Below, in pieces: positions 1 through 64,000 of a stretch of 64,000 nucleotides of DNA. Below the pieces are notes generated by a model that did not search any database, was not told the origin of the DNA, and saw only the letters and a program-made list of their open reading frames with translations. The DNA is from Parabacteroides faecis (GTDB lineage: Bacteria; Bacteroidota; Bacteroidia; Bacteroidales; Tannerellaceae). Made by a program: the position numbers and the translations under genes. Position 1 is the first letter of the stretch. The number at the start of each line of letters is the position of its first letter. The DNA lies in the NCBI RefSeq assembly GCF_014647375.1, contig NZ_BMPB01000006.1, forward strand, positions 1-64,000, in the 5' to 3' direction.

Positions 1-50
1 AGGGCAGTAATGTCGAAGCCGAGTAGTACTAATAGCCCGAGACTTTCTTT
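1..50 (+). rRNA. 23S rRNA, 3' end (partial)
   Basis: The first bases match the conserved 3' tail of bacterial 23S rRNA, including the GTACTAATAG segment followed by CCCGAGACTTTC that is typical of Bacteroidetes. Only the last ~50 nt lie in the window and the exact 3' end is approximate. A ~115-nt spacer without a tRNA separates it from 5S rRNA. Confidence 0.85.
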
Positions 51-165
51 TTCCGGGGAAAGGGTTGATATATCAGCAGGTGGTAGGTATAAATGCCTGT
101 CATAAGCTCAAAGAAAATGAGTTACGTTAGAGTAACGTTGTCCAAAGTCAAACATCTTAAAAGGT

Positions 166-276
<111 letters not shown>

Positions 277-302
277 TTTAGTAAGCGAGAGCTGAAAGGT
301 AG

Positions 303-336
303 AAAGGAGTTCATTCGAAAGAGTGGACTCCTTTTT
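303..336 (+). terminator. rrn operon intrinsic terminator
   Basis: An 11-bp stem (303-313 with 324-334, one G-T pair) closes a 10-nt loop and is followed by a short T run. It lies just after 5S rRNA and before the next gene's promoter, so it most likely ends the rrn transcript. Confidence 0.8.
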
Positions 337-389
337 GCATTTATTATGGTTTCACTTTTCTTTATTGGCATAATGGAACCGACTCCTTT

Positions 390-417
390 TTTGTTTTATA
401 CAAATCCTTTATCTTTG
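390..417 (+). promoter_or_regulatory. Candidate promoter of the hydrolase gene
   Basis: A TATCTTTG box (410-417) fits the Bacteroidetes -7 consensus TAnnTTTG, with TTTG at 390-393 as a possible -33 element. The 16-nt gap is shorter than the usual 19-21. The predicted transcript start leaves a very short 5' UTR before the ATG at 436. Confidence 0.5.
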
Positions 418-435
418 TCCAAAAATCAATGCTTT

Positions 436-1248
436 ATGATCAAGTCTTATATTTTATTTGTATTCCTTCTCGTATCCTCTGTTCTTTCTGCTCAGAAAGA
501 TATAAGTTATATCGTAGAAAAAGATGTTCCATATCGTACGACAGGCGATCCTTATGGCCTGGAACGTTGCAAAGTGGATATTTATTATCCGGAAAACCTG
601 GAGGATTTCGGAACAGTCGTTTGGTTTCATGGCGGGGGACTGTCCGGTGGAAGTAAATTTATTCCGGATGAGTTGAAAAATTGCGGACTGGCAGTTGTTG
701 CCGTCAATTATCGTTTATTACCCAAATGTTCTATTAAAGATTGTATCGATGATGCGGCCGCTGCGGTTGCATGGACTTTTAAGACAATCGAGAAATATGG
801 AGGTAGCCGACAACGTATTTTTGTCTCAGGACATTCTGCAGGCGGCTATCTGACAAATATGATCGGATTGGATAAAAAATGGCTCCAGGTATATTCGATA
901 GATGCCGATTCTATTGCTGCGTTAATACCTTTTAGCGGGCATGCTATCAGTCATTTTGCGTACCGGGAATCTTTAGGGATGAAAGAGACACAGCCCAGTA
1001 TTGATGAATATGCCCCTCTTTATTATGTCCGTCCGGATGCTCCTCCTTTAATAATTGTGTCCGGAGACCGTGAAATGGAGATGCTGGGACGCTATGAGGA
1101 AAATGCATACTTCTGGCGTATGATGAAGGTGGCAGGACATAAAGAAACTTATTTGTATGAACTGGATGGCTATGATCACGGCTCGATGGCGGCTCCGGCT
1201 TTTCATATACTGAAGAATCATGTGAAAAAGATTTTGGAAACGCGTTGA
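436..1248 (+). CDS. Secreted alpha/beta hydrolase (carboxylesterase-like)
   Basis: This 270-residue protein starts with a hydrophobic signal peptide (about 1-19, ending LSAQ). The alpha/beta-hydrolase fold shows the oxyanion motif HGGG (65-68), the nucleophile elbow GHSAGG with Ser134, an acid candidate Asp211 in SGDRE and His248 in YDHGS. This is the layout of the Abhydrolase_3/BD-FAE group that hydrolyses esters such as acetyl or feruloyl groups; the substrate cannot be read from the sequence. The open frame extends upstream to 172, but that longer start would lie inside 5S rRNA and the terminator, so the ATG after the promoter box is chosen. The protein is probably periplasmic. Confidence 0.85.
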   Translation: MIKSYILFVFLLVSSVLSAQKDISYIVEKDVPYRTTGDPYGLERCKVDIYYPENLEDFGTVVWFHGGGLSGGSKFIPDELKNCGLAVVAVNYRLLPKCSIKDCIDDAAAAVAWTFKTIEKYGGSRQRIFVSGHSAGGYLTNMIGLDKKWLQVYSIDADSIAALIPFSGHAISHFAYRESLGMKETQPSIDEYAPLYYVRPDAPPLIIVSGDREMEMLGRYEENAYFWRMMKVAGHKETYLYELDGYDHGSMAAPAFHILKNHVKKILETR

Positions 1249-1265
1249 AAGGGAGAAGAAAACCT

Positions 1266-1288
1266 GTTCCCGTGATTGACACGGGAAC
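1266..1288. terminator. Bidirectional hairpin between convergent genes
   Basis: A perfect 9-bp stem (GTTCCCGTG 1266-1274 with CACGGGAAC 1280-1288) lies between the convergent hydrolase and YbjQ-family genes. Read on the minus strand it is followed by a T-rich stretch, so it can serve as the terminator of the minus-strand gene. Confidence 0.6.
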
Positions 1289-1296
1289 GGATTATA

Positions 1297-1617
1297 TCAT
1301 TCGTAGCGTACTGCTGTTCCGGCTGCTGTGACCATCAGCATACTTCCGCTCCCTCCTACAGTTTCATAGTCCAGGTCCACCGCAATGACAGCATTGGCGC
1401 CTAGGCGGGCAGCATGCTCGCTCATTTCCTGCAAAGCCGTATCTTTTGCTTCGCGTAACACACTTTCGTATGAGCCGGCCCGACCGCCTACGATATCGCG
1501 TATTCCAGCAAAAAAATCTTTGAATACATTTGCCCCGATGATTGTCTCGCCGGAAACTATTCCATAATATTGGGTGATCTTTTTCCCTTCGATGTTGTTT
1601 GTCGTTGTTAATAACAT
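1297..1617 (-). CDS. YbjQ/UPF0145 family protein
   Basis: This 106-residue cytosolic protein has the family signature: an N-terminal [20 protein letters not shown] strand, a central [13 protein letters not shown] segment, and the [14 protein letters not shown] segment near residues 70-85. YbjQ-like proteins form pentameric rings and are often labelled heavy-metal-binding, but the biochemical role is unsettled. Length is typical and the gene stands alone behind its own -7 box. Confidence 0.9.
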
Positions 1618-1642
1618 AGCTTTTTTATTTTATAGTCTGCAA

Positions 1643-1650
1643 CAAATATA
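1643..1650 (-). promoter_or_regulatory. Candidate -7 box for the YbjQ-family gene
   Basis: On the minus strand this reads TATATTTG, matching TAnnTTTG, about 26 bp upstream of the ATG. No convincing -33 TTTG is seen at the expected spacing. Confidence 0.4.
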
Positions 1651-1684
1651 TCCATTATATTGAATAGATGATTGGATTTGGAAC

Positions 1685-1728
1685 AAATAAAAACGGGCAG
1701 AGGTTCATTTGTATGGAATCTCTGCCCG
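1685..1728 (-). terminator. Terminator of the GH92 gene
   Basis: A 13-bp inverted repeat with one G-T pair (1694-1706 with 1715-1728, core CGGGCAGAG/CTCTGCCCG) is followed on the minus strand by a T-rich tail at 1693-1685. It lies ~70 nt beyond the stop of the minus-strand GH92 gene. Confidence 0.75.
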
Positions 1729-1759
1729 TCGTTTATCGGATGCCTATCCGTTTGTCATT

Positions 1760-1793
1760 GGATGCTTATCCGCTTGTGAACGGATAAGCATCG
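1760..1793. repeat. Inverted repeat downstream of GH92
   Basis: GATGCTTATCCG (1761-1772) is followed after 8 nt by its exact complement CGGATAAGCATC (1781-1792). A degenerate extra copy (ATGCCTATCCG) lies at 1740-1750. It sits between the GH92 stop and the stronger terminator hairpin and may stabilise the mRNA 3' end. Confidence 0.6.
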
Positions 1794-1798
1794 GATTT

Positions 1799-4054
1799 TT
1801 ACGGATGTGTGTTCGTCATTTCAAATACAAGTTTACCACCTTTAACGATATCCTTATGCGAGATAAACGGAGTATCCAGTACTTTGCCGTTCAGTAAAAC
1901 TCTTTCTATATATTTGTTCTCCGGACTGTTGTTTTCCACCCGGATCTCAAAAGCTCCCCCTTTCACGCGTATTAAAGCACGATCTATCATCGGACGTCCC
2001 AATGTGTAAACCGGAATACCCGGAGCAACCTGGTAGAAGCCTAATGCACTCATAACATACCATGCCGACATCTGTCCGCAATCTTCATTACCGATGATGC
2101 CATCCGGTTTATTCGTATAGAATTCACGCATAATATAGTCCAGGCGTTCTTGTCCTTTCCAGGGTGAATCCGTCCAGTTATATAAGTAAGCCATATGATG
2201 GCTCGGCTCGTTACCGTGAGCATACTGGCCGATCAGACCGGTGATATCGCCTGATGCATGTTCACCATCGACCTGTGAAGATGTTGTAAACAAAGTATCC
2301 AGACGTGTTTCCAATTCTTTCTTGCCACCGATCGTAGCAATGAAGTTATCCATATCATGCGGTGCGAAAAAACTCCACTGGAAAGCATTTCCTTCCGTAT
2401 AATCACTTCTCATGTGTGCGGAGTAACGCGGATTGAACGGAGTGCGGAAAGTTCCGTCACCCATAATGGGACGCATCATCTTTGTTTCCGGGTCCAGATA
2501 ACGTTTATAGTATTCCCCTTTGGCAGCATAAGCCTGTGCCAACGAATCCAATCCTGCTTTAGCAGCGATTTGTGAGATACACCAATCTTCATAAGCCATT
2601 TCCAATCCCCAGGATACGGATTCGGGAACGGAGTCAGCCGGAACGAAACCATATTTTTCTTTATAATAAGGATGGCGGGTGATCAGATCGAGTTCGCGTG
2701 TCCCCTTGAACTTTTCAGCCAGGTCTTCACGGTAAACAGAAGAACGTGCACCGGCTTCCGCCCATGTTTTCAGGTCACCGTCAGTCAGGTCTTTACAAAC
2801 CAGGTCAGCCAGAACGGATACGGCAGGATAACCTACCATACAACCTGTGTAGCTGGAAGCTAACGGCCATTTCGGCAGGATACCGCCTTCTTTATATCCC
2901 TGTACCAATACTTTACCCCAGTCGGCAGCCAGATCCGGATTGATGATCGTCATCAACGGATGCAAGGCACGGAATGTATCCCACAAAGAGAATACGGAAT
3001 AGTTCGTATAACCGGGTTCTGCCTTATGTACTTTTTTATCCATACCCAGATAGCGCCCATCTACGTCCTGATAAGCGAACGGAGCGATCATCGTATGGTA
3101 TAGAGCTGTGTAGAAATTCACCATTACAGTAGGATCTGCCTGAATTTCGATTGCATTCAGCGCGTCGTTCCATATCTCAGCCGATTTGATGCGGGTGGCT
3201 TCGAAATCCCAGCCTGGAAGCTCTGCTTCGAGATTCTTTTCTGCTCCTTCCGTATCTACCATGGAAAGTGCCACCTTTACGTACAGAGGTTCTGCCTTTT
3301 CCGGGAATTTATAATGGAATTTCAGATCTTCGGCAGTATTGATACGCAGGAACAATGAATCCTGGCGTAATTTACCGTCGATATATTGGTATATTGTTTC
3401 GATAGGTTCAGAGAAGGTGATCCGGTAAGAAACCGAGTGGAAATGTGCCCACCCTTGTGTACGGACAGTACCTTCAACTGTCGAATCATTCACGAACAGG
3501 TAGCTGTTATCTACCAGTTTATGTCCCCAGTTCGGTTGGAGGATATGCCCCAGGTCGAGCATTACGCGGCGATCTTTAGGATTGTCGTAGGTGTATTTGT
3601 GGAAACCGACTTTATCAGTACTTGTCAATTCCACGTTTACGCCGAAGTTATCCAGGCGTACGGCGTAATAACCCGGAGTCGCTTTTTCGGTGTCCTTATT
3701 GAAAAGACCGACAGGTTTGATTGAGTCGGCACCGGAGAAAGGCAGTAATGCTACGTCCCCCAGGTCGCCGATACCGGTACCTGAAAGGTGTGTATGACTG
3801 AATCCGTAGATTTCCCGGTCGTCATAATGATAACCGCTACTGGCATCCCACCCCATGATATGAGTGTCGGGGCTAACCTGTACCATGGCGAACGGACGGG
3901 TGGCACCGGGAAAGGTATGTCCGTGGAATCCGGTTCCGATGAACGGATCGACATACTTGATTTCATCGCTTAATAAGCCGCTGCCGGGGGCTGACTGGCA
4001 TCCTGCCAGCAGGCAAAGTACAGCAGCCTGGAGGAATAAGATCGTCTTTTTCAC
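1799..4054 (-). CDS. GH92 family alpha-mannosidase, lipoprotein
   Basis: This 751-residue protein is full length for GH92, the calcium-dependent exo-alpha-mannosidases used on N-glycans and yeast mannan. It opens with a lipoprotein signal (LLAGC, Cys19). The N-terminal domain has the family motif DPFIGTGFHGHTFPGA (about 36-51), and the (alpha/alpha)6 barrel ends with the hallmark GNEDCGQMSAWYV motif (about 655). The alpha-1,2 linkage that is common in the family is not proven here. It stands alone, away from any SusC/D pair, so it may complement a PUL elsewhere. Transcription probably starts at the minus-strand box at 4113-4120. Confidence 0.93.
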   Translation of the reverse strand: MKKTILFLQAAVLCLLAGCQSAPGSGLLSDEIKYVDPFIGTGFHGHTFPGATRPFAMVQVSPDTHIMGWDASSGYHYDDREIYGFSHTHLSGTGIGDLGDVALLPFSGADSIKPVGLFNKDTEKATPGYYAVRLDNFGVNVELTSTDKVGFHKYTYDNPKDRRVMLDLGHILQPNWGHKLVDNSYLFVNDSTVEGTVRTQGWAHFHSVSYRITFSEPIETIYQYIDGKLRQDSLFLRINTAEDLKFHYKFPEKAEPLYVKVALSMVDTEGAEKNLEAELPGWDFEATRIKSAEIWNDALNAIEIQADPTVMVNFYTALYHTMIAPFAYQDVDGRYLGMDKKVHKAEPGYTNYSVFSLWDTFRALHPLMTIINPDLAADWGKVLVQGYKEGGILPKWPLASSYTGCMVGYPAVSVLADLVCKDLTDGDLKTWAEAGARSSVYREDLAEKFKGTRELDLITRHPYYKEKYGFVPADSVPESVSWGLEMAYEDWCISQIAAKAGLDSLAQAYAAKGEYYKRYLDPETKMMRPIMGDGTFRTPFNPRYSAHMRSDYTEGNAFQWSFFAPHDMDNFIATIGGKKELETRLDTLFTTSSQVDGEHASGDITGLIGQYAHGNEPSHHMAYLYNWTDSPWKGQERLDYIMREFYTNKPDGIIGNEDCGQMSAWYVMSALGFYQVAPGIPVYTLGRPMIDRALIRVKGGAFEIRVENNSPENKYIERVLLNGKVLDTPFISHKDIVKGGKLVFEMTNTHP

Positions 4055-4112
4055 TTTTTATTTATTGATTTAGTTTGATATTATGCGTATCAATTATTTG
4101 TTAGAACTGCTA

Positions 4113-4120
4113 CAAATATA
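4113..4120 (-). promoter_or_regulatory. Candidate -7 box for the GH92 gene
   Basis: The minus strand reads TATATTTG here, a match to TAnnTTTG, ~60 bp upstream of the GH92 start codon. Confidence 0.4.
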
Positions 4121-4221
4121 ATGAAAAAGAACTATATAGCGGTGTTTTTCTATCATCTGGTAAAAAAAAGTGACAGAAAACTGCAACCTTTTATCTGGGT
4201 TACTCGTCTAATATAACAGAG

Positions 4222-4476
4222 ATGAGAACAGACGAATTCATAACAAGGATACTGCCGCTAAAAGACAACCTGTTACGGGTTGCTTTCAGGATCACCGGTA
4301 ATGCAGATCGTTCGGAACAGATCGTTCAGGACGTTATGTTGAAGGTTTGGAATGAACGGGCCGCATGGATCGTAATAGAAGACCTTCCCTCTTATTGCCT
4401 GATGGTCACACGGAATATGGCGTTGGAAACAGTCAACTTAAAGAAGAAGCGAACAGAAAGTTTCGTAGTCAGATAA
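4222..4476 (+). pseudogene. Truncated ECF sigma factor (region 2 only)
   Basis: The 84-residue product matches the N-terminal half of Bacteroidales ECF sigma factors. Region 2 is visible as the RVAFRITGNADRSEQIVQDV stretch with LKVWNERAAW, followed by the promoter-melting segment VTRNMALE. The frame stops at 84 instead of ~160-190 residues, and no region 4 helix-turn-helix remains in any frame before the next gene begins 20 nt later. An internal deletion of ~80 codons is the simplest explanation. The downstream small membrane gene, usual partner of such sigma genes, is intact. It could be a pseudogene or a stand-alone region 2 peptide with altered function. Confidence 0.75.
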
Positions 4477-4495
4477 TATTGTTTAAACAGCGAAT

Positions 4496-4834
4496 ATGGA
4501 TTGTAACCGTATTACATTATTGTTGGACAAATACTGGGAGTGTGCTACCACTATTGAAGAAGAACGGGAATTGCGTCACTTTTTCTCGGCTGAAACATTG
4601 CCGCCGGAGTTACGCCCTTACCGTGCCTGGTTCATGTCTCCCGAAGCTGAGATCCTGCCACCGTTAGGGAAGGAGTTTGACTTGAAAGTTCTCCAGCGGA
4701 TCAGCAGGGAGAAGAAACGGCGGCATCTTCGTCTTTTCTATTCATTTACCACCTTGGTAAGTGTCATTATTATCCTTTTGTTAGTCCTGTTGCTGACATC
4801 TTCTTTTATGATAGAGAAGAATTGCTGTGTTTGA
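4496..4834 (+). CDS. Small single-pass membrane protein paired with the sigma remnant
   Basis: This 112-residue protein has an acidic soluble N-terminus (ITLLLDKYWECATTIEEERE, then LRHFF), a basic patch (EKKRRHLR near 80) and one strong membrane helix (about 87-106). Proteins of this shape follow ECF sigma genes in many Bacteroides species and look like short anti-sigma-type partners whose N-terminal stretch resembles that of FecR. The role as an anti-sigma is inferred from context. It lies 20 nt downstream of the truncated sigma gene. Confidence 0.65.
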   Translation: MDCNRITLLLDKYWECATTIEEERELRHFFSAETLPPELRPYRAWFMSPEAEILPPLGKEFDLKVLQRISREKKRRHLRLFYSFTTLVSVIIILLLVLLLTSSFMIEKNCCV

Positions 4835-4850
4835 TATATTCTTACCTTTG
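4822..4850 (+). promoter_or_regulatory. Candidate promoter of the LysO operon
   Basis: TACCTTTG (4843-4850) fits the -7 consensus and TTG at 4822-4824 lies 18 nt upstream. The element overlaps the 3' end of the preceding small membrane gene and precedes the lysO ATG by ~19 nt. Confidence 0.5.
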
Positions 4851-4868
4851 CAGGAAATTTGAAAGATC

Positions 4869-5147
4869 ATGTTCACGGTAATTGGAATCATGTTTGGTGG
4901 CATCGCTGCCGGATATCTTTTGCGGAAGGTGGAACTGCTGCAAAAGATCGGTAAGCCTATTTCTTATACAATCCTACTCTTGCTGTTTCTGCTGGGTATC
5001 TCGGTAGGGGCGAATGATGCGATTGTCAATAATCTGACAACATTGGGCGGACAGGCTTTTCTGATCGCTTTGGCCGGAACTGCCGGAAGTGTGCTGGCTG
5101 CCTGGGGCGTTTACCATTTCTTCTTTAAGGAAAGGAGGGGGGAATGA
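4869..5147 (+). CDS. lysO: LysO family lysine exporter, N-terminal subunit
   Basis: This 92-residue hydrophobic protein has three predicted membrane helices and corresponds to the first third of E. coli LysO (YbjE), including the helix with ILLLLFLLGISVGAND. LysO exports L-lysine and toxic lysine analogues across the inner membrane. Its stop overlaps the start of the next gene in an ATGA, which supports translational coupling. Together the two products (92 + 208 residues) equal the length of single-chain LysO (~300), so this is a split transporter. Confidence 0.85.
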   Translation: MFTVIGIMFGGIAAGYLLRKVELLQKIGKPISYTILLLLFLLGISVGANDAIVNNLTTLGGQAFLIALAGTAGSVLAAWGVYHFFFKERRGE

Positions 5148-5770
5148 GGGGGAGTCTGATCGTTGTCGCTTTCTTTGCATTCGGCTGTATCCTGGGATGG
5201 AGCGGGTATCTGCCGGATGTAATCGTTGAAAATAATATGACTATGTATGTGCTTTACCTGCTGATGTTTCAGGTAGGGCTGAGTATCGGTAGCGATAAGA
5301 AGTTGAAAGAGATCTTGTGTAGTATCCGACCAAAACTATTGCTGGTCCCTTTGGCTACTATTATCGGGACACTGACAGCTTCGGCTCTGATCAGTCTGGT
5401 GATAACCAAATGGAGTGTGTTCGACTGTCTGGCGGTGGGTAGCGGATTTGCTTATTATTCATTGTCATCTATCTTAATAACGGAATTGAAGGAGGCCTCT
5501 TTGGGTGTCCAGATGGCTACGGAGTTGGGAACGATCGCATTGATAGCCAATATAATCCGTGAGATTATAGCTCTGCTGGGCGCTCCTTTATTTGTCAGGT
5601 ATTTCGGCCGTTTGGCTCCTATCTGTGCCGGAGGAGCGACGACGATGGATACAACATTACCGATTATTACCCGTTATTCAGGAAAAGATCTGGTATTCGT
5701 TTCTATCTTCCACGGTATTCTGGTCGATTTTACGGTACCGTTCTTTGTCTCTTTTTTCTGTTCAATGTGA
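5144..5770 (+). CDS. lysO: LysO family lysine exporter, C-terminal subunit
   Basis: This 208-residue, six-to-seven-helix membrane protein matches the C-terminal two thirds of LysO/YbjE. Characteristic segments are LLMFQVGLSIGSD (about 40-52), GSGFAYYSLSSILI (about 97-110) and the PICAGGATTMDTTLP loop (about 164-178), where the polar and acidic residues likely act in transport. It is translated from an ATGA overlap with the N-terminal subunit and presumably forms one transporter with it. Its stop in turn overlaps a possible GTG start of the next gene. Confidence 0.88.
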   Translation: MRGSLIVVAFFAFGCILGWSGYLPDVIVENNMTMYVLYLLMFQVGLSIGSDKKLKEILCSIRPKLLLVPLATIIGTLTASALISLVITKWSVFDCLAVGSGFAYYSLSSILITELKEASLGVQMATELGTIALIANIIREIIALLGAPLFVRYFGRLAPICAGGATTMDTTLPIITRYSGKDLVFVSIFHGILVDFTVPFFVSFFCSM

Positions 5771-5796
5771 ATAAGATAGTCAATAAAGATAGCATA

Positions 5797-6402
5797 ATGA
5801 CCTGTATGAGAAACTTACTGATTGCTATATTGCTGCTCATTTCGTTCTGCGCAGCCGGACAGCCGGGGCGAAGATTGGATAAATTGGGAGATAACGATGC
5901 GATCCCGGCCGGACAAGCCGCATTTTACGGTGATTTCATCCAACGCCTGAAAAAGTTTAAGAGCGGAGGTTATCCCCAGGATATCCGGATAATCAATATT
6001 GAGACGAACGAAGTATTTATCTTCAGGGTAAAGTCTACCTTTAAGACCTCCAAGGAAAATCCGTTCTGTTACCTGATCGAACCGGGAACGTATGCGATCC
6101 TGAATTATTGGTGGACGGAAAGTAAATGGTATGGCGGTAAATCCTATATGGAACCCATTTATAAAGGAGAAGACTCTATCCTGGAGACGGAACGGAAGAT
6201 AAAGAACAAGGAACAACGCCCGGACGAACTGGTCCTGTTTAAATTTACCGTTGCCCCGAATACGCTGAACTATGCCGGCACCTGGCATTTCGAGCAATCC
6301 CCCGTTTATTTTACCGACGATAAGGAACAAGCCGACGATCGAATGAAAGATAAATATAAAAAGCTGGACTTTTCATCTTCCCGCATGGCGATACCCGATT
6401 AA
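5797..6402 (+). CDS. Secreted protein of unknown function
   Basis: I do not recognise this family. The ~200-residue product has a signal peptide (MRNLLIAILLLISFCAAGQ), then a soluble beta-rich domain with aromatic motifs such as YWWTESKWYGG (about 105) and NYAGTWHFE (about 160), and a charged C-terminus. The alternating PGTY...GTWHF pattern recalls small secreted proteins of the DUF2846 type, but only weakly. The ATG at 5797 is chosen; a GTG at 5767 overlapping the lysO stop (ATGTGA) and an ATG at 5806 are alternatives. It is co-directional and probably cotranscribed with lysO. Confidence 0.65.
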   Translation: MTCMRNLLIAILLLISFCAAGQPGRRLDKLGDNDAIPAGQAAFYGDFIQRLKKFKSGGYPQDIRIINIETNEVFIFRVKSTFKTSKENPFCYLIEPGTYAILNYWWTESKWYGGKSYMEPIYKGEDSILETERKIKNKEQRPDELVLFKFTVAPNTLNYAGTWHFEQSPVYFTDDKEQADDRMKDKYKKLDFSSSRMAIPD

Positions 6403-6431
6403 AACAGTCTTTTTATCCGATATTAAATCAC

Positions 6432-6439
6432 TACCTTTG
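6432..6439 (+). promoter_or_regulatory. Candidate -7 box for the AraC gene
   Basis: TACCTTTG matches TAnnTTTG and lies 33 bp before the ATG, with a T-run (6410-6414) near the -33 position. Confidence 0.45.
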
Positions 6440-6471
6440 TGGAAAGTATCCGTTAAAAAGGTTATTCCGTC

Positions 6472-7353
6472 ATGATAAAGTATATAAAAGTTCCGACAGC
6501 CCTTGTTTCGGGTGATTGTACGCAAAGTTCGCTCCGGTTGGAAGGGGGAACTGTTATTGAGTCCTGCATTCATAGCATGGGATCTTCCGGTACGATGTTC
6601 CTTGAAGAACATATGCTGATGATGGTACTCGATGGTACGGTAACCCTCCATTACGGCAAACAAACCTATGTTGTCGGAAAGCATGAGATGATCTTGTTGC
6701 GAAAGGCGACGGTAGTCAGTTATGAAAAAGAGGGAAACCCCGATAATGCCGACATATTCGACAGCCAGATGTTTTGCCTGAAAGACGAGTTGCTGAAAGA
6801 GTTCCTTACGATGCAGCATGTCAATATTCCCCGTATGACGGAAGAGATCAGGAACACGGTCAATCCTATGAGCGACTGTCTGGTTGCCTTTGCCCATTCC
6901 CTGAAACCTTACTTCAATGCCCCGGCTTCCGTCAATCCTGGACTGTTGAAACTAAAGATCATGGAGATGCTGTATGACGTCTCGGAATGCAGCAAGAATA
7001 TATTCCGCCAGATATTACAACTGCGTCAGCCTGTGCGGACAGATATCCGGCAGGTGGTGGAGCAACATTATGCCTCACCGATCACCCTCCCCGAACTGGC
7101 TTATCTTTCCGGTCGCAGCTTGTCGAGCTTCAAACGTGACTTCCAAAGTACTTATAATATGCCGCCTGCCCAATGGATACGTGAACATCGTCTGAGCCGG
7201 GCGAAAGAGATGCTGCAAAATACGGCGATGTCTGTTTCCGATGTCTGCTATTCGTTAGGCTTTGAGAATCCTACGCATTTCTCCCGTATCTTCAAAGATC
7301 ACTACGGGATGCCCCCTTCCGAATTGCTGAATAAGAAAAGTATATTGAACTAA
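6472..7353 (+). CDS. AraC family transcriptional regulator
   Basis: This 293-residue protein has an N-terminal sensory domain (about 1-130) with a cupin-like beta pattern (HMLMMVLDGTVTLHYGKQTY). It ends with two AraC-type helix-turn-helix motifs (about 195-290): LPELAYLSGRSLSSFKRDF and VSDVCYSLGFENPTHFSRIF, then YGMPPSELL. Family members bind DNA as dimers and respond to a small ligand or redox signal that cannot be predicted here. The next gene, a flavin-dependent reductase 87 nt downstream on the same strand, is the natural candidate target. Confidence 0.9.
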   Translation: MIKYIKVPTALVSGDCTQSSLRLEGGTVIESCIHSMGSSGTMFLEEHMLMMVLDGTVTLHYGKQTYVVGKHEMILLRKATVVSYEKEGNPDNADIFDSQMFCLKDELLKEFLTMQHVNIPRMTEEIRNTVNPMSDCLVAFAHSLKPYFNAPASVNPGLLKLKIMEMLYDVSECSKNIFRQILQLRQPVRTDIRQVVEQHYASPITLPELAYLSGRSLSSFKRDFQSTYNMPPAQWIREHRLSRAKEMLQNTAMSVSDVCYSLGFENPTHFSRIFKDHYGMPPSELLNKKSILN

Positions 7354-7404
7354 ACAGTCATATTCTTTGAGCCGGATGGAAACTTCCGAAGACTTGTCTA
7401 TCGT

Positions 7405-7412
7405 TAACTTTG
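7405..7412 (+). promoter_or_regulatory. Candidate -7 box for the flavodoxin-fold gene
   Basis: TAACTTTG matches TAnnTTTG, 28 bp before the preferred ATG at 7441. No -33 TTTG is present at the standard distance, which would suit activator-dependent control by the adjacent AraC protein. Confidence 0.4.
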
Positions 7413-7440
7413 TATGCAACTAATAGTAAAAGTAGCGATT

Positions 7441-7998
7441 ATGAACAAGAAAATCATTATTCTGAACGGCAGTCCCCGTCTGAAAGGAAACACGGCAGGA
7501 CTTATCGACGCATTTGTGCAGGGAGCGGAACAAACTGGGCATACGGTGAAAACCTTTAACCTGCAAAAGATGAATATCCATCCTTGCCTGGGATGTCTGG
7601 GAGGAGGTAAAAATCCGGACAGCCCTTGTACCCAGAAAGACGACATGGACCAGATCTATCCTGTTTATGAGGAAGCTGATATCGTAGTACTGGCATCACC
7701 GATGTATTACTGGAGCATTACCGCCCAGTTGAAAGCCGCTTTCGACCGTCTGTTTGCCGTAGCCGAAAAAGACGGAGATTACAGAAACCAGAAGAAAGAA
7801 TGTATCATGTTGATGGCGGCTGAAGGAGATACCAGAGACAATTTTGAGCCGGTAGAACATTATTATCATGCTTTATTGAAACATCTGGAATGGAAGAATG
7901 CCGGTGAGGTATATGCCGGAGGTGTTATGAAGATCGGAGATATTAAAGGACATCCGGCTTTAGATGAGGCACGGCAGCTAGGTTTGTCAATCCAGTAA
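7441..7998 (+). CDS. Flavodoxin-fold NAD(P)H-dependent oxidoreductase
   Basis: This 185-residue cytosolic protein has the FMN phosphate-binding loop LNGSPRLKGNT (about 7-17) and the flavin-contacting SPMYYWSITAQLK (about 91-103). A cysteine cluster, CLGCLGG plus C62 in SPCTQKDDM, resembles iron-sulfur-flavoprotein-type NADPH-dependent FMN reductases. It likely reduces quinones, nitro compounds or thiols. An upstream ATG at 7414 would add nine residues, but the conserved strand begins right after ATG 7441 (MNKKIIILNGS). It ends at a strong shared terminator. Confidence 0.88.
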   Translation: MNKKIIILNGSPRLKGNTAGLIDAFVQGAEQTGHTVKTFNLQKMNIHPCLGCLGGGKNPDSPCTQKDDMDQIYPVYEEADIVVLASPMYYWSITAQLKAAFDRLFAVAEKDGDYRNQKKECIMLMAAEGDTRDNFEPVEHYYHALLKHLEWKNAGEVYAGGVMKIGDIKGHPALDEARQLGLSIQ

Positions 7999-8018
7999 TC
8001 CGATTATTTAACTGATAT

Positions 8019-8075
8019 AAAAGAGCGGATCAAATCAGAACCATAAAACAGGCTACTGATTTAATCCGCTTTTTA
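8019..8075. terminator. Bidirectional terminator
   Basis: A long stem (about 8019-8037 with 8056-8074, core GCGGATNAAATCAG with one mismatch) is flanked by A-tract and T-tract, so it can end transcripts from both the flavodoxin-fold gene (+) and the convergent protease gene (-). Confidence 0.85.
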
Positions 8076-8089
8076 TATTTGCCAGGTAT

Positions 8090-11000
8090 TTACTTTTTTA
8101 CCGTCTGTAACATCACTTTCACCGCTTCTTCCAGTTGATGGTCTTCGCCTTTCAACTGTGATTCCGGGGTGTTGTAGATTTCAATATCCGGTTCCAGTTC
8201 ATGGTTCTCCAGGTAGTTGCCTTGCATATCCTGGACACCAACCTGCGGAATACCGAATATAATAGATGGATCGATCTGAGCTTCCCACCAAACGGCTGTC
8301 ATAGTTCCCGGTACGGGGGTACCGATCAGCTTACCGATACCCAATGTCTTGTATACCCAGGGGAAGCCGTGGGCGTTCGAATAGTTATCTTCGCAAACCA
8401 GTACACACGACGGTTTCAGCCATTTGTTGAACGGATCGCTACCGATATACTGTCCGCGTGGCATGAAACGCTGATATTCTTTACCGCTCAATAACGTAGC
8501 CAGGTCGTCATGCAACCAGCCGCCACCGTTGTGGCGGGTATCGACGATCACCGCTTCCTTGTTGCGGCAACGGCCCAGTAATTCGGAGTAGACTTCGCGG
8601 AAACTTTCGCTGTTCATGCCTTTGACATGTACATAGCCGATTTTTCCACCAGAAAGTTCGTCTACTCTCTTGCGGCAGTTTTCTACCCAACGTTTGTACA
8701 GCAGGTTCGACTGTTCACCGTAAGAGATCGGCTTAACCTGTTCCTCAAAACGTTCTTTCGTTGCCGGATTGTAAACGGACAATAGCACTTTTTTTCCGGT
8801 TTTTCCGCTTAACAACGGATAATAATCTTCCCCATTCTTAATCGGTTTCTCATTGATCTTTTCGATGATGCAACCCGGTTTGATCTTGGTATCTGCCAGG
8901 GTCAACGGGCCTTTTGCGATGATCTCGGCAATCTTCAAACCGTCGCCGTTGTAGCTGTTATCATAGAATGCCCCCAGGCAAGCCGTTGCCGGAGTAGAGG
9001 AGCTCCCATAGTAACGGGCACCTGTATGTGAACCGTTTAATTCGCCTAACAATTCCGATAACATTTCCTGGAAATCGTAATTGTTGTTGATGTGCGGCAA
9101 ATAGCGGGCATATGCTTTCTTATAGCCTTCCCAATCGATGCCATGGATAGTCGGATCATAGAATTTGTCTTCCACCTGACGCCATACATGACTGAAAATA
9201 TATTCACGTTCCTGTGGAGGACGGTAAGAAAATTCAGCTTTGAACGGGATGTTTTCAGTCTTGCTGTCCTTGACTGCTACCTTTTTCAATTGACCGCCCG
9301 ATACAAGGAAGAGGTTTTCACCCTTTTTGTCGGTAAACATTGTTCCGCCCCCAACACCTTTTATCAATAGTTTGGTCGTATTTTCTTTAAAGTTGCGTTC
9401 CCACAGATCGTAACCGCTTTCAAAAGCGGCGCAGTAATAAAGTTTATCGCCTTTTGGTGTCAATACGGCATCTCCCATGTTGGAAGAATTGATTGTCAGT
9501 CGGATAACACGGTCTTTTCGATTCTCCAGGTCAAACTTCAACGGATCGACAGGTTTATCCTTGTCGTCTTTTTTATCTTTATCGTCTTTCTTTTTATCCG
9601 CTTTTTTCTCTTTGGAATCCTTTTTATCATCCTTTTTGTCCTTGTCCTTCTCTTTGTCTTTATCTTCATCTTCGATCAGGGCGAGTTCTTCTTTGCTCAG
9701 ACGGAATTTATCGTAAGCTTCGGCGTCAAAGAACATGATATAGGTGTCGTCCTGTGAACCCCAGCTACCATGGCTACGGTAACCAGCCCGGTCGGACGAC
9801 CAGATCATTGCTTTCCCATCGAGTACCCATTTGGGATTACTGTCCGAATAACCGCTTTCCGTCAGATTGGTAATATCTCCGCTGCCATCCGCTTTTACCA
9901 GTGCGATGTCTTTGTTATTCCATCCGCCGATAGCTATATATTGTACCAGGAACCATTTGCTGTCGGGTGACCATTGATAAGTCTGATCTCCGTCGCTGTA
10001 GGAGTAATTGTATTTACCGTCCAAGACTGTACGTACCTGTTTACTTTTCAGATTGATCACACGCAATGTCGTACGATCTTCCAAGAAAGCAACCTCTTTT
10101 CCGTCAGGTGAATAAGCCGGTTGGAAAGATGTTTTTTCCGTTACAACCAGCGGTTCCTCTTTTATTTCCTGGGCATAGGTAAAATACTTATCGTCTTTAC
10201 GAACCAGGCTGCTCTGGTAGATACCCCATGTATCTCCTCGTTCTGCAGAATAAACCAGAGAACGACCGTCAGGGCTGAAATCAATATTACGCTCCTGTTG
10301 TGGTGTATCAGTGATCTGGCGGGTTGTCTCAAATTCAACGGAAGTAACATATACATCACCTCTTACGATAAAAGCCACCTCTTTCCCATTCGGAGATACG
10401 GCAATGCTGGTTGCTCCGTTCGACATCAGACGGTGGACCAGATCGTTCTCTGTCTGGTCAGAGATAATACTTACTTTAACTTTTGACGGTTGGCCGCCTT
10501 CTTTGACTGTATATATTTCACCGTCATATCCGTAGCAAAGCATTCCGTTATTGTCGGAAGTCAGGAAGCGGACGGGGTGTGTCGTATGATTGGTTATCTG
10601 TTTGCCATTTTTGCCGGTCAGGTCGTTTTTGAAAATGTTAAAACTACCTTTTTCTTCGCTCAGGTAATAAAAAGCTTTTCCGTCGGCTGTCCAGACCGGG
10701 TTACGGTCTTCACCGCGAAAAGTGGTGATCTTCTTGAAAGACCGCCCGTTATCCAATGAACATAGCCAGATATCACGTGTGATGGAAGACTGGTGATGTT
10801 TACGCCAGGGATCTTCATATCCTTTGAAGTCATTATACAACAGCTGGTTTCCGTCTTTGCTGAACGCTATATTTTCCATTGCCAGTGAAGAGTATAGCGT
10901 CGGTCGTCCTCCGGTCGTGCTGACCTGGTAGACCTGTGAAAACAGTGACGAAGGGAACTGGCTGTCTTTTACGTCCTGTTGGATAGAGGCTGTATAAAGA

Positions 11001-11362
11001 ACATGGTCGTTGTCGCTGAATGTTTGAGGATATTCGCTGGCCGAATGGGTCGTCAGTTGAGTCGGTGCGCCTCCTTCTTTATTCATAATGAAGACGTCGA
11101 AATTTCCGTTACGGTCGGAAGCGAAAGCGATCCGTTTTCCGTCGGGCGACCAGACCGGACGTGTGTCATGAGCCTGATGGGTTGTCAACTGGGTGGCTTT
11201 ACCACCGGTAGCCGGTACGGTATAGATATCACCTTTGTAGGTGAAAGCTATTGTTCCTCCGTCCGGAGAAATTGCCGGATAGCGCATCCATAACGGATCG
11301 TTGTCGGCAAAAACGGACCCTGTTAACAAAAGGGCCGATGTTAAGATTAGTAATTTTTTCAT
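8090..11362 (-). CDS. Tricorn-like S41 protease (paralogue 1)
   Basis: This 1090-residue secreted protein has a signal peptide (SALLLTGSVFA, about 8-18). Two regions of PD40/WD40-like beta-propeller repeats follow (SPDG and SPDSKW motifs across about 30-550), then a lysine/aspartate linker (about 558-602), a helical and PDZ region (about 700-880), and an S41 peptidase domain. Catalytic candidates are His779 in NGSHTG and nucleophile Ser995 in NYSNAHG, with a Glu in ENHELEPD. Archaeal Tricorn (1071 residues) trims peptides from the proteasome; this exported version probably degrades peptides in the periplasm. A close paralogue lies at 25204. Confidence 0.9.
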   Translation of the reverse strand: MKKLLILTSALLLTGSVFADNDPLWMRYPAISPDGGTIAFTYKGDIYTVPATGGKATQLTTHQAHDTRPVWSPDGKRIAFASDRNGNFDVFIMNKEGGAPTQLTTHSASEYPQTFSDNDHVLYTASIQQDVKDSQFPSSLFSQVYQVSTTGGRPTLYSSLAMENIAFSKDGNQLLYNDFKGYEDPWRKHHQSSITRDIWLCSLDNGRSFKKITTFRGEDRNPVWTADGKAFYYLSEEKGSFNIFKNDLTGKNGKQITNHTTHPVRFLTSDNNGMLCYGYDGEIYTVKEGGQPSKVKVSIISDQTENDLVHRLMSNGATSIAVSPNGKEVAFIVRGDVYVTSVEFETTRQITDTPQQERNIDFSPDGRSLVYSAERGDTWGIYQSSLVRKDDKYFTYAQEIKEEPLVVTEKTSFQPAYSPDGKEVAFLEDRTTLRVINLKSKQVRTVLDGKYNYSYSDGDQTYQWSPDSKWFLVQYIAIGGWNNKDIALVKADGSGDITNLTESGYSDSNPKWVLDGKAMIWSSDRAGYRSHGSWGSQDDTYIMFFDAEAYDKFRLSKEELALIEDEDKDKEKDKDKKDDKKDSKEKKADKKKDDKDKKDDKDKPVDPLKFDLENRKDRVIRLTINSSNMGDAVLTPKGDKLYYCAAFESGYDLWERNFKENTTKLLIKGVGGGTMFTDKKGENLFLVSGGQLKKVAVKDSKTENIPFKAEFSYRPPQEREYIFSHVWRQVEDKFYDPTIHGIDWEGYKKAYARYLPHINNNYDFQEMLSELLGELNGSHTGARYYGSSSTPATACLGAFYDNSYNGDGLKIAEIIAKGPLTLADTKIKPGCIIEKINEKPIKNGEDYYPLLSGKTGKKVLLSVYNPATKERFEEQVKPISYGEQSNLLYKRWVENCRKRVDELSGGKIGYVHVKGMNSESFREVYSELLGRCRNKEAVIVDTRHNGGGWLHDDLATLLSGKEYQRFMPRGQYIGSDPFNKWLKPSCVLVCEDNYSNAHGFPWVYKTLGIGKLIGTPVPGTMTAVWWEAQIDPSIIFGIPQVGVQDMQGNYLENHELEPDIEIYNTPESQLKGEDHQLEEAVKVMLQTVKK

Positions 11363-11379
11363 GCGTTTATGAATTTCTA

Positions 11380-11387
11380 CAAAAGTA
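11380..11387 (-). promoter_or_regulatory. Candidate -7 box for Tricorn paralogue 1
   Basis: The minus strand reads TACTTTTG, matching TAnnTTTG, 18 bp upstream of the ATG, which predicts a very short leader. Confidence 0.45.
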
Positions 11388-11414
11388 CAGGATTATTTTC
11401 ACACATGAAAAAAA

Positions 11415-14400
11415 TTAGGAAGATCTCTCTATCTGATGTTCCTGGTATTCACTAGGACTTTCTCCAAAATGTCTTTTAAAACATTCACGAAAATATTTGG
11501 GTGAATTGAATCCGCACCGGTAAGCAATTTCACTGACAGTCAGATCACTGTCGGACAGGAGTTTTTTGGCCTGCTCCAATCGGATGTTCTTTAGAAAATC
11601 GTTGGGAGTCTGATTGGTCAGCTGCTTTATTTTTTTGTAGAAAGGAGTATGGCTCATACCCAGTTCTTTCCCCAGGTCGTCTATTTTCAAATCGGAATTG
11701 CTCAGGTTCTCCTTTATTATTCCGATCAGGTGAAGAAGGAATTGATTGTCTTTATCTTCAACAATAACTTTTTCGGGCTGAAGGGCCTGCAAGGTATTAT
11801 TCCGTCGGGAGATAAGTATGCGGCTTTGCAGAATGTTTACAATTTTTGATTGCAGGATCGAGGGATTGAACGGCTTAGTGAGGTAATCGTCTGCACCGGC
11901 ATCCAATCCCTCCACCTGATTCATGTCGGAAGCCAGGGCTGTCAACATGATGAAAGGAATGTGACAGGTATTGACATTCTGTTTTATATGTTTACAGAAT
12001 TCTCTTCCGTCCATCTCCTGCATTAATATATCGGAAAGAATAACATCGGGTTGTTCCTTTTGAGCGATCTCCAATGCTTCCTTACCGTTTTCTGCAGTTA
12101 ATATGTTGTAGGCATTTGACAAAAGGCTTGCGATATATATACGAAGCTCTTTGTTATCTTCCGCGATCAGAATAGTATGATGTTTAACCGCAGCTTCTTC
12201 ATCCTGTTTTTTTTCGTTTATTTCGTTTGAAGGAACCGATAATGATTCCTTTTCCACTAAAGTCTTAATTTGCTGTTTGTCTGATTCTACGGACTCGATA
12301 TAAGGAATTTCGACAATGAAAAGACTCCCTTTTCCTATCTCACTTTCTACTTTGATATTGCCTTGATGCAGACTCACTAATTTTTTTACAAGGGCTAATC
12401 CTATTCCGGTACCGGCCGTAATATCTTGTTTTATCTGGTAGAAACGTTCGAAGATAAACTCCTGCTGATCTTTCGGTATTCCTTTTCCTGAATCTTTGAT
12501 GCAGATGTATATTTTTGAATTTGTTTCTTCCTTGTCTTTTCGTAAGGAAAGGATTATTTGTCCGTTTTCAGGTGTATGTTTAATCGCATTCGACAATAAA
12601 TTGGAGATGATTTTCTGAATTATGACAGAATCTGCCTGACATATTAGAGCCTCCTCGTCATAATCGAACTGTAGGTTGATCCGTTTTTCTTTTGCTAAAG
12701 GGTAGAAGGGCTGGATCTCGTTTTTTAAAATGGCCGAGAGGTCGGAACAGACTGGCGAAAAGGAGAAAAATCCGGCTTCGGATTTCGAGAAATCAAGAAG
12801 TTCGTTTACTAATCCTAATAGTTTCAACCCATTATTTTGAATGATTTTCAGATATTCGTGTTGCATAGCCTTACCGACATTCTTGTTCAGTATACTGTTC
12901 ACAGGACTGAGTATTAGTGTTAAAGGCGTTCGGAATTCATGGGTGATATTTGAAAAGAACTGTATTTTTAGTGAGTTTAATTTTTCCAGTTGCTTTCGTT
13001 CGAACTGCTCATTGGCCAATAAATTTCTCATTTTTATACGGTTGGTGTAAAAGCGGGTAATCAGGTAAAAGGTATAGATGATAATAATAATGTATATGGC
13101 ATAGGCCCAAATGGTTCTCCACCAAGGAGGAAGGATAACGATTTTCAGCGTACTGCCATATTCATCCCATATTCCGTCGTTGTTGGAAGCGATAACCTGA
13201 AAGTGATAAGTTCCCGGATCCAGGTTGGTGAACATGACATTTCGTTGTTGACCAACGAATCTCCATTGGCTATCATAATTTTTTAACCGGTAGGCATATT
13301 GATTTTTTTCCGTGTTAGTATAGTTCAATGCTACGTAATGGAGGCTGAATACTGAATTTTCGGGAGAAATCCGAATCTCATTTTTTCCGGTGACCGGTAG
13401 ATAATGTGTTTTTTCTATCTTTTCTTCCTGATCGTTATTATAGAACTGACAATCGGTAATAATCACTTTAGGCAGGTTGGGATTGACAGAAATTTGTTTG
13501 GGGTCGAAATGATAAATGCCATTGACGCAGCCAAAGAAAAATTTACCGTCCTGGTCATGTAAAAAGCTCATATTATTAAATTCCCGGTTCAGAATACCGT
13601 CCTCGGGACCGAAATTGGTAAATCTTTCATCATCTAAATTCAGACAACTTAAACCTTTGTCGGTAGAGATCCATAGGTGATTGTTATCCTGATCATACAA
13701 TAAACCTTTTATCAGGTTGCCCGGCAGTCCGTCGTTAGTTGTATAATGTTGGATTTCTCCGGATTGGAGGGTATATTTTATAATACCGTTATACGTCCCC
13801 AGCCATAATATTTCGTTTATGAACCGGATGGGGGCGATTTTGTTTTTGTCTGCATACGGATTTTCTTGATCGGGTTGACAGATTAACTGAAATTCATTGC
13901 TAAATTCCTCATAGCAGAATAGTCCGCAGATGCTTCCTGCCCAAATCCTCCCTTCGCAATCTTCGTAAAGGGACAGGATATTGTTGGGGTTAAGTTGATT
14001 GTTGAATGTCCGGTAGAACTCTTCGAGTATTTGTTTTCCGGGGTTGTAACGGAATATTTTCCCTTGTGAGGTAGCAATCCAGATGTGATGCTTTTTATCT
14101 TCGATGATAAATTTGATAGTTGTGGAAGAGGACAGCTTTTGCCGGATAAGCCGCTCTATATGGCTTCTTTCCGGTTCCGGTCCAAGTATTTTCAATGATT
14201 TATCGTATGTTCCGATCCAGGTGAAACCTCTGGAGTCATATAGGGAACTATTGATAGGTGTGTCTTTTAATCCTGTAAACCTCTCATTTGCTTCGTGTGG
14301 AGCAATTTTATTGGTTGTTTTGTCATATATATAAAGACCTTTATTGTCTATGCCTACCAATAGCTTTTGTTCGCCTTGTTTACTAAGAGTCAAAACAGAC

Positions 14401-15473
14401 TGGATACTGTTGTGCGAAAGGTCTTTTGACAAGATAGGGATATATTTGAATAGATTACGGTTGGGGTCGAATTTATTGATGCCTCCGTTGGTGGTACCGA
14501 CCCATAAAATGTTGGTACGATCTTTATAAAGGCAAGTAACTGCGTCGGAGTTCAGGTTTTTATTATTGACAGTGCCAATGGTGGTACTATTTCCGGTTTG
14601 TGTATTATATTCGAGTAGACCGCTGTTTTCTGTCGCAATCATGATACGGGTATCGGAGATAGCACAGAGGCTCTGTATGTCTTTGATAGTTATAACCGGG
14701 GATGCCTCTCCGTATTTTAATAGTCCCTTTTCTTTACTTCCGATCCATAGTTCGCCGTTGGAAGCATTCAAAAAAGAAATAATGGAGACATGCGTATGGA
14801 GTGAGTCGAGTGATGTCTGATACATTTGTTTGCTTTTTGTATCTAAGTGCATAAGTCCGAGCTTTGAACAACCGATCAATAAAGAATCACGGTAAGAGGT
14901 AACCGTGCGGATAGGATCCTGGCGGATGGTAATATACGACTCCAGTTGTTTTTCTTTCGGTAAATAAGCGTATAGCATACCTCCGGCCGTACCGATCCAG
15001 AGTGTCTGATTTTGATCTTCGAACAGCGCCGTGACATGACGATTAGCAGGAGAATAGCCTGATAATTGTTCTAAATCGACATGTTCGAAATTATCTGTTT
15101 GAGGTTGGTAGTAACAGACTCCGTTGTTTGTTCCGATCCATAATCGCTCCGATGAATCATTATAAATAGTAGAGATATAATTTCCTTTTAATGAATGAAT
15201 GTCATTAGGAATACTATAATATTCTCTCATTCGGTAACCGTCGTATTTATTTACTCCGTTGGTGGTGCCGATCCATATAAATCCCTGCGAATCCTGTTGG
15301 ATACAGGTGATGTAGTTTTGTGATAGCCCATGTGTGGTTGTTATTTGCTCAAAATAATAGTCATATAAGGTTTGTGCATTTGTTACACCATGCAAGATCA
15401 CGCAAAAAAATAACAAGTGTATTCTTTTTAGCGTTCGTATCCGGGGATTATCTAAAATTTGTAATGTATTCAT
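11415..15473 (-). CDS. Hybrid two-component system sensor/regulator (SusR-like HTCS)
   Basis: This 1352-residue inner-membrane protein fuses a whole signalling pathway. A signal segment is followed by two periplasmic propellers built of Reg_prop repeats (IWIGT-type motifs, about 30-670), a Y_Y_Y domain (about 680-750) and a membrane helix (about 765-790). The cytosolic part has HisKA with NITHEFRTPLTL (phospho-His ~845), HATPase (NLLSNAIKHT, DSGKGIP, GTGIGLALVKKL), a receiver domain with Asp ~1148 in VILSDILMQEMDG, and a C-terminal AraC helix-turn-helix. It diverges from PUL A and likely activates it when the propellers bind an oligosaccharide. ATG 15473 is preferred over 15512 because the signal peptide follows it. 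Confidence 0.93.
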   Translation of the reverse strand: MNTLQILDNPRIRTLKRIHLLFFCVILHGVTNAQTLYDYYFEQITTTHGLSQNYITCIQQDSQGFIWIGTTNGVNKYDGYRMREYYSIPNDIHSLKGNYISTIYNDSSERLWIGTNNGVCYYQPQTDNFEHVDLEQLSGYSPANRHVTALFEDQNQTLWIGTAGGMLYAYLPKEKQLESYITIRQDPIRTVTSYRDSLLIGCSKLGLMHLDTKSKQMYQTSLDSLHTHVSIISFLNASNGELWIGSKEKGLLKYGEASPVITIKDIQSLCAISDTRIMIATENSGLLEYNTQTGNSTTIGTVNNKNLNSDAVTCLYKDRTNILWVGTTNGGINKFDPNRNLFKYIPILSKDLSHNSIQSVLTLSKQGEQKLLVGIDNKGLYIYDKTTNKIAPHEANERFTGLKDTPINSSLYDSRGFTWIGTYDKSLKILGPEPERSHIERLIRQKLSSSTTIKFIIEDKKHHIWIATSQGKIFRYNPGKQILEEFYRTFNNQLNPNNILSLYEDCEGRIWAGSICGLFCYEEFSNEFQLICQPDQENPYADKNKIAPIRFINEILWLGTYNGIIKYTLQSGEIQHYTTNDGLPGNLIKGLLYDQDNNHLWISTDKGLSCLNLDDERFTNFGPEDGILNREFNNMSFLHDQDGKFFFGCVNGIYHFDPKQISVNPNLPKVIITDCQFYNNDQEEKIEKTHYLPVTGKNEIRISPENSVFSLHYVALNYTNTEKNQYAYRLKNYDSQWRFVGQQRNVMFTNLDPGTYHFQVIASNNDGIWDEYGSTLKIVILPPWWRTIWAYAIYIIIIIYTFYLITRFYTNRIKMRNLLANEQFERKQLEKLNSLKIQFFSNITHEFRTPLTLILSPVNSILNKNVGKAMQHEYLKIIQNNGLKLLGLVNELLDFSKSEAGFFSFSPVCSDLSAILKNEIQPFYPLAKEKRINLQFDYDEEALICQADSVIIQKIISNLLSNAIKHTPENGQIILSLRKDKEETNSKIYICIKDSGKGIPKDQQEFIFERFYQIKQDITAGTGIGLALVKKLVSLHQGNIKVESEIGKGSLFIVEIPYIESVESDKQQIKTLVEKESLSVPSNEINEKKQDEEAAVKHHTILIAEDNKELRIYIASLLSNAYNILTAENGKEALEIAQKEQPDVILSDILMQEMDGREFCKHIKQNVNTCHIPFIMLTALASDMNQVEGLDAGADDYLTKPFNPSILQSKIVNILQSRILISRRNNTLQALQPEKVIVEDKDNQFLLHLIGIIKENLSNSDLKIDDLGKELGMSHTPFYKKIKQLTNQTPNDFLKNIRLEQAKKLLSDSDLTVSEIAYRCGFNSPKYFRECFKRHFGESPSEYQEHQIERSS

Positions 15474-15730
15474 TTCATTAAAACTGTGGTTGCTTAATAA
15501 TAAATAGTACAAACGAACCTCTTACTTTGGTAAGCTCTGTTTGCTAATGGTAGAGGTATGATTTTCTTTGAAAAAATTAATGGTATTTTTGTTTTTACTC
15601 CTTTCTCTCTTTCCAGCTTCCAATTGTCATAAGCTAGCCGTTTTTCCTACAGTAAATCTCCTTTTATACGCTCTCCTATTTCTCAAATTTAGATTATCTG
15701 GTGAGATATATCCTCTTATTTTTAAAAAAA

Positions 15731-15772
15731 GTAGGATTTTTCTCCTTTTTGGTAGGATTTTTTCTTTTGACT
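15731..15772 (+). promoter_or_regulatory. Putative HTCS operator (21-bp direct repeats)
   Basis: GTAGGATTTTT occurs at 15731-15741 and again at 15752-15762, both followed by a C/T-rich tail. The start-to-start spacing is exactly 21 bp, two helical turns, which suits two AraC-type domains binding one DNA face. It lies ~60-100 bp upstream of the -7 box of PUL A. Assignment to the adjacent sensor is inferred. Confidence 0.55.
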
Positions 15773-15828
15773 GAGAATATACGACCTGTTTAAAACATAT
15801 TTCAGAAACCTGTCTTGGGAGGGAAAAT

Positions 15829-15836
15829 TACATTTG
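15829..15836 (+). promoter_or_regulatory. Candidate -7 box of PUL A
   Basis: TACATTTG matches TAnnTTTG and precedes the first gene of PUL A by 59 bp. No good -33 TTTG lies at the standard spacing, as expected for an activator-dependent promoter. Confidence 0.45.
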
Positions 15837-15894
15837 CCAATGTCTTTCGGATGAAATTCAAGCATGTAAATTTTCAATTATTAACTTTTAAAGA

Positions 15895-17412
15895 ATGTTC
15901 CTGATGACACAAAAGGTATGGAAATATCTGGTACTCTTTCTGACTGGAAGTTTGTTTCTGTTTGTGGGTTGTTCGGAAAAGGAGAACAACAAAAAAGACG
16001 ATAATGGCTCCATCGAAGAAATCTCTGCAGAACGGTTCCGCAGTAACCGTATATTCATTAAGCATGGGTTGCAGATACAATGTTGGTTGGCTACCGATAA
16101 TTTCAAGTTAGCAGGTGAGGCAGGTCAACCGGCCTATGTGATGCAGCCGTCGGATTGGGCATTGACGGGATTTACCGGTCCGACTTTTTATGGTCCTCCT
16201 CTGGTCAACACCTCTTTTTTTAAACATTTCCCGGGAAATCAATGGGCTATTGCGAAAGCACCACATGGCGACCAGATAAAGGTTGGTCCCACCGATCATG
16301 AAAAGCAAAGCGGTTTCCTGTCAGACGATCAGAAAACTTATCTCGATAAACTGGTTACGATTTGTTTTGGCGATGAAGAGGTTTACTCCGATACGAATCT
16401 TTATTTCCTGAAAGATTGGTATTTGACGGCAAGAAAACATTATCCGGATGCCCTGTTACACAATAACCAATATCCGGGATTGTGGTCTACTTCCAATCTG
16501 CGCAAATATGTGAAGGTGGCCCTGCCGGATCTGATAACCTACGACAGGTACTATTTCCATACTTCTGACAACGACGATTATATCGGTGCGAGAGACATGT
16601 CCCAGCATCTGAAAACTTATCGTGATGTTGCTTTGGAAGGGTGGGATGGAAATAAAAAGGAGTATATCGCTTTCGGACAATACATTCAGGGATTTGTGAA
16701 TCAAGGTACCTATAAACTGACCGAATCTCAGCTTCGCCTGTATTATTTTATGACTCTGACATTCGGCGGAAAATGGTTGAATTGGTTCCGTTATCTGCAA
16801 GGTGACGGCTATGGCGGAGCTACGGCACCGACTCCCTGGTCGCTCTTGTTTGAAAACGGTATACCGGGACGTCCTTCCATTTACATGACCTGGGCTAACC
16901 AGTGTAATAAGGAATGTTTGAATCTGGGTGATTACCTGGTTCGCCTGAAAACATCCGATGTACGTTATGTCGCCGGAACTTCCCGTTATTCGGAAGGGCA
17001 ACCGGATAATGTCGATGTTTTCAATCCGGCAGGTAGTTGTATCAAGCAAATCTGCGGACGTTTTTTTATTGACGGACTTGAGGCGGATGACGGTGCCGAC
17101 CTCTATCTGGGTTATTTCGATATTATACCGAAAGAAGAACAGGGCGATCCCTCTTTTTTCAGGAAACAGAATGCCGATTTCTTTATGGTGACTAACGGTA
17201 TGGCATCGAAATTGGAACAAGAGGCAACAGCCCTTAGCCAGATGGTGACACTCACGCTCGATTTATCTGATTTTGACAATCAAAAACTCTATTGGGTCAA
17301 CACGGAAACCGGTGAAAAAGAGGAGCTGGAAGCCGTGAACAGAACAGAAGAAGGTTCGACCTACAAATTCTTGTTGAAAGGTGGAACCGGAACTTTATTT
17401 ATTGTGGAATAA
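15895..17412 (+). CDS. PUL A lipoprotein, possible TIM-barrel glycosidase of unknown family
   Basis: I cannot place this 505-residue protein in a named family. It has a lipoprotein signal (SLFLFVGCSE, Cys26) with a charged, low-complexity stretch behind it. The body (about 45-400) shows strand-loop motifs like those of TIM-barrel hydrolases: FGDEEVYSD (about 161), DALLHNNQYPG (about 188), LPDLITYDRYY (about 211) and TFGGKWLNWFRY (about 288). Acidic residues such as those of FGDEEVYSD are candidate catalytic groups. A beta-rich C-terminal domain follows (about 430-505). It is the first gene of PUL A, 21 nt before susC, so it is likely a surface enzyme or binding protein. ATG 15904 is an alternative start. 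Confidence 0.7.
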   Translation: MFLMTQKVWKYLVLFLTGSLFLFVGCSEKENNKKDDNGSIEEISAERFRSNRIFIKHGLQIQCWLATDNFKLAGEAGQPAYVMQPSDWALTGFTGPTFYGPPLVNTSFFKHFPGNQWAIAKAPHGDQIKVGPTDHEKQSGFLSDDQKTYLDKLVTICFGDEEVYSDTNLYFLKDWYLTARKHYPDALLHNNQYPGLWSTSNLRKYVKVALPDLITYDRYYFHTSDNDDYIGARDMSQHLKTYRDVALEGWDGNKKEYIAFGQYIQGFVNQGTYKLTESQLRLYYFMTLTFGGKWLNWFRYLQGDGYGGATAPTPWSLLFENGIPGRPSIYMTWANQCNKECLNLGDYLVRLKTSDVRYVAGTSRYSEGQPDNVDVFNPAGSCIKQICGRFFIDGLEADDGADLYLGYFDIIPKEEQGDPSFFRKQNADFFMVTNGMASKLEQEATALSQMVTLTLDLSDFDNQKLYWVNTETGEKEELEAVNRTEEGSTYKFLLKGGTGTLFIVE

Positions 17413-17433
17413 TCTTATTTTAAACGTGTTATT

Positions 17434-20400
17434 ATGAGAAAAACAAAAACTAATTGTGCAAATGTGATCTTTCCGTTGCGGCATTATTCGCTGTTTTGGG
17501 GGATTACCGGTATTTCTTTGCTGGGGGCAGCAAATGCTTCTGCGGAAAATGTATCAGAACAATCGTCAGAGAAGGTCTCTTCCGTGTTACAATCCGTTCA
17601 GTCGAAGTTGAGAATCCGCGGGCAGGTATATGAAAAACTGGCCAATCCGATGCCGATGGTGGGCGTGAATATTACAGTGAAGGGCAAGCCGGTAGGTGTG
17701 ACCACCGATATGGACGGTATTTTCGATATAGAGGTCGATAAGGGAGATGTACTGGTTTTCTCGTTTATTGGCTTTAAGACGGCGGAATACAGGGTGGAAC
17801 GGCGTGAAGCTAATCTGGTTATTTCTTTGGAGGAAGATGTTAATACGTTGAACGAGGTAGTGGTAACGGGTATCTCGGAAGAACGTAAACTGAATTCTAT
17901 TTCCGCCATATCGCAGGTTAAGATTGAAGCGAATGTGGTCAATAAACCGATTACTTCTTTATCGCAGGCATTACAAGGTGGGATTACAGGTATTTCCGTA
18001 TCGCAGGGAAGCGGTCTTCCCGGTGGCGATGCTGCCACGATCAAAATCCGTGGTATATCGACGATTGGCAACAGCGACCCGCTGGTTCTGGTAGATGGTA
18101 TTCCTATGGATATGAATCAGCTGGATCCGAACACCATCGAGAGTGTGACTGTACTGAAAGATGCTGCCGCCGCGGCTGTTTACGGTTCACGTGCAGCCAA
18201 TGGTGTGATTGTCGTAAAAACCAGACGAGGGGATGTGGGGAAAGTAACCGTGAATTACAGCGGATACGGAGGTGTGCAGAAGGCTACCTATATGCCCGAA
18301 TTTGTAAATGCTCCTACTTACATGCGAATGGTAAATGAAGCCTATGGTAATATCGGAGGAGATCCGGTGTATTCAAGCTCGGCTATTGCAACAACAGAGG
18401 CTGGGACCGATCCGTTACATTACCCGAACACGGATTGGATGGATTTACTTTGGAAAAACCAGGTGTTGCAAAATCATTCGCTCTCCATTTCCGGAGGTAA
18501 TAATGTTGCCCGTTTCGCAATTACCGGTAATTATCTGAAACAGGATGGATTTATGGATAATTATGATTATAACCGGTTGAATTTGCGTGCCAATACAACA
18601 GTTAATCTGAGGGAGAACATCAGTGTCGATGTCGACCTGAATATGATACGTTCCAGCCAGCGTACACCCTCGGTGGCTGATTCGGGAGGTTTGGATATGT
18701 TGTACTTATTGTATGGTATCCCGCCGACAATTGTAAGTAAATATCCGGAACGTGAGAACGACCCGAATACGTATTATGGCAATTATGGTTCCAACATGCA
18801 AAACCCTTTGGCGCAGTTGGAGCAAGGGGGATACACACAGAACGTAACCGATAATATCAGTGTGAATTTACAGCCTCGCTGGACTATCATCCCTTCCCTC
18901 ACCTGGCGTGGTCAATTCAGCTACCGCGTAAATAGCAGTACCAAAAAAGAAGAACGTCATGCATTTAATTTCTTCGACTACGACAACGGACAGCTTCTGG
19001 CAACCTGGGGAAACCGTTTTGCTGCCGGCCTGACCCGCTCCAGCTATTATTACCTGGGTACGACATTGGAATATACCCTTGAAAGAGATAAGCATCGTTT
19101 GTTTGCTATCGGAGGTACAAATGTTGAGTTGAATAATTCGGATGCTTGGAACGAGTATTCTATGCATTCTGCATTCATAAAGGCAAATTATACATTCAAC
19201 GACCGCTATCTGCTGGAAGGAACCCTGCGTGTAGACGGATCTTCCCGCTTCGGTAAGAAACATAAATATGGATACTTCCCTTCTGTCGGTTTGGGATGGA
19301 ATATATCGGAAGAGTCTTTTATGAAAGATATTAAGGAGATTAATAACTTAAAACTGAGAGCTTCTTACGGGCAGCTGGGCAACGAGAACATCGGTCTATA
19401 TAAATACCAGACCTTGATCGATCCGGGTAACGGTAATGAAACGACATTCGGTAATCCGGACATCAGTTGGGAAAAAGTGAATATGTTCGATATCGGTGCC
19501 GATATCAGCCTGTTCAACGGAATGATTGACATCGTATTCGATTATTACGACAAACGAACCTCGGATATTTTGCTGACACCCCCTAACTCAATGGTCGGAG
19601 GTATGGGAACAACGACGATCAACGCAGGGCGTGTAAATAACAAAGGATGGGAGCTAAGTGTAAATGTTGCAAAGAAGTTCGGGGATTGGGATTTCTCTGT
19701 TTACGGTGGTGTCTCACAGAATAAGAACAAGATAACTGATCTGCTCGGTGGTCCTTATGATAATGGGAATTCGATCCATACCGAAGGGCATGCCTTGAAT
19801 AGTTTCTATATGTATAAATCAAAAGGGTTGTTGCAGGAAGACGATTTCACAACCGGTGCCGACGGAACACTGGTTCCCAAAGAAGGTGTCGTCATTATCG
19901 ATGGACAGAAACCTGGTGATATCCATTATGTAGACGTAAACGGTGATAAAGCCATTACTGCCGACGACCGTGTGATTATGGGTAACAGCGAGCCTAAGTT
20001 TAACTATTTTGCTAATATCACTGCCAGATGGAAAGGTATCGACCTGGAAATTTTATTTCAGGGGGTAAGAGGTGTCGAAGCCTATTATGGCGGTAATTTC
20101 GCAGTGCCTTTGCGTTTGGACGGAAACTCGACGACTCCGCAGGAATTCCATTTGGATTATTGGACTCCGGAAAATCCGGGTGCCTTTTTCCCGCGATTGA
20201 CTCCGACACCGGGAAATAACTCTCTGTCTTCCGATTATTGGAAGTTTGATGCTAGTTATTGCCGTGTGAAATATATTCAATTGGGATATACCTTCAAGCA
20301 GGACTGGACGCGTAAATTCTTTGTAAATAACCTTCGTCTGTTTGTGAACTTTCAAAATCCGTTCACTTTGTCTGCCGAAAGTCGTGTAGATCCTGAAGGA

Positions 20401-20466
20401 CGTGGAGGTCATACGACTTATCCGATGGTTAAGACTTATTCAGCCGGTTTAAATATTACATTTTAA
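17434..20466 (+). CDS. SusC-family TonB-dependent outer-membrane transporter (PUL A)
   Basis: This 1010-residue transporter has a signal region (cleavage near GAANASA), a carboxypeptidase-D-like domain (about 50-125; IRGQVYEKLANPMPMVGVNI), a TonB-box-like NEVVVTG (about 140), the plug with IKIRGISTIGNSDPLVLVDG (about 205) and VLKDAAAAAVYGSRAANG (about 240), and a barrel ending in AGLNITF. It lacks an N-terminal STN domain, which fits control by the HTCS rather than by a sigma/anti-sigma pair. With the SusD lid encoded 12 nt downstream it should import oligosaccharides at the expense of the proton-motive force. Confidence 0.95.
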   Translation: MRKTKTNCANVIFPLRHYSLFWGITGISLLGAANASAENVSEQSSEKVSSVLQSVQSKLRIRGQVYEKLANPMPMVGVNITVKGKPVGVTTDMDGIFDIEVDKGDVLVFSFIGFKTAEYRVERREANLVISLEEDVNTLNEVVVTGISEERKLNSISAISQVKIEANVVNKPITSLSQALQGGITGISVSQGSGLPGGDAATIKIRGISTIGNSDPLVLVDGIPMDMNQLDPNTIESVTVLKDAAAAAVYGSRAANGVIVVKTRRGDVGKVTVNYSGYGGVQKATYMPEFVNAPTYMRMVNEAYGNIGGDPVYSSSAIATTEAGTDPLHYPNTDWMDLLWKNQVLQNHSLSISGGNNVARFAITGNYLKQDGFMDNYDYNRLNLRANTTVNLRENISVDVDLNMIRSSQRTPSVADSGGLDMLYLLYGIPPTIVSKYPERENDPNTYYGNYGSNMQNPLAQLEQGGYTQNVTDNISVNLQPRWTIIPSLTWRGQFSYRVNSSTKKEERHAFNFFDYDNGQLLATWGNRFAAGLTRSSYYYLGTTLEYTLERDKHRLFAIGGTNVELNNSDAWNEYSMHSAFIKANYTFNDRYLLEGTLRVDGSSRFGKKHKYGYFPSVGLGWNISEESFMKDIKEINNLKLRASYGQLGNENIGLYKYQTLIDPGNGNETTFGNPDISWEKVNMFDIGADISLFNGMIDIVFDYYDKRTSDILLTPPNSMVGGMGTTTINAGRVNNKGWELSVNVAKKFGDWDFSVYGGVSQNKNKITDLLGGPYDNGNSIHTEGHALNSFYMYKSKGLLQEDDFTTGADGTLVPKEGVVIIDGQKPGDIHYVDVNGDKAITADDRVIMGNSEPKFNYFANITARWKGIDLEILFQGVRGVEAYYGGNFAVPLRLDGNSTTPQEFHLDYWTPENPGAFFPRLTPTPGNNSLSSDYWKFDASYCRVKYIQLGYTFKQDWTRKFFVNNLRLFVNFQNPFTLSAESRVDPEGRGGHTTYPMVKTYSAGLNITF

Positions 20467-20478
20467 TAGATTACAAAT

Positions 20479-22113
20479 ATGAAAAAATATATTTATATAT
20501 TGGGTTTGGCTCTGGCTATGAGCAGTTGTGAGGATTTTTTGACACGTGACGATCCTCAGGGTATTACGGATGAAGAATTCTGGAAAACCAGCGGACAGGT
20601 TGAATCCGTTTTAGGACAGTGTTATAATTTACCGCACGGATTTCACCACTATACAGCACCGTATGTCTCGATGGTTCATGCGGAAGGATTAACGGATAAT
20701 TCTTATCATGGAGCCGATTACGAAGGATGGATTGTTTCGGTAGCGAACGGCACCGTCACAGCTGAAGAGGGTAAAATGAAAGATTTATGGTCTGAGCGTT
20801 ATAAAATTATCCGGAAATGTTGCCGTCTGCTTGAGAATATGGACAGAGCTTACTTTGTCGATGAACCGGAACGTGAGAAGATACGGGGAGAAGCGATCAT
20901 CCTGCGTGTCTATTACCATTGGGAGTTAATGCGTTGGTATGGTTTGGTAGAGGGCATTCCTATCGTTGATCATTCACTTACCCCAGTCGAGAATTTTATG
21001 CCCCGTTCTTCGGCCAGCGAGGTATACGACTGGATGCTGAATGAGCTTGACAGGGCAATCGCTGTTGCCGATTTGCCTTTCAAATATGACGATAGTCGTA
21101 AAACCAAAGTAGACCGTTCGGTAGCCTATGCATTGAAGTCGATCATAGCCTTGAATGCAAAACGATATGAAATTGCCAGGGATGCAGCCAAAAGGATCAT
21201 CGATTCCGGAGAATATGAATTGTATTATACTTCTCAGGCTGACAATGATCCGGGTAAGAATTTCCGCGATTTATTCCGCTCGGTAGGTCAGAATAATAAA
21301 GAACGTATTCTCTATACATCTGCAGGATTGCGGGAAGCCTTTTTCCGTAGTGCAGGTCCCGGGTTAGGGCAACAATGTACAGTGCATCCATTGCAAGGGT
21401 TTGTCAATGCCTTTGAAACGAAGCAAGGAAAGACATTGGACGAGTTGGGAACCGATTCCTTAGATATCTATTCCCGTAACCCGTTATACCATAATAACAG
21501 AGATCCGCGTTTAGGTTTATCGGTTATTATGCCGGGCGACAGTACAACTTTTACAGGTTATACTTATAATCCTTTTAGTGACGGACCGGAAGCTATCGGA
21601 CGGCCAAATGCAACACGTTCCGGTTTTATGCTGAAGAAATTCATAGACCCGCTGGACCGAAACAAGCCGTATAACGGATCGAATGCATTCTATATTATTC
21701 GTTATCCGGAAATTTTGCTGAATTATGTAGAGGCTCTGATCGAACTGGGCGATTGGCAGAATGCCGATGTCCTGAGATACATCAATGACATTCGCCGTCG
21801 TGCTGATATGATAGAAGCGACTGCCGGTGTTTACAATGCGCAAGACAAAGTTCGTCAGTTGATGCGCCGCGAACGGAGAGTTGAGTTAGCCTTTGAAGGA
21901 ACGCGTTATCTGGATATCCGTCGGTGGGGAATAGTGAAAGAAGTAATGGAAGGTCCTATCTTCGGAGCTATTCATCCTGATACAGGTAAGCCGATCCAAA
22001 TTGAAGAACGAATCTTTATTTCCGGCAAAAATGAAGTATATCCTATCCCGCAGTCGGAAATTCTGGCGAATAAAAATATGACTCAAAACAAGGGTTATTT
22101 TGGTAACGAATAA
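20479..22113 (+). CDS. SusD/RagB-family surface lipoprotein (PUL A)
   Basis: This 544-residue lipoprotein has a lipobox (LAMSSC, Cys17) followed by Glu-Asp, the acidic surface-export signal of Bacteroidetes. SusD-like N-terminal motifs (DEEFWKTSGQVESVL, about 32) and TPR-like helices with ILRVYYHWELMRWYG (about 145) precede the C-terminal RagB/SusD signature NYVEALIELGDW then RRERRVELAFEGTRYLDIRRW (split for length; about 415-480). It forms the ligand-capturing lid of the SusC channel encoded immediately upstream. Confidence 0.95.
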   Translation: MKKYIYILGLALAMSSCEDFLTRDDPQGITDEEFWKTSGQVESVLGQCYNLPHGFHHYTAPYVSMVHAEGLTDNSYHGADYEGWIVSVANGTVTAEEGKMKDLWSERYKIIRKCCRLLENMDRAYFVDEPEREKIRGEAIILRVYYHWELMRWYGLVEGIPIVDHSLTPVENFMPRSSASEVYDWMLNELDRAIAVADLPFKYDDSRKTKVDRSVAYALKSIIALNAKRYEIARDAAKRIIDSGEYELYYTSQADNDPGKNFRDLFRSVGQNNKERILYTSAGLREAFFRSAGPGLGQQCTVHPLQGFVNAFETKQGKTLDELGTDSLDIYSRNPLYHNNRDPRLGLSVIMPGDSTTFTGYTYNPFSDGPEAIGRPNATRSGFMLKKFIDPLDRNKPYNGSNAFYIIRYPEILLNYVEALIELGDWQNADVLRYINDIRRRADMIEATAGVYNAQDKVRQLMRRERRVELAFEGTRYLDIRRWGIVKEVMEGPIFGAIHPDTGKPIQIEERIFISGKNEVYPIPQSEILANKNMTQNKGYFGNE

Positions 22114-22148
22114 AAGTCTGTAAATCAATATTGGGAGAAAAAGAGTAA

Positions 22149-22173
22149 GGCTGTTCAACAAATCTTGAACAGC
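22149..22173 (+). terminator. Hairpin after susD of PUL A (possible attenuator)
   Basis: A perfect 10-bp stem (GGCTGTTCAA 22149-22158 with TTGAACAGCC 22164-22173) follows the susD stop by 36 nt and is followed by a pyrimidine-rich tract. It lies inside the PUL, before the co-directional DUF4838 gene, so it probably lowers expression of the downstream gene or protects the susCD 3' end. Confidence 0.7.
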
Positions 22174-22232
22174 CTCTCTTACTTCCGGCTTGATATTTAT
22201 AGAGAAAATGATGTATATTAATAGTTAAAGAT

Positions 22233-24095
22233 ATGATTATAAGATTTTTGACCTTTTGTTCCTTTTGTTGTGCACTTCTTCTGTCCGGATGTATACAGGA
22301 ACAAAAAAGTTTTACCTTCGATAATGCTTGCATTGTGATCAGTTCTGATCCGACCAGTTCTGTCCGGTTGGCAGCAACAGAGTTACAGTATTTCATTCAT
22401 AAAACAACAGGTTTTTGTCCGGAGATTATTTCCGAATTACCCTCTGAAAAGACCAGAGCCATTTTTGTTGGAAAAAGTGCGTACACAGAAAAAATGAAAT
22501 ATCCGGATAGACCCTTTGAAGAACAGGAATATTTGATCGACATCACTTCCGGACATATCGTTTTGATCGGTCAGGATGAAGACTATCAGTCGGATGCCGA
22601 ACGTAATAAAGGACGGGACAATAACGGTCTTTCTCCGGAAAAAGACCGGCTTGTACTGAACTATGCAGCTGCAACCGGTGATTCTTCCGTAAAAGACGTT
22701 ATGTTTGCTCTTCCTTCTATCTATGATGCACAAGGCACCTGCTATGCTGTTTACGACTTCATCGAACGTTTCCTGGGGGTACGTTTTTTCGGTCCCCATC
22801 CGGAGAATGTCTTTATTCCCGCCGCAAAGAAAATAAAAATCGATCGACAACAAATTCGCCGGACTCCGGCAATCAAACATCGCCATACAACATATACTTT
22901 CGATTGGCCGCTTATTAAAGACCAATATATAGGAGCCAGTGTAGAAATGCAGCAACTTTTTCTCCGCCGCTTGCGGATAGGAGGGCGTAAATGGGCCTCT
23001 AACCATGCTTTTACCGGCTATCAGGCCCGTTTTTTGCAAACACATCCCGAATACTTTGCCAAAGGTCGTGGCGGAGGAGCTTCTGAACGGCAATTCTGCT
23101 ATACCAATACTGGATTTATCAGGCAAGTAGCCCAGGATGCCATTAATTATTTTAAAGGAGGAGGAACTATTGCCGAACAGGTTGCCCTGGGTGATTATTT
23201 TGCAGTTGTCCCATTGGATAATGCCAGCTGGTGTACCTGCAATGCCTGTCAACAGGAATTGGCTTTGGATAAAGAGAATATTGTTGGAGAGCATTTTAAT
23301 TGCGGAACGGCCACACATTATATGTGGAACTTTATTAATAATGTAGCCCGGGAAGTCAAAAAGGAAGTGCCGGATAAAAAGATTGCAGCTTTGGCTTATC
23401 ATGTTTATGCTTATCTGCCAAAAGATGTGGAGTTGGAAGATAATATATCGGTTGCTCCCTGCCTGCATCCACGAAACTATTGGGCTCCGGGGATGGAAAG
23501 AAATGAGATGAGTTTTTATAAAGCCTGGATAGAGGAAAGTAAGAAGTCAGGGCGGGATATTTACCTGTGGAATTATTTATGTTTTCCAACGGAACGTGGG
23601 TTGGTCACGGACTTTCACGTATTCCCGGGTTTCAATATCCATAAAACAAGTGAACAACTTCGTATGTATGCTTCCGATCAGGTAAAAGGTATTTTCTTAT
23701 GTGGTACCGGCGAGCAACTGGATTTTTATATTACAATGAAATTGATGGATGATCCCAGTCTCGATACCGATGTCTTGCTGGATGATTTTTTTACCAACTA
23801 TTTTGGTTCTGCCGCATCCGCCATGAAACAGTTTTATCTGAAGATAGAGTCGGTGTATAGCGATCCGAAGAATTATCCTGAAGAAATTCAAACCAAAGAT
23901 GCCCAGTACCACCAGACTGAAGAGCTTGCCTGGAAATATCTGGGGACAAAGGAGGTGATGGACGAATTGGGTGAATACATAGCTGATGCCCGAAAGACCG
24001 CTTCGAATGAGATTGAAAAATCTCGTGTGGAAAGCTGGGTAAAAGGTATTTGGGAGTATATGATGGAAGGCTATCATGCTTACAATCAAAAATAG
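22233..24095 (+). CDS. DUF4838 lipoprotein (GH67/GH20-like N-domain)
   Basis: This 620-residue lipoprotein has a lipobox (LLLSGC, Cys20). The N-terminal domain (about 30-200) resembles the alpha/beta domain in front of GH67/GH20 catalytic barrels (VRLAATELQYFIHKTTG; LGVRFFGPHPENVFIP). The DUF4838 barrel follows (about 290-540) with a cysteine cluster WCTCNACQQE (about 331) and the family stretch MYASDQVKGIFLCGTGEQLD (about 477). DUF4838 proteins occur in many PULs, and glycosidase activity is suspected rather than shown here. As last gene of PUL A it probably acts on the imported or surface-bound glycan. Conserved acids inside the barrel cannot be assigned as catalytic. Confidence 0.85.
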   Translation: MIIRFLTFCSFCCALLLSGCIQEQKSFTFDNACIVISSDPTSSVRLAATELQYFIHKTTGFCPEIISELPSEKTRAIFVGKSAYTEKMKYPDRPFEEQEYLIDITSGHIVLIGQDEDYQSDAERNKGRDNNGLSPEKDRLVLNYAAATGDSSVKDVMFALPSIYDAQGTCYAVYDFIERFLGVRFFGPHPENVFIPAAKKIKIDRQQIRRTPAIKHRHTTYTFDWPLIKDQYIGASVEMQQLFLRRLRIGGRKWASNHAFTGYQARFLQTHPEYFAKGRGGGASERQFCYTNTGFIRQVAQDAINYFKGGGTIAEQVALGDYFAVVPLDNASWCTCNACQQELALDKENIVGEHFNCGTATHYMWNFINNVAREVKKEVPDKKIAALAYHVYAYLPKDVELEDNISVAPCLHPRNYWAPGMERNEMSFYKAWIEESKKSGRDIYLWNYLCFPTERGLVTDFHVFPGFNIHKTSEQLRMYASDQVKGIFLCGTGEQLDFYITMKLMDDPSLDTDVLLDDFFTNYFGSAASAMKQFYLKIESVYSDPKNYPEEIQTKDAQYHQTEELAWKYLGTKEVMDELGEYIADARKTASNEIEKSRVESWVKGIWEYMMEGYHAYNQK

Positions 24096-24302
24096 AGACA
24101 TTTATTTTTTACCTGATAGCACTCAATGTCTCCGATAAATGCGGGTTGAAGTTGTTCTGTAATATTCGAAAATAGAAACTAAAAAACCAAAACAAAGTAA
24201 TATAAGTATATGTTTAATAAATATGAAGTATAGTCAATAAGGCGAGATAGTTAACAATTTATTCCTATACAAATACTATTTAAAAACAAATTTTGATCAC
24301 TA

Positions 24303-24968
24303 ATGAAAAAGTATGTTGCAGAGATGATCGGGACAATGGTGCTTGTCCTGATGGGCTGCGGTAGCGCAGTGTTCGCAGGGACGGTTCAGCCGTTTGCATC
24401 GGTGGGTACGTTAGGTGTTGCTTTTGCTTTCGGGCTGGCTGTTCTGACGATGGTTTACACGATTGGAAAAATTTCCGGTTGTCATATTAATCCGGCTATT
24501 ACGCTGGGTATGTTGCTCTCTAAAAGGATTTCGGGAAAAGATGCGGGAATGTATATGGTATTCCAGGTGATCGGTGCGATCATCGGCTCGTCCATCCTGT
24601 TTATCTTAGCGAAAGATTCAGGTTCGACTACGACATTAACGGGGGCGAACGGTTATCACGATCTCGTCCAGGCTTTTGTCGCCGAAACGGTATTTACATT
24701 CATCTTCCTGCTGGTGGTTCTGGGTTCTACATCCAAAGGAGCCAATAACAAGTTTGCCGGTATTGCTATCGGTTTGGCTCTGGTATTGATCCATATTGTT
24801 TGTATTCCTATCACCGGGACATCCGTGAATCCGGCACGTAGTATCGGTCCGGCTTTGTTCCAGGGTGGTGAAGCTCTCTCTCAATTATGGTTGTTTATCG
24901 TAGCTCCGTTCCTGGGTGCAGCTATTGCTGCCTTTGTATGGAAAGGCATTGATACGGAAGAGGTATAA
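24303..24968 (+). CDS. aqpZ: Aquaporin Z water channel
   Basis: This 221-residue, six-helix inner-membrane channel has both NPA boxes (HINPAIT, Asn63; SVNPARS, Asn176). The aromatic/arginine filter can be read as Phe43, His164, Thr173 and Arg179, with the same spacing as in E. coli AqpZ, so a water-selective rather than glycerol channel is expected. Length matches AqpZ (~230). It is monocistronic, preceded by ~200 nt of AT-rich sequence and ended by a strong terminator; its role would be rapid osmotic water flow. Confidence 0.96.
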   Translation: MKKYVAEMIGTMVLVLMGCGSAVFAGTVQPFASVGTLGVAFAFGLAVLTMVYTIGKISGCHINPAITLGMLLSKRISGKDAGMYMVFQVIGAIIGSSILFILAKDSGSTTTLTGANGYHDLVQAFVAETVFTFIFLLVVLGSTSKGANNKFAGIAIGLALVLIHIVCIPITGTSVNPARSIGPALFQGGEALSQLWLFIVAPFLGAAIAAFVWKGIDTEEV

Positions 24969-24993
24969 TCCTTTGTTACTACATTTATATTCC

Positions 24994-25029
24994 AATCCCC
25001 GGAGGACAGTTGTTTTCCGGGGATTTTTT
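24994..25029 (+). terminator. aqpZ intrinsic terminator
   Basis: A 10-bp GC-rich stem (AATCCCCGGA 24994-25003 with TCCGGGGATT 25016-25025) is followed by a T6 run, 26 nt after the aqpZ stop. Confidence 0.92.
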
Positions 25030-25172
25030 GTTTGACAAATTGATACTACTATGCCATGTAAATTGGGTTACTATACCGGATAAATGAAAATACCTCCGCG
25101 ACTAATATTTTTTAACGTATCAATAAGTTTGTGGAAGTATGGATATTGATGCAAATTGTCAGTCTCTTTTTC

Positions 25173-25180
25173 TACCTTTG
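25173..25180 (+). promoter_or_regulatory. Candidate -7 box for Tricorn paralogue 2
   Basis: TACCTTTG matches TAnnTTTG exactly and lies 24 bp before the ATG, giving a short leader. Confidence 0.5.
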
Positions 25181-25203
25181 CCCGTAGACTAAACTAATAT
25201 AAC

Positions 25204-28200
25204 ATGAACAAGAAACTTATTCTTTCCTTGCTAGCCTTAGCTGGTGTTCCCGCTTTCCTGATGGCGGCGGATGATGCGCGCTTATTGCGTTTTCCGGCTA
25301 CCAATGGTAATGAGATCGTTTTCTCGTATGCCGGCGACCTGTACAAAGTTCCGGTTACAGGTGGAGAAGCACAACGGCTGACTTCACATGTAGGGTATGA
25401 AATGTTCCCCCGTTTCTCTCCGGATGGCAAGACAATAGCCTTTACCGGGCAGTATGACGGCAACACGGAAGTGTACACGATCCCTTCTACGGGAGGAGAA
25501 CCTTTGCGTGTTACCTATACGGCAACCAACCAGCGTGATGACCTGGGCGACCGCATGGGACCTAACAATATCGTAATGAACTGGACTCCTGACGGAAGCC
25601 GTATCGTTTACCGTAACCGTATCAGTAGTGGGTTCGACGGGAAATTATATACGGTGGATAAGGAAGGCGGCCTTTCTGAAGTGATTCCTTTGCCGGAAGG
25701 TGGTTTCTGTAGCTATTCTCCGGACGGAAAACAGTTGGCTTATAACCGCGTGATGCGTGAATTCCGTACCTGGAAATATTATAAGGGCGGTATGGCCGAT
25801 GATATCTGGATATATAATCCGGAAAAGAAATCGGTAGAAAACATTACGGACAATGTCGCACAGGATATTATCCCGATGTGGATCGGAGATGAGATATTCT
25901 TCCTCTCGGATCGTGATCGTACGATGAATCTCTTTGTTTACAACACAAAGACCCAACAAACTTCTAAAGTGACTAATTTCACGGAATACGATGTGAAGTT
26001 CCCGAGCGCAAACGGCAATACGATCGTTTTTGAGAATGGAGGTTATCTTTATAAAATGGATGCGACTGCCAAGAAGCCGGAAAAGGTAGAGATCAAGTTG
26101 ACGTCTGATAATATTTATGCGCGTAGTGAGATAAAAGACGGTTCTCAGTATCTGACTGAAGCCAGTATCTCTCCTGACGGCAAACGGGTTGTGGTGACTG
26201 CCCGTGGCGAAGTGTTCAACTTGCCGGTAGAGAAAGGCGTAACGAAGAATATCACTCGTTCTCCGGGCCAACATGACCGGGAAGCACAATGGTCTCCCGA
26301 TGGTAAAATGATCGTTTATATTTCTGACGGTACCGGTGAAACTGAACTTTATATGCAGGACGCAACAGGCGGTGAACCTGTTCAGTTGACAAAGGACAAC
26401 GATACTTATATCCGTTCGTTTGTATGGAGTCCGGATTCAAAAACGATCGTCTATACAGATCGTAAGAATCGTGTTAACCTGCTGGATATAACGACCAGGC
26501 AGGTAACGACTTTGTTGCAGGATCCGATGGCTGAGATCCGGGATGTAACCTATTCTCCCGACAGTAAATGGCTGACTTATTCCCGCCCGGGAACGAATGA
26601 GCACAATATTGTTTATGTCTACAATATCGCGGAGAAGAAAGAATATCCTGTAACGGATAAGTGGTATAATTCGGATTCACCTGTTTTCAGTCGTGACGGA
26701 AAATATCTGGTGTTCTCTTCTGCCCGTGATTTTAATCCGACTTACGGCTCCTTGGAATGGAATCATGTATATAATAATATGGAAGGTGTTTATCTGGTAT
26801 TGTTATCGAAAGATACACCTTCTCCTTTCCTGGAAAAAGATGCGGAAGTGGCTGTAGCGAAGGATGATAAGGCGAAGAAAGAAGAACCGAAAATAGATGG
26901 AAAGAAGGAAACGGCTCCTGAAAGTCCGGTTGTGAAGATAGATATGGATGGCATTTCCGACCGTATCATCCAGCTTCCGCTGGCTGGTTCCCGTTATGGA
27001 AATTTCTATGCAGACGGTAATAAAGTTTATTATTGGGGCCGTGGTGGTGTGAAAGTATACGATCTGGAAAAACAAAAAGAAGAAAGTGTTGCCGACGGTG
27101 CTTCCATGTCTGTAGCTCCCGGTAGCAAAAAAGCGTTGTTCTATAAAGGCGGACAGATATATGTGACCGATATTCCTTCGGGTAAGGTCGATTTGAGTGA
27201 GGCCGTGAATCTTTCCAACATGAAGATCACAACCGATTATCCGAAAGAATGGGCGCAGATCTTCGATGAGGCATGGCGTGCTTATCGTGACGGTTTCTAT
27301 GTGGAGAATATGCATGGAGTGGACTGGAAAGCTATCAAGAAAAAATATGAAGTCCTTCTGCCTTATGTAAAAACTCGTTTGGACCTGAATTACGTAATCG
27401 GCGAAATGATCGGTGAGCTGAACTGCGGTCACGCTTATGTGAACCCGGGTGAACTGGATCGTCCGGACCGTGTGCAGACTGGTTTATTGGGGGCGGAGAT
27501 CTCACGCGATAAGAGTGGTTTCTTCCGTTTGGAAAAGATCTTACCGGGTGCTTCCTGGAGCAAGGACCTGCGTTCTCCGTTGACGGAACCGGGTATCGAG
27601 GTCAAAGCCGGTGAGTTCATCGTGGCTATAGACGGTGTTCCTACTAACAGCGTGAAGGATATGTTCTCTTTGTTGGTCGGTAAAGCCGGTGTGCCTACCG
27701 AACTTTCATTGAACAGCAAGCCCCAGTTGGCAGGTGCACGTAAGATCGTAATAAGCCCGCTTGCCGAAGAATATTCTTTGTATCACTATAATTGGGTGCA
27801 GGACAATATTAAGAAGGTAGATAAGGCTACGAATGGTCGCGTCGGATATATCTATATCCCGGATATGGGTGTGGAAGGCCTGAATGAATTTTCTCGTTAT
27901 TTCTATCCGCAACTGGATAAGGAAGGTTTGATCATCGACGACCGTGCGAACGGTGGTGGTAATGTCTCCCCGATGATCCTGGAACGTCTTTCCCGTGAAC
28001 CGTATCGCCTGACGATGCGCCGGGGCTCGAATCATGTCGGAACAGTGCCTGATGCCGTACAGGTTGGTCCGAAAGTTTGTTTGATCAATAAGTATTCGGC
28101 TTCCGACGGTGATTTATTTCCGTGGGGATTCCGCGCACTTGGTCTGGGCAAGCTGATCGGTATGCGTACCTGGGGTGGTATCGTCGGTATCAGTGGCTCA

Positions 28201-28443
28201 TTGCCTTATATGGATGGTACCGATATCCGCGTTCCGTTCTTCACCAGCTACGATCCGAAGACTGGCCAGTGGATCATCGAAAACCATGGCGTTGACCCGG
28301 ATATCCTGATTGATAACGATCCGATTAAAGAATGGAACGGTGAAGACCAGCAGCTGAATAAAGCGATCGAAGAGGTAATGAAAGAACTTCAGAACCGTAA
28401 ACCGTTAGCTCCGATACCGGCTCCGAGAGATTTCAGTAAATAA
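25204..28443 (+). CDS. Tricorn-like S41 protease (paralogue 2)
   Basis: This 1079-residue secreted protein has the same architecture as the protein at 8090: signal peptide (LALAGVPAFLMAA), PD40/propeller repeats (SPDGK and SPDSKW motifs over about 30-540), a short charged linker (about 543-575), a helical/PDZ region (about 680-860) and an S41 domain. Candidates for catalysis are His743 in LNCGHAY, nucleophile Ser967 in YSASDGD, and the acid in ENHGVDPD. The positions are close to those of archaeal Tricorn (His746, Ser965), and SASDGD is nearer to the archaeal motif than paralogue 1. The residue before His743 is Gly instead of the Ser seen in paralogue 1. It likely cleaves peptides in the periplasm. 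Confidence 0.92.
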   Translation: MNKKLILSLLALAGVPAFLMAADDARLLRFPATNGNEIVFSYAGDLYKVPVTGGEAQRLTSHVGYEMFPRFSPDGKTIAFTGQYDGNTEVYTIPSTGGEPLRVTYTATNQRDDLGDRMGPNNIVMNWTPDGSRIVYRNRISSGFDGKLYTVDKEGGLSEVIPLPEGGFCSYSPDGKQLAYNRVMREFRTWKYYKGGMADDIWIYNPEKKSVENITDNVAQDIIPMWIGDEIFFLSDRDRTMNLFVYNTKTQQTSKVTNFTEYDVKFPSANGNTIVFENGGYLYKMDATAKKPEKVEIKLTSDNIYARSEIKDGSQYLTEASISPDGKRVVVTARGEVFNLPVEKGVTKNITRSPGQHDREAQWSPDGKMIVYISDGTGETELYMQDATGGEPVQLTKDNDTYIRSFVWSPDSKTIVYTDRKNRVNLLDITTRQVTTLLQDPMAEIRDVTYSPDSKWLTYSRPGTNEHNIVYVYNIAEKKEYPVTDKWYNSDSPVFSRDGKYLVFSSARDFNPTYGSLEWNHVYNNMEGVYLVLLSKDTPSPFLEKDAEVAVAKDDKAKKEEPKIDGKKETAPESPVVKIDMDGISDRIIQLPLAGSRYGNFYADGNKVYYWGRGGVKVYDLEKQKEESVADGASMSVAPGSKKALFYKGGQIYVTDIPSGKVDLSEAVNLSNMKITTDYPKEWAQIFDEAWRAYRDGFYVENMHGVDWKAIKKKYEVLLPYVKTRLDLNYVIGEMIGELNCGHAYVNPGELDRPDRVQTGLLGAEISRDKSGFFRLEKILPGASWSKDLRSPLTEPGIEVKAGEFIVAIDGVPTNSVKDMFSLLVGKAGVPTELSLNSKPQLAGARKIVISPLAEEYSLYHYNWVQDNIKKVDKATNGRVGYIYIPDMGVEGLNEFSRYFYPQLDKEGLIIDDRANGGGNVSPMILERLSREPYRLTMRRGSNHVGTVPDAVQVGPKVCLINKYSASDGDLFPWGFRALGLGKLIGMRTWGGIVGISGSLPYMDGTDIRVPFFTSYDPKTGQWIIENHGVDPDILIDNDPIKEWNGEDQQLNKAIEEVMKELQNRKPLAPIPAPRDFSK

Positions 28444-28476
28444 GAAATCAGTCCGAAAGTATATATGCTTTTCGGC

Positions 28477-28519
28477 AAAAGGTTACATGCTTTTAATCAA
28501 AAGCATGTAACCTTTTTTC
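28477..28519 (+). terminator. Intrinsic terminator of Tricorn paralogue 2
   Basis: A perfect 18-bp inverted repeat (28477-28494 with 28499-28516, core GGTTACATGC) closes a 4-nt loop and runs into T residues. It separates the protease gene from PUL B and rules out an upstream start for the sigma gene. Confidence 0.92.
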
Positions 28520-28541
28520 TTTTATCATGTAATAATTCTTT

Positions 28542-28549
28542 TACCTTTG
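28542..28549 (+). promoter_or_regulatory. Candidate -7 box of the PUL B sigma gene
   Basis: TACCTTTG matches TAnnTTTG; a T-rich TTTC stretch lies near the -33 position inside the preceding terminator tail. The implied transcript start (~28555) favours the ATG at 28570. Confidence 0.5.
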
Positions 28550-28569
28550 CAAAGGCAACTATGTACATT

Positions 28570-29148
28570 ATGAACGAAGAATCACTGTATATTCATCAGC
28601 TTAGAAGTGGAGATTCCCGGTCTTTTGAATACCTGTACAATATTTGGAGCGGTAAGCTCTATAATTTTGTTATGCGTATTTCAAAGGGGGATAGCTACCT
28701 GGCGGAAGATATCGTGCAGTCGACCTTTGTCAAAGTCTGGGAAAACCGCCAGTTGCTCGATCCCGACAAATCTTTCGGGTCCTATCTGTGTACCGTCGCT
28801 AAAAATCAATTAGTGAATATTTATCAGCATAGGATGCTGGAGTATCTTTATCAGGAAAAAGTTAAAACTTCTGAGCCGACTGAAAATACCACCGAAAAGG
28901 AAGTTGATTACCATCTGCTGGAAGAATACATCGACTCATTGATAGACCAGTTACCACCTGCCCGTAGAGAAATATTCGTATTAAGTCGCCGCAATATGTT
29001 AACCAACAAAGAAATAGCGGAGAAGCTCAATCTTTCGGAAAACACGGTAGAATCTCAGTTGACCAAAGCTATCTCTTTCATGCGTAGTAAGATAAATAAG
29101 CATTACAGTTTATCTGTGTCTTTACTCCTTTATTTATTAATAGATTAA
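28570..29148 (+). CDS. ECF sigma factor (PUL B)
   Basis: This 192-residue ECF sigma-70 factor has region 2 (SFEYLYNIWSGKLYNFVMRI ... YLAEDIVQSTFVKVWENR, about 17-75) and region 4 (LPPARREIFVLSRRNMLTNK, then EIAEKLNLSENTVESQL, about 125-170). It belongs to the Bacteroidales PUL-associated ECF group. It ends in a short hydrophobic tail (SVSLLLYLLID). The longer open frame to 28465 is rejected since it would run through the terminator; ATG 28561 is an alternative. It should be held by the FecR protein encoded next and released on ligand sensing by the STN-type SusC. Confidence 0.9.
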   Translation: MNEESLYIHQLRSGDSRSFEYLYNIWSGKLYNFVMRISKGDSYLAEDIVQSTFVKVWENRQLLDPDKSFGSYLCTVAKNQLVNIYQHRMLEYLYQEKVKTSEPTENTTEKEVDYHLLEEYIDSLIDQLPPARREIFVLSRRNMLTNKEIAEKLNLSENTVESQLTKAISFMRSKINKHYSLSVSLLLYLLID

Positions 29149-29170
29149 TAAAAGTTAAATAAGAAAAGTC

Positions 29171-29196
29171 GGGTAACGGATTTTTTCCGGTTGCCT
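29171..29196 (+). promoter_or_regulatory. Hairpin between sigma and fecR of PUL B
   Basis: GGTAACGGA and TCCGGTTGCC flank a T-rich loop and pair with one bulge and one G-T pair. The hairpin lies 23-48 nt upstream of the fecR start and may tune fecR translation relative to sigma. Confidence 0.45.
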
Positions 29197-29218
29197 GTAT
29201 ACCTAATAGAACAAAATA

Positions 29219-30241
29219 ATGGAAAAGCAAGATTACATACAATTATTCGATAAGTTTCTGCTGAAGCAAGCTTCGCCAGAAGAGGTGCAGATATTGATCC
29301 AATGGCTGAAAAGCGAAGGTTCGTTTCAGGATTGGATGGATGAGGAATGGGATGTTGCTTCTTCCGGAATGGATACTGATTTACAACAAAAATTACTGGG
29401 GCAGATAAAGCAGAAAATCAGCTTGGAAATGCAACAGGCACCGCTGAAAAGGAATAAATATCGTACAATTTATCTATGGACTGCCCGCATAGCTTCTGTT
29501 ATAATACTTTTATTATTGACCGGAATCTCAGTCTATCGTTATGCTATGGAACAGCAGAAGATGCAAGATATGATTGTCTCGGTCGAAAAAGGGCAAAAAG
29601 CAAATGTTGTACTTCCTGACGGTTCTAAAGTATGGGTTAATTCCGATTCAAGATTGATTTATGGAAGCCGTTTTACATCTAAAGAGAGAATCCTGGAACT
29701 GGAAGGTGAAGCCTATTTTGAAGTGGCTCCCGATAAGGATCGCCCTTTTATTGTGGAGACGAATGATTTGGCAGTCCGGGCATTGGGCACTAGCTTCAAT
29801 GTGAAATCTTATGAAGAAGAAAAGGATATATCCACTGTTTTAATGACTGGAAAAGTTGAAGTATCAAGCAGTTATGATCGCCTGATATTAAATCCGAATG
29901 AAAGAATAGTCTTTGATAAGCAGACCGGGCATATGGAAAAGAGTAGTGTGGAAAACGCTAAAGAGTATATTAATTGGAAATTCAATGAACTGACATTTAA
30001 AGGGGAAACTTTTGAAAATATCGTTCACACTCTGGAACGCTATTACAATACCCGCATTGTTTTTGAATCGGAATCATTAAAAAAATATCGTTTTACAGGA
30101 ACACCCGGAAATACCAGTTTGGAAAGTATTTTACAGATACTGTCCCTGACTTCTCCTTTGTCGTATGAAGTGAAGGATAGCTTGATTATCTTATGGGAGA
30201 ATGTGAAGCAGAAAGCATATTATGAAAAAGCATTGAAATAG
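29219..30241 (+). CDS. FecR-family anti-sigma factor (PUL B)
   Basis: This 340-residue inner-membrane protein has a cytosolic sigma-binding N-terminus (about 1-80), one membrane helix (about 85-107), a periplasmic FecR domain (about 115-220; VEKGQKANVVLPDGSKVWVN and LEGEAYFEVA) and a C-terminal DUF4974 domain (about 265-335; WKFNELTFKGETFENIVHTL). The periplasmic part is expected to contact the STN domain of the SusC encoded downstream and pass the ligand signal to the sigma factor. It lies 70 nt after the sigma gene. Confidence 0.93.
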   Translation: MEKQDYIQLFDKFLLKQASPEEVQILIQWLKSEGSFQDWMDEEWDVASSGMDTDLQQKLLGQIKQKISLEMQQAPLKRNKYRTIYLWTARIASVIILLLLTGISVYRYAMEQQKMQDMIVSVEKGQKANVVLPDGSKVWVNSDSRLIYGSRFTSKERILELEGEAYFEVAPDKDRPFIVETNDLAVRALGTSFNVKSYEEEKDISTVLMTGKVEVSSSYDRLILNPNERIVFDKQTGHMEKSSVENAKEYINWKFNELTFKGETFENIVHTLERYYNTRIVFESESLKKYRFTGTPGNTSLESILQILSLTSPLSYEVKDSLIILWENVKQKAYYEKALK

Positions 30242-30274
30242 ATATATTGTTGTTTAACTTTTAAATTATAGGAT

Positions 30275-30408
30275 ATGAAAAACACAGAATGAGAGGAGTA
30301 ATAAAGGGACAGTGCCTGGCACCATCCCCTATCGTGATTTATAACCGCACTTAGGTATCTCGCAAATAGTAAGTGCAATTAGTAAATACCTTTAATCTCT
30401 ACAAATTT
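30275..30408 (+). promoter_or_regulatory. Structured susC leader with mini-ORF (PUL B)
   Basis: The interval between fecR and susC opens with a five-codon mini-ORF (ATG 30275, peptide MKNTE, stop at 30290-30292), 33 nt after the fecR stop. A GC-rich hairpin follows (GGGA-CA-GTGC-CTG-GCAC-CA-TCCC, about 30307-30329), then AGGTAT/ATACCT arms flanking the susC ribosome-binding region. Mini-ORF start to susC ATG is 134 nt, identical to PUL C. Regulation of susC translation or transcription is inferred. Confidence 0.5.
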
Positions 30409-33400
30409 ATGAATTATTTAATTAGCAGGACTATTTACGTCCTTAAAAAACGGCAATTTAGCTGGGTTAAATTAGTATTATTTATATTGTTGATATCGCC
30501 TTCCCTCTTAGGTCAGATATCGGTAAGTATTCAAAAGCAGACTTTACGACAAGCCTTGAAGGCAATAGAACGTTCGGGGAATTATCAGTTTTTTTATAAT
30601 GAAGATTTATCCAGCCTGGATAAGATCGTATCTCTGACGGTAAAAGATGCTCCGGTGGAAGAAGTGCTGGATAAGTTATTGTACGGTACGGATATCACTT
30701 ACAAGAAAGAGAAAGAAAACTTGATCGTGCTGACGTTGAAAGCGACATCAGTTGCTCCGCAACAGGAGAATCGAACGGTGAAAGGTACGGTTGTCGATGC
30801 AACGGGTGAACCGGTTATCGGGGCGAATGTAGTGGAAAAAGGAACTACGAACGGTACGGTTACTGATATGGATGGTAAGTTTGCATTGGAAGTATCTGCC
30901 GGTGCTACATTGAGTATTTCTTATATCGGTTATACAGAGCAATTGGTTCCGGTTAAAAATCAATCTACTTTCGATATTAAGTTGATGGAGGATACACAGA
31001 AACTGGAAGAGATCGTTGTGGTAGGATACGGAGCTCAGAAGAAAGTGAATCTGACAGGGTCTGTCGCTTCTATTTCCAGCCAGGAATTGGTACAACGTCC
31101 TATTACTTCTGTAGCTTCCGGTATTCAGGGGATTGTGCCGGGTTTGACGATTACTGCAGGCCAGGGACGTCCTGGTTCCAGCGACAATACCAGTATACGT
31201 GTGCGTGGTACGGGAACCCTCAATAATTCAGATCCTTATATTTTGATCGACGGAATAGAATCAGGATCTATGAATCAGATCGATCCGAATGATATTGAGT
31301 CTATTTCCGTTCTGAAAGATGCTGCATCAGCTGCTATTTATGGTTCGAAGGCAGCCAATGGTGTCATCTTGATTACTACTAAACGCGGTAGTTCCGGTCG
31401 TCCTGTCGTTGCTTATAATGCCACTTTCGGTTGGCAGACTGCTACTGGTTTTGTAGAAAGAATGAACTCTGCTGATGCTGCGACTTACTATAACAAAGCG
31501 TTGGAATCGAGTGGTAAAGCTCCCCGCTTTACAGAAGATGACATCCGCTTGTTCCGTGACGGAACTGATCCTTACGGCCATCCGGATACAGACTGGAATG
31601 ATTTGGGCTTTGCCGGAAATGGATTTATGCACCAACATAATATAAATTTATCCGGTGGGTCTGAGAACATAAAATACATGGCTTCGGTAGGCTACTTGAA
31701 CCAGAATGGTATTATGAAGCATAGCAACCGTGAACAGTTCAACATGCGAACGAATCTGGATGCCAAATTATCGGATCATGTCAATGTCCGTGCAAATATG
31801 TCGTTCATTCATAATGATTATGCAGATCCGACGAACTCTTACGTAGGAGGAGGATCCGATCAGATTATCCGTCAGTTGAACCGTATCGCTCCCTGGATAC
31901 CGTATAAAAATGAAGACGGAACCTATGGAACTATCGGTGATGGTAACCCTGTTGCCTGGTTGGATCTGGATCAGACATTGAATCGTAACAATCAGAACTT
32001 TTCAGGTATTCTGGCCGTTGATTATAATGTGATGAAAGGTCTGAAATTTACTGCACAGGGGGCATATGTATCCGATGTTCAGGACAGGAAAGAATTTGTT
32101 AAGGATATTCAATATAATTCGATTAAATATCATGGTCCTAATTCTCTGGATGAACGGACTTATTTATGGAACCGTACATCTTTGGATTTGTTGATGAATT
32201 ATGACAAGAGTTTTGGTAACCATAATCTGAAAGCAATGGTCGGTTATCGTATTGAAAAGTATAATTATAAATATACTAAGGCTTATCGTAAGGGTTTCCC
32301 GAATAATGATATGACGGATATTAATGCCGGTACACAGTCGACACAAACCAATGAGGGATATTCCCGCGAACTGGCTATGATGTCTTATTTTGGACGTGTG
32401 AATTATGATTATGCCGGAAAATACTTGTTTGAAGCGAACTTTAGAGCGGATGCTTCTTCCCGTTTCAGCCCCGATAACCGTTGGGGATATTTCCCTTCTC
32501 TTTCTGCCGGATGGCGTATGTCTGAAGAAGGTTTTATGGAAGGAGCACGTGATTGGATGCAATCTCTGAAACTGCGTGCATCCTGGGGACAGCTGGGAAA
32601 CCAGGAGGCTTTAGACGATTATTATCCCTGGTTGATCACTTATGCGATCGGTTCAAGCAGTGGCGGTAATTATCCTTTTGACGGAAATGTAAATACAGGT
32701 ATAATGCAGAAAGCACAGAAATTGTCTTCTATCTCCTGGGAAAAATCATCGAATTGGGGTATTGGTTTTGATTTAAGTGTACTTTCCTGTCTGGACTTGA
32801 CTTTGGATTATTACAATCGTAAAACAACCGGTATCATTATGGATGTTCCTGTTCCCGGTAGTTTCGGACTCGATCCATATAAGGATAATGTAGGTGCCAT
32901 GCGTAACTCGGGTTTTGAAGTAACAGCTTCTTTCCATAAACGGTGGAATGATTGGACATTTGGAGCGACCGGAAATATGGCAGTGAATAAGAATGAGATA
33001 CTGAATCTGGGCGGTGTAAATGAAATGGTAGATAAAGACAATGCCTATTTTATCAATCGGGTAGGTGCAGCCTATAAGTCTTTTTACGGATATGTCGCTG
33101 ACGGACTGTTCAGAAGCCAGGAAGAAGCCGATGCTTATACGGAAAAATACGGAAATCCTTTCGGTAATGCATTTAAAGCAGGCGATATTAAATATAAAGA
33201 TGTGAATGGGGATGGAAAGCTGACTTCGGCCGACCGTGATGTTGCCGGATCCGAACAGCCGAATGTGACTTTTGGTTTGAACCTGTCTGCTTCCTGGAAA
33301 AATTTCGATCTGTCTGTCTTTATGCAGGGAGCCTGTGGTGTATCGCGTTATTTCAATAATGAGGTATTCGGTGAATTTACCGGAGATAGTTCTCACCCTT

Positions 33401-33741
33401 CCACTGCCTGGTTTGATGCCTGGTCTCCGGAAAATCCGGATGGGACATTTCCTCGTGTTGCAGAGTCTGACCGTACTAACAGTACTCCTTCGAATTATTC
33501 GACCTTCTGGATATTCAAAACGAACTATCTGCGGATCAAAAATATCCAGTTCGGATATAATTTACCTGACAGTTGGTTGAAGGGAATAGGCATTTCACGT
33601 GCCAAGATTTATTATTCAGGAGAAAACCTGTTCAAGTTTGATAACCTGCCGGTTAATATCGATCCGGAAGCACCCTCGGGTCGTGGTTCTCATTATCCGC
33701 AGGTATGTACAAATTCAATCGGAGTTAATATAACCTTCTAA
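30409..33741 (+). CDS. SusC-family TonB-dependent transducer/transporter with STN domain (PUL B)
   Basis: This 1110-residue outer-membrane protein has a signal peptide (KLVLFILLISPSLLG) and an STN/secretin-N domain (about 37-105; LRQALKAIERSGNYQFFYN) that signals to FecR. A carboxypeptidase-D-like domain (about 123-195), TonB-box-like EEIVVVGYG (about 204), a plug with VRGTGTLNNSDPYILIDG and VLKDAASAAIYGSKAANG, and a barrel ending SIGVNITF follow. The ATG at 30409 is preferred over a GTG at 30373 because the signal peptide follows it. It should import the PUL B ligand and report its presence. Confidence 0.95.
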   Translation: MNYLISRTIYVLKKRQFSWVKLVLFILLISPSLLGQISVSIQKQTLRQALKAIERSGNYQFFYNEDLSSLDKIVSLTVKDAPVEEVLDKLLYGTDITYKKEKENLIVLTLKATSVAPQQENRTVKGTVVDATGEPVIGANVVEKGTTNGTVTDMDGKFALEVSAGATLSISYIGYTEQLVPVKNQSTFDIKLMEDTQKLEEIVVVGYGAQKKVNLTGSVASISSQELVQRPITSVASGIQGIVPGLTITAGQGRPGSSDNTSIRVRGTGTLNNSDPYILIDGIESGSMNQIDPNDIESISVLKDAASAAIYGSKAANGVILITTKRGSSGRPVVAYNATFGWQTATGFVERMNSADAATYYNKALESSGKAPRFTEDDIRLFRDGTDPYGHPDTDWNDLGFAGNGFMHQHNINLSGGSENIKYMASVGYLNQNGIMKHSNREQFNMRTNLDAKLSDHVNVRANMSFIHNDYADPTNSYVGGGSDQIIRQLNRIAPWIPYKNEDGTYGTIGDGNPVAWLDLDQTLNRNNQNFSGILAVDYNVMKGLKFTAQGAYVSDVQDRKEFVKDIQYNSIKYHGPNSLDERTYLWNRTSLDLLMNYDKSFGNHNLKAMVGYRIEKYNYKYTKAYRKGFPNNDMTDINAGTQSTQTNEGYSRELAMMSYFGRVNYDYAGKYLFEANFRADASSRFSPDNRWGYFPSLSAGWRMSEEGFMEGARDWMQSLKLRASWGQLGNQEALDDYYPWLITYAIGSSSGGNYPFDGNVNTGIMQKAQKLSSISWEKSSNWGIGFDLSVLSCLDLTLDYYNRKTTGIIMDVPVPGSFGLDPYKDNVGAMRNSGFEVTASFHKRWNDWTFGATGNMAVNKNEILNLGGVNEMVDKDNAYFINRVGAAYKSFYGYVADGLFRSQEEADAYTEKYGNPFGNAFKAGDIKYKDVNGDGKLTSADRDVAGSEQPNVTFGLNLSASWKNFDLSVFMQGACGVSRYFNNEVFGEFTGDSSHPSTAWFDAWSPENPDGTFPRVAESDRTNSTPSNYSTFWIFKTNYLRIKNIQFGYNLPDSWLKGIGISRAKIYYSGENLFKFDNLPVNIDPEAPSGRGSHYPQVCTNSIGVNITF

Positions 33742-33753
33742 TATTCACGAATT

Positions 33754-35421
33754 ATGAAATCATTAAAATATTTATCTCTCTCTTTAGTTGTGTGCGGAGC
33801 GGCATTAAGCTCCTGTGATGACTTTTTCGATACGAAACCATACGATCAGTTATCTCCGTCTACTTTCTGGCAGACAGAGGAAGATGTACAGAGTGCCGTT
33901 ACTGCCTGCTATGATAAATGGAATGAGGCAAAAAATGGTTCGACAGATATTCTTTATGCCGACTGCCTTTCGGATATTGGTTTTAATTATAGTAATACAA
34001 GTTCATTAAAAGTAACCGGTAACGGTTCGATGACACAGGCGGCAACGGTGAATTATTATAGTTATGTAACCATCCGCCGTTGTAACACATTCCTGGAAAA
34101 TGCAGAAAGTGTAACTTTTGCAGATGAGGCTGAAAAGAAAGATTTATTTGCTCAGGTGCGTACTATCAGAGCATATCGTTATTTTCATATGAATTTCTGG
34201 TATGGTGGTGTTCCTCTGATAACCGATCAACCGGAAACGTCTGCAGAAGCACAGGTTGAACGGGCTTCGGAAGAGACGGTGAAAAAGTTTGTTTATGACG
34301 AACTGGATGCCGCTATTCCTGACCTGAATGATAAACCGTCACAACGTGGTCGCATTGCCAAGGGTACGGCTTTGGCTATTAAGATGCGTGCTGCTCTGTA
34401 TTGGGGGGATCTCGACCTGGCGATGAGTGCTGCCCGTGCTATTCAGAATCTGAACCAGTATGAATTGGATCCGAATTTTCAGGAGATGTTCAGCATAAAA
34501 GGACAAGGATCGAAAGAGATCATATACGCTATGCAGCATGTAAGCAATACGTATGAATTTTCTAATATGATTCGTATGTTCAATAATCAGGATGGAGGCT
34601 GGGCTTCCATGGTACCAACGCAGAATCTGGTGGATATGTATGAAATGAAGTCCGGATTACGTCCGGAAGAGGAGGGATCAGGCTATGACCCAGTACATCC
34701 TTTTGCAAACAGAGATCCTCGGTTGGCTCTGACAATCCTCTATCCGGGAATGGATTGGGTTGGTTCTGATGGAAAACAGCGTGTGATAAATACATTGGAT
34801 AAATCGATCGACGGTAGCTCGAATGCCGATTATATGGATGCTGCCGATAATTCTTCCCGGACCGGTATGATCTGGGCTAAATACACGGTTCCTTTATCCC
34901 AGTATTCAGCCTCGCTGGATAATGAAAATACCTGTCCGATTTTGTTCCGTTATGCAGAAGTATTACTGACGATTGCTGAAATCGATATTGAAAAGAATGA
35001 AAATCTGGAGGAGGTGTATAGTATATTGGACCAGCTCAGGGCACGTTGCGGTCATGTCGCTGTAGACAGGGCAAAGTATAACACACAGGAAAAACTTCGT
35101 GAACTGGTTCGCCGCGAACGTTGTATCGAAATGGCTGGGGAAGGTTTACGCCGCGCAGACTTGTTACGTTGGAAAGATCAAAATGGAAAAATGCTGGCAG
35201 AAACCCGGTTGAACGGAACATTATATCGCATGATAGGAACTGTCAATGTGAATGAGCCGGATCGTGATTTACGAGCAACCGTTGATACTCCAACGGCATC
35301 CAATGAATCATTGCGGAAGATTGAAGACCGTGCATTCCGTACGCATAACCGATATTTACCGTTCCCGCAGGCCGAACTCGATAAAAATCCAAATTTAAAA
35401 CAGAATGAAGGATATGAATAA
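33754..35421 (+). CDS. SusD/RagB-family surface lipoprotein (PUL B)
   Basis: This 555-residue lipoprotein has a lipobox (AALSSC, Cys21) followed by Asp-Asp, the Bacteroidetes surface-export signal. The N-terminal DQLSPSTFWQTEEDVQSAVT segment (about 32-51), the TPR-like core (VRTIRAYRYFHMNFWYGGVP, about 129) and the C-terminal LRELVRRERCIEMAGEGLRR (split here; about 448) followed by ADLLRW are typical SusD features. It starts 12 nt after susC and caps that transporter. Its 3' end overlaps a possible upstream start of the phosphoesterase gene. Confidence 0.95.
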   Translation: MKSLKYLSLSLVVCGAALSSCDDFFDTKPYDQLSPSTFWQTEEDVQSAVTACYDKWNEAKNGSTDILYADCLSDIGFNYSNTSSLKVTGNGSMTQAATVNYYSYVTIRRCNTFLENAESVTFADEAEKKDLFAQVRTIRAYRYFHMNFWYGGVPLITDQPETSAEAQVERASEETVKKFVYDELDAAIPDLNDKPSQRGRIAKGTALAIKMRAALYWGDLDLAMSAARAIQNLNQYELDPNFQEMFSIKGQGSKEIIYAMQHVSNTYEFSNMIRMFNNQDGGWASMVPTQNLVDMYEMKSGLRPEEEGSGYDPVHPFANRDPRLALTILYPGMDWVGSDGKQRVINTLDKSIDGSSNADYMDAADNSSRTGMIWAKYTVPLSQYSASLDNENTCPILFRYAEVLLTIAEIDIEKNENLEEVYSILDQLRARCGHVAVDRAKYNTQEKLRELVRRERCIEMAGEGLRRADLLRWKDQNGKMLAETRLNGTLYRMIGTVNVNEPDRDLRATVDTPTASNESLRKIEDRAFRTHNRYLPFPQAELDKNPNLKQNEGYE

Positions 35422-35431
35422 TAGCAGAAAT

Positions 35432-36604
35432 ATGAAAAGATTGTTGTTAAGTTTACTTTGTATATGTTTTTCCGTATTGGGTTTTGCTCAGGATCGCATT
35501 TCGATCAAACATGGTCCTTATCTTCAGAACCTCAAAGAAACGGAAGTTACGATCGTCTGGATGGCTAGTAAGCCATCCGTCGGGTGGGTGGAATTGGCTC
35601 CTGACGACGGTAGCGATTATTACCAGGAAGCCCGTCCGAAGTATTTCGACTCAACCAACGGGGTAAAAAATACATCTTTGCTTCATGCGGTGAAAATAAC
35701 CGGACTGACCCCGGGTACAAACTATCGTTATCGTGTCTATGCAGAGGAAGTTCTCGATCACCAGGGTGTTGAAATTATGTACGGGAAGGTGGCTGCAACA
35801 GATGTATACGGAGCCGATCCTCTGGTTTTTAAAACGAATGACCGGAATAAACCGGAGACATCATTCATTATGATCAATGATATTCATGGTCGTACGAGTG
35901 ATATTCCCCAACTGTTGAAAGTTGCAGACTATAAGAATACCGATATGGTTATTTTTAATGGCGATATGTTGAGCCAGCTAAAGAATGAAGAAGAGCTTTT
36001 CACTGGCTTTATGGATGTTTCCATTGATATGTTTGCCAAAGAAACTCCGATGTATTATGCCCGTGGAAATCATGAGACTCGTGGTATATTTGCTGCTTCG
36101 TTTCAGCATTATTTCTCACCGAAGGAACCTCATCTGTATTTTCTTCTTCGTCAGGGACCGATCTGTTATATCTTCCTGGATACGGGAGAGGATAAGCCGG
36201 ATTCAGATATTGAATATAGTGGCATAACTGATTATGACAACTATCGGACAGAACAGGCGAAATGGTTGGCTGAGGCTGTGAAATCAAAGGATTTTACGGA
36301 GGCAAAATACAGAGTGATCATTGCCCACATGCCTCCGTTGCCGGATAAAAGATTATGGCATGGACAAAAAGAAGTGTTGGAAAAATTTGTCCCGATTTTA
36401 AATGAGGCGAATGTCGATGTTATGTTATCCGGGCATTTACATCGTTATTTCAATAACAAACCTACTTCTTCGGTTAAATTTCCTGTCATAGATAATGCCC
36501 ATAAAACGGTTGTAAAAGGTGTCACTAAGGACAATAAACTGGAATTAAAAGTAATGGATCTGGAAGGGAAAACGGTAGATCAGATCGTGTTGAATGCTAA
36601 ATAA
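35432..36604 (+). CDS. Secreted metallophosphoesterase with purple-acid-phosphatase-like N-domain (PUL B)
   Basis: This 390-residue protein has a signal peptide (LLLSLLCICFSVLGFAQ), an N-terminal fibronectin-III-like domain like that of purple acid phosphatases (about 20-130; HGPYLQNLKETEVTIVW; LTPGTNYRYRVYAEE) and a calcineurin-like domain. All metal-binding blocks are visible: NDIHG (Asp150, His152), NGD (Asp178), GNHE (about 212-215), AHMPP, and SGHLH. It should hydrolyse phosphomonoesters or diesters in the periplasm or at the surface. It closes PUL B, 10 nt after susD if ATG 35432 is used; ATGs at 35405 and 35414 overlap susD. Confidence 0.9.
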   Translation: MKRLLLSLLCICFSVLGFAQDRISIKHGPYLQNLKETEVTIVWMASKPSVGWVELAPDDGSDYYQEARPKYFDSTNGVKNTSLLHAVKITGLTPGTNYRYRVYAEEVLDHQGVEIMYGKVAATDVYGADPLVFKTNDRNKPETSFIMINDIHGRTSDIPQLLKVADYKNTDMVIFNGDMLSQLKNEEELFTGFMDVSIDMFAKETPMYYARGNHETRGIFAASFQHYFSPKEPHLYFLLRQGPICYIFLDTGEDKPDSDIEYSGITDYDNYRTEQAKWLAEAVKSKDFTEAKYRVIIAHMPPLPDKRLWHGQKEVLEKFVPILNEANVDVMLSGHLHRYFNNKPTSSVKFPVIDNAHKTVVKGVTKDNKLELKVMDLEGKTVDQIVLNAK

Positions 36605-36658
36605 GGCGATCCTTTAAAAGAAAACTACCTGTTTATTATAAAAGTGGTAGAATGAAAT

Positions 36659-36709
36659 CCCGGGCAATAGTAAGTTTATTATATATCCTACTATGCCCGG
36701 GTATTTTTT
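36659..36709 (+). terminator. PUL B terminator
   Basis: CCCGGGCAATAGTA and TACTATGCCCGGG pair with a single bulged base around a ~16-nt loop and are followed by TATTTTTT. It lies between the phosphoesterase gene and PUL C and cleanly separates the two loci. Confidence 0.9.
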
Positions 36710-36715
36710 ATTTCA

Positions 36716-36723
36716 TATATTTG
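36716..36723 (+). promoter_or_regulatory. Candidate -7 box of the PUL C sigma gene
   Basis: TATATTTG matches TAnnTTTG, 25 bp before the sigma ATG. The -33 position would fall within the preceding terminator, and no TTTG is seen there. Confidence 0.4.
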
Positions 36724-36747
36724 TGATTCAAAAAGGAAACGGGAAGC

Positions 36748-37320
36748 ATGTTGGAGGAAAGAAAATTATTGAAAGAGTTAACCGAAGGATCAGAGTCTAG
36801 TTTTAACGCTCTGTACAATCTTTGGGGCGCCAGGCTTTACCGTTTTGCATTCTCTTATCTGAAATCGGACAGTGCAGCAAAGGATGTGGTGCAAGAAACG
36901 TTTGTGAAGATCTGGACGAACCGGGCCGGTATAAATCCGGATACATCCTTCAAGGCCTATTTGTTTACAATTTCCTATCATTTTTTATTGAAAGAGCTTC
37001 GCCGTCAATTGAATCATCCGCAAATGGAGAATTATCTGGAGATCAAAAAAGAAGTCGTTTCAGCGGAAGATGTAGAAGCTAAATATGATTTTGATCTTTT
37101 CCTGAAAGAATTAGAAACTGCCAAACAGAAGCTGACACCCCGCCAAAAAGAAATATTCACTCTGAATAAAGAATATAATCTTTCTATTACAGAGATAGCT
37201 TCCCGCTTATCTATAACGGAACAGGTTGTGCGTAACCAACTTTCAGCAGCATTGAAAGTATTGCGTAGAGAATTATCCAATTATTCCTACTTGTTCATAT
37301 TATTCACGATATACTTCTGA
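36748..37320 (+). CDS. ECF sigma factor (PUL C)
   Basis: This 190-residue ECF sigma factor has region 2 (ALYNLWGARLYRFAFSYLKS, then AAKDVVQETFVKIWTNRAG, about 20-70) and region 4 (LTPRQKEIFTLNKEYNLSIT, then EIASRLSITEQVVRNQLSAA, about 128-170). Like the PUL B sigma it ends in a hydrophobic tail (YSYLFILFTIYF). It is paired with the FecR protein encoded 87 nt downstream and should drive the PUL C susC promoter once released. Confidence 0.92.
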   Translation: MLEERKLLKELTEGSESSFNALYNLWGARLYRFAFSYLKSDSAAKDVVQETFVKIWTNRAGINPDTSFKAYLFTISYHFLLKELRRQLNHPQMENYLEIKKEVVSAEDVEAKYDFDLFLKELETAKQKLTPRQKEIFTLNKEYNLSITEIASRLSITEQVVRNQLSAALKVLRRELSNYSYLFILFTIYF

Positions 37321-37329
37321 GAAATATGT

Positions 37330-37359
37330 TTTATAGCATGCGAAAATGCATGTTATAAA
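37330..37359 (+). promoter_or_regulatory. 12-bp hairpin between sigma and fecR of PUL C
   Basis: TTTATAGCATGC (37330-37341) pairs with GCATGTTATAAA (37348-37359) through one G-T pair around a 6-nt loop. No T-run follows, so it is not a standard terminator. The left arm is part of a 15-nt string (37326-37340) repeated exactly at 54640-54654, upstream of the PUL D fecR. Confidence 0.55.
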
Positions 37360-37378
37360 TGTAGCCTTTCGGGATATA

Positions 37379-37412
37379 ACTCATAAACAAACGAAATCTC
37401 CGGTTTATGAGT
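37379..37412 (+). promoter_or_regulatory. Stem-loop that encloses the PUL C fecR start codon
   Basis: ACTCATAAAC (37379-37388) is perfectly complementary to GTTTATGAGT (37403-37412) with a 14-nt loop. The fecR ATG (37407-37409) is inside the 3' arm, so folding would block ribosome access. This may lower or delay anti-sigma synthesis relative to sigma; the regulatory role is inferred. Confidence 0.6.
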
Positions 37413-38414
37413 ACATCAGTATATAGAAATTTGAAAGATTGGTTAACGAAATATCAGGCTGAAAAAATAAGCCGGGAAGAATTTCGTGAACTCAGGCAGG
37501 AAATCAATAATCATTCGGATGAAGAACTTTTTCCTGTATTGCTCGATAGTTGGAATAGTTGGGATAATAACGAATGTTTATCGTCGGAAGATGCCCAAAG
37601 CCTATTGCTTCGTATCCGGCAAGAAATGAATGTAAAGCCTGTTCCCGGAATAAGAAAGTTGGCCTGGCGACAAATCGCAGCAGCTGTGGCCTTTTTACTA
37701 ATGGGAAGCTTATCGGTCTATTTCTATGTTGATAACCGTGAAATTACTCAGTTAGCAGACCGGGTTATGGAAGTCAAAGTCGGAAAAGGAGAGCGGGTTT
37801 CAATCACTTTACCGGATGGAACGGCTGTTAAACTTAATTCTGAATCTGTGCTTTCGTATAAACAGGATTTTGGGAAAAAAGATCGCCGTGTGTCTCTTTC
37901 TGGCGAAGGATATTTCGATGTGCAGAAAGACGTGCAAAAAAAATTCGTAGTGAATACTGAATTTATGGATATTGAAGTAACTGGTACTTCGTTCAATGTA
38001 TATGCTTATTCCGATAAGGATATACTGGAAATGGCATTGGTGCATGGTAGTGTGACTGTTTCTTCTGTCTGCCCGCCTTTTGAGAAAATACATGTCATAC
38101 CGAATGAGAAAGTTATTTATGATAAGAGAACAGGGCTAATGAAGAAAATAATAACTTCAAATATATTAGAAACAGCTTGGGTAAGTAAAGAATTGGTGTT
38201 CAGGTCTGAATCAATAGATAATGTATTGAAGAGAGTCGGACGGAAATATGGTGTATCTTTTGAAATCGAGGATTCATCACTTGTCAAGGAAACTTATACC
38301 GGTGTGTTTGATAAGGAAGAGATTGAAGAGGTAATGAGGATACTGAAAATTCATTATGGATTTGATTATAAGATAAAAGGAGAAGTCATTCAACTTTTTG
38401 TGACAAATAAATAA
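37407..38414 (+). CDS. FecR-family anti-sigma factor (PUL C)
   Basis: This 335-residue inner-membrane protein has a cytosolic N-terminus (about 1-85), a membrane helix (about 87-108), a FecR domain (about 118-220; VGKGERVSITLPDGTAVKLN; LSGEGYFDVQ) and a C-terminal DUF4974-like domain (about 258-333; WVSKELVFRSESIDNVLKRV). It should sequester the sigma factor encoded upstream until the STN domain of the cognate SusC signals. Its start codon lies in a perfect stem. Confidence 0.93.
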   Translation: MSTSVYRNLKDWLTKYQAEKISREEFRELRQEINNHSDEELFPVLLDSWNSWDNNECLSSEDAQSLLLRIRQEMNVKPVPGIRKLAWRQIAAAVAFLLMGSLSVYFYVDNREITQLADRVMEVKVGKGERVSITLPDGTAVKLNSESVLSYKQDFGKKDRRVSLSGEGYFDVQKDVQKKFVVNTEFMDIEVTGTSFNVYAYSDKDILEMALVHGSVTVSSVCPPFEKIHVIPNEKVIYDKRTGLMKKIITSNILETAWVSKELVFRSESIDNVLKRVGRKYGVSFEIEDSSLVKETYTGVFDKEEIEEVMRILKIHYGFDYKIKGEVIQLFVTNK

Positions 38415-38439
38415 AGTATTAACCTTAAAAAAGAGAAGT

Positions 38440-38573
38440 ATGAAAACATAGGAAGAAGAAAAAAATATCCGGAAAGCGGGCCGGCTCTCCGGATAAATCG
38501 TCGAATTCAGTTCGAGAAGCTATGTGATAGCATAGCTATAAAAAAACTAAAAGTCAACTTTAAATTTCTTATT
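38440..38573 (+). promoter_or_regulatory. Structured susC leader with mini-ORF (PUL C)
   Basis: A three-codon mini-ORF (ATG 38440, peptide MKT, stop 38449-38451) begins 25 nt after the fecR stop. It sits behind an A-rich stretch ending in GAAGT, the same bases that precede the susC ATG of PUL D. Two hairpins follow: TATCCGGA/TCCGGATA around a GC-rich inner stem (about 38467-38496) and AGCTATG/CATAGCT (about 38518-38537). The distance from mini-ORF ATG to susC ATG is 134 nt, as in PUL B. Confidence 0.5.
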
Positions 38574-41500
38574 ATGAATGTTATACAAAACGTAGTTAAG
38601 ATAAAGTGTAAAAGTACGAAATTTTGTGGAACAAACTTGTTACTTGTACTTAGTTTTATCTTTTTAACAACAATATCAGCGAATGCTCAAACAGGCACTG
38701 TTAACTTGAAATTAGAGAATGTGACATTACCGCGTCTTTTTCAGGAAATAGAAAAACAGTCAACTTATCGTTTTTCTTATAGGGATGCAGATCTTACAGG
38801 AAAAGAACCCGTTACAGTCTCAGTGAAGGAACAATCATTAAAAAGTTTATTAACAGGAATTTTATCGAAACGAAATCTTCAGTATCAAGTCTCGGGAAAT
38901 AAGATACTGATTACAGTATCATCCACGCAATCTCCGAAATTGACGGGGAAAAAGGAGGTGAGTGGAGTTGTTGTCGATGATAAAGGCGAACCGATCATCG
39001 GAGCCAATATCATAGAGAAAGGGACGACCAATGGGATCATGACTGATGCCAATGGCATATTCTCTTTGACGGTAACTGCAGGTGCACAAATTCAGGTTTC
39101 ATATATCGGATATTTATCACAAGAGATCAATGTGGGTAATAAAAGTGATTTTCAGATCATTTTAAAAGAAGATCTTCATACATTGGAAGAAGTGGTTGTG
39201 GTAGGATACGGTACGCGGCAGAAAAGTACATTAACAGGATCTGTATCTTCTGTAAAAGGTACTGAAATAATGAAATCTCCTACAGCAAATATATCATCTG
39301 CTTTTGCAGGGCGTCTACCTGGAGTCGTTGTAAATAGCCGTAGTGGAGAACCCGGAGGTGATGATGCCAGTATCCTGGTCCGTGGGCGGGGTACTACCGG
39401 TGATAGTAGTCCGCTGATACTTATCGACGGAGTGGAACGTCCCGGTCTAGGTCAGCTTAATCCCAATGATATTGAAAGTGTGAACGTTCTGAAAGATTCT
39501 GAAGCCGCTATTTATGGTTCACGTGCCTCTAATGGAGTGATCGTTGTTACAACAAAGAGAGGTGTAAAAGGGAAACCGACAATTAATTTTTCATATAATC
39601 AGACATTTGCCCAGCCTACCAGGAATCCTAAAATGGCGGATGCTTATACCTTTGCATCTGTAGCAAATGAAATCCGTGTCAGGGAGCATGCCGACCCGAA
39701 TACACAACCTGTTATGGCTTATACACCAGAAGAAATGGAAAAATTTAGAGTTGGAACGGAGCCCGGATATACTTCAACCAATTTCTTTGATGAAATGATT
39801 CGCAATTGGACTCCGCAACACCGTACGAATTTATCGATTTCAGGTGGTGGTGACCGGGTAAATTACTTCCTGTCTTTAGGTGAATTGAAACAGAATGGAC
39901 AATTCGAAGGGAGCACTATTAAATACAACCAATATAATATTCGTTCTAATATAGATGTTAAAGTAGCACATGGTCTGACTGCAAGTCTGGATGTCGCAGG
40001 TCAATATGATTCTCGTCATTCTCCTTATTATAGTGCTTATGAATTAATCAGTCATATATTCCTTTATGCACCACAATGGCAATTGTATTGGCCTGGAACT
40101 GACCATCTTCAACCCTTGCGCGGAGATCAAAACATCGTTAATATGGTTAATGATAATGCGGGATGGCATGAGATTAAAAATAATAAATTTGAAGGAAATC
40201 TCTCTTTGAAATGGGAGGTTCCATGGGTTAAAGGACTGGCTCTTACGGCACGTGGTTCGTATGATGCACGTTTTCAATATTGGAAAACATTTCAAACCCC
40301 GTCTTATGTGTATAATAAGGATGAGGCAACAGGTGAATATATTAAGCGTTTGGACGGTATGGGGCCTGCAAAAGCATCTTTGCAAGACAGGAGCGATATG
40401 CCTTCTTCCATTTATCTTTTGTTAAAAGCCGATTATTCTCATTCTTTTGGAGATCATAATCTGGATGTCATGTTAGGTTATGAGCAGACGCAGACAAAGG
40501 GATATTATCTGAGTGCCAGTAAACCGGAATTTGAATCGACATCTCTTCCTATATTGAATGTAGGGGGAACGGATAAAACGAAGTGGGGTATCGAAGGTTA
40601 TGGTAGCGAGTTTGCCAGACAGAATTATTTTGGAAGATTGAATTATGACTATAAGGGAAAATATATCCTGCAGGGAACTTTGAGAGTCGACGGCTCATCG
40701 AACTTCCCCAAAAATAACCGTTTCGGTTATTTCCCCAGTTTCTCTGCTGCATGGAGATTGTCAGAAGAAGCATTTATGAAGAATATGGATTGGTTGAACA
40801 ATCTGAAAGTAAGAGCGAGTTGGGGTATGATGGGAAACGATAAAATAGATAATTTTCAGTACCTGATGACTTATTCCTACGGCAATAATTATGTAGTTAA
40901 CAATATGGATGTCCAGGGTATTTATGAAACGCGTGTACCTAATCCGAATGTTACCTGGGAGACATCCAAGACTTGGGATGTGGGTTTGGATGCAAATTTA
41001 TGGAATGGAAAATTAGGAGTGGAATTTGATTATTTCCGTTCTATGCGAGATGATATTCTGGGTAAACGTAATGCGACAGTTCCTGGTTATACCGGTATAA
41101 CTTTGCCGGACGAGAATATTGCAAGTGTTCTTAATCGCGGATTTGAATTGGTACTGACTCATTATAATACCGCGGGGGATTTTACCTATTCTATTTCCGG
41201 AAATCTAGCGTTCGCCCGTAACGAAGTAAAATTTATAGATGAGGCTCCGGCTGCCGAACCCTATCAGGTCAAAACAGGAAATCCTTACGGTTCTGAATTA
41301 TATTATGACGCAATCGGTATATTCAAAGATGAGGAACACCTGGCTAGCTATCCGCATCTATCGAATGCAGGCCCTGGCGACCTGATTTTCAGAGATACGA
41401 ATGGAGATGGTGTGATTAATGAAAAAGACCAGATATTGATCACTAAAACAGATATTCCTGAAATGACATTTGGGTTGACGGGAACTGTCCAGTACAAAGG

Positions 41501-41963
41501 CTTTGATTTGTCAGTACTTCTACAGGGACAGGAAAGATGTAATGTTCCTATGGTCAAAGGTAAAGGCAATATCTATTCTAACTTCTTCAGTACGATGAGT
41601 GATACCTGGGGTGGTTTTTTACAATGGCGTGCCGATGGCAGATGGATTCCGGGAGCAGACAACTCAAATGCGACGATGCCGCGTGCTAATTCAGCAAATG
41701 CAAATGTCAACTCCGGTTATAATACGCATTGGATCAGAAACGGAGGATTTCTTAGATTAAAGAATCTTGAAATCGGATATACCTTGCCGAAACCGATTGT
41801 TAATAAAATGGGTTTAAGCGATATTCGTATTTCTGCCAGCGGAAATAATCTTTTCCTGATATATGACAGTATGAGAGATCTTGGATATGACCCTGAAACC
41901 AATGATTATTGGTATTATTCAATTCAGAGGACAATTAATTTTGGCATTAATGTAACCTTTTAA
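38574..41963 (+). CDS. SusC-family TonB-dependent transducer/transporter with STN domain (PUL C)
   Basis: This 1129-residue outer-membrane protein has a signal peptide (LVLSFIFLTTISANAQ), an STN domain (about 45-115; LPRLFQEIEKQSTYRFSYRD), a carboxypeptidase-D-like domain (about 128-195; VSGVVVDDKGEPIIGANI), TonB-box-like EEVVVVGYG (about 205), a plug with VRGRGTTGDSSPLILIDG and a barrel ending FGINVTF. The plug segment reads VLKDSEAAIYGSRASNG, one residue shorter than in the PUL B and D paralogues. It should import, and signal the presence of, the ligand processed by the GH106 enzyme. Confidence 0.95.
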   Translation: MNVIQNVVKIKCKSTKFCGTNLLLVLSFIFLTTISANAQTGTVNLKLENVTLPRLFQEIEKQSTYRFSYRDADLTGKEPVTVSVKEQSLKSLLTGILSKRNLQYQVSGNKILITVSSTQSPKLTGKKEVSGVVVDDKGEPIIGANIIEKGTTNGIMTDANGIFSLTVTAGAQIQVSYIGYLSQEINVGNKSDFQIILKEDLHTLEEVVVVGYGTRQKSTLTGSVSSVKGTEIMKSPTANISSAFAGRLPGVVVNSRSGEPGGDDASILVRGRGTTGDSSPLILIDGVERPGLGQLNPNDIESVNVLKDSEAAIYGSRASNGVIVVTTKRGVKGKPTINFSYNQTFAQPTRNPKMADAYTFASVANEIRVREHADPNTQPVMAYTPEEMEKFRVGTEPGYTSTNFFDEMIRNWTPQHRTNLSISGGGDRVNYFLSLGELKQNGQFEGSTIKYNQYNIRSNIDVKVAHGLTASLDVAGQYDSRHSPYYSAYELISHIFLYAPQWQLYWPGTDHLQPLRGDQNIVNMVNDNAGWHEIKNNKFEGNLSLKWEVPWVKGLALTARGSYDARFQYWKTFQTPSYVYNKDEATGEYIKRLDGMGPAKASLQDRSDMPSSIYLLLKADYSHSFGDHNLDVMLGYEQTQTKGYYLSASKPEFESTSLPILNVGGTDKTKWGIEGYGSEFARQNYFGRLNYDYKGKYILQGTLRVDGSSNFPKNNRFGYFPSFSAAWRLSEEAFMKNMDWLNNLKVRASWGMMGNDKIDNFQYLMTYSYGNNYVVNNMDVQGIYETRVPNPNVTWETSKTWDVGLDANLWNGKLGVEFDYFRSMRDDILGKRNATVPGYTGITLPDENIASVLNRGFELVLTHYNTAGDFTYSISGNLAFARNEVKFIDEAPAAEPYQVKTGNPYGSELYYDAIGIFKDEEHLASYPHLSNAGPGDLIFRDTNGDGVINEKDQILITKTDIPEMTFGLTGTVQYKGFDLSVLLQGQERCNVPMVKGKGNIYSNFFSTMSDTWGGFLQWRADGRWIPGADNSNATMPRANSANANVNSGYNTHWIRNGGFLRLKNLEIGYTLPKPIVNKMGLSDIRISASGNNLFLIYDSMRDLGYDPETNDYWYYSIQRTINFGINVTF

Positions 41964-41974
41964 AAAGTAGTGTT

Positions 41975-43618
41975 ATGAAAAAGATTAAATATATACTATA
42001 TTCTATACTCTCCGTTTTATTCTTGAATTCATGCAATATTTTGGATCTTAAACCTTTGGATAAATTATCGGATGAGGATGTATGGAATGATCCTTCTTTA
42101 ATGCAATTATACGTAAATAGCTGTTATATTGCTTTACCTCATGGTTTTGACCAATATATGCAAGGTAGTTATACTGATGAACTTTGGTCTCGCTCAAACG
42201 ATTATGCCTCACAGGAGCTGCTTGCCGGGGCATTGGATCCGGATAATGTGAATAGTTTACCTACGCATCTCAATTATTGGGGGACTGCTTATTCTAATAT
42301 AAGAAAGATAAACACTTTCTTCGATAAGTCTCAAGGCTCACCTCTTTCTGAAGAACAACGTAATGGAATGCTTGGTGAATTGAAATTTCTGCGTGCATAT
42401 ATCTATGCACATCTGTTATGGTGTTATGGCGGAGTTCCTATTATAACAAAAGTGTATGAGCTTAACGAAGACTACAGTATACCCAGAAATAGTTATGAAG
42501 AATGTGTGAATTTTATTGTAACGGAACTGGAAGAAGCAAAATCTATGTTACCGGATAGACAGCCTGCAAATCAAACCGGGCGTGCTTCAGGTGATGCTTG
42601 TCAGGCTTTGATGGCAAGAGTCCTTTTATATTGGGCAAGCCCGCTCCATAATCCCGACAATGATATGGCGCGTTGGGAAAGAGCAGCGAAGGCTATAGAA
42701 AAGTTAATAGATACTCGTTATAGTCTTCAGGATGATTATGAATCGATTTTTCTAAAGGATAATGATGAAATCATATTTGCACGACAATTTACTCAAAGTA
42801 ATTCAACGGTTTTTAGTATGGTACAAGGACGTAGCGGAGATGGCGGACATGGAACAATGGACCCGTTACAAAACCTGGTTAATTCATATGAGATGAAAGC
42901 TACGGGAAAATTACCTTGCATAGAACAATCGGATGGAACATATCGTCCTGATCCGACTTCAGGATATGATCCTCAAAATCCGTATAAAGGACGTGATCCC
43001 CGGTTCTATGCGTCGATCTTATATGACGGCTCCGTATGGCAGGGGCGTGAAACGGAAACATTTAAAGGAGGAAGAGATAATAAAGATTATACAGGGGGAG
43101 GATCGACCTGGCTTGCGAGTGAAACCAGTTACTATTTGCGTAAATTCCTGGATGAATCTATACCTCCGACAGGCTCTTCTCAAAATCCTACAAGCCCATG
43201 GATATTCTTTCGCTATGCAGAGATTCTGTTGAATTACGCAGAAGCAAAATTCGAATTGGGCGATGAAGATACCGCAAGAAAATATCTGAATATGGTACGT
43301 CGTCGGTCCAGTGTTCAGATGCCTGATGTAACAGATAGCGGAGAAGCATTGAGAAAACGTATTCGAAATGAAAGACGTGTAGAACTCGCACTTGAGTATC
43401 ATCGTTTCTTTGACGTGCGGCGTTGGAAAATCGCAGAAGAAACAGAAAAGAAACCTCTGATTTCGATGGAAATTATAAAAGAAAACGACCAGACGAAGAA
43501 ATATACGGAGGTGATAAAATTTCAACGCAACTTTTATCCTAAGAATTATTACTTACCAATCCCCAGGACAGAAGTAGAGAAAAGTCTGGGGGCTATCGAA
43601 CAAAATCCAGGATATTAA
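41975..43618 (+). CDS. SusD/RagB-family surface lipoprotein (PUL C)
   Basis: This 547-residue lipoprotein has a lipobox (VLFLNSC, Cys20). SusD features include DKLSDEDVWNDPSLMQLYVN near 30-50, the helix LGELKFLRAYIYAHLLWCYG (about 129) and the C-terminal NYAEAKFELGDEDTARKYLN (about 420) followed by RNERRVELALEYHRFFDVRRW (split for length). It starts 12 nt after susC and is the binding lid of that transporter. Unlike the other three SusD proteins, Asn-Ile-Leu rather than acidic residues follow the lipidated cysteine. Confidence 0.94.
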   Translation: MKKIKYILYSILSVLFLNSCNILDLKPLDKLSDEDVWNDPSLMQLYVNSCYIALPHGFDQYMQGSYTDELWSRSNDYASQELLAGALDPDNVNSLPTHLNYWGTAYSNIRKINTFFDKSQGSPLSEEQRNGMLGELKFLRAYIYAHLLWCYGGVPIITKVYELNEDYSIPRNSYEECVNFIVTELEEAKSMLPDRQPANQTGRASGDACQALMARVLLYWASPLHNPDNDMARWERAAKAIEKLIDTRYSLQDDYESIFLKDNDEIIFARQFTQSNSTVFSMVQGRSGDGGHGTMDPLQNLVNSYEMKATGKLPCIEQSDGTYRPDPTSGYDPQNPYKGRDPRFYASILYDGSVWQGRETETFKGGRDNKDYTGGGSTWLASETSYYLRKFLDESIPPTGSSQNPTSPWIFFRYAEILLNYAEAKFELGDEDTARKYLNMVRRRSSVQMPDVTDSGEALRKRIRNERRVELALEYHRFFDVRRWKIAEETEKKPLISMEIIKENDQTKKYTEVIKFQRNFYPKNYYLPIPRTEVEKSLGAIEQNPGY

Positions 43619-43670
43619 TTGTGTTTTTAATTAATGTCTTAATATCACATATGTAAAGAATAAAGTAAAT

Positions 43671-46607
43671 ATGAAACGATCTGTTAGTTTTATAATATCA
43701 ATACTCTTATTTCTGACGGGAGTAGTCAGTGCTTCGTCTGATTTGGAGCAGCATTTTGTTAAACCTCCTGCTGATTGTCGTCCGCATGTCCTTTGGCAAT
43801 GGCTTGGAGGAATGGTGAGCAGGGAAGGAATTACGAAAGACCTGGAAGCTATGGCAGCCCAGGGGATCGGAGGAACCATGATCATGGTTATGTCCGACCA
43901 GCAACCTTGGCCGTATGTTTTCTCATATCGAGATTATCCGGGGAAAGTGAAAGTCCTAAGTGATGAATGGTTTGATTTGATGAATTTTGCCATAGGGGAA
44001 TCCGATCGTTTAGGATTAGAGGTAAGATTATTCATTTGTACCGGTTGGAGTCATACCGGCGGACCGTGGGTCCCTGCAGAGAAGAGTCTTAAACGACTTT
44101 CATATTCAAAGAAAACGGTAGAAGGTCCTATCTCTTTTGATGCGGTTTTGGAAAAGGCTTATGTCCCTACTCCTTCATTTTCTATACCTGAATGGAATAA
44201 GGATAGACAGAAAATACCTGATCCGGGAACCTTTAATAAAGATATGCTGGTACTGGCTGTTCCGGAAACTAAACCCGGGGAAATAATAGATCCGGATAAA
44301 ATTATCGTATTAACCGATAAAATGGATGCAAATGGAAGACTCGTGTGGAATGTTCCTGAAGGTAAGTGGAATATATGGAGAATGGCACTTGTTACAGCGA
44401 ACAGTTTCAATCATCCTGCTGATATAGAAACGGTAGGGCATGAAGTAGACCGGATGGATCCGGATGCAATTCGTCTTGTGTATGATAATATAGTAGGACG
44501 GATCAATAAGGAAGCGAAACAGAAGGGGTATACTTCTTTCAGAGGATTTGAAAATGACAGTTACGAAGCCGGTTATCAGGATTTTGGAAATGACTTTATT
44601 GAAGAATTTCAGAAAAGACGAGGATATGACTGTTCTCTTTGGTTGCCGGCGTGGAAAGATAATAATATGGTCATTAAAGATCAGGAACTGACAAATCGTT
44701 TTCGTTGGGATATGCAAAGAACGATTTCCGAATTATATGCGGAAAGGTTCCATGGAAAGTTACAGCAATTGGCAGATGAAAATAATCTGGAATGGTTGTT
44801 GGAACCTTATTTTGGTATTCCTCTCGATTGGCAGTCTATTGCCGGGATATCTAAAAAGCCGGGTGTGGAATTCTGGGTAAGATCACATTTGGACCAACAC
44901 GGGAAAAGGCAAGGACCTCCGTCGGATATTATCGGTACATCAATGGAAGCATCTTCTTTATATGGGCGGAATGTAATATGGGCTGAAGCTTTTACCGCAG
45001 AACCTTATCAAAGTGCCTGGAGAAATGATCCGTGGATATTGAAAGACGAAGCGGACTATGCATTGACTAAAGGCGTAAATCAGTTTTATATACACGGATT
45101 TTACCATAATGCATTCTCTGATAAATATCAACCGGGATTCACCATGGGCTATTTTGGTACACAATATTGTCGGTATCTTACATGGTGGCCCTTTGCCGGA
45201 GCATGGCATAACTATCTTGCCCGATGTAATTATATGATGCAGGCAGGACTGCCTGTTGCCGATGCATTGGTATACCCAACTAAAATATCTTCCATGCCGA
45301 CGCTTATCGAAGGACGTTATCGTCAGGTATGTCTTACGGATGATGTTTTATTGGAAAAGTTGAGTGTTCGTGATGGCAAGCTTGTTTTGCCTCATGGCAC
45401 TGAATTTAACGCGTTGATATTGAAAGAAGGAGAACGTTTACGTCCGGAAGCATTGGCAAAAATACGGGATTTGGTTGCCCAGGGTGCCACTTTAATCGGA
45501 AATCCTCCTCCTGTTCAATCATTGAGCATGGAGAATTATCCGGAATGCGATGAGAGAATGCAACGGTTGATCTCTGAATTGTGGTTTGGTTTATCAGCAA
45601 CCTCTGCATCTGATATTCAGTTTGGAAAAGGACGTGTTCTTTCCGGAATGCCGGTAGATGCAGCAATGGAAAAAGTAATGGGACTTCCGGAGTTGTTTTT
45701 CCAATCTACAGGAGACCCTTGGGAAGTAAAAGATATGCTTTACGGGCAACGCAAACTTTCTCAGGGAGATCTTTATTTCATCAGCCATCGGGGTGGAGAA
45801 AAGGTGAAAGCGAAGGTGAACATTAAATGGAACGGACTTCAGCCTGAATGGTGGAATGCTGTTAACGGGGAGCGACGTGAGCTTACTGAGTATGATGTTT
45901 TTGACGGACGTATCATTATTCCGGTTGAAATGCTTCCTCGTGAAAGCGGATTCTTGGTTTTTACCAAACCTATTTCAGAGAAGACGGTGCGGACTCCGAA
46001 TTTTCGGAAAAAAGAGGAAGTACAACAAATTGAAGGTAAATGGAATGTTAGTTTTGATCCTCGTTGGGGAGGTCCTAAACAAGTTGTCTTCGATAAATTG
46101 CATGATTGGGCTGAAAATCCGGATAAAGGAATCAAATATTACTCTGGTATAGCGAAATACAAGATTTCATTTAATGCGGCAGATGTTTCAGCATCAATAC
46201 TAGATTTGGGTATTGTGAAAAATATGGCCCGGGTTATTTTGAATGGAAAGGAGCTAGGCATTGTCTGGTGTACGCCGTGGCAGGTGCAGGTACCACAAGG
46301 TTTACTCAAAAGTCAGGGGAATATTCTGGAAATAGAAGTTGCCAATACCTGGGCAAACAGGATGATTGGTGATGAACAATATCCTGATGATGCCGAATAT
46401 ATCAATCCTGGTACTCCAGGAGATCGCCCCGGCGGTTACGATAAGTATACGCAGGGTTATGGTCTGAAAGAATTGCCGGATTGGTTTATCAAGAATAAGC
46501 GGCGTCCGGTGAAAGATAGATATACATTTACTTCATGGAAATTCTATAATAAAGATTCGCCATTGCAGCAATCGGGACTTATCGGACCTGTTACTTTGCA
46601 GAAATAA
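43671..46607 (+). CDS. GH106-like alpha-L-rhamnosidase (PUL C)
   Basis: This 978-residue secreted enzyme has a signal peptide (FIISILLFLTGVVSASS). The start of the barrel shows the GH106 pattern PHVLWQWLGGMVSREGITKD, then LEAMAAQGIGG (about 38-68), with GLEVRLFICTGWSHTGGPWV (about 116-135). The C-terminal beta-sandwich (about 790-970) carries LGIVKNMARVILNGKELGIV, then WCTPWQVQV, like the carbohydrate-binding modules of this family. GH106 enzymes remove alpha-L-rhamnose from pectic rhamnogalacturonans or other rhamnose-containing glycans by calcium-dependent inversion. As the only enzyme of PUL C it points to a rhamnosylated substrate. Confidence 0.85.
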   Translation: MKRSVSFIISILLFLTGVVSASSDLEQHFVKPPADCRPHVLWQWLGGMVSREGITKDLEAMAAQGIGGTMIMVMSDQQPWPYVFSYRDYPGKVKVLSDEWFDLMNFAIGESDRLGLEVRLFICTGWSHTGGPWVPAEKSLKRLSYSKKTVEGPISFDAVLEKAYVPTPSFSIPEWNKDRQKIPDPGTFNKDMLVLAVPETKPGEIIDPDKIIVLTDKMDANGRLVWNVPEGKWNIWRMALVTANSFNHPADIETVGHEVDRMDPDAIRLVYDNIVGRINKEAKQKGYTSFRGFENDSYEAGYQDFGNDFIEEFQKRRGYDCSLWLPAWKDNNMVIKDQELTNRFRWDMQRTISELYAERFHGKLQQLADENNLEWLLEPYFGIPLDWQSIAGISKKPGVEFWVRSHLDQHGKRQGPPSDIIGTSMEASSLYGRNVIWAEAFTAEPYQSAWRNDPWILKDEADYALTKGVNQFYIHGFYHNAFSDKYQPGFTMGYFGTQYCRYLTWWPFAGAWHNYLARCNYMMQAGLPVADALVYPTKISSMPTLIEGRYRQVCLTDDVLLEKLSVRDGKLVLPHGTEFNALILKEGERLRPEALAKIRDLVAQGATLIGNPPPVQSLSMENYPECDERMQRLISELWFGLSATSASDIQFGKGRVLSGMPVDAAMEKVMGLPELFFQSTGDPWEVKDMLYGQRKLSQGDLYFISHRGGEKVKAKVNIKWNGLQPEWWNAVNGERRELTEYDVFDGRIIIPVEMLPRESGFLVFTKPISEKTVRTPNFRKKEEVQQIEGKWNVSFDPRWGGPKQVVFDKLHDWAENPDKGIKYYSGIAKYKISFNAADVSASILDLGIVKNMARVILNGKELGIVWCTPWQVQVPQGLLKSQGNILEIEVANTWANRMIGDEQYPDDAEYINPGTPGDRPGGYDKYTQGYGLKELPDWFIKNKRRPVKDRYTFTSWKFYNKDSPLQQSGLIGPVTLQK

Positions 46608-46624
46608 CTGAATGATTAAAAAAT

Positions 46625-46666
46625 GGGGAGTGGTTCAAAATCAATGGAGCTTACTCCCCGTTTCTT
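46625..46666 (+). terminator. PUL C terminator
   Basis: GGGGAGT (46625-46631) pairs with ACTCCCC (46653-46659), followed by a T-rich tail (GTTTCTTT), 18 nt after the GH106 stop. The 21-nt loop is large. Confidence 0.65.
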
Positions 46667-46713
46667 TGCTGTGGAAATCTGCAAATGTTATCGAGCTCCT
46701 GGTGTTTATTGAT

Positions 46714-46721
46714 TATCTTTG
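46714..46721 (+). promoter_or_regulatory. Candidate -7 box of the exonuclease gene
   Basis: TATCTTTG matches TAnnTTTG, 22 bp before the chosen ATG. Confidence 0.45.
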
Positions 46722-46742
46722 CAAAAATGATTGAAACGCTTT

Positions 46743-47291
46743 ATGGAACGCTTTGCCGCAATAGATTTTGAGACCGCCAATGGGAAACGCAGTAGTGTAT
46801 GTAGTGTCGGGGTTGTCATTGTAGAAGACAATCAGGTTATCGACCAGGCATATAGTTTGATCCGTCCGTATCCCAATTATTATACCCAGTGGACCACTGC
46901 TGTTCATGGCCTGACACCGGAAGATACAAACGAGGCTCCTGACTTTGAAGAAGTCTGGGCGAAGATAGCACCGAAGATTGCGGATCTGCCTCTGGTCGCT
47001 CATAACAGTCCTTTCGATGAAGGATGCCTGAAAGCCGCCCATATGGCCTATGAACTGGCTTATCCCAAATATCAGTTCTATTGTACCTGCCGGCTATCCC
47101 GAAAGATGTACCCTTTTCTGGTCAACCACCAGCTGCATACCGTAGCAGCCTATTGCGGTTATGACCTGACGAATCATCATCATGCGATGGCAGATGCTTA
47201 TGCCTGTGCACATATCGCTGTAGCAATGATGCGTGAGAAAGGTGCCAATACTTTGCAGGAACTATTATTGTCCTGTTCTAAAAGAAGTTGA
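46743..47291 (+). CDS. DnaQ-like 3'-5' exonuclease
   Basis: This 182-residue protein has the DEDDh exonuclease motifs: AAIDFETA (Asp8, Glu10), VAHNSPFDEGCL (about 118-129) and HHAMADAYACAHIAVAM (about 153-169) with the catalytic His and Asp. It resembles stand-alone relatives of the polymerase III epsilon subunit and should trim 3' ends of DNA or RNA in the cytosol. The open frame can be extended to a TTG at 46731, but the conserved first motif starts directly after ATG 46743 (MERFAAIDFE). It stands between PUL C and a two-component locus and seems unrelated to either. Confidence 0.9.
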   Translation: MERFAAIDFETANGKRSSVCSVGVVIVEDNQVIDQAYSLIRPYPNYYTQWTTAVHGLTPEDTNEAPDFEEVWAKIAPKIADLPLVAHNSPFDEGCLKAAHMAYELAYPKYQFYCTCRLSRKMYPFLVNHQLHTVAAYCGYDLTNHHHAMADAYACAHIAVAMMREKGANTLQELLLSCSKRS

Positions 47292-47405
47292 CAAAGGAAT
47301 ATTTGCTGTTTAGAAGGAAAAAGCTTACATTCATCAAATAAATTTTATTCTATCTCAATTTGAAGGTAGTTTTGAGAGCTTTTGATATTCTAACGTAAAT
47401 AAAAT

Positions 47406-48422
47406 ATGATGTATCGTTTACAGAAATGGATTTCACCTGTAATATTAGCTGTTATATGCCAACAAGCAATACGGTTGGTAACCGATATTTCTATAGATAA
47501 TACTTTTTGGGTTACACCTTCACAACATCTGAGAGAACTAATAATTAGTCCTCCTTTTTTTTATTTAATTGACAGGGGATTGTATCTGCTCTTTGTAAAA
47601 AGAAGTACAAATAAAAAAGGGTGGAAAGATATTGTAAAAGAATATGGGTTGGCTGCTATTTACTTTTCTATATGCATTATTATTACTGTTTTTATTATAC
47701 ATATTTTATTGAGTCTGCCGGATTACTTTAGAGATTATGTAATTGCAGTAATGGTCTGTGTACCGATTTTGTTGTTTTATTTTACATTGATACGGAATGA
47801 GTATAATAGAAGAAAGGTTGATGAGCAGAACTTTGAATTGGAAAGGGTAAAAGCTGCTCAGCTTGAAACAGAGATGAAGTTCCTGAAAGCCCAGTATCAT
47901 CCGCATTTTTTGTTTAACGCATTGAATACAATTTATTTTCTGGTAGATGAAACTAATATGGCTGCTAAAGAAGGTATCGAGCTTCTTTCGGGTTTGTTGA
48001 GATATCGGCTTTATGATGCGGAAGAACAGGTTCCGTTAGAGGATGAACTTCAATTTCTTAATACATATATCGCTTTTCAGAAACTTCGGATTGAAGAAGG
48101 AGTGAAAGTGGATTTCTCAACAGAGATAGCCGATAACCAAAGGAAAATCCATCCGTTACTCTTTCATCCGTTACTCGAAAACGCCTTCAAATATGTAAAT
48201 GGGAATTTTTATATCGGCATTCGGGTAAGTCAACAAGGTAATATGGTTATTTTCAAAATAACCAATACAATCATAAGGTATCCTGAATCCGAACAAAAGG
48301 CAGGGATAGGACTTGTTAATCTTAAACAGAGATTATCAATACTTTATCCGGGGAGACATGATTTGTCAATCAACAAAGAACAGGATTTGTTCACAGCAAC
48401 ATTAACAATAGAGATGGAATAA
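47406..48422 (+). CDS. LytS-type sensor histidine kinase
   Basis: This 338-residue inner-membrane kinase has four predicted membrane helices in the first ~130 residues, a coiled-coil linker (about 135-160) and the His_kinase domain with HPHFLFNALN (phospho-acceptor His167 of PHFLFN). The HATPase part includes HPLLENAFKYV and GIGLVNLKQRL. It lacks a recognisable periplasmic sensor domain, so the signal is probably perceived in or near the membrane. The response-regulator gene starts 1 nt after its stop. Confidence 0.94.
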   Translation: MMYRLQKWISPVILAVICQQAIRLVTDISIDNTFWVTPSQHLRELIISPPFFYLIDRGLYLLFVKRSTNKKGWKDIVKEYGLAAIYFSICIIITVFIIHILLSLPDYFRDYVIAVMVCVPILLFYFTLIRNEYNRRKVDEQNFELERVKAAQLETEMKFLKAQYHPHFLFNALNTIYFLVDETNMAAKEGIELLSGLLRYRLYDAEEQVPLEDELQFLNTYIAFQKLRIEEGVKVDFSTEIADNQRKIHPLLFHPLLENAFKYVNGNFYIGIRVSQQGNMVIFKITNTIIRYPESEQKAGIGLVNLKQRLSILYPGRHDLSINKEQDLFTATLTIEME

Positions 48423-48423
48423 G

Positions 48424-49137
48424 ATGAAGATAAAATGTGTAATAACAGACGATGAACCTTTGGCTCGTAAAGGGTTGCGGGAATATATCGAGAAAGTAGA
48501 TATTCTGGAATTAGCAGGAGAATGTAAGAATGCGATCGAATTGAATAATCTATTACAAACGACGAAGGTCGATTTATTGTTTCTTGATATTGAGATGCCG
48601 TATTTATCGGGTCTCGATTTTTTAGCTAATATGGAAAATCCGCCTCTCACTGTAATTACCTCTGCTTATGAAAAGTACGCTTTGAAAAGCTATGAATTCC
48701 ACGTGTCTGACTATTTGTTAAAACCGATTTCATTTGCGCGGTTCATGAAAGCCATAAATAACATACAAGTTACTATGGAAAAGGCAGGAAAAGAAATCGA
48801 CTCGCGTTCGTACGTTTTTGTCCGGAGCAATAAGCAACTAAAGAAAATCATATTCGAGCAGATATTGTTTATAGAGAGCATGGAAAACTATGTCATTATC
48901 AATACGCCGTCATCGAAAGATATAGTCAGTATCCCTTTAAAACAATTTGGGGTCATATTACCGCAAAGTTCATTCATGCAGGTACATCGTTCCTATATCG
49001 TTAATATCAATAAAATAGACGCTGTAACAGGTAATCAACTAAAAATAGGAGATAAGATACTTCCCATCGGGCGTAGCCAGCGTGAAGATGTGATGCGCAT
49101 ATTAGGCAGTTATATCATTTCCCCCAAAAAGGAGTAA
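48424..49137 (+). CDS. LytTR-family response regulator
   Basis: This 237-residue regulator has a receiver domain (about 1-120) with phospho-acceptor Asp55 in LLFLDIEMPYLSG and Lys at LLKPISF. A LytTR DNA-binding domain follows (about 130-235; FVRSNKQLKKIIFEQILFIE, MQVHRSYIVNINKI). It pairs with the LytS-type kinase directly upstream, and the TonB-linked receptor 112 nt downstream is the obvious candidate target. LytTR proteins bind pairs of short direct repeats. Confidence 0.95.
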   Translation: MKIKCVITDDEPLARKGLREYIEKVDILELAGECKNAIELNNLLQTTKVDLLFLDIEMPYLSGLDFLANMENPPLTVITSAYEKYALKSYEFHVSDYLLKPISFARFMKAINNIQVTMEKAGKEIDSRSYVFVRSNKQLKKIIFEQILFIESMENYVIINTPSSKDIVSIPLKQFGVILPQSSFMQVHRSYIVNINKIDAVTGNQLKIGDKILPIGRSQREDVMRILGSYIISPKKE

Positions 49138-49188
49138 AAGGAGAAAAAGTGTAGTATATCCATCGATATATGTCGTTCGTCAATATTT

Positions 49189-49220
49189 TTTGTTTTAGGC
49201 GGTTTACCGGAATAATTTTG
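49189..49220 (+). promoter_or_regulatory. Promoter of the TonB-linked receptor gene
   Basis: TTTG (49189-49192), a 20-nt spacer and TAATTTTG (49213-49220) give a complete match to the Bacteroidetes -33/-7 consensus, 30 bp before the ATG. It is the clearest promoter seen in the window. Confidence 0.65.
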
Positions 49221-49249
49221 ACCGTAAGTAACTTAAAACAAGATATATT

Positions 49250-51646
49250 ATGGTCAACAGATTCTTCTTTTCCGTTCTTCTGTTCATTTGTTTTTTCTCC
49301 CTGAACACTTACGCACAAAGTATCAGGATTTCGGGACGCATTATCGATGATAGTGGTCTGGCTATACCCAATTGTACCGTGATGCTTTACCATGAACAGG
49401 ATAGTACTTTGGTCAGTGGAGTGATTTCTGATACAAATGGATTGTTTACGGTTCATGCGAATTCAAAAAGCTCTTATCTGATCGAAATTTACATGCTGGG
49501 GTTTGAAAAAAATATCTCTTTTCTGGAAGTCAAAACCGAAAATATAGATATGGGAGATATTCGGTTAAAAGAATCTGCAGTTAGTCTGTCGGAGATAACA
49601 GTTACAGCCGCTAAAAACGAAATTGTGTTTTCTCCCGGGAAAACAATTATCAACCTGTCTTCTCCTCTTACCCAGGCAGGAAGCAATGTGTTGGATGTAT
49701 TAAAAACAATGCCGGGTGTCTTCGTTAGTGAAGACGGGACCGTATCACTGAACGGACAGAGCGGTTCGCAGATAATTGTCAATAACAAATCCACCTATTT
49801 GTCCGGAGATAATCTTATGAACTTGTTACGTTCCATGCCGGCAACCTCCGTAAGTAAAATAGAACTGATCACCCATCCTTCGGCGCAGTATGATGCAGCG
49901 GGGAATGCGGGTATTATTAATCTGCAAATGGACAGGCATTTTTTCAGAGGAACCAGCCTTGCCGTCAATTCTCGTTACACGCAAGGTAAATATGCCAGCG
50001 GTGATGTCGGTTTTAATTACGCATACCGTGATGGAAAATTGTGCCTGTTTGCTGACTATTCTTATTACACGGGTAAAGGCTACAATGATTTAAATGTTAT
50101 ACGGGAAGACCTGCATTTGGTCACTCAGGAACCGTTGGGTAAATTTATGCACCAGCATACATACAGAAAATGGAAATATGACTCTCATTATTATCGTGTA
50201 GGATTTGATTATGATGTCTCATCGAAAATCTATCTGGGAGTCTATTCCAACGGTTTTATTATGGACCGGAGGCAGGACGGGGATATCAGCTCCCGGATTG
50301 TCGAATCAGGTCATCCATTGCGGTCGGAACTGTTCACGAGTAACAGGAACAATAAATATCCCCGTTCGTATGCAGGAGGCATAAATATGTCGTACAAACC
50401 GGAGAAAGAAGTGGAATGGAATAACTATTTCGATTTTGTCTATCACAATCAGCCTGAAAATCAGTTTCAGTATGATGTTTTCAACGACTTTGTTTCAGGG
50501 CAACAAAAACAAGATACCTTGAAAGGTGATATGGGGGGGAAGATACGTATTTATGCGGGAGAAAGTAATATTAGTTTCCCGTTAGGTAAGAGCAAAGTAC
50601 GTGCCGGAGTAAAAACATCCTTTGTTTCTGTCGATAATTTTACCCTTTATCACAATCGGTCTGATAATGAATGGAAAGAAGATGTTCAGCTGAGCCGACA
50701 GTTTTCTTATAATGAGAATATAAATGCTGTTTATTTACAGCTTGAAACCCGTTTTTCAGATAGGCTATCCACACAATTAGGATTCAGGGTTGAAAATACA
50801 AATGTAAAAGGAATCTCCCAGCATTACACGCATTTGTTTCCCTCGGTAACATTAGAATATAAGCATCCAGACGGGAATGCCTTGTCTGCCCTCTATTCCA
50901 GACGTATAAACCGTCCTAACTACAATGATATGAATCCTTTTGTCTATATATTCGACAATTATATGCACGAACAAGGAAATCCGGATTTGAAACCTTCGTT
51001 GTCCGATAATATAGAACTGTCTTTTGTCTGGAAAGACAAGATGAAAGCAAGTCTTTTCCTTTTACATGTGAAAGACCCTATCAGCAAAAGTTTCCATCTG
51101 GAAGAAAACGACCGGATATTGGTTTATCCCGATAATTTATCATCCAGCTACTCATACGGATTGCGTTTAAATTCCACAGTCTTCAGTCCGGTTACCTGGT
51201 GGAAAGTGAGTGCAAATCTCTCATTGAATTATAAAAGATATAAATGGTTCTTTTTTGATAAAGAAGAAAAAGCATCCCTGTTTTCTCCTTATGCAGGTTT
51301 AAACAACCTGTTTGAATTCTCCAAAAACTGGACAGCGGAAATAAATTTATCCTATCGGGGGAAAAACGCTGACGGACAATATTCTTTTAAGCCCATGTTT
51401 ATAGCTAATGCCGGAATACGCCGGCAAATATTTAAGGGTAATGGAACCATCTCTTTAACTGTCGATGACATCTTCGAATCCAACCTGCTGAAAGGAGAAG
51501 TGAGAATGCCCGGACGGTTTTATAATAGTCGTGAAAGGGAATTGGGAAGGCTTTTTCGTCTTTCTTTCTCGTATCGACTCAGGCAGGGAAAAGAAGCCAA
51601 AGCCGCCAACCGGAAAAGATATGTAGATGAAAGTAATCGTATTTGA
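49250..51646 (+). CDS. TonB-dependent outer-membrane receptor, OMP_b-brl_3 type
   Basis: This 798-residue protein has a signal peptide (FFSVLLFICFFSLNTYAQ), a carboxypeptidase-regulatory-like domain (about 25-100; SGRIIDDSGLAIPNCTVMLY), a TonB-box-like SEITVTAAK (about 115), a plug with LDVLKTMPGVFVSEDGTVSL and VNNKSTYLSGD, and an OMP_b-brl_3 barrel with NRPNYNDMNPFVYIFDNYMH, then EQGNPDLKPS. This group is distinct from SusC and has no SusD partner here. Substrates are usually unknown; metal chelates or small peptides are possible. It follows the LytS/LytTR pair and has its own promoter. Confidence 0.9.
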   Translation: MVNRFFFSVLLFICFFSLNTYAQSIRISGRIIDDSGLAIPNCTVMLYHEQDSTLVSGVISDTNGLFTVHANSKSSYLIEIYMLGFEKNISFLEVKTENIDMGDIRLKESAVSLSEITVTAAKNEIVFSPGKTIINLSSPLTQAGSNVLDVLKTMPGVFVSEDGTVSLNGQSGSQIIVNNKSTYLSGDNLMNLLRSMPATSVSKIELITHPSAQYDAAGNAGIINLQMDRHFFRGTSLAVNSRYTQGKYASGDVGFNYAYRDGKLCLFADYSYYTGKGYNDLNVIREDLHLVTQEPLGKFMHQHTYRKWKYDSHYYRVGFDYDVSSKIYLGVYSNGFIMDRRQDGDISSRIVESGHPLRSELFTSNRNNKYPRSYAGGINMSYKPEKEVEWNNYFDFVYHNQPENQFQYDVFNDFVSGQQKQDTLKGDMGGKIRIYAGESNISFPLGKSKVRAGVKTSFVSVDNFTLYHNRSDNEWKEDVQLSRQFSYNENINAVYLQLETRFSDRLSTQLGFRVENTNVKGISQHYTHLFPSVTLEYKHPDGNALSALYSRRINRPNYNDMNPFVYIFDNYMHEQGNPDLKPSLSDNIELSFVWKDKMKASLFLLHVKDPISKSFHLEENDRILVYPDNLSSSYSYGLRLNSTVFSPVTWWKVSANLSLNYKRYKWFFFDKEEKASLFSPYAGLNNLFEFSKNWTAEINLSYRGKNADGQYSFKPMFIANAGIRRQIFKGNGTISLTVDDIFESNLLKGEVRMPGRFYNSRERELGRLFRLSFSYRLRQGKEAKAANRKRYVDESNRI

Positions 51647-51661
51647 ATGTTTCATCAAAAT

Positions 51662-52852
51662 CTATTCGGTGATCTCGGGAGACGGCTGCTGCTTTCCTGC
51701 AATTTTATCTACCACAATGGCAATCGCCCCGTCACCAGTGACATTGCACGCCGTACCGAAGCTATCCATCGCAATATAAAGTGCGATCATCAAAGCCTGT
51801 AAGGTCTCGTTGAAGCCAAGCATACTCTGTAATAATCCCAGGGCTGCCATGATCGCCCCTCCCGGAACACCCGGAGCAGCTACCATCGTTATGCCCAGCA
51901 TCATGATAAAGCCTGCCATTCCGGCAAAAGTGACCGGTTCTCCGGCCATGTACATGATTGCCATAGCGCAAGCCGTGATCTTCATCGTGCTACCGGATAG
52001 ATGGATTGTGGCACAGAGAGGCACAACAAAAATTGCAATGGTTTCCCGGACCCCGTTTTTTATCGTTTGTGCCAGTGTTACCGGTATGGTTGCCGCCGAG
52101 GACTGGGTACCCAGAGCGGTTGCGTAAGCCGGCAACATATTCTTCAGGAGCCGGAAAGGATTTCTGCCGCTGATACCTCCCGCAACAGAAAACTGGATGA
52201 TTAAAAGCACTACGTGGAGAACGAATATGACGATGATCACTTTCAAGAACATCGCTATGATACTCATTACCTGTCCGCTAACCGTCATATTCAGGAAAAT
52301 ACCGAAGATATGCAAAGGTAGAAGCGGTATGATCACAGCCTCGATCAGTATCGTTATGATCTTTTGAAAGTCGTTGAATGCATCCCGTAGGGTATTGCCG
52401 TTGATATAAGAAAGCCCGAGGCCGATCGTAAACGACAGGAGCAAAGCCGTCATTACATCCATCAGGGGAGGCATCGCCACAGTGAAATAAGGTGTCAGCA
52501 TGAAATCTTCCGGATTATCCATTGCCGTCAGTTCTGCATTGGCAGGCAGGATATGGGGAAAGATGGCAGAGCTGCTGAAAAAAGTAAAGAATCCGGAAAA
52601 GATAGTAGAGCCGTAAGCGATCAGGGCCGTAATAGCCAGCAGTTTTCCGGCCCCTTTACCCAGGTCTCCGATAGCAGGTGTTACCAGTCCCAGGATGATA
52701 AGGGGGATGGAGAACGAAAGGAAGTTCCCGAACAACGAGTTGAAGGTTACAAAGATACGTGCGATGCCATTCGGTAAAAACTGGCCGAATAAAACACCGG
52801 CAGCGATGGCAATAATGACTCTAGTCAGTAGCGATACTTTCAGCTTTTTCAT
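51662..52852 (-). CDS. Dicarboxylate/amino acid:cation symporter (SDF family)
   Basis: This 396-residue inner-membrane protein matches the glutamate-transporter-like SDF/DAACS family: opening VSLLTRVIIAIAAGVLFGQF, the serine-rich hairpin GTQSSAATIPVTL (about 245-257) and the substrate/cation site DSFGTACNVTGDGAIAIVV (about 366-384). It should import an amino acid or C4-dicarboxylate with Na+ or H+; serine/threonine (SstT-like) or glutamate are options. Its start overlaps the 3' end of the upstream antiporter gene by 32 nt, so the two are one transcription unit. Confidence 0.9.
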   Translation of the reverse strand: MKKLKVSLLTRVIIAIAAGVLFGQFLPNGIARIFVTFNSLFGNFLSFSIPLIILGLVTPAIGDLGKGAGKLLAITALIAYGSTIFSGFFTFFSSSAIFPHILPANAELTAMDNPEDFMLTPYFTVAMPPLMDVMTALLLSFTIGLGLSYINGNTLRDAFNDFQKIITILIEAVIIPLLPLHIFGIFLNMTVSGQVMSIIAMFLKVIIVIFVLHVVLLIIQFSVAGGISGRNPFRLLKNMLPAYATALGTQSSAATIPVTLAQTIKNGVRETIAIFVVPLCATIHLSGSTMKITACAMAIMYMAGEPVTFAGMAGFIMMLGITMVAAPGVPGGAIMAALGLLQSMLGFNETLQALMIALYIAMDSFGTACNVTGDGAIAIVVDKIAGKQQPSPEITE

Positions 52853-54287
52853 TTATCCTTTTTATTTTGTACCCGATGGCGGCAACCGTTATGCTCATCA
52901 ACGGGCTGATTAGATTAAAGAAACAATAAGGTAAATAGGTAAGAGTGGCTACACCCAGGATGGTTGCCTGTGTCATACCACAAGTATTCCACGGAATAAG
53001 AGGTGAAGTGACGGTTACGGCATCTTCGGTCGTACGACTCAACAGACGGCTTTCATATCCTTTTTTCTGGTAAATATCTTTGAACATATTACCTGTCAGG
53101 ATGATGGAAATATATTGGTCGGCAGTACAGATATTCAGGAATAAACCGGATGCAACCGTTGAAGCGACCAGTCCTACCGTCCGTTTCATAAAACGGATAA
53201 ATACGGAAGTGATGCTTCCCAGCATTCCACTGGCAGTCATAGCCCCACCGAAACACATGGCGCAAATGATCAGCCAGATCGTGTTCATCATACCGCTCAT
53301 GCCCCGGGTGGAAACCAATTCGTTCAAATCCGGATTCCCCGTCTGGATCTGTGTGCTACCGTAGAAGGTCATGATTAGTCCCTTGAACTGTGATTGCATA
53401 TTTTCTATCGGCAAACCGGATATTTCCTGTAGCAGATGGGGCTGGAAGATCAGAGCGAATATACCGGCCAGAGCTGTGGAAATAAAAAGAGTGATGATAG
53501 ACGGTATGCGTTTGGCTATAAGGATACCTGTTATGATCGGGACGATTAACAGCCATAAAGAAATATCGAATGTCTCTTTTAAAGAGGCAGAATACATGGC
53601 AATCTGGTCGGAAGCGGTTGCTTCGTGTGTCAGTCCGGCTACGGTGAAGATCACTAATGTGATCACTATGGACGGGACTGTGGTGATCATCATGTATTTG
53701 ATGTGCTTGAACAGTGGCGTGTCCGTTACGGATGAGGCAAGGATGGTCGTATCTGAAAGCGGGGATATTTTATCTCCGAAATAAGCGCCGGAAACAATAG
53801 CCCCGGCAATCCAGCCATCGTCAAATCCTTGTGCTTGCCCGATGCCCAGGAGGGCGATACCGATGGTTGCTATGGTGGTCCAGGAGCTTCCGGTCATAAC
53901 GGAAACGATGGCACAGATAACACAGGTGGATGTCAGAAAGAAACTGGGATGAATGATCTGCATCCCGTAATAGATCAGTGTCGGGACGACTCCGCTTATC
54001 ATCCAGCTACCGGATAAAGCCCCGATGATCAATAAAATGATCAAAGCCGTAGCCACTCCGGATATATTATTGATCATTGCCAGTTCGATCGCTTTCCAGC
54101 GCACTTTGCTGTATCCCATAGCGATCAGACAACAAACAGCCGTGGCCGTAAGCAGTACTACCTGACTTCCTCCGCTCAGGGCATCGCTGCCGAATATCCG
54201 GATTGTGACAAACAAAAGGGCTACCAATACAAGTATGGGAACCAGTGAAAGTAAAGGTGAGGGTATCTTTATGGGATTATGATCCAT
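52821..54287 (-). CDS. nhaC: Na+/H+ antiporter, NhaC family
   Basis: This 488-residue, ~11-12-helix inner-membrane protein has NhaC-family features: VSVMTGSSWTTIATIGIALL (about 127-146), GAIVSGAYFGDKISPLSDTT (about 162-181) and the C-terminal PLIPWNTCGMTQATILGV (about 430-447). Family members exchange Na+ for H+, though some relatives exchange organic substrates such as malate/lactate. Co-transcription with a cation-coupled symporter suggests joint sodium cycling. Transcription likely begins at the minus-strand box at 54319-54326. Confidence 0.93.
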   Translation of the reverse strand: MDHNPIKIPSPLLSLVPILVLVALLFVTIRIFGSDALSGGSQVVLLTATAVCCLIAMGYSKVRWKAIELAMINNISGVATALIILLIIGALSGSWMISGVVPTLIYYGMQIIHPSFFLTSTCVICAIVSVMTGSSWTTIATIGIALLGIGQAQGFDDGWIAGAIVSGAYFGDKISPLSDTTILASSVTDTPLFKHIKYMMITTVPSIVITLVIFTVAGLTHEATASDQIAMYSASLKETFDISLWLLIVPIITGILIAKRIPSIITLFISTALAGIFALIFQPHLLQEISGLPIENMQSQFKGLIMTFYGSTQIQTGNPDLNELVSTRGMSGMMNTIWLIICAMCFGGAMTASGMLGSITSVFIRFMKRTVGLVASTVASGLFLNICTADQYISIILTGNMFKDIYQKKGYESRLLSRTTEDAVTVTSPLIPWNTCGMTQATILGVATLTYLPYCFFNLISPLMSITVAAIGYKIKRINEKAESIATD

Positions 54288-54318
54288 TATTATATATATG
54301 CTTTGAATTATTTGCCTG

Positions 54319-54326
54319 CAAAAATA
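54319..54326 (-). promoter_or_regulatory. Candidate -7 box of the nhaC operon
   Basis: The minus strand reads TATTTTTG, matching TAnnTTTG, 32 bp upstream of the nhaC ATG. It lies inside a 73-codon minus-strand frame (54308-54529), which argues against that frame being a gene. Confidence 0.45.
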
Positions 54327-55084
54327 CGCAAAAATAATCTATATATCGACATACAGGATTTCAATATCCCGATGATAAGTAGTTCAAATAAATAAAATTG
54401 ACAAAATGTTATTTTATCTTGTTGGAGATTTTGTTGTATGTATTCCGGTATATCTCCGTGCGGATTTATGCGACTGTGGAATAGTTGTGTGTTGTCATGT
54501 TGGACTTGTCGGAGTGAAAAATGAAGCAAACTGGTGCGCTAGACGGTAATATCGAACGGTTTGTTTGAAATAGAAGGGATTTGCTATTTATATGCTAATC
54601 TGTTCGTGATTTGTTTTTGAATCTTTTAGCGAAATAAAAATGTTTTATAGCATGTGTTTTTAACGCAAAAGTCCGCTATCCTGTTTGAATGGCAACTGAA
54701 TTTAACATATATTTCATTTAAAACGAACCCTCTTCTTGTTTAAAATGAGAAAAAACTCGTTTTAAACGAACTTCAAAAAATACAATGTAAATCTGTGAAA
54801 AGCCTTAAAGCGGGTAAATTGTTAAATAATGTAGTTTTATTCCGGCCGGATGATGAACGTTTGTAAATAGTGGTGTCGCTTGTAAAAGGTATATTGTATC
54901 ATAATGGCCTCTTGTTGCCTGAATAGTAATCTTTTTGATTTTTTACTCAAGGCTACACTGTGTCAGGACTTCTGAATTAAATAATCATTTTATTATGAAA
55001 ATATGAAAGTCCATATACCCTCCTTCTCTTTTTCTGCGCCTTTAATTATGATGAGGGATATTTCCTACTCATAAATTAAAATAA
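54327..55084. other. Long AT-rich gene-free region upstream of PUL D
   Basis: About 760 nt separate the nhaC promoter from the PUL D fecR. No sigma gene or other coding sequence is convincing here, although the sigma gene usually occupies this place. The region holds a cluster of TTTAAAACGAAC-like repeats (54717-54771) and a 15-nt string (54640-54654) shared with the PUL C sigma-fecR spacer. A long untranslated leader or an unseen small RNA is possible. Confidence 0.6.
54717..54771 (+). repeat. Cluster of TTTAAAACGAAC-type direct and inverted repeats
   Basis: TTTAAAACGAAC occurs at 54717-54728 and its near copy TTTTAAACGAAC at 54760-54771. Between them GTTTAAAATGAG (54738-54749) pairs with CTCGTTTTAAAC (54756-54767) through one G-T pair. 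The block could be an operator or a leader hairpin for the fecR-susC-susD transcript. Confidence 0.55.
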
Positions 55085-56083
55085 ATGGTGCAAATAGATA
55101 ATTACATACAATCATTTTTGAATGGATCTCTGGATGCTGAGAGCCATGCTGTTTTACGGCAGTGGATCAAAGAAAAACCGGAGAACAGGGAATATTTCCA
55201 AAATACGGTAGCTATATGGAAAGCGACCGGAGTAATGTCGAATGCCGATGGTTTCGATGTTACAAGTGCCATCGGTAAGTTTAAGGAAGAAACCCAACCG
55301 GCAAACCGGATGGAATTCTATCGCCGTGCATTGAAATTATCGGCTACCGCTATCATTCTTTTATTGTGTGGAGTTTCTTCATTATTCTTTTTGTGGCAAT
55401 CGGAGCGATCGGCATCGGAGATGGTTGAAGAATACAAAGAATATGTGGTTGAGGTTCCGGACGGAGCAAAATCAAAGATTACATTTCCGGACGGTTCTGT
55501 TGTCTGGCTGAATGCCGGGAGCAAGGTGACGTATGATTCGAACTTTGCCAGGGAATCGAGAAATGTCGGATTGACGGGGGAAGGCTATTTCGAAGTAAGC
55601 AAAAATAAAGAATTACCCTTTGTGGTGAATACCGGGAAATTAACAGTGAAGGTTCTCGGTACTAAATTCAATCTAAAATCCTATGAAGAAGACTCAGAGG
55701 TGAAAGTAACCCTCAAGGAGGGAGCGGTGAAGGTCGGAGATTTTCTGACCGATGCCGCCCCGGTCGTACTGAAACCAAACCAGCGGTTCACCTTCAAGAA
55801 AATGACTCAGACCATACAGGTCGATTCGGTGGATGCCAGCCATATAGAGAATTGGCGTAACGGAGCGATGACCTTTGATAAGGTTCCGCTTGAAGAAATA
55901 GCAAAAGAATTGAGACGCCTATACAATATACCGATCCGGATAGAGAGCGATAAACTAAAACATATCGTCTATTATTCAGATTTTCAGGAGAATGTGTCGA
56001 TAGAAAAAGTACTGGAAATATTGTCTTCCGGCAATAAATTCAGGTATGAGGTGAAACCGGAATTTGTTAGAATTTTCAATTAA
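55085..56083 (+). CDS. FecR-family anti-sigma factor (PUL D)
   Basis: This 332-residue inner-membrane protein has a cytosolic N-terminus (about 1-80), one membrane helix (about 84-104), a FecR domain (about 120-225; VPDGAKSKITFPDGSVVWLN; LTGEGYFEVS) and a C-terminal DUF4974 domain (about 258-330; NGAMTFDKVPLEEIAKELRR). No sigma gene precedes it; the nearest one is at 61601, after susD. It should still gate a sigma factor in response to the STN domain of the SusC encoded next. Confidence 0.93.
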   Translation: MVQIDNYIQSFLNGSLDAESHAVLRQWIKEKPENREYFQNTVAIWKATGVMSNADGFDVTSAIGKFKEETQPANRMEFYRRALKLSATAIILLLCGVSSLFFLWQSERSASEMVEEYKEYVVEVPDGAKSKITFPDGSVVWLNAGSKVTYDSNFARESRNVGLTGEGYFEVSKNKELPFVVNTGKLTVKVLGTKFNLKSYEEDSEVKVTLKEGAVKVGDFLTDAAPVVLKPNQRFTFKKMTQTIQVDSVDASHIENWRNGAMTFDKVPLEEIAKELRRLYNIPIRIESDKLKHIVYYSDFQENVSIEKVLEILSSGNKFRYEVKPEFVRIFN

Positions 56084-56111
56084 CATAAGTCAAACCCAAA
56101 AGTAAATGTGA

Positions 56112-56200
56112 ATGAGGAAAAAGTAGTAGTAACCGTGGGGTAAAAAATCAGGAACCCTTTTTTCAAGTAATTAAAAAGTTAAATCTTAAACAAGTGAAGT
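56112..56200 (+). promoter_or_regulatory. susC leader with mini-ORF (PUL D)
   Basis: A four-codon mini-ORF (ATG 56112, peptide MRKK, stop 56124-56126) begins 28 nt after the fecR stop. It is followed by GGGT and ACCC arms with a T6 run behind them (about 56138-56162), a weak terminator-like hairpin. The arrangement parallels the PUL B and C leaders, but the distance to the susC ATG is 89 nt rather than 134. Confidence 0.4.
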
Positions 56201-59200
56201 ATGAAAAAAACATTTAGAAAATCTGTTCAGGACTTATTGGCTACAAGAGCAGGACGTCTGGCAAATCTGGCTGGTGTATTTCTTGTTGCCGGAACGCTTA
56301 CTCTTAGTGCGAGTACGTATGCCACTGAGCATATGCTTTCCTTAAATCTTAAAAATGCCACGATCCGTGAGGCTATTGAATCCATCAAGAGCCAAAGTGA
56401 ATTTTCATTCAGTCTGGATGTTAAAGATCTCAATCTGGATGAAAAAGTATCTGTCTCCCTGGACAACAAGTCTATTAATGAAGTATTGGCCGTGCTGTTT
56501 AACGGACGGAATGTACACTATGAAATCAATGATCGTCATGTTGTTATTACTCGTGCCGGAGAAATTGGGCCTGGAGCAGTGATGCAACAGACAAAGCAGA
56601 TCACAGGCCGTGTTCTGGATGCGAATAATGAACCCGTTATCGGAGCAAATGTTGTAGTAGAAGGAACGACAATCGGTACGGTAACTAATGTGGATGGTAG
56701 CTTTACATTGGATGTGCCTGACAAAGCAACATTGAAAATCTCTTATATAGGTTATATCGAACAGAGTATTCCTGTTGGAAATAAATCTGTAGTTTCTGTT
56801 ATTCTGAAAGAAGATTCACAGGCGTTGGACGAAGTGGTTGTGGTTGGGTTCGGTACGCAGAAGAAATTGAATTTGACCGGTGCTGTAACGGCTGTTACCG
56901 GCGAAGAGATGACCAAACGTCCGGTTACTAATGCAGCAACCATGTTGCAGGGACAGGTTCCGGGTTTGCGTGTCAACCAGGGTTTAGGAGCCCCGGGTGC
57001 TGAGGCTACTACTTTTCGTGTTCGCGGTCAGGGAACTTTCTCTGATGCAGGTTCTGATCCGCTGGTTTTGGTAAATGGAGTTCCGGGTAGTATCTCTAAC
57101 CTGGATCCGAGCATGATTGAAAGTGTTTCTGTATTGAAAGATGCTGCGTCTGCTGCTATTTATGGTGCTCGTGCCGCCAATGGGGTTATTCTTGTGACGA
57201 CGAAGCAAGGGGCGGCTGGTGATGGTAAGGCACACATTGCTTATCATGGAAATGTAGGCATCTACAACCCGACTCGTATGTACGATATGGTAACGAACTC
57301 TGCAGAATATATGGAATTGTTTAACCTGGCCAAAGCAAATTCCGGAGCTGGAGAACGCTATACCCAGGAGCAGATCGATGCTTATCGGAATGGTGGTGGT
57401 AGCGAACAATATCCTAATTTCGACTGGTTGGGTTATATGTTCAATACAGCCGTGGTTCAGAATCATAATCTGTCGATTGCCGGTAATGCCGGAAAGACAA
57501 CATATAATGTTGCTTTGAACTTTGTAAATCAGCCTGGTACGTTGAAAGGCTTCGATTATCAGAAATACAATGCGACAATCGACTTGACTTCTCAGATTAC
57601 TGATTTTATCAAGATCGGTACTTATTCCAATTTGATGTATGGTGATCGGGAAGAACCTCGTCAGGGACAGAGTGATGTTTTACTTTCAACAATGTCGCAG
57701 GCGCCTACTTATATGCCGTGGTTGCCGGATGATGGTTCCGGTGTTACCCGCTGGACCGGTTCCGCCTATTCTTTTGAATCTCACAATAAAAATATGCCGG
57801 CCATCATTGGTACCAACACTACTAAAAATTATCAGGATTTTGATGTGAATGCTCAATTGTGGTTGGAGGTAAATCTGGCTAAAGGGCTTACCTGGTATAC
57901 AAAAGGGGCCGCTCGTTTGCAATCGAATAAGTGGAAAGAGTGGGGAGGATCCGATGTCCCGGTTTATGATTATCATACAGGCGAACAAACCGGTTATCTG
58001 GATAGAGGTTCTAATGGTTTGACTGTTGAAGATCAACGTCGTTTCTATACGAATCTGTATACTTATTTGAAGTATGATTATTCTACTCCGAATAAAAATC
58101 ACAACTTCAGTATTATGGCCGGTTATAGCCAGGAATCGGAAAAGTATGAAACAGTAAGAGCGTTCAGAAAAGAATATGCATTTGACTTGCCGGTAATCGA
58201 TGCCGGTTCTACTGCGAATTGGTCTAATGAAGGAAAACAGGAAGAGTGGGCCATCCAGTCTGTATTCGGCCGTTTGAACTACAATTTTAAAGAACGTTAT
58301 CTGTTTGAAGCCAATATGCGTTATGACGGTACATCCCGTATCTCTTCGGAAAATCGCTGGGGTATTTTCCCTTCATTCTCTGCAGGTTGGCGTATTACGG
58401 AAGAGGATTTTATTAAGGATTTGAATCTGAATTGGCTGAATAATGCTAAAATCCGTGCTTCTTGGGGACAGTTAGGTAACCAGAATATTGGTTTATATCC
58501 ATATCAGGCGATGATTGCCAGTGTAAGTAACTATCCGTTTGATAAGAAAACTGAAACCGTGGGTTATCAGCAGAAAGCGTATGCAAACCGCGACATCAAA
58601 TGGGAAACTACTACTATTACCGACGTCGGTTTCGATTTGCAGGTATTCAATGGGTTGAATGTTACATTCGACTGGTATAAGAAAGTTACTTCTGATATTT
58701 TGCGTACCTCACAGGTTTCTGCATTGTTGGGTATGACTGCTCCGACTGTAAATAATGGAGAAGTTGAAAACAAAGGTTTTGAAATCGCTTTCAATTACAA
58801 CAACATGATCACGGATGGAGTCTTTAAGGGCTTGCAATATAATGCAGGTGTTTATTTCGATCGCTCGAGAAACAAATTAACGCAGTTTGGTGCAGAGGAA
58901 ATCGACGGATATAAATTGAGAAGAGAAGGTCTTCCGTATAATGAATATTATATGCTGGAATGTATCGGTGTCTTTGCAACGGAAGATGAAGTGAAAAATT
59001 CACCGAAACAATTTAATGATAATACATTACCGGGTGACCTGAAGTTTAAGGATCAGAATAATGATGGTGTAATTGATAATGATGACCGTATTCCTATTTC
59101 AGGACGTTTCCCGGGTTTTGAATATTCGGTAAATGCCGGTGCTAGCTGGAAAGGCTTCGATTTATCGTTACAGGGACAAGGTGTTTCAGGTAAGAAATGG

Positions 59201-59596
59201 TATACAAACGACTGGGGAATCTATCCGTTCCGTCAGGGCTCTGCTCCGACGCGTGAATATATAGAAGGTATGTGGACAGAAGAAAATCCATATAATGCCA
59301 AACATCCGCGTCTTTACTTCGATAATTTGGGAGGTAATAAGAATAACAGAGCGAATACTTATATGTTGCAGAATGCTTCTTATTTCCGTTTGAAGAATTT
59401 GACATTCGGCTATACTTTACCAAAAGCCGTTACGGATAAAGTGAAAATGTCACGGGTAAGAGTTTATTTCTCAGGAGATAATCTATTGACATTTACAAAA
59501 TTCTACGGTCTGGATCCGGAACGTGAGGATGATGGACGTGCAGCTGTTTATCCGCAAAATAGAATTTGTTCTTTTGGTTTAAATGTTGAATTTTAA
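56201..59596 (+). CDS. SusC-family TonB-dependent transducer/transporter with STN domain (PUL D)
   Basis: This 1131-residue outer-membrane protein has an extended signal region (LANLAGVFLVAGTLTLSAST), an STN domain (about 47-115; IREAIESIKSQSEFSFSLDV), a carboxypeptidase-D-like domain (about 132-200), TonB-box-like DEVVVVGFG (about 210), a plug with VLKDAASAAIYGARAANG and a barrel ending SFGLNVEF. It should take up the PUL D ligand and signal through the FecR encoded upstream. susD begins 13 nt downstream. Confidence 0.95.
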   Translation: MKKTFRKSVQDLLATRAGRLANLAGVFLVAGTLTLSASTYATEHMLSLNLKNATIREAIESIKSQSEFSFSLDVKDLNLDEKVSVSLDNKSINEVLAVLFNGRNVHYEINDRHVVITRAGEIGPGAVMQQTKQITGRVLDANNEPVIGANVVVEGTTIGTVTNVDGSFTLDVPDKATLKISYIGYIEQSIPVGNKSVVSVILKEDSQALDEVVVVGFGTQKKLNLTGAVTAVTGEEMTKRPVTNAATMLQGQVPGLRVNQGLGAPGAEATTFRVRGQGTFSDAGSDPLVLVNGVPGSISNLDPSMIESVSVLKDAASAAIYGARAANGVILVTTKQGAAGDGKAHIAYHGNVGIYNPTRMYDMVTNSAEYMELFNLAKANSGAGERYTQEQIDAYRNGGGSEQYPNFDWLGYMFNTAVVQNHNLSIAGNAGKTTYNVALNFVNQPGTLKGFDYQKYNATIDLTSQITDFIKIGTYSNLMYGDREEPRQGQSDVLLSTMSQAPTYMPWLPDDGSGVTRWTGSAYSFESHNKNMPAIIGTNTTKNYQDFDVNAQLWLEVNLAKGLTWYTKGAARLQSNKWKEWGGSDVPVYDYHTGEQTGYLDRGSNGLTVEDQRRFYTNLYTYLKYDYSTPNKNHNFSIMAGYSQESEKYETVRAFRKEYAFDLPVIDAGSTANWSNEGKQEEWAIQSVFGRLNYNFKERYLFEANMRYDGTSRISSENRWGIFPSFSAGWRITEEDFIKDLNLNWLNNAKIRASWGQLGNQNIGLYPYQAMIASVSNYPFDKKTETVGYQQKAYANRDIKWETTTITDVGFDLQVFNGLNVTFDWYKKVTSDILRTSQVSALLGMTAPTVNNGEVENKGFEIAFNYNNMITDGVFKGLQYNAGVYFDRSRNKLTQFGAEEIDGYKLRREGLPYNEYYMLECIGVFATEDEVKNSPKQFNDNTLPGDLKFKDQNNDGVIDNDDRIPISGRFPGFEYSVNAGASWKGFDLSLQGQGVSGKKWYTNDWGIYPFRQGSAPTREYIEGMWTEENPYNAKHPRLYFDNLGGNKNNRANTYMLQNASYFRLKNLTFGYTLPKAVTDKVKMSRVRVYFSGDNLLTFTKFYGLDPEREDDGRAAVYPQNRICSFGLNVEF

Positions 59597-59609
59597 AAGG
59601 TAGAATACA

Positions 59610-61232
59610 ATGAAAAAGATAATAAATATAGTATTGGCTTCGGCTTTGTTGGTGGGTTCTACGACTTCTTGTAGTGATTTCTTACAGAAAGATCCTCCAT
59701 CTTCGCCATCACAGTCTGTTTTTTGGCAGAAAAAAAGTGATTTTCAATCTGCTTTAGCTGGTAGTTTTTCTATGGTATACGAATGGCCGGGAGAAATGTC
59801 GCAAATTATTGCTTGTTTTGATAATTTGACGGACAATTCTATTTGCCAGCATGATGAAGATACCTATGGTAAAACCAAAACAATAGCATTAGGTGATTTG
59901 GATCCGAATACAACAGGATATGTGACTTATATGTATAATCATTGTTATCAGGGTATAGCTCGTCTTCATCTATTGATGGAGAATCTGGAAGTTTATGAAG
60001 GAACGGATATGTCTGCTGATGAAAAATCTTTTATGCTCGCACAAGCGAAGGCTTTAAGAGGATATTTTTATTCCTGGTTATATCAATGCTATCGTGAGGT
60101 CCCTCTGGTAACAGCTTCATTGACTATGGATAATATGTATCAGGCAAAAGCTTCCCGTTCTGATGTCTATACTCAGATTGTGAAAGATTTTGATGATGCG
60201 ATTGCAGCTCTGCCGGATAAACCTTATTCGGATTCACAGATGTCCGGATATTTTACTCCGGGTGCTTTGAAAGCGTTTAAAGCTCGTCTGATGTTGGCTG
60301 AAGCTTACGATGATAATGGTAATGCCGATCCTTCTAAAATGGGGGCCATTGTATCTTTACTGGAAAGTATTCAAGGATATGGATTAGCCGACAGAATGCG
60401 TGATAATTTCATTTCCGCTGAGCAGTTGGCTTCTCCCGAAATCATGTTCTCCGTTCGTTATCTGGCTCCCAATACCACACATAGTATGGATTTATATTAT
60501 GCAGCATGGACCACTTGCGGTGTCACTCGTGACTTAGTAGATGCTTTTGAATGTACAGATGGGCAAAAATGGGGTGAATCTCCGTTGACGGTTCCGGTAA
60601 ATGAATCATTACTGGCAACGGGGGCTTTGGATAATGCCAATAAAGCAGAGAGAGAGAAACTGTTCCAAAATCGTGACCGCCGTTTGTATGAAACGGTTTG
60701 TCATAGCGGTGTGGCTGATTTTTCGATGGATGGACAAGAAGGAGACCCTGTTACGGTCACTAATCAGATGCAAACCGGTTTCGGTATGATGAAGTTGATC
60801 CAACCGACAAAAGAAATGCCGAGTTATTCTACTATTTCCGATGCGGATGTTATCATTCTTCGTTATGCAGAAGTGCTGATGATGATCGCTGAAGCTGAAA
60901 ATGAAGTAAACGGACCGACTCAGAAAGTATATGATGCCGTGAACCAGATCCGTGTACGTTCGGGACAACCGGAACTACCTACGGGACTGACCAAAGAACA
61001 GATGCGTGAACGTATTCGTAATGAATGGCGCGTGGAATTTGTATTTGAAGGTCATCGTTATTTTCAGTTAAAACGTTGGAAATTAATGGAAGAACTGGTG
61101 AATGGAGCTGCAGATCCTGCTTTACCTACTTACATAAAAGTATTTAAACCGGCATTCTATTATTTCCCGTTGCCACAAACAGAAATAGATAAGGCTGGCG
61201 GTGTTTTGGTTCAGGATCCCAATTATAAATAA
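59610..61232 (+). CDS. SusD/RagB-family surface lipoprotein (PUL D)
   Basis: This 540-residue lipoprotein has a lipobox (VGSTTSC, Cys21) followed by Ser-Asp. SusD features are SQSVFWQKKSDFQSALAGSF (about 36-55), the helix LAQAKALRGYFYSWLYQCYR (about 143) and the C-terminal RYAEVLMMIAEAENEV (about 418) with IRNEWRVEFVFEGHRYFQLK, then RW (about 470). It forms the surface lid of the PUL D transporter. Confidence 0.95.
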   Translation: MKKIINIVLASALLVGSTTSCSDFLQKDPPSSPSQSVFWQKKSDFQSALAGSFSMVYEWPGEMSQIIACFDNLTDNSICQHDEDTYGKTKTIALGDLDPNTTGYVTYMYNHCYQGIARLHLLMENLEVYEGTDMSADEKSFMLAQAKALRGYFYSWLYQCYREVPLVTASLTMDNMYQAKASRSDVYTQIVKDFDDAIAALPDKPYSDSQMSGYFTPGALKAFKARLMLAEAYDDNGNADPSKMGAIVSLLESIQGYGLADRMRDNFISAEQLASPEIMFSVRYLAPNTTHSMDLYYAAWTTCGVTRDLVDAFECTDGQKWGESPLTVPVNESLLATGALDNANKAEREKLFQNRDRRLYETVCHSGVADFSMDGQEGDPVTVTNQMQTGFGMMKLIQPTKEMPSYSTISDADVIILRYAEVLMMIAEAENEVNGPTQKVYDAVNQIRVRSGQPELPTGLTKEQMRERIRNEWRVEFVFEGHRYFQLKRWKLMEELVNGAADPALPTYIKVFKPAFYYFPLPQTEIDKAGGVLVQDPNYK

Positions 61233-61336
61233 GCCTACTCGCTAACTTTGACAGACGATACCGGATGAACAATTTATTTAACCTGATAACCCCGGTATTG
61301 CCATTGATAATTAGTCGATTAGTATGCGTATTATAG

Positions 61337-61368
61337 TGACTAAAAAAAACGGTCGTTTTATTTAGTCA
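61337..61368 (+). repeat. 32-nt palindrome, copy 1
   Basis: TGACTAAA at the left end mirrors TTTAGTCA at the right end, and the centre AAAACGGTCGTTTT is nearly self-complementary. The element is followed by a T6 run, so it could end the susD transcript. Copy 2 lies 142 bp downstream with identical first 15 bases. Confidence 0.7.
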
Positions 61369-61478
61369 TTTTTTATATTGACCTCACAAAATTGATTCAG
61401 ACCTCTAAAAATACTAATAATGTGTGAGATACCATTCACCAGAGGGTAGAAAAATCAAATGATTTTCTTGAAAAATAG

Positions 61479-61510
61479 TGACTAAAAAAAACGACCGTTT
61501 TTTCTAGTCA
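61479..61510 (+). repeat. 32-nt palindrome, copy 2
   Basis: This copy shares ATAG plus the first 15 bases (TGACTAAAAAAAACG) with copy 1 and ends in CTAGTCA. Its centre is ACGACCGT where copy 1 has ACGGTCGT, i.e. the inner two bases are inverted. It lies ~90 bp upstream of the sigma start, so it could act as an operator. Confidence 0.65.
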
Positions 61511-61600
61511 TCCATAGTTTTTAATAAAACTTCATGTAATAGATATTGTGCTGAAATTTAAATTGATACGGGTAGTTTGTGGTAATGTCTTTAATGTGTT

Positions 61601-62164
61601 ATGATGGATACTCGTGATGAATTAGTGAAGTTACAACAAGGAAACCATAAAACTTTTGAATGTCTATTCAAAAAGTACTATGTTTTTCTTTGTTACGAGG
61701 CACGTTCTTATATCACAGAAAAGCATATCGTAGAAGAAATTGTCGGAGATGTATTTCGCTGGCTATGGGAAAACCGGGAAACATTGGTTATCACGACCTC
61801 TATCAGGGCTTATTTGGTTCGGGCGGTTCATAATGCGTGCCTGTCGTATCTCAGACGAAATCAACCTGAATATATAGAATTGGATGACAATATAGCAGAA
61901 AGGAATACATTGTTCTCGTTGGATGAATCTCCTCTCGATTATGTTCTCTCCAAAGAACTGATAGAACGGGTTGGTAAAGCTGTGAAAGAATTGCCTCCTC
62001 AATATAAAAGGGTTTTTGAACTTAGCCGATATAAAAATCTGAGCTATGCAGAGATTTCGGAAGAAATGGGTGTTTCCGTGAATGCTGTTAAATTGTATCA
62101 GAAAAAGGCATTGGCACAACTCCGGCTGGTTTTGAAAGAGTATTTACCGGCTTCTCTGGACTAA
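61601..62164 (+). CDS. ECF sigma factor (PUL D, downstream position)
   Basis: This 187-residue ECF sigma factor has region 2 (FECLFKKYYVFLCYEARSYI, then EEIVGDVFRWLWENRETL, about 17-70) and region 4 (LPPQYKRVFELSRYKNLSYA, then EISEEMGVSVNAVKLYQKKA, about 130-175). It lacks the hydrophobic tail seen in the PUL B and C sigma factors. It lies after susD and in front of the putative enzyme gene, while the orphan fecR is at the other end of the locus. Pairing with that FecR is inferred. ATG 61604 is an equally good start. Confidence 0.92.
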   Translation: MMDTRDELVKLQQGNHKTFECLFKKYYVFLCYEARSYITEKHIVEEIVGDVFRWLWENRETLVITTSIRAYLVRAVHNACLSYLRRNQPEYIELDDNIAERNTLFSLDESPLDYVLSKELIERVGKAVKELPPQYKRVFELSRYKNLSYAEISEEMGVSVNAVKLYQKKALAQLRLVLKEYLPASLD

Positions 62165-62342
62165 TCGAATTGAAGTAATTTGTTATCATTCGGGTATAAA
62201 TAGATTCTATTTCGTAGATTATTAACTTTTTTATGAACGAAAAGTAACATAATCTCAAAATATAAACGCATCTTTGTTGCGATAAGAAATGATCGGCTTA
62301 TCAGTTGTCGGCTTGTTAACGCAACAACAATAATAAATACTT

Positions 62343-64000
62343 ATGAAAAAGATTCTTATACTTATTGTTTTGTTGGGATTACTGTATCCTGACCGACCGC
62401 TTGCACAGAATAGTATCAAGCTGTATCCTTATCAAATGATCCCGTCTCATCATCCCGATTACCTGCGTCATCATGTGAAATCGCCGGATGCCTCTTTTTT
62501 TAATAACAAAATTCAGTTTATAGCCCTTCGTGACCTTTCCGGGGATTATAAACAAAAACTCGATCAATGGGTGGTTAAAGATAAGCTCGGAGATATCCTC
62601 TGGGTTTCCTATCCTCTGGTTTTTCAGGATAACCTGAAAGAGGTCGTTGCCGAGATAAAGAAAAGGAATCTTTATCTGTTTGACCTTTGGGGATATATTC
62701 CCGGCTCCGGCCCGGGCGGATACTGGACCCAGTTCGTTATTCCTGACGGCGTACTGAATCTTTTTGAAACGGAACTAGGGGATCGTTGGCTGGGTATGGA
62801 TAACGGTGAACAGGACGGTCGTTATGTCGGTAGCTTTGCTCCCCGGATGTATCCTTTAGGGGCAGACCGTCGACAACAATACTTTAATTTCCAACGTCAT
62901 TTCCAGGAAATGGGCGACCAGTTGGGGAATAAAATGGCCACGCTGGTTTCTCTGAATTTCGGGCATTATTTCCTGAAGGAAGGAGTATATACGCTGATCG
63001 GAGCCGAGACAGCCCAGGGGTTACCCAATTCACAGATCTATTATTCTTTTATCCGTGGCGCCGGTAAGCAATATGGTGTTAACTGGTTCGGAAATGCTTC
63101 CGTATGGAACCGTTGGGGATATAAGACATACGATTCGAATGCGACTAATATTGATGAAGACTACGGTAGCGGAGGTCCGTTGAAGGGTACTTCGCTCGGA
63201 TTGCTGAAACGACTGATCTATACCCATCTGATGTATGATTGCGTGGCTGTTGGTTTTGAAGGCTCTATGCGGATCGACGATAAGCAGCTCAGCCCGATCG
63301 GTAAAATACAGCAGAGTGCTGTTAAATGGATAGATAAACACGGTGATCCGGGTATAATGTACACACCGGTGGCGTTGATGACCGATTTCTTTTCCGGCTG
63401 GTCATTCCCGCGTCATTTATATTCGGGACAGGCTTATAAGGTATGGGGCAATTTACCGTACGAATTACCGGATTATCTGACCGACGGTATGCTCGATATT
63501 TTATATCCGGGCTATCAGGATGCCTCTTATTATAAAGATGAAAGAGGGTTTATCGCTCCGAACCCTTACGGAGATATTGCCGACTGCCTGATGAGTGATG
63601 CTCCCCTCTGGGTGTTGAAACAGTATCCGGTATTGGTCATTGCGGATGAGCTACGTCCGGGCAAAGAAATTAATGATAAGCTGAATGCTTATGTGAATGA
63701 AGGCGGGCATCTGGTCATTACGGCCGGTTCTTTGAAGAATATGCCGGATGGAATAGCCGGTATCCGTACCGGAGAAAAGACCGTGGTATGTACTGCCCCG
63801 GTAACTTATAAAGGACAGTCGTTGAAGGAACGCGCACCTTATACGCTGGCGGAGTTGGTCTATCCTGCATCTGCTACCGTATTGCAAAAAAGTAATGAAC
63901 TTCCGGCTGCTGTCGAACTGAATGCCGGGAAAGGGAAAGTGACGGTTCTAGCTTCTCCTTATGGAGTTACGGAGCAACCGCAATGTGAATTACCCGTAAA
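62343..64000 (+). CDS. Secreted putative glycoside hydrolase (partial, runs off the window)
   Basis: The frame is open from ATG 62343 to the window end (552 codons, no stop). A signal peptide (ILILIVLLGLLYPDRPLAQ) is followed by a long domain with TIM-barrel-like features. Acidic candidates lie in LIGAETAQGLPNSQ (about 219-232) and AVGFEGSMRIDD (about 301-312), and aromatic loops include NWFGNASVWNRWGYKTY (about 248). A later segment (about 425-470; YPVLVIADELRPGKEINDKL ... GGHLVITAG) resembles the Rossmann/GATase-like domain that follows the barrel in GH42-type enzymes. I cannot name its family. It is probably the enzyme of PUL D. Confidence 0.75.
   Translation, partial: MKKILILIVLLGLLYPDRPLAQNSIKLYPYQMIPSHHPDYLRHHVKSPDASFFNNKIQFIALRDLSGDYKQKLDQWVVKDKLGDILWVSYPLVFQDNLKEVVAEIKKRNLYLFDLWGYIPGSGPGGYWTQFVIPDGVLNLFETELGDRWLGMDNGEQDGRYVGSFAPRMYPLGADRRQQYFNFQRHFQEMGDQLGNKMATLVSLNFGHYFLKEGVYTLIGAETAQGLPNSQIYYSFIRGAGKQYGVNWFGNASVWNRWGYKTYDSNATNIDEDYGSGGPLKGTSLGLLKRLIYTHLMYDCVAVGFEGSMRIDDKQLSPIGKIQQSAVKWIDKHGDPGIMYTPVALMTDFFSGWSFPRHLYSGQAYKVWGNLPYELPDYLTDGMLDILYPGYQDASYYKDERGFIAPNPYGDIADCLMSDAPLWVLKQYPVLVIADELRPGKEINDKLNAYVNEGGHLVITAGSLKNMPDGIAGIRTGEKTVVCTAPVTYKGQSLKERAPYTLAELVYPASATVLQKSNELPAAVELNAGKGKVTVLASPYGVTEQPQCELPV

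Follow-up and report, generated by a model that had tools for sequence, protein, structure and literature searches.

The leaders of many susC sugar-transporter genes in Parabacteroides faecis and its relatives appear to hold two small genes on opposite strands. On the susC strand lies a minute ORF (mini-ORF) which the evidence supports as a real, presumably translated leader gene. On the minus strand, the hairpin beyond it is best explained as an intrinsic terminator, serving a DonS-type antisense small RNA that is predicted to be transcribed across the leader. These two modules are associated yet separable. The small RNA belongs to a known type, whereas the recurring minute gene beside it is without any description that was found: the titles, abstract openings and passages searched contained no report of recurring mini-ORFs in susC leaders. 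The sequence-only reading of this DNA, which knew of no named element with such a layout, thus stands, within the literature searched, for the mini-ORF but not for the hairpin half.

The window analysed here is a stretch of 64,000 nucleotides (contig NZ_BMPB01000006.1, positions 1 to 64,000), in which PULs B and C have the gene order ECF sigma gene, fecR, susC, and PUL D that of fecR then susC. A profile search matched PF04773 to all three fecR genes and TIGR04056 to all three susC genes. In PUL B, the ECF sigma factor gene (28465..29148, plus strand; TIGR02985 Sig70_bacteroi1, 151.8 bits, over the cut-off) and the fecR-type anti-sigma gene (29219..30241, plus; PF04773 at 29576-29860, E 5.6e-20) are followed by an A/T-rich initiation region, TTGTTTAACTTTTAAATTATAGGAT (30250..30274, plus), which by eye fits the family pattern AACCTTTAAA found at approximately -24 to -12 relative to the mini-ORF ATG. 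The mini-ORF itself (30275..30292, plus; ATG AAA AAC ACA GAA TGA, MKNTE*) has 5 codons and starts 33 nt past the fecR stop; a hairpin follows, and the ATG of susC (30409..33741, plus; TIGR04056, 1002.7 bits) lies 134 nt from that of the mini-ORF, all as first described. Over residues 1-230, this SusC shares 97% identity with a Parabacteroides goldsteinii record. PUL B also holds an inverted repeat, GGTAACGGATTTTTTCCGGTTGCC, at 29172-29195, in the interval from the ECF sigma gene to fecR; when its arms were sought as loose words before 30 fecR genes of the genome, that of PUL B included, 2 matched.

PUL C has its fecR stop ending at 38414, a mini-ORF at 38440..38451 (plus; ATG AAA ACA TAG, MKT*) and susC at 38574..41963 (plus; TIGR04056, 978.5 bits), so the distance between the two ATGs is again 134 nt. 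This equality was correctly noted but is a coincidence rather than a special feature, as exactly 134 nt is found in 3 of 78 cases (median 119.5, IQR 114-135). In PUL D, where fecR ends at 56083, a mini-ORF is likewise present after fecR (56112..56126, plus; ATG AGG AAA AAG TAG, MRKK*), with a start-stop ATG TGA near it (56106-56111, plus) and susC at 56201..59596 (plus; TIGR04056, 950.7 bits); the hairpin part of the layout does not extend to this PUL, no stable one being found. A candidate plus-strand terminator there, GGGG...ACCC TTTTTT, was rejected, as it folds no better than shuffled sequence and is not kept in relatives.

The 83 FecR domains found in the P. faecis genome by a PF04773 search were all traced to the next gene, giving an own-genome set of 83 gaps downstream of FecR genes with a median length of 153 nt. 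Among the matches listed, FecR domains number 0 to 42 per genome across the 39 other genomes sampled from the family, compared with these 83. A family set, fetched after the mini-ORF motif had been fixed, was drawn from the best-scoring 89 loci of the FecR listing for the family, which we take to be Tannerellaceae, and yielded 84 gaps, five loci having no downstream gene in the stretch. Wider samples covered the order (24 loci and 21 gaps, three loci giving none), the phylum (20 gaps) and two Bacteroides genomes (21 loci and 19 gaps, two loci giving none). Pooled statistics were restricted to gaps 100 nt or longer, 138 in all; the clustering of gaps by similarity was loose, with 42 gaps in the biggest cluster. 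Hairpins were chosen by a strand-symmetric score, the level taken as strong being attained by 3.1% of shuffles. Nineteen susC genes without fecR, from 56 scored among 207 candidates, served as a control, and 30 of the 37 matches in one further set came with loci and were read.

The start of the mini-ORF stands out first as a motif. GCCTATG occurs in 29 of the 83 own-genome fecR gaps, against 0.5 expected from shuffling, and RC[CT]TATG in 37 of the 83 (shuffled mean 2.3, maximum 8 over 200 shuffles); starts of the (A/G)C(C/T)TATG type are present in 87 of the 138 pooled gaps. A stop codon follows the motif ATG within six sense codons in 86 of these 87 when read in frame, the two shifted frames giving 29 and 28. 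The same excess is observed when each similarity cluster is represented by a single gap (40 of 41, against 10 and 13) and in the 56 motif-bearing gaps of the family set (52, against 20 and 20). In the 39 own-genome gaps with motif-type starts, stop triplets peak at each third base past the ATG, with 4, 16, 7, 8 and 7 at offsets +3, +6, +9, +12 and +15 and between 0 and 2 at each offset in between. Because the stops lie at many distances yet in a single frame, a fixed A-tract cannot produce this pattern. For control ATGs taken from the half of the gaps nearer susC, the three frames differ little (42, 29 and 38 of 98); other ATGs in the fecR half show a smaller bias (108, 67 and 83 of 216), which may come from mini-ORFs missed by the motif. 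The mini-ORFs range from 1 to 8 codons, two being the commonest length (32/87) and 13 of the 87 consisting of a bare start and stop, and their peptides differ from locus to locus, with none common across loci.

A Shine-Dalgarno-like word precedes only 5 of 92 mini-ORFs, and this hallmark of leader minigenes is therefore not general here; AGGAGG stands in this position at loci L029, L076 and L082. The first two of these, with L052 and L031, belong to a subgroup whose leader ORFs start with ATGAAAAAAAG or similar and run into or through the hairpin, and which may form a distinct class; within it, L029 and L076 are those behind AGGAGG. The phylum has been described as being without Shine-Dalgarno sequences, with A at -3 favouring initiation, in the parts of that study drawn on here (PMC6847099). 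The motif starts, by contrast, carry C at -3, a position set by the motif used, and GCCT directly before the ATG may have some other role, for instance as part of a promoter.

The fullest version of that idea, possible though rather unlikely, is that GCCTATG and AACCTTTAAA are elements of an ECF-sigma promoter of susC, the ATG being incidental and the quick stops serving to limit stray translation of read-through from fecR. GCCT before the ATG is indeed kept more strictly than initiation would ordinarily seem to require, and while this is partly fixed by the motif, GCCTATG itself was detected independently of the later motif. The core of the ECF -35 element is AAC, and the AAC of the upstream block fits it. 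TGTT is also enriched 20-34 nt upstream of the mini-ORF ATG (20 cases, against 8 in the interval from -80 to -40), a word which the cited part of one study places near the -10 of two promoters linked to the ECF factor SigW-1, without statistical significance (PMC12596196). However, the spacing from the AAC block to the ATG is only loosely fixed, being spread mostly over 18-24 nt, and no motif at a fixed spacing that could represent a common ECF promoter was found upstream of the mini-ORF. The reading-frame signal is, moreover, very strong, and many gaps without GCCT keep a short ORF, some of them behind AGGAGG: in the gaps lacking the motif, the first ATG has an early in-frame stop in 30 of 44, against 11 and 17 in the other frames.

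The frame is also kept between species. Among 38 other Parabacteroides genomes, the five relatives with long matches to gap B encode MRNTE*, MENTG*, MKNTE*, MKNTG* and MINV*, the frame being preserved through synonymous and stop-for-stop changes, and a sixth with a partial match (L237) has, by eye, MKSP*. Two relatives of gap C have MKT* and MSI*, and three of gap D have MGKKEL*, MKEK* and MK*. A translated leader ORF, one of the functions first offered for this element, is thus favoured by the three-base periodicity of in-frame stops, by the agreement of the later-fetched set and by the frame kept in orthologues. Further afield, the layout was recognised by eye in L309, L312 and L329 among the 21 order gaps, L312 combining GCCTATGTAA with a hairpin and box, and the motif is found in 1 of the 20 phylum gaps, where L209 by eye also has MK*, an A-tract and a hairpin. 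Of the 19 Bacteroides gaps, five carry the motif as the start of an ORF no longer than five codons, which in two cases is start-stop; one further match, L354, does not open a short ORF. The genus in which DonS was studied is hence open to direct examination, although the motif seems rarer there. In the genus to which a Bacteroides pyogenes record belongs, the strict initiation block is uncommon, its pattern matching in 3 of 31 genomes.

The distances separating these elements bear on which gene the mini-ORF serves. From the mini-ORF ATG to the hairpin the median is 29 nt (IQR 26-34), whereas the distance from the fecR stop is looser (median 30.5 nt, IQR 20-37). It is improbable that the mini-ORF acts for fecR, with a restart after the fecR stop either shielding the sigma-fecR message at its 3' end or blocking Rho termination before susC. 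In favour of such a role, it lies 20-37 nt past fecR in half of the gaps. Against this, the hairpin is the more closely spaced neighbour, and mini-ORFs also precede susC genes that have no fecR: L085 and L094 (both MV*), L101 (MEN*) and L287 (MT*). The motif is present within 330 nt upstream of 6 of the 19 sampled susC genes without fecR, opening ORFs of 2 to 5 codons in L252, L257, L261 and L268, one of 20 codons in L266, and one of 7 codons in L254 that is probably inside a mis-started gene; a seventh gene of this sample, L267, has MK* behind GAGGAG. At L063, finally, the mini-ORF is 305 nt from fecR, beyond an inverted repeat, and 139 nt from susC. That repeat (L063:936-963) is strong and directly follows fecR, scoring as a terminator with 11 pairs on the minus strand but only weakly on the plus.

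These occurrences before susC without fecR, together with the distances at L063, identify the mini-ORF as an element of the susC leader and not of fecR, and it probably lies within the susC transcript. Set against this, 30 of 92 mini-ORFs lie no more than 22 nt past the fecR stop, so that either the susC promoter would in those cases be inside fecR, or the mini-ORF would be read only on a fecR-susC transcript. A tie to FecR is accordingly not what defines the element. The absence of a mini-ORF from PULs lacking FecR applies to the window, whose other susC (17434) has a gap of only 21 nt before it, but not genome-wide. Seven of the 19 susC genes without fecR (L254, L255, L256, L257, L258, L264 and L267) have a palindrome, AGTTC-N5-GAACT, in the 330 nt before them, and none of the 83 FecR-type stretches of the own genome contains it; it looks like the operator of another PUL regulator.

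A strong hairpin is present in 113 of the 138 gaps, and its features point consistently to the minus strand. A T-tract (at least five T in eight) follows it on the minus side in 91 of the 113 and on the plus side in 1, and the wobbles in its stems are G-U on the minus-strand RNA 158 times, as opposed to 10 times on the plus-strand RNA. In 83 of the 113, a minus-strand TANNTTTG box covers the A of the susC ATG; this box was found at none of the 19 sampled susC genes without fecR and at none of 23 other plus-strand ORF starts picked in the window. No -33 box is prominent across the gaps analysed. The RNAs predicted from box and terminator have a median length of 85 nt, 68 of the 83 falling within 78-128 nt, the range given for DonS-type RNAs in the relevant passage (PMC7366714).

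For PUL B, fold, promoter box and terminator together predict an antisense RNA of about 97 nt, with estimated ends, at 30299..30395 (minus). Its -7 box, TAAATTTG (30402..30409, minus; type TANNTTTG), overlaps the susC start codon, and the stem of its terminator hairpin (30306..30328, minus) is complete only on the minus-strand RNA. The T-tract of PUL B is itself poor: the tail past the hairpin, TTTATT... (30296..30305, minus), is weak in P. faecis, stronger in relatives and uncalled in a consensus scan. The stretch 30293-30340 folds at -17.4 kcal/mol on the minus strand against -10.6 on the plus, and 30297-30395 at -32.4 kcal/mol (z -4.2) on the minus. When the window is taken together with five relatives, the cells of the two stems are 97.6% paired on the minus-strand RNA and 79.4% on the plus, slid controls giving 35-51% on the minus. 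The covariation is modest, with three pairs changed on both sides. The second conserved stem, at 30342-30381 inside the predicted RNA, has one compensatory change and wobbles on the minus strand only. The terminator of PUL C (38459..38495, minus) comprises a hairpin at 38466-38495 and then seven T on the minus strand, and folds at -20.1 kcal/mol (z -4.5) there against -17.1 (z -2.9) on the plus; no -7 box was found at this susC start. Neither a stable hairpin nor an antisense promoter box was found in PUL D. Of the three, therefore, PUL B has a predicted RNA antisense to the beginning of a susC homologue as DonS does, albeit with a weak T-tract, PUL C has the terminator only and PUL D has neither.

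The hairpin and the short ORF before it had also suggested a transcriptional attenuator, and the part of one study consulted describes, in general terms, short ORFs of some long B. thetaiotaomicron leaders as reminiscent of attenuators (PMC7366714). A peptide-sensing attenuator on the susC strand is, however, very improbable and was rejected: a T-tract that would make the hairpin a same-strand terminator is found on the plus side in just that 1 of 113, the stems are partly broken on the plus-strand RNA, and there is neither a peptide common to the loci nor any sign of regulatory codons, those 13 of 87 ORFs having no second codon at all. The alternative suggestion of a small-RNA source is supported, but for the strand opposite susC.

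Among gaps 100 nt or longer, the mini-ORF motif is found in 63 of the 83 with the full antisense signature, in 15 of the 30 that have just the hairpin and in 9 of the 25 that have neither. It is scarcely credible that the antisense RNA alone has a role and that the mini-ORF simply arises from A/T-rich sequence, for while such DNA commonly holds short ORFs and the motif often coincides with the antisense signature, the stops after mini-ORF ATGs are biased in frame relative to the controls and the motif also occurs where hairpin and box are missing.

The function that we propose, at a probability of about one half, is a two-strand leader in which a translated minigene loads a ribosome in cis and raises susC expression, the antisense RNA having the opposite effect. 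The antisense RNA gene on the minus strand would start at the box over the susC start codon, cross the leader and end at the hairpin; the minigene on the plus strand, nearly always one to seven codons long, some 29 nt before the hairpin and with its own initiation region, would belong to the susC leader. The peptide would be irrelevant, the conserved feature being ribosome binding and fast release in this leader. Such loading and release is the likely function because peptide and length vary while the start, the frame and the early stop are kept. The bound ribosome may shield the leader from nucleases or hold it open, in either case increasing susC expression, and the antisense RNA would cover the stretch from the mini-ORF to susC and reduce expression, which is the effect reported for DonS. 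The sequences themselves show both gene signatures, selection on the mini-ORF frame and its presence before susC without fecR; transcription and translation are inferred, and a positive effect of ribosome loading on susC is our best guess by analogy.

DonS-type RNAs are tied to PULs with sigma/anti-sigma pairs. In the passages available, they are cis-antisense RNAs of Bacteroides PULs, opposite the start of susC homologues (PMC7366714, PMC10994844, PMC11697453), and how DonS represses its PUL is reported as unknown (PMC11697453). The RNAs considered here share the antisense position at the susC start, with a predicted median of 85 nt, a terminator and a promoter box, but are predicted from sequence alone and in Parabacteroides and its relatives; those passages on DonS make no mention of a -7 box over the susC start codon or of a mini-ORF beyond the terminator. 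The FopS small RNAs, according to the portion cited, also repress susC translation in Bacteroides, but act in trans through a shared seed (PMC11697453). Rfam gave a 5S rRNA as its sole gathering-level match in the window; below threshold, the two matches within 30000-30700 were both far beneath their cut-offs.

Very short leader ORFs of two to six codons, the size class seen here, have a downstream effect in cis that is ascribed to mRNA protection at the LEE1, LEE4 and axe-txe loci. In the sections of the account consulted, the two-codon ORF mg2 of the axe-txe leader acts in cis to increase expression of txe, possibly through protection of the mRNA, although deletion of the whole leader increased expression by 30%; a ribosome on the six-codon ORF of LEE4 protects the mRNA from RNase E, binding without translation being sufficient; and the two-codon minigene of EHEC LEE1 has a positive or negative effect depending on distance (PMC8708949). 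Those are single loci with a Shine-Dalgarno sequence, whereas the mini-ORFs described here occur at tens of loci per genome in a phylum mostly without one, are often start-stop and are often paired with an antisense RNA gene. The bar minigenes of phage lambda, two-codon ORFs such as ATG ATA TAA, act in trans by tying up tRNA. The same letters are found in L003 and L122, but nothing in the susC leaders points to a trans action of this kind.

A second conserved and apparently translated element borders the gene for an RNA of the DonS kind at tens of loci in one genome, and its sequence signature can now be used to find mini-ORF/antisense loci. If they raise susC expression, the mini-ORFs would constitute a large natural set in which to study start-stop ORFs in bacteria mostly without Shine-Dalgarno sequences. 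A more speculative extension, which we think unlikely, is that they represent a lineage-wide class of minigenes, many of them start-stop, in which a ribosome parked just past the end of the antisense RNA gene and competing with antisense pairing would form a two-strand on/off switch at dozens of glycan loci per genome. Should the mini-ORF raise susC expression, it would supply a missing layer in the control of glycan uptake by gut bacteria.
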